Source: Oscillospiraceae bacterium (lineage in GTDB: Bacteria; Bacillota_A; Clostridia; Saccharofermentanales; Saccharofermentanaceae). Taken from it: a stretch of DNA of 7,012 bases. The translations under genes were made by a program, and so were the position numbers. The stretch is taken from positions 1-7,012 of the forward strand of contig CADCPU010000284.1 in assembly GCA_902803365.1 (NCBI GenBank), in the 5' to 3' direction. Positions 1 through 7,012 of this stretch are shown piece by piece. The notes under the pieces were generated by a model, which worked only from the letters and a program-made list of their open reading frames with translations, was not told the origin of the DNA and did no database searches. The number at the start of each line of letters is the position of its first letter. The first letter of the stretch is position 1.

Positions 1-981
1 AGATATCTGATCATTGACGGTCACACATATTTTATCGTCAATGATATAGCTGATGACGGTTATGGCAAACTGGTCAAGTATCTGGACGGTGATACCACTG
101 ATCTGGGAGAAGTGGAATATGAAGGTGTTACATACAAGATAATCAACGGAAAGGGAGTCAAGGCAAAACCTGAGCCGACAACGGCTCCTGAGCCTACGAT
201 CACTCCTATACCTGTTCCGACTGCAGCTCCTTCAGTAGGAGATTTTGTGGAACGCCTCTATCTTGTTGCACTTGATCGTGAACCTGAGAGCGAAGGTAAG
301 GATTACTGGATCTCTGAGATACAGGACGGCAGGCAGACCGGCGGCGATTGCGCGAGATTTTTCCTTATCGGTGCAGGAGAATTCCTGGCTAAGGGCCACA
401 GTGATGACGAATTTGTTGAGATCTTGTATAAGACGTTTTTCGATCGTGAATCTGAAGCAGAAGGCAAAGCATTTTGGGTATCCGCTCTCGGTAACGGCAG
501 CATGACCCGTGAACGTGTCATTGAAGGTTTTATCGACTCGAGCGAATGGTGCAATATCTGCGCTGCCTACGGCGTCAGGTCAGGTGCCGCTACGGCCAAG
601 GCAACCAGAGCATCAGCCGGTGCGACGGGATTTGCAAACCGCCTTTATACGGTGTGCCTGGGAAGAGAGGCTGAAGCTGACGGACTCAAATACTGGAGTC
701 TCGCTCTGACCAATCTTGAACAGACAGGACGTTCGGCGGCAGAAGTATTCTTTGAAAGTGAAGAGTTCCAAGGTTTAAACCTTGAGAACAGGGAGTGTGT
801 CATAAGAATGTACAGGACATTTTTTGATCGTGACCCGCAAGAGGGCGAGGTAGATTACTGGGTGGAGCAGATCGCCAGCGGAGCTCAGACGAGACAGGAT
901 GTATCGGATTTCTTCGGATCCTGTGAAGAGTTTTATTGGATATGCGTAAGTTACGGGATCGAGATGGGAGGAGTAGGCTGA
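1..981 (+). CDS. DUF4214-domain surface/secreted protein, C-terminal part (5' end outside window)
   Basis: The reading frame is open from base 1 to the TGA at 979-981, so 326 residues of a longer protein are visible. A GTG at 112 lies in frame but is unlikely to be the true start. Residues 1-56 are beta-rich with two similar pieces (DGHTYFIVND and EGVTYKIING) 35 residues apart. A Pro/Thr/Glu linker follows (residues about 56-77), then two DUF4214 modules (about 81-194 and 211-323). Each module has two roughly 50-residue units carrying an aromatic-rich helix start, an acidic [DG]R[DE] stretch, a YW/FW pair and an F-x-x-S-x-E-[FW] ending. No LPXTG, SLH domain, dockerin or C-terminal membrane helix is present. 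The facing minus-strand gene has the same tail. An extracellular location is inferred from that paralogue and the linker. The molecular role is unknown, and the missing N-terminus may define it. DUF4214 assignment is confident. Confidence 0.85.
   Translation, partial: RYLIIDGHTYFIVNDIADDGYGKLVKYLDGDTTDLGEVEYEGVTYKIINGKGVKAKPEPTTAPEPTITPIPVPTAAPSVGDFVERLYLVALDREPESEGKDYWISEIQDGRQTGGDCARFFLIGAGEFLAKGHSDDEFVEILYKTFFDRESEAEGKAFWVSALGNGSMTRERVIEGFIDSSEWCNICAAYGVRSGAATAKATRASAGATGFANRLYTVCLGREAEADGLKYWSLALTNLEQTGRSAAEVFFESEEFQGLNLENRECVIRMYRTFFDRDPQEGEVDYWVEQIASGAQTRQDVSDFFGSCEEFYWICVSYGIEMGGVG
7..150 (+). repeat. Two-copy 35-residue protein repeat in the N-terminal visible region
   Basis: Translated residues 3-15 and 38-50 align around [DE]-G-x-T-Y-x-I-[VI]-N, with the tyrosine and asparagine in matching places and a spacing of 35 residues. 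Only two copies fall in the window, and more could lie upstream. The look is of short beta-hairpin units, as in BspA-type or other surface repeats. No family could be named with confidence. Confidence 0.45.
166..231 (+). other. Pro/Thr/Glu-rich linker of the left DUF4214 protein
   Basis: The frame encodes about 22 residues with alternating Pro, Thr, Ala and Glu (for example KPEPTTAPEPTITPIPVPT). This is typical of an extended extracellular spacer between the N-terminal region and the DUF4214 tail. The equivalent linker in the convergent gene is longer and lysine-rich. Confidence 0.75.
241..582 (+). other. DUF4214 module 1 (units A1+B1) of the left protein
   Basis: The module has two half-repeats. 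Unit A starts FVERLYLVALDRE and has TGGDCARFF further on. Unit B starts FVEILYKTFFDRE and ends in an S-x-EW...C..YGVRSG tail. It corresponds in order and length to the first module of the minus-strand protein. Confidence 0.85.
631..969 (+). other. DUF4214 module 2 (units A2+B2) of the left protein
   Basis: Unit A2 starts FANRLYTVCLGREAEADG and keeps the TGRSAAEVFF helix. Unit B2 starts CVIRMYRTFFDRD and ends EEFYWICVSYGIEMGG, closing the protein. The acidic loop of B2 (DPQEGEVDYW) departs slightly from the usual EGxxYW spacing. Confidence 0.85.
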
Positions 982-1019
982 TCTTTGGCCTTTTCGAAAA
1001 CATCATAGAAAGCCAATCA

Positions 1020-1055
1020 AAAAGGCAGCCTCACGAGTAAGTGAGACTGCCTTTT
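1020..1055. terminator. Bidirectional intrinsic terminator between convergent genes
   Basis: The left arm AAAAGGCAGCCTCAC (1020-1034) pairs with GTGAGACTGCCTTTT (1041-1055) around a 6-nt loop, GAGTAA. There is one C/A mismatch in the middle. The T-run on the right serves the plus transcript and the A-run on the left serves the minus transcript. It lies 38 nt after the plus-strand stop and 23 nt after the minus-strand stop, so one hairpin can end both genes. Confidence 0.9.
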
Positions 1056-1078
1056 GTCTTATGTCTTTATGTCGGATA

Positions 1079-3436
1079 TCAGAAAGGAAGGATCCTTGCT
1101 TCGATACATTTATCGATGAACTCCGGACTTCTTGTGAATCCGAGAACGACGTCTGTTCTTGGCGTTCCGCTCTTAAGGAGCTCGGACCAGTATGCTTTTC
1201 CTTCATCGTCAGGTTCGCGGTCCATAAAAGTCTTATAGAGTCGGTCGAGATATTCGCCGTTATCAAGCTTGTAGTTTTCCATCTCCTCACTGAGGAAGAA
1301 TGCCGCGCCGACCTGCTCTCCGGTAAGGTTGAAGTTAGCAAGTTCTGCAGCCCAGAACTGTCTGCCTTCTTCGTCATAACCTCTGTTCATGGCCGTGGTA
1401 TACATTCTCTCGACAAATCTGTAGGTGAGTTCGGTAGGCTCTATCGTACACTGAGGCTTGATGTCACCGCCGGATCTGATTCCGTAGCTTGCGCATGTGT
1501 CTGCCCATTCCTGTGAATAGATGAAGCCGTTGGCTACAGTTACTCTGTCCATATTTCCGCTCTTGATCTGCTCGAGCCAGAAATCAAAGCCTTCCTCCTC
1601 AGGGTCTCTGCCGAAGAAAGTCTTGTAAAGGATCGTGACAAATTCTTCGTTGCTTGTGTTTCTTGATTCGAATTCAGGACTGAAGATGAAGCCTTGTGCT
1701 ACCTCGGCACCTGTTCGTCTGAAGCTGTAGAGTTCATCGGACCAGAACTTGAGGCCGTCTTCCTCTGCGTCTCTGTCCAATACGTATTTGTAGATCCTTT
1801 CTACGAATTCGGAGATACGGCTGTTGTCAGTTGGTGCCGTTACAGCATCAGAAGGCTTTGCCGTCGGTTTTGAAGTCGGCTTGGCAGTTGGTTTAGCAGT
1901 CGGCTTTGCTGTCGCAGAAGCTGTGGGCTTTGTGGTTGGAGTTGCCGTTGGAGCCACGGTTGGAGTAGGAGTAGGCTCTATCTTACGGGTGATGAACTTA
2001 AGTGTTTTGCCCGTGTACATAATAGTTGTTCCCGCACCGTAATAGAAGTAATAGCCGTAGTAGGAATCCAGCTTGGATGTGTTGTATGTGTTATTCAGTA
2101 AACAGCAATCTGAGATATCGATCGAAGAACCGGTGCCGGTATTGGAATAAACACAGAGCGAAGCAAGCAGATCCTGTTTGCCTAACTCGATATTGAACGG
2201 ATCACGCAGATTTATGACAAGTGAGTTTAAACTGTTTGGTTGAAACTGCGGAATGGTGACATTATCTGAGTTGGCGTTGAGAGTCAGCGATTCGATGTTC
2301 GTAAAGATCTCAAGTCCTTTGTAATCTTTTATGTTCGATATGTTGAAAGAAAGACTGTTCATATTGGTCTCAGTCGGATCGAGCTTGCCGTCTTCGTTCA
2401 GATCGCAATCGTTTGCATAAGATCTGAATGTTTCGTCAGGGAAGTTCTCTTCATTAATGTCGTAGATATTGTATTTTCCGGCTTTAAATACTACGGATGA
2501 GTCTGCAGTGATATCTCGTCTGTAGCCGCCGGATCCGGCATTGATCTGTGTGTTATCGTAGTATCCGGGATGGCTCGAAAAAGCGTACAGATCAACAAGT
2601 GCACTGAGGATAGGGTTATTTGTAAGATCGATATTCTTGATCTTGTTGTTATCGCATATAAGACAATTCAGTTCCGGGTTGTTTGACAGATCAAGTGAAC
2701 TGATCTTATTGTCGGAACAGTTAATAAGGAACAGATGCGGATTATGGCTGACATCAAGTTGGGTGATACCTGTATCAGTGCAAGTAAGGACCTGGAGCAG
2801 GGGATATCCGGAAAGATCGAGGTTTCCGGTATTTGTCTTATACATTTTCAGCCCCCTGAGGATCTTGCTGCCCGGAAGATTAAATGAACCGAAGGTAGAG
2901 TTATTCAACTCCAGATCCACCATGTTCTCATTACCGCTGAGATCAAGGGTGCTTATATTCATGTCGCTGAGATCCAGTGTGTTGAGTTTTTTGTTGGCGG
3001 AAAGATCCAACTCTTCAAGCGTCATATCAGACAGCGTGAGTTGGGTAAGTTCAGTATTCTTGCTGAGATCGATACCGGTGAGCTTGCTGTTATTTGCTCT
3101 TAGTATGGAAAGAGTCGGATTTTGGGAAGGATCGTACTTTGCTACCTCTGTTTGGCTGAAGTCAAGGTATTGAAGATTCGTTAATGTCTCGATGCCTGTC
3201 AGGTCTTTTACATCGCTATTATACAGATAGACCGTGTCGATGCGTTCTACCTCGGATGCGGTCAGAAATCCGTCTTGATCAACATCGCCGCTTTGGGAGA
3301 CGAAGGACTGAAGGACCGGATCTTTGAAGGTATCCGCGATGGATATGGACATCTGGTCTTCCGCGGCGTTGAGACTGCTGCCGAAAGCAGAGGCAATGAT
3401 CAGCGTCGCCAACAAACTGCTTGTTATCTTTTTCAT
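1079..3436 (-). CDS. Secreted EF-hand/leucine-rich-repeat protein with C-terminal tandem DUF4214 modules
   Basis: This is a complete 785-residue protein. The start is fixed by a signal peptide (residues 1 to about 25: Lys-Lys, a hydrophobic core, then SLNAA) and by AAGGGG 7 nt upstream of the ATG. An EF-hand loop at 51-62 has D51, D53, D55, G56 and E62. An SDS22-like LRR (79-100) and then nine near-perfect 21-residue LRRs (101-290, pattern LDLSxNxxLxxLxxxxNxIxx) follow. A second EF-hand loop at 345-356 introduces a less regular LRR-like section ending near 445. A Tyr/Gly patch (459-468), a Thr/Lys/Pro linker (487-536) and two DUF4214 modules (544-656, 673-785) complete it. LRRs usually bind proteins or glycans, and the EF-hands probably bind Ca2+ and stabilise the fold. 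No anchor motif is present. It has its own likely promoter after the phosphoesterase gene. The ligand is unknown. Confidence 0.92.
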   Translation of the reverse strand: MKKITSSLLATLIIASAFGSSLNAAEDQMSISIADTFKDPVLQSFVSQSGDVDQDGFLTASEVERIDTVYLYNSDVKDLTGIETLTNLQYLDFSQTEVAKYDPSQNPTLSILRANNSKLTGIDLSKNTELTQLTLSDMTLEELDLSANKKLNTLDLSDMNISTLDLSGNENMVDLELNNSTFGSFNLPGSKILRGLKMYKTNTGNLDLSGYPLLQVLTCTDTGITQLDVSHNPHLFLINCSDNKISSLDLSNNPELNCLICDNNKIKNIDLTNNPILSALVDLYAFSSHPGYYDNTQINAGSGGYRRDITADSSVVFKAGKYNIYDINEENFPDETFRSYANDCDLNEDGKLDPTETNMNSLSFNISNIKDYKGLEIFTNIESLTLNANSDNVTIPQFQPNSLNSLVINLRDPFNIELGKQDLLASLCVYSNTGTGSSIDISDCCLLNNTYNTSKLDSYYGYYFYYGAGTTIMYTGKTLKFITRKIEPTPTPTVAPTATPTTKPTASATAKPTAKPTAKPTSKPTAKPSDAVTAPTDNSRISEFVERIYKYVLDRDAEEDGLKFWSDELYSFRRTGAEVAQGFIFSPEFESRNTSNEEFVTILYKTFFGRDPEEEGFDFWLEQIKSGNMDRVTVANGFIYSQEWADTCASYGIRSGGDIKPQCTIEPTELTYRFVERMYTTAMNRGYDEEGRQFWAAELANFNLTGEQVGAAFFLSEEMENYKLDNGEYLDRLYKTFMDREPDDEGKAYWSELLKSGTPRTDVVLGFTRSPEFIDKCIEARILPF
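1082..1420 (-). other. DUF4214 module 2 of the LRR protein
   Basis: Residues 673-785 form units A2 (starting FVERMYTTAMNRG) and B2 (starting YLDRLYKTFMDRE, with EGKAYW). The protein ends directly after the B2 unit (SPEFIDKC...), so nothing such as a sorting signal follows the module. Confidence 0.85.
1469..1807 (-). other. DUF4214 module 1 of the LRR protein
   Basis: Residues 544-656 form units A1 (starting FVERIYKYVLDRD, with EEDGLKFW) and B1 (starting FVTILYKTFFGRD, with EEEGFDFW, ending SQEWADTCASYGIRSGG). The same ending occurs in module 1 of the convergent gene, which supports common descent of the tails. Confidence 0.87.
1829..1978 (-). repeat. Thr/Lys/Pro/Ala low-complexity linker
   Basis: Residues 487-536 begin PTPTPTVAPTATPTTKPT and pass into a run of four-residue KPTA/KPTS units. 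This is a flexible, positively charged extracellular spacer between the LRR head and the DUF4214 tail. The DNA is correspondingly repetitive and may vary in unit number between strains. Confidence 0.85.
2369..2404 (-). other. EF-hand loop 2 (calcium-binding type)
   Basis: Residues 345-356 read DLNEDGKLDPTE, matching the 12-residue EF-hand loop with acidic or Asn ligands at positions 1, 3, 5 and 9, Gly at 6 and Glu at 12. It follows an INEENFPDETFRSY segment of the kind that often precedes EF-hand/LRR sections in clostridial surface proteins. Confidence 0.8.
2567..3136 (-). repeat. Nine 21-residue leucine-rich repeats
   Basis: Repeat starts fall at residues 101, 122, 143, 164, 185, 206, 227, 248 and 269, an exact 21-residue period with no indels. 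The consensus is [LI]DLSxNxxLxxLxxxxNxIxx. In the last copies a cysteine occupies the same position (C219, C240, C261), as in LNCSNN-type bacterial LRRs. The ninth copy decays after its first half. Confidence 0.88.
3251..3286 (-). other. EF-hand loop 1 (calcium-binding type)
   Basis: Residues 51-62 read DVDQDGFLTASE, a canonical EF-hand loop (D1, D3, D5, G6, E12). It sits just after the mature N-terminus and directly before the first LRR. A dockerin was considered, but the two loops are about 290 residues apart rather than adjacent. Confidence 0.82.
3362..3436 (-). other. Sec signal peptide of the LRR protein
   Basis: Residues 1-25 have a short basic N-region (MKK), a hydrophobic core (LLATLIIASAFG) and a small-residue cleavage region (SLNAA before ED). 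Cleavage is expected after about residue 24 or 25. No lipobox cysteine is present, so this is a type I signal and not a lipoprotein. Confidence 0.88.
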
Positions 3437-3447
3437 TTTGTAACCCC

Positions 3448-3490
3448 TTATCGTATAGTTTTCAAATAAAAATTATACGATAAACGATAA
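3448..3490. promoter_or_regulatory. Inverted repeat plus tandem heptamer over the LRR-gene promoter (possible operator)
   Basis: TTATCGTATA (3448-3457) and TATACGATAA (3474-3483) form a perfect 10-bp inverted repeat with a 16-nt spacer. On the minus strand the heptamer TTATCGT also occurs twice in tandem (3490-3484 and 3483-3477). The right arm overlaps the -10 box and the left arm lies just after the predicted start point, so an RNA hairpin would not form from that promoter. A DNA-binding regulator site is the better reading. For transcripts reading through from the phosphoesterase gene, the same sequence could fold next to the ribosome binding site. Confidence 0.5.
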
Positions 3491-3500
3491 CATCAGTCCA
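3472..3500 (-). promoter_or_regulatory. Likely promoter of the EF-hand/LRR gene
   Basis: Reading the minus strand, TGGACT (3500-3495) is followed by a 17-nt spacer and a perfect TATAAT (3477-3472). The -35 element overlaps the last codons and stop of the phosphoesterase gene. Transcription would start near 3465, giving a leader of about 30 nt with AAGGGG (3449-3444) as ribosome binding site. Confidence 0.6.
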
Positions 3501-4386
3501 ATTCGATAATGCTTATCTCGGGATCGGCGAAAAATCTCAGAGGCAATAGCACGCATCCCAGTCCTCTTGATATGAAGAATGTCATGCCTGCGCCGTCAAA
3601 TACGCCGTCGATGATCTTCCGCTTGGGGAGAAGATCCTTGCGGATCGCGAGGTTTTCGATATTGAACGGGAGCCGTATCTGACCGCCGTGAATATGTCCG
3701 GAGAGCATATGGTCGATGCCGTTAAGATCGCCTGTTTTCGCTGCCTCCAGGAGCCAGTCCGGATTGTGCGATACGAGTATGTGGCGCTTGTTCGGTTCCT
3801 TGACGGGATTGGGATACCAGACGCGGTCGTCTCGGCCCGAGTCGTTGATACCTGATATGATGTAATCGCCCATGTCGCAGAATGTTCCGCGAAGGTCCGT
3901 AAATCCGCATGAACTGATCTGTTCATCGGTAAGTCCGACGTCGTGATTTCCCGTAACTCCAAGGAAGGGAATATCAGATTCTTTGCATTTGGCAGCGATC
4001 GCCTTCATGTACTCGATACCGGTCTTGGCATCCTGCGGCTTGTTGCAGATATCGCCGCCGAAAACGACCGCATCGATGTCTGTCCTTGAGGCGATCTCGC
4101 CTATGAGATCGCAGAATCTCTCCTTTTGCATAAAGCAGTATTCGGCATGAAGATCGCTGAAGAAGATGAAGCGCTTCTTGCCGTCCCTTTTGAGGGAGGA
4201 AAGAGCGATGTCGCGTGTGTAAAAAGTCTTCAGTTTTCTTATATCGTCAGTGTCATCTTTTGAAGTCTTTGAACGGGTGAGTCTTGCCAGGCTCAGATGG
4301 AAAGAACGTGCTCCCGCTATGGCGATCACAAGGCATATTAAGGCAACCGCGAAGAGCAGGGAGAATATTATAATAAAATACTTCAT
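3493..4386 (-). CDS. Membrane-anchored calcineurin-like metallophosphoesterase (YkuE/YaeI-type, COG1408-like)
   Basis: This 297-residue protein has one N-terminal hydrophobic helix (about residues 3-25), then a basic/polar stretch and the catalytic domain. All metal-site motifs are visible: SDLH (D78, H80), GGD (D112), GNHD (N147, H148), SHNPD (H207) and GHIHGGQ (H231, H233). A two-metal active site is therefore expected to be intact, and the domain should face outward if the helix is an uncleaved signal anchor. The family hydrolyses phosphoester or pyrophosphate bonds. Known relatives include LpxG/YaeI-like enzymes acting on lipid A precursors, but a Gram-positive would lack that substrate, so the substrate is unknown. 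No twin-arginine motif precedes the helix. The ATG is preceded by AAAGGT about 10 nt upstream. No terminator separates it from the LRR gene downstream, so some read-through is possible. Confidence 0.88.
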   Translation of the reverse strand: MKYFIIIFSLLFAVALICLVIAIAGARSFHLSLARLTRSKTSKDDTDDIRKLKTFYTRDIALSSLKRDGKKRFIFFSDLHAEYCFMQKERFCDLIGEIASRTDIDAVVFGGDICNKPQDAKTGIEYMKAIAAKCKESDIPFLGVTGNHDVGLTDEQISSCGFTDLRGTFCDMGDYIISGINDSGRDDRVWYPNPVKEPNKRHILVSHNPDWLLEAAKTGDLNGIDHMLSGHIHGGQIRLPFNIENLAIRKDLLPKRKIIDGVFDGAGMTFFISRGLGCVLLPLRFFADPEISIIELD

Positions 4387-4478
4387 GATGTTGTTTACCT
4401 TTGTTTTTGTTGTGTTATAATCTTCACGTATAATTATAAATTAGTCAAATATAATATGTATCGACGGAGGATTAATAT
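4387..4478. promoter_or_regulatory. AT-rich divergent intergenic promoter region
   Basis: This 92-bp gap separates the divergent phosphoesterase and ydbC-like genes. Plus-strand signals are an extended -10, TGTTATAAT (4413-4421), and a second TATAAT (4429-4434) spaced 16 nt from TTGTTG (4407-4412). The second box is half of the palindrome TATAATTATA (4429-4438), so a TATAAT also reads leftward (4438-4433), though without a convincing -35. A leftward TTGACT (4448-4443) has no -10 at proper distance. Which boxes are used cannot be decided by eye. Confidence 0.5.
4466..4470 (+). promoter_or_regulatory. Ribosome binding site of the YdbC-like gene
   Basis: GGAGG lies 8 nt before the ATG at 4479. 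It is a strong Shine-Dalgarno sequence that fixes this start. Confidence 0.85.
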
Positions 4479-4721
4479 ATGCCTAAGACAGAGATCAAAT
4501 CCGAGATCGTTAAGAATATCGGTATCCTTGCTACCAACAAATCCGGTTGGAACAGGGAAGTAAATATCGTCAGATGGAATGAGGGTAAGGCAAAGCTCGA
4601 TATCCGTGACTGGGGCCCGGATCACGAGAAGGTAGGTAAGGGTCTTTCCCTTAATGCCGAGGAAGTTGCAGTTCTTAAGGAACTCCTTGCTGACTACGAT
4701 CCATACGAATTTGAGGAATGA
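4479..4721 (+). CDS. ydbC: YdbC-family (DUF2128/PC4-like) single-stranded DNA-binding protein
   Basis: The 80-residue product fits the usual size of this family. Hallmarks are an N-terminal beta strand (IKSEIVKNIGILA), NKSGWNREVNIVRWN at about 20-34, the signature KLDIRDWGPDHEKVGKG at about 38-54, and a C-terminal helix (LNAEEVAVLKELLADY). From the Lactococcus lactis YdbC structure work, the family folds like eukaryotic PC4 and binds single-stranded nucleic acid as a dimer. A role in DNA repair, replication or transcription is likely but not specific. It is first in a compact plus-strand set and ends 3 nt before the membrane protein start. The SD for that next gene lies inside its last codons. 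Confidence 0.87.
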   Translation: MPKTEIKSEIVKNIGILATNKSGWNREVNIVRWNEGKAKLDIRDWGPDHEKVGKGLSLNAEEVAVLKELLADYDPYEFEE

Positions 4722-4727
4722 TAATTG
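4713..4727 (+). promoter_or_regulatory. Overlapping SD and TTG start of the membrane protein gene
   Basis: GAGGA (4713-4717) lies in the last codons of the YdbC-like gene, 7 nt before TTG (4725-4727). The upstream stop TGA ends at 4721 and only TAA separates the two. This spacing supports the TTG start and translational coupling. Confidence 0.65.
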
Positions 4728-5360
4728 AGAAGCGAAGAGCGTTCGGGAATTATCGCCATAGCATTGATTCTTTTGTGGGGGACTCTGATAACAGAGCCCT
4801 TCCGTTATTTTGCGGAGATTATTTCAAACGGGATAGATAAAGTTTCTGATGCCGCAGGCATTATGCACGGAGGCAAGATCGAGTCGATCGTTATATCAGT
4901 AGCGATCGGCATCATTGCCATCATCCTTCTTAAGCTCTCTTCACTTAAGGCGGGACACGTCATAGGACCGTTCATGTCCTGTATCGCACTTGCTGTCTTT
5001 CTTATTAACTGTCTCAGATATGACGACATCAATAAGGGCAAGTTCGCTGCACTCGTGATCGCCGTTGTGCTGATATTCGTATTGGCGATAATAAGAGCTG
5101 AGAAGATCCTTATCTGGATAACGGATGCGTTCATACTTGCGCTTCCTGTTTATCTTTTGGTATCGTGGGTATTCGTACCGATCTCCCTGATCAGCGACAA
5201 AGTACACAAGTATATGTTTATATGCCGCAGGAGCTTCACGAACCTCGCGAACGCTTTTGCGGATTTTCTTACTGTCCCTGCGATCGTTTGGGGCATATTC
5301 TTTTTTATCCTGACTGCATTGCCTGTCATATATTTTATCCCCGGCAGGAGAAAGGGCTGA
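4725..5360 (+). CDS. Six-helix integral membrane protein of unknown function
   Basis: This is a 211-residue, very hydrophobic protein. Predicted membrane segments lie at about 8-26, 53-69, 78-97, 107-124, 129-151 and 184-205, with a basic tail (GRRKG). The loop at 27-52 is amphipathic and the loop at 157-183 is basic (KVHKY, CRRS), so it probably faces the cytoplasm. No catalytic or transport motif was recognised. The TTG start is chosen because it includes the first helix and has an SD at good spacing; the next in-frame ATG is at codon 47 and would lose that helix. It overlaps nothing and ends 3 nt before the ligA ATG, so it is probably translated with both neighbours. Its place between an ssDNA-binding protein and DNA ligase does not reveal a function. 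Confidence 0.8.
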   Translation: MRSEERSGIIAIALILLWGTLITEPFRYFAEIISNGIDKVSDAAGIMHGGKIESIVISVAIGIIAIILLKLSSLKAGHVIGPFMSCIALAVFLINCLRYDDINKGKFAALVIAVVLIFVLAIIRAEKILIWITDAFILALPVYLLVSWVFVPISLISDKVHKYMFICRRSFTNLANAFADFLTVPAIVWGIFFFILTALPVIYFIPGRRKG

Positions 5361-5363
5361 CAT

Positions 5364-7012
5364 ATGGACGGACAGATGTCTATCTTTGACGACAAGGCCG
5401 AGCTCAAGAACGAATACGACGAGCTCGTCAAGACTTTGAATTACCACTGCGAGCGTTACTATAACGATGACGAGCCCGAGATATCGGACGCAGAATACGA
5501 TGCGCTCAACAGAAGGCTCAAGCAGATCGAGAACGAGAATCCGGAGCTGATCTCCAAGGATTCCCCGTCGCTTCGTGTCGGCTGGAAGGCTGAGAAGGGC
5601 ATACTCGTTAAGCATAATGTTCCTATGCTGAGCCTGCAGGACGTATTCTCGAGAGAAGAAGTGGACGAGTTCGTAAACAGCACGAGAGCAGCTCTTGGCG
5701 ATCAGACAGAGTTCCTCGTTGAGACGAAGATCGACGGCCTTTCGATGGCGCTCCGCTATGAAAACGGCAAGCTCACGACTGCTGTAACAAGAGGAGACGG
5801 AATAAACGAGGGCGAAGACGTTACCATGAATGCCAAGGTCATCTCAGATGTCGTCAAGACGATGAAGGATCCGATCGAATATATCGAGATCCGCGGCGAG
5901 GTCTATATGACTCGCGAGGCCTTTGAGAAGGTAAATCAGAAGGCTGAGGAAGAGGGCAAGAAGACATTTGCCAATCCGCGTAACTGCGCGGCAGGCACAT
6001 TAAGACAGATAGATACGAGGATCACCAAGGAGCGTGATCTCTCGCTTTTCATATTTAACGTTCAGGAGAGCCGCGGCAGGACTTTTGCCACGCATCTCGA
6101 AGGATACGAATATCTCGAAAAGAACGGTGTCAAGGTCATTACGGAGCGTTTCCTGTGTAAGACCGCTGACGAAGTCTGGGAAGCTATCCAAAAGATCGGC
6201 AATATGCGCGGAGAGCTTGCATATGATATCGACGGCGCGGTCGTAAAGCTCAACAGCATCGCAGACAGGGAAAAGCTGGGAAATACCATCAAGGTTCCGA
6301 GATGGGCCGTTGCCTACAAGTATCCGCCTGAAGAAAAGGAGAGCAAGTTGATCGACATCGAAGTCGGTCTCGGAAGAACGGGAAGAGTTACGCCTGTTGC
6401 TGTTTTCGAGCCGATAACATTGTGCGGAACGACTGTTCAGAGAGCGACTCTCCATAACCAGGATTTTATAGATGAGCTGGATCTCGGTATCGGTGATACG
6501 GTCGTTGTCTATAAGTCGGGCGAGATCATCCCGAAGATCAAGTCCGTAAACAAAGCCAAGAGACCTTCTGACTGGACGAGATACCATCTGCCGGACGTAT
6601 GTCCTTCGTGCGGTCACAAGCTCTCGCGTGAAGAAAATACTGCTGACTTTAAGTGCACGAACATAAACTGTCAGGGACAGCTCAGGTTCAGGCTTATTAA
6701 CTTTGTATCCAGAGACTGTCTTGATGTTAAGGGATTCGGTGAGGAATACATATCCGATCTCGTGGAGAAGGGATACCTTCATAACATAGCCGATATCTTT
6801 GATCTTAACCTCAGAAGAGATGATCTTCTTGAAGACAAGATATTCGGACTCGAGAAGAATACGGATAAGATCCTAAAGCAGATCGAAGAAGCAAAGAGTG
6901 CGCCTGCAGCCAAAGTCCTCGCAGGACTCGGAATACCTAATGTTGGTAAGGCTACGGCTAAGGAACTCATGAGAAGCTTTAAGTCCATCGACGAGCTCGC
7001 TTCTGCGAGCGA
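5364..7012 (+). CDS. ligA: NAD+-dependent DNA ligase LigA (3' end outside window)
   Basis: The frame is open from the ATG to the right edge, giving 549 residues against about 670 for full LigA. LigA seals nicks with 5'-phosphate and 3'-OH ends in replication and repair, using NAD+. Visible parts are the Ia domain (Y27-H28, ISDAEYD at 40-46, DSPSLRVG at 66-73), the catalytic KIDG with K122 as the adenylated lysine, TRGD (142-145), IRGEV (176-180), FANPRN (202-207), DIDGAVVK (288-295) and WAVAYKYPP (314-322). These are followed by the OB fold (GRTGRVTPVAV, 337-347), a Cys4 zinc finger (C413, C416, C431, C436) and helix-hairpin-helix repeats from about 445. The rest of the HhH region and the BRCT domain should follow. 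AGGAG (5346-5350) and AAAGGG (5351-5356) precede the ATG; another ATG four codons later is less well placed. Confidence 0.97.
   Translation, partial: MDGQMSIFDDKAELKNEYDELVKTLNYHCERYYNDDEPEISDAEYDALNRRLKQIENENPELISKDSPSLRVGWKAEKGILVKHNVPMLSLQDVFSREEVDEFVNSTRAALGDQTEFLVETKIDGLSMALRYENGKLTTAVTRGDGINEGEDVTMNAKVISDVVKTMKDPIEYIEIRGEVYMTREAFEKVNQKAEEEGKKTFANPRNCAAGTLRQIDTRITKERDLSLFIFNVQESRGRTFATHLEGYEYLEKNGVKVITERFLCKTADEVWEAIQKIGNMRGELAYDIDGAVVKLNSIADREKLGNTIKVPRWAVAYKYPPEEKESKLIDIEVGLGRTGRVTPVAVFEPITLCGTTVQRATLHNQDFIDELDLGIGDTVVVYKSGEIIPKIKSVNKAKRPSDWTRYHLPDVCPSCGHKLSREENTADFKCTNINCQGQLRFRLINFVSRDCLDVKGFGEEYISDLVEKGYLHNIADIFDLNLRRDDLLEDKIFGLEKNTDKILKQIEEAKSAPAAKVLAGLGIPNVGKATAKELMRSFKSIDELASAS

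Follow-up and report, generated by a model that had tools for sequence, protein, structure and literature searches.

Two convergent genes in the window, a 7,012-nucleotide stretch of DNA from an Oscillospiraceae bacterium, encode proteins that end in the same DUF4214 tail. The question raised by this locus is what such a tail does for the proteins that carry it. The original prediction regarded it as a portable retention or assembly module for exported proteins, which may be a display system not yet described. Our results indicate that the DUF4214 tail is probably a little-studied way to hold proteins on the cell surface, since some related heads in other bacteria of the group carry known wall anchors in its place.

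Tail architecture of the two proteins

The features of the two genes, P1 and P2, are as follows:

1..981, plus strand: P1 gene, truncated at the 5′ end, 326 residues visible, stop codon at 979-981
1..168, plus strand: end of the P1 head, about 56 residues, similar to part of two L118 proteins from the relative G001
169..231, plus strand: Pro/Thr linker of P1, read from the sequence
244..411, plus strand: P1 DUF4214 unit A1
412..630, plus strand: P1 DUF4214 unit B1
631..795, plus strand: P1 DUF4214 unit A2
796..978, plus strand: P1 DUF4214 unit B2, up to the C-terminus
1030..1045, plus strand: terminator-like hairpin between the convergent P1 and P2 genes, consensus match only
1079..3436, minus strand: P2 gene, complete, 785 residues
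3365..3436, minus strand: signal-peptide-like N-terminus of P2, about 24 residues, judged by eye on the sequence
2537..3343, minus strand: leucine-rich-repeat (LRR) head of P2, internalin-J/EndoS-like, bounds approximate
1979..2536, minus strand: remainder of the P2 head, without a domain assignment of its own
1820..1978, minus strand: Pro/Thr linker of P2
1643..1807, minus strand: P2 DUF4214 unit A1
1418..1642, minus strand: P2 DUF4214 unit B1, containing Cys 648
1253..1417, minus strand: P2 DUF4214 unit A2
1082..1252, minus strand: P2 DUF4214 unit B2, up to the C-terminus, containing Cys 777

By Pfam comparison, P1 and P2 each contain four stretches of DUF4214 (PF13946). The E-values (1.7e-44 for P1 and 1.2e-52 for P2) exclude chance, and with bit scores of 150.1 and 176.3 vs. 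a curated cut-off of 23.2 both proteins belong to the DUF4214 family. The units start at residues 82, 138, 211, and 266 of P1 and at residues 544, 599, 674, and 729 of P2, and the two tails share 39% identity. The predicted arrangement, a Pro/Thr linker followed by an A-B-A-B tail on both proteins, was thereby confirmed, the two modules of the prediction being two A-B pairs. Each B unit has one near-invariant cysteine; the column of P2 Cys 648 is conserved in 54 of 54 aligned tails and that of Cys 777 in 53 of 54, and the A units of P2 are without cysteine.

Absence of an LPXTG motif, SLH, dockerin, and a C-terminal membrane helix from either protein had also been predicted, and was borne out by Pfam, motif, and hydropathy analyses. 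At E up to 1, neither protein matched the SLH or dockerin (Dockerin_1) models of Pfam; the choline-binding (PF01473, PF19127) and ChW (PF07538) families gave no match either. LPxTG is absent from both, and neither qualifies as an LPXTG-type sortase substrate. There is no membrane-like segment, the top 19-residue hydropathy being 0.77 in P1 and 0.82 in P2 past residue 60, and no lipobox was seen in P2 (the N-terminus of P1 is missing). BLAST gave no match between the two heads, a weak comparison with about 56 residues of the P1 head visible. This stub matched two L118 DUF4214 proteins of G001, at 43% (56 residues) and 40% (55 residues). The likeness of the P2 head to internalin J and EndoS is a resemblance of fold and makes no statement on virulence.

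The DUF4214 family in the nearest relative and in databases

A scan of genome contigs with the whole of P2 found no relative, and LigA was then used instead; all whole-genome counts given here come from relatives of the window's organism. The nearest of them is G001, a yak-omasum metagenome assembly whose LigA is 86% identical to that of the window, and the LigA tree pairs the two with support of 100/99. The window thus probably stems from a Saccharofermentans-like member of the Clostridia. All 150 scored units of G001, from 253 candidates, match DUF4214. Its fetched regions hold 58 DUF4214 frames with 232 units in all, exactly four units being present in 50 of them and four or more in 54; among the eight frames with another number, three are cut at contig ends and L144_4430, which has just one unit, probably represents a frame arising by chance. 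A restriction of the tail to two proteins, which would have spoken against the original prediction, does not apply to G001 with its 54 frames of at least four units.

The 54 aligned tails all match PF13946. They end at the C-terminus in 45 cases, two of which run off the contig end. The other nine blocks are placed forward, starting before residue 150 with at least 140 residues behind them; eight start by residue 81, and that of L139 lies near the middle. A hydrophobic segment near the N-terminus is present in 49 of the 50 5′-complete frames, signal peptides having been called by a hydropathy rule. Among these 50 frames, we observed no LPxTG in the last 60 residues and no further membrane-like segment.

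In databases, the P2 tail has 241 relatives, with varied heads among the 120 listed. Exactly four units occur in 225/238 database relatives, and in 277/298 proteins when the G001 frames and the window's two are included; the 238 were found with four-unit tail queries and length limits, which biases their unit number to four. Comparison of the heads of 60 proteins (E 1e-8, at least 60 residues) gave 31 groups, some heads being truncated or short. Pfam scans of nine proteins detected CAP, heparinase, transglutaminase-like, CHAP, GDSL/GH42-like, LRR, RHS, and DUF6273 heads. Many exported-type proteins with unlike heads share the DUF4214 tail, as expected of a non-covalent anchor. One tail relative, P0001, has ten DUF4214 units and a head that itself consists of diverged units; it could be an assembly protein.

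Tails were further grouped into sequence classes, which depend on a cut-off chosen by us. Of 282 tails, 236 are of the type seen in P1 and P2; 230 of these stand at the C-terminus and 6 are placed forward. Class 7 has 13 tails in each of the two positions and 1 between them, and all 9 tails of classes 3 and 8 are forward. To judge by these classes, the DUF4214 module moves between heads, but most of its C-terminal and forward versions differ in sequence. The notion of a portable retention module is well supported: one tail is found on many proteins with 31 head groups and is exchanged for SLH, choline-binding, or ChW repeats (see below). Its portability must be limited, because C-terminal and forward blocks lie mostly in different sequence classes. 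In the relative G003, two proteins (loci L252 and L272) carry six N-terminal ChW repeats, mirroring the forward DUF4214 blocks of G001.

Predicted fold of the tail

The structure model of the tail is confident (pLDDT 96.8) and is predicted to have the phycobilisome-linker fold, the same fold as PF00427. Neither P1 nor P2 matched PF00427 at E up to 1, and they are not counted as members of that family. Matches at E up to 1 were obtained in 31 of the 54 tails; three tails scored 20-22 bits vs. a cut-off of 28.7, and the best match, with E of 9.5e-7, may reach the cut-off. P0001 carries a precomputed PF00427 match. Phycobilisome linkers assemble protein discs. The DUF4214 tail differs from them in being exported and acidic. 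A weak fold match was also found to the N-terminal domain of RsaA (PDB 6t72, 6z7p), the LPS-bound part of the Caulobacter S-layer and a helical surface-anchor domain; kinship of the tail with RsaA was rejected, the match being too weak.

Exchange of the tail with SLH repeats on homologous heads

G017, a relative with LigA 71% identical to that of the window, has at least 150 SLH repeats and no DUF4214 match. Its fetched regions contain 65 SLH frames; the repeat number is three in 62, and in 59 no more than 40 residues separate the SLH repeats from the C-terminus. When the repeats were masked, 20 of 60 DUF4214 heads, that of P2 included, matched heads of 10 of the 65 SLH frames, vs. 5 of 60 that matched one of 598 other G017 frames taken as a control. 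The Fisher p-value of 4e-10 for this difference is inflated, because the control frames were mechanically called flanking frames. The head alignments cover at least 170 residues in 14 of the 20 cases and fewer than 100 in six. The longest pair, a DUF4214 protein of 2209 residues and an SLH protein of 2273 residues, aligns at 31% over 1250 residues (E 1e-127). The DUF4214 protein L134, whose tail shows two units where its contig ends, matched the SLH protein L197 at 38% over 556 residues, and the P2 head matched the same L197 at 31% over 272 residues (E 4e-32). Pfam detected three SLH stretches per protein in 4/4 partners tested. SLH anchors (PF00395) are like the DUF4214 tail in having a small fixed repeat number, a mostly C-terminal position, and homologous heads.

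Other anchors on P2-like LRR heads

A search with the P2 head also covered 11 relatives having between 0 and 3 DUF4214 matches. It gave a match in seven, in which part of the matched LRR frames was examined, and no LRR match in the remaining four. In G010 and G013, three P2-like LRR proteins tested end in choline-binding repeats. In one protein each of G005 and G011, six ChW repeats are followed by 20 residues up to the C-terminus; the G011 protein is 5′-cut and its match to the P2 head is weak (65 residues, E 3e-7). A lipoprotein-like N-terminus, judged by eye, was seen in G014 and in one LRR protein of G023. Three full-length P2-like LRR proteins (G007, G010, G023) showed no recognised anchor. 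P2-like LRR heads may do without an anchor or use unrecognised ones, and these three proteins made us slightly less confident that the tail is an anchor.

Choline-binding and ChW repeats resemble the DUF4214 tail in their C-terminal position on P2-like LRR proteins of relatives, but differ from it as separate Pfam families. In the part of the wall-binding-domain review available to us (PMC5817068), choline is given as the ligand of choline-binding repeats and none is known for ChW. ChW repeats were sampled in 258 kb of G003 and 74 kb of G005, which contained 2 and 1 ChW frames, respectively, with six repeats each and no DUF4214 in these frames. DUF4214 matches number 0 in G003, 3 in G005, and 124 in G006. 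In the LigA tree, based on one gene and unsure as to the position of L019, G003 and G005 join G006 (99/95) inside a mostly DUF4214-rich clade (88/95). This placement suggests that DUF4214 was lost in G003 and G005, with ChW in its place.

As to an additional known anchor in close relatives, which would have told against the original prediction, 2 of the 120 listed relatives of the P2 tail do match SLH, but the stretch lies inside the LRR head. Such a single weak SLH-like stretch occurs within the LRR proteins L134 (residues 429-474), L231, L232, L235, P0025, and P0045, irrespective of whether they carry a DUF4214 tail, a ChW tail, or no recognised one. We set it aside as a second anchor in P0025, P0045, and L134; it looks like a part of the head, because a like stretch is present in ChW-tailed LRR proteins and in one that lacks a recognised anchor. 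Four listed relatives (2/120 in each of two listings) match PF03793, which we take to be the PASTA domain and which might bind the wall too.

Anchor distribution across relatives and the order

Among 20 relatives, CWB2 was found in none, dockerin in five (one or two matches each), the LPXTG model in six (one to four matches each), and SLH in nine (one match each in eight of them and at least 150 in G017). Sortase is present in 22 of 23 genomes, including all 20 relatives. Contig C98 of G001 has two LPXTG-type and two sortase matches close to one another, which may represent a minor sortase system separate from the DUF4214 set.

Across the order, 188 genomes were surveyed, most of them assembled from metagenomes and with no completeness stated. 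Counting as rich those with at least 27 DUF4214 or at least 8 SLH matches, thresholds of our own choice, 28 are DUF4214-rich, 7 are SLH-rich, and none is both. Per-genome counts of 150 (29 and 35 in the order-wide runs) are to be read as at least that number. Mutual exclusion of SLH and DUF4214 was rejected as evidence, since chance gives zero overlap 32% of the time; the case rests instead on homologous heads that carry different anchors.

SLH binding is described in PMC5817068, as far as its available text goes, as requiring a wall polysaccharide pyruvylated by CsaB. A pyruvyl-transferase-family gene is present in 5 of 7 SLH-rich vs. 6 of 28 DUF4214-rich genomes (p 0.02, kinship uncorrected), a distribution compatible with, but not proof of, a different ligand for DUF4214. 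DUF4214 tails and SLH triplets differ sharply in charge, the median pI being 4.69 for 282 tails and 9.68 for 62 SLH triplets. As the tails are acidic and the triplets basic, the ligand of the tail probably differs from that of SLH.

Proposed function and alternative explanations

Judging from the exchange of anchors on homologous heads, we consider it quite likely that the tail of four DUF4214 units anchors proteins non-covalently to the cell wall. Export of a protein bearing a signal peptide would proceed through Sec, and its head would fold outside the cell. The Pro/Thr linker would then span the wall, and the acidic helical tail would dock on the wall or a surface component, filling the slot that three SLH, six ChW, or choline-binding repeats hold in relatives. 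Points against this reading are the three full-length LRR proteins with no recognised anchor, the six head matches of fewer than 100 residues, the pyruvyl-transferase-family gene in six DUF4214-rich genomes, and the fold relatives, which favor a protein partner. A broader reading is that DUF4214 tetra-tails form a separate class of wall anchors with the phycobilisome-linker fold and a non-SLH-type ligand, and that surface-protein sets of the order switch between DUF4214, SLH, ChW, and choline-binding anchors from lineage to lineage, with the heads kept and each switch accompanied by a change of wall ligand. We give this extended proposal just under an even chance.

The tail may instead serve assembly: by attaching to a protein scaffold or to the tails of other DUF4214 proteins, it would form an extracellular complex or a sheet resembling an S-layer and would make little or no direct contact with wall polymers. 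A protein partner is favored by the kinship in sequence and fold with the disc-assembling phycobilisome linkers. The near-constant number of four units, the ten units of P0001, and the acidity of the tails, ill-suited to an anionic wall polymer, point the same way. The available part of PMC11970703 likewise cites DUF4214 surface proteins of another organism that are thought to assemble into an S-layer-anchored enzyme. Yet homologous heads with SLH, choline-binding, or ChW repeats in relatives point to the same slot for the tail, and we regard assembly as its main role as unlikely. The same slot, held by cell-wall repeats in relatives, speaks against binding of a substrate or host surface, such as plant fibre or mucus glycan, by secreted enzymes and adhesins, as does the presence of one tail type on very different heads. 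Heparinase-, GDSL-, CAP-, CHAP-, and transglutaminase-like heads and the origin of relatives from rumen, omasum, and faeces would suit such a role, which nevertheless seems to us distinctly improbable. The C-terminal position of 45/54 G001 tails would agree with a role as a sorting signal that is used by a dedicated exporter and removed after export. We find this very hard to credit, given the 9/54 forward blocks with protein chain behind them and a conserved domain of 240 residues, large for a disposable signal.

The wall-anchor interpretation is well supported as a prediction of binding and is partly anticipated in print. In its accessible text, PMC12780176 lists DUF4214 as one of the domains that likely serve for surface anchoring in segmented filamentous bacteria, so that the original suggestion of a system not yet described goes too far. 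There, DUF4214 is found on multiple predicted surface proteins and common wall-binding domains are largely absent. These bacteria are a different group, and the likeness is one of description, the available text giving no unit number, fold, or exchange of DUF4214. PMC11970703, in the part available, also suggests that the DUF4214 protein it describes may be an extracellular enzyme, possibly an anchored one. The accessible portions of PMC6034559 and PMC12165300 mention DUF4214 in a peptide listing and in a correlation with type VI secretion. Our literature search found no paper on the exchange of DUF4214 with other anchors and none for the accession PF13946, and the 2018 review PMC5817068, available in part, was absent from the matches for DUF4214. 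If the anchor reading is right, it would give a function to DUF4214, a domain present in large numbers in the exported proteins of many gut Clostridia, and would suggest that sets of surface proteins can change their anchor within one bacterial order. Such swapping would bear on the joint evolution of wall polymers and surface proteins.

The ligA neighborhood

The phosphoesterase, PC4-like, small membrane protein, and LigA genes at window positions 3493-7012 adjoin in relatives too. In 19 ligA loci compared, some of them cut at contig ends, BLAST gave no match to P1 or P2, with 10/19 loci covering a good stretch of sequence upstream of the phosphoesterase gene or of the corresponding position. 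The phosphoesterase gene was present in 16/19 and the PC4-like gene in 17/19 loci, and L019 carries one short DUF4214 frame near ligA.
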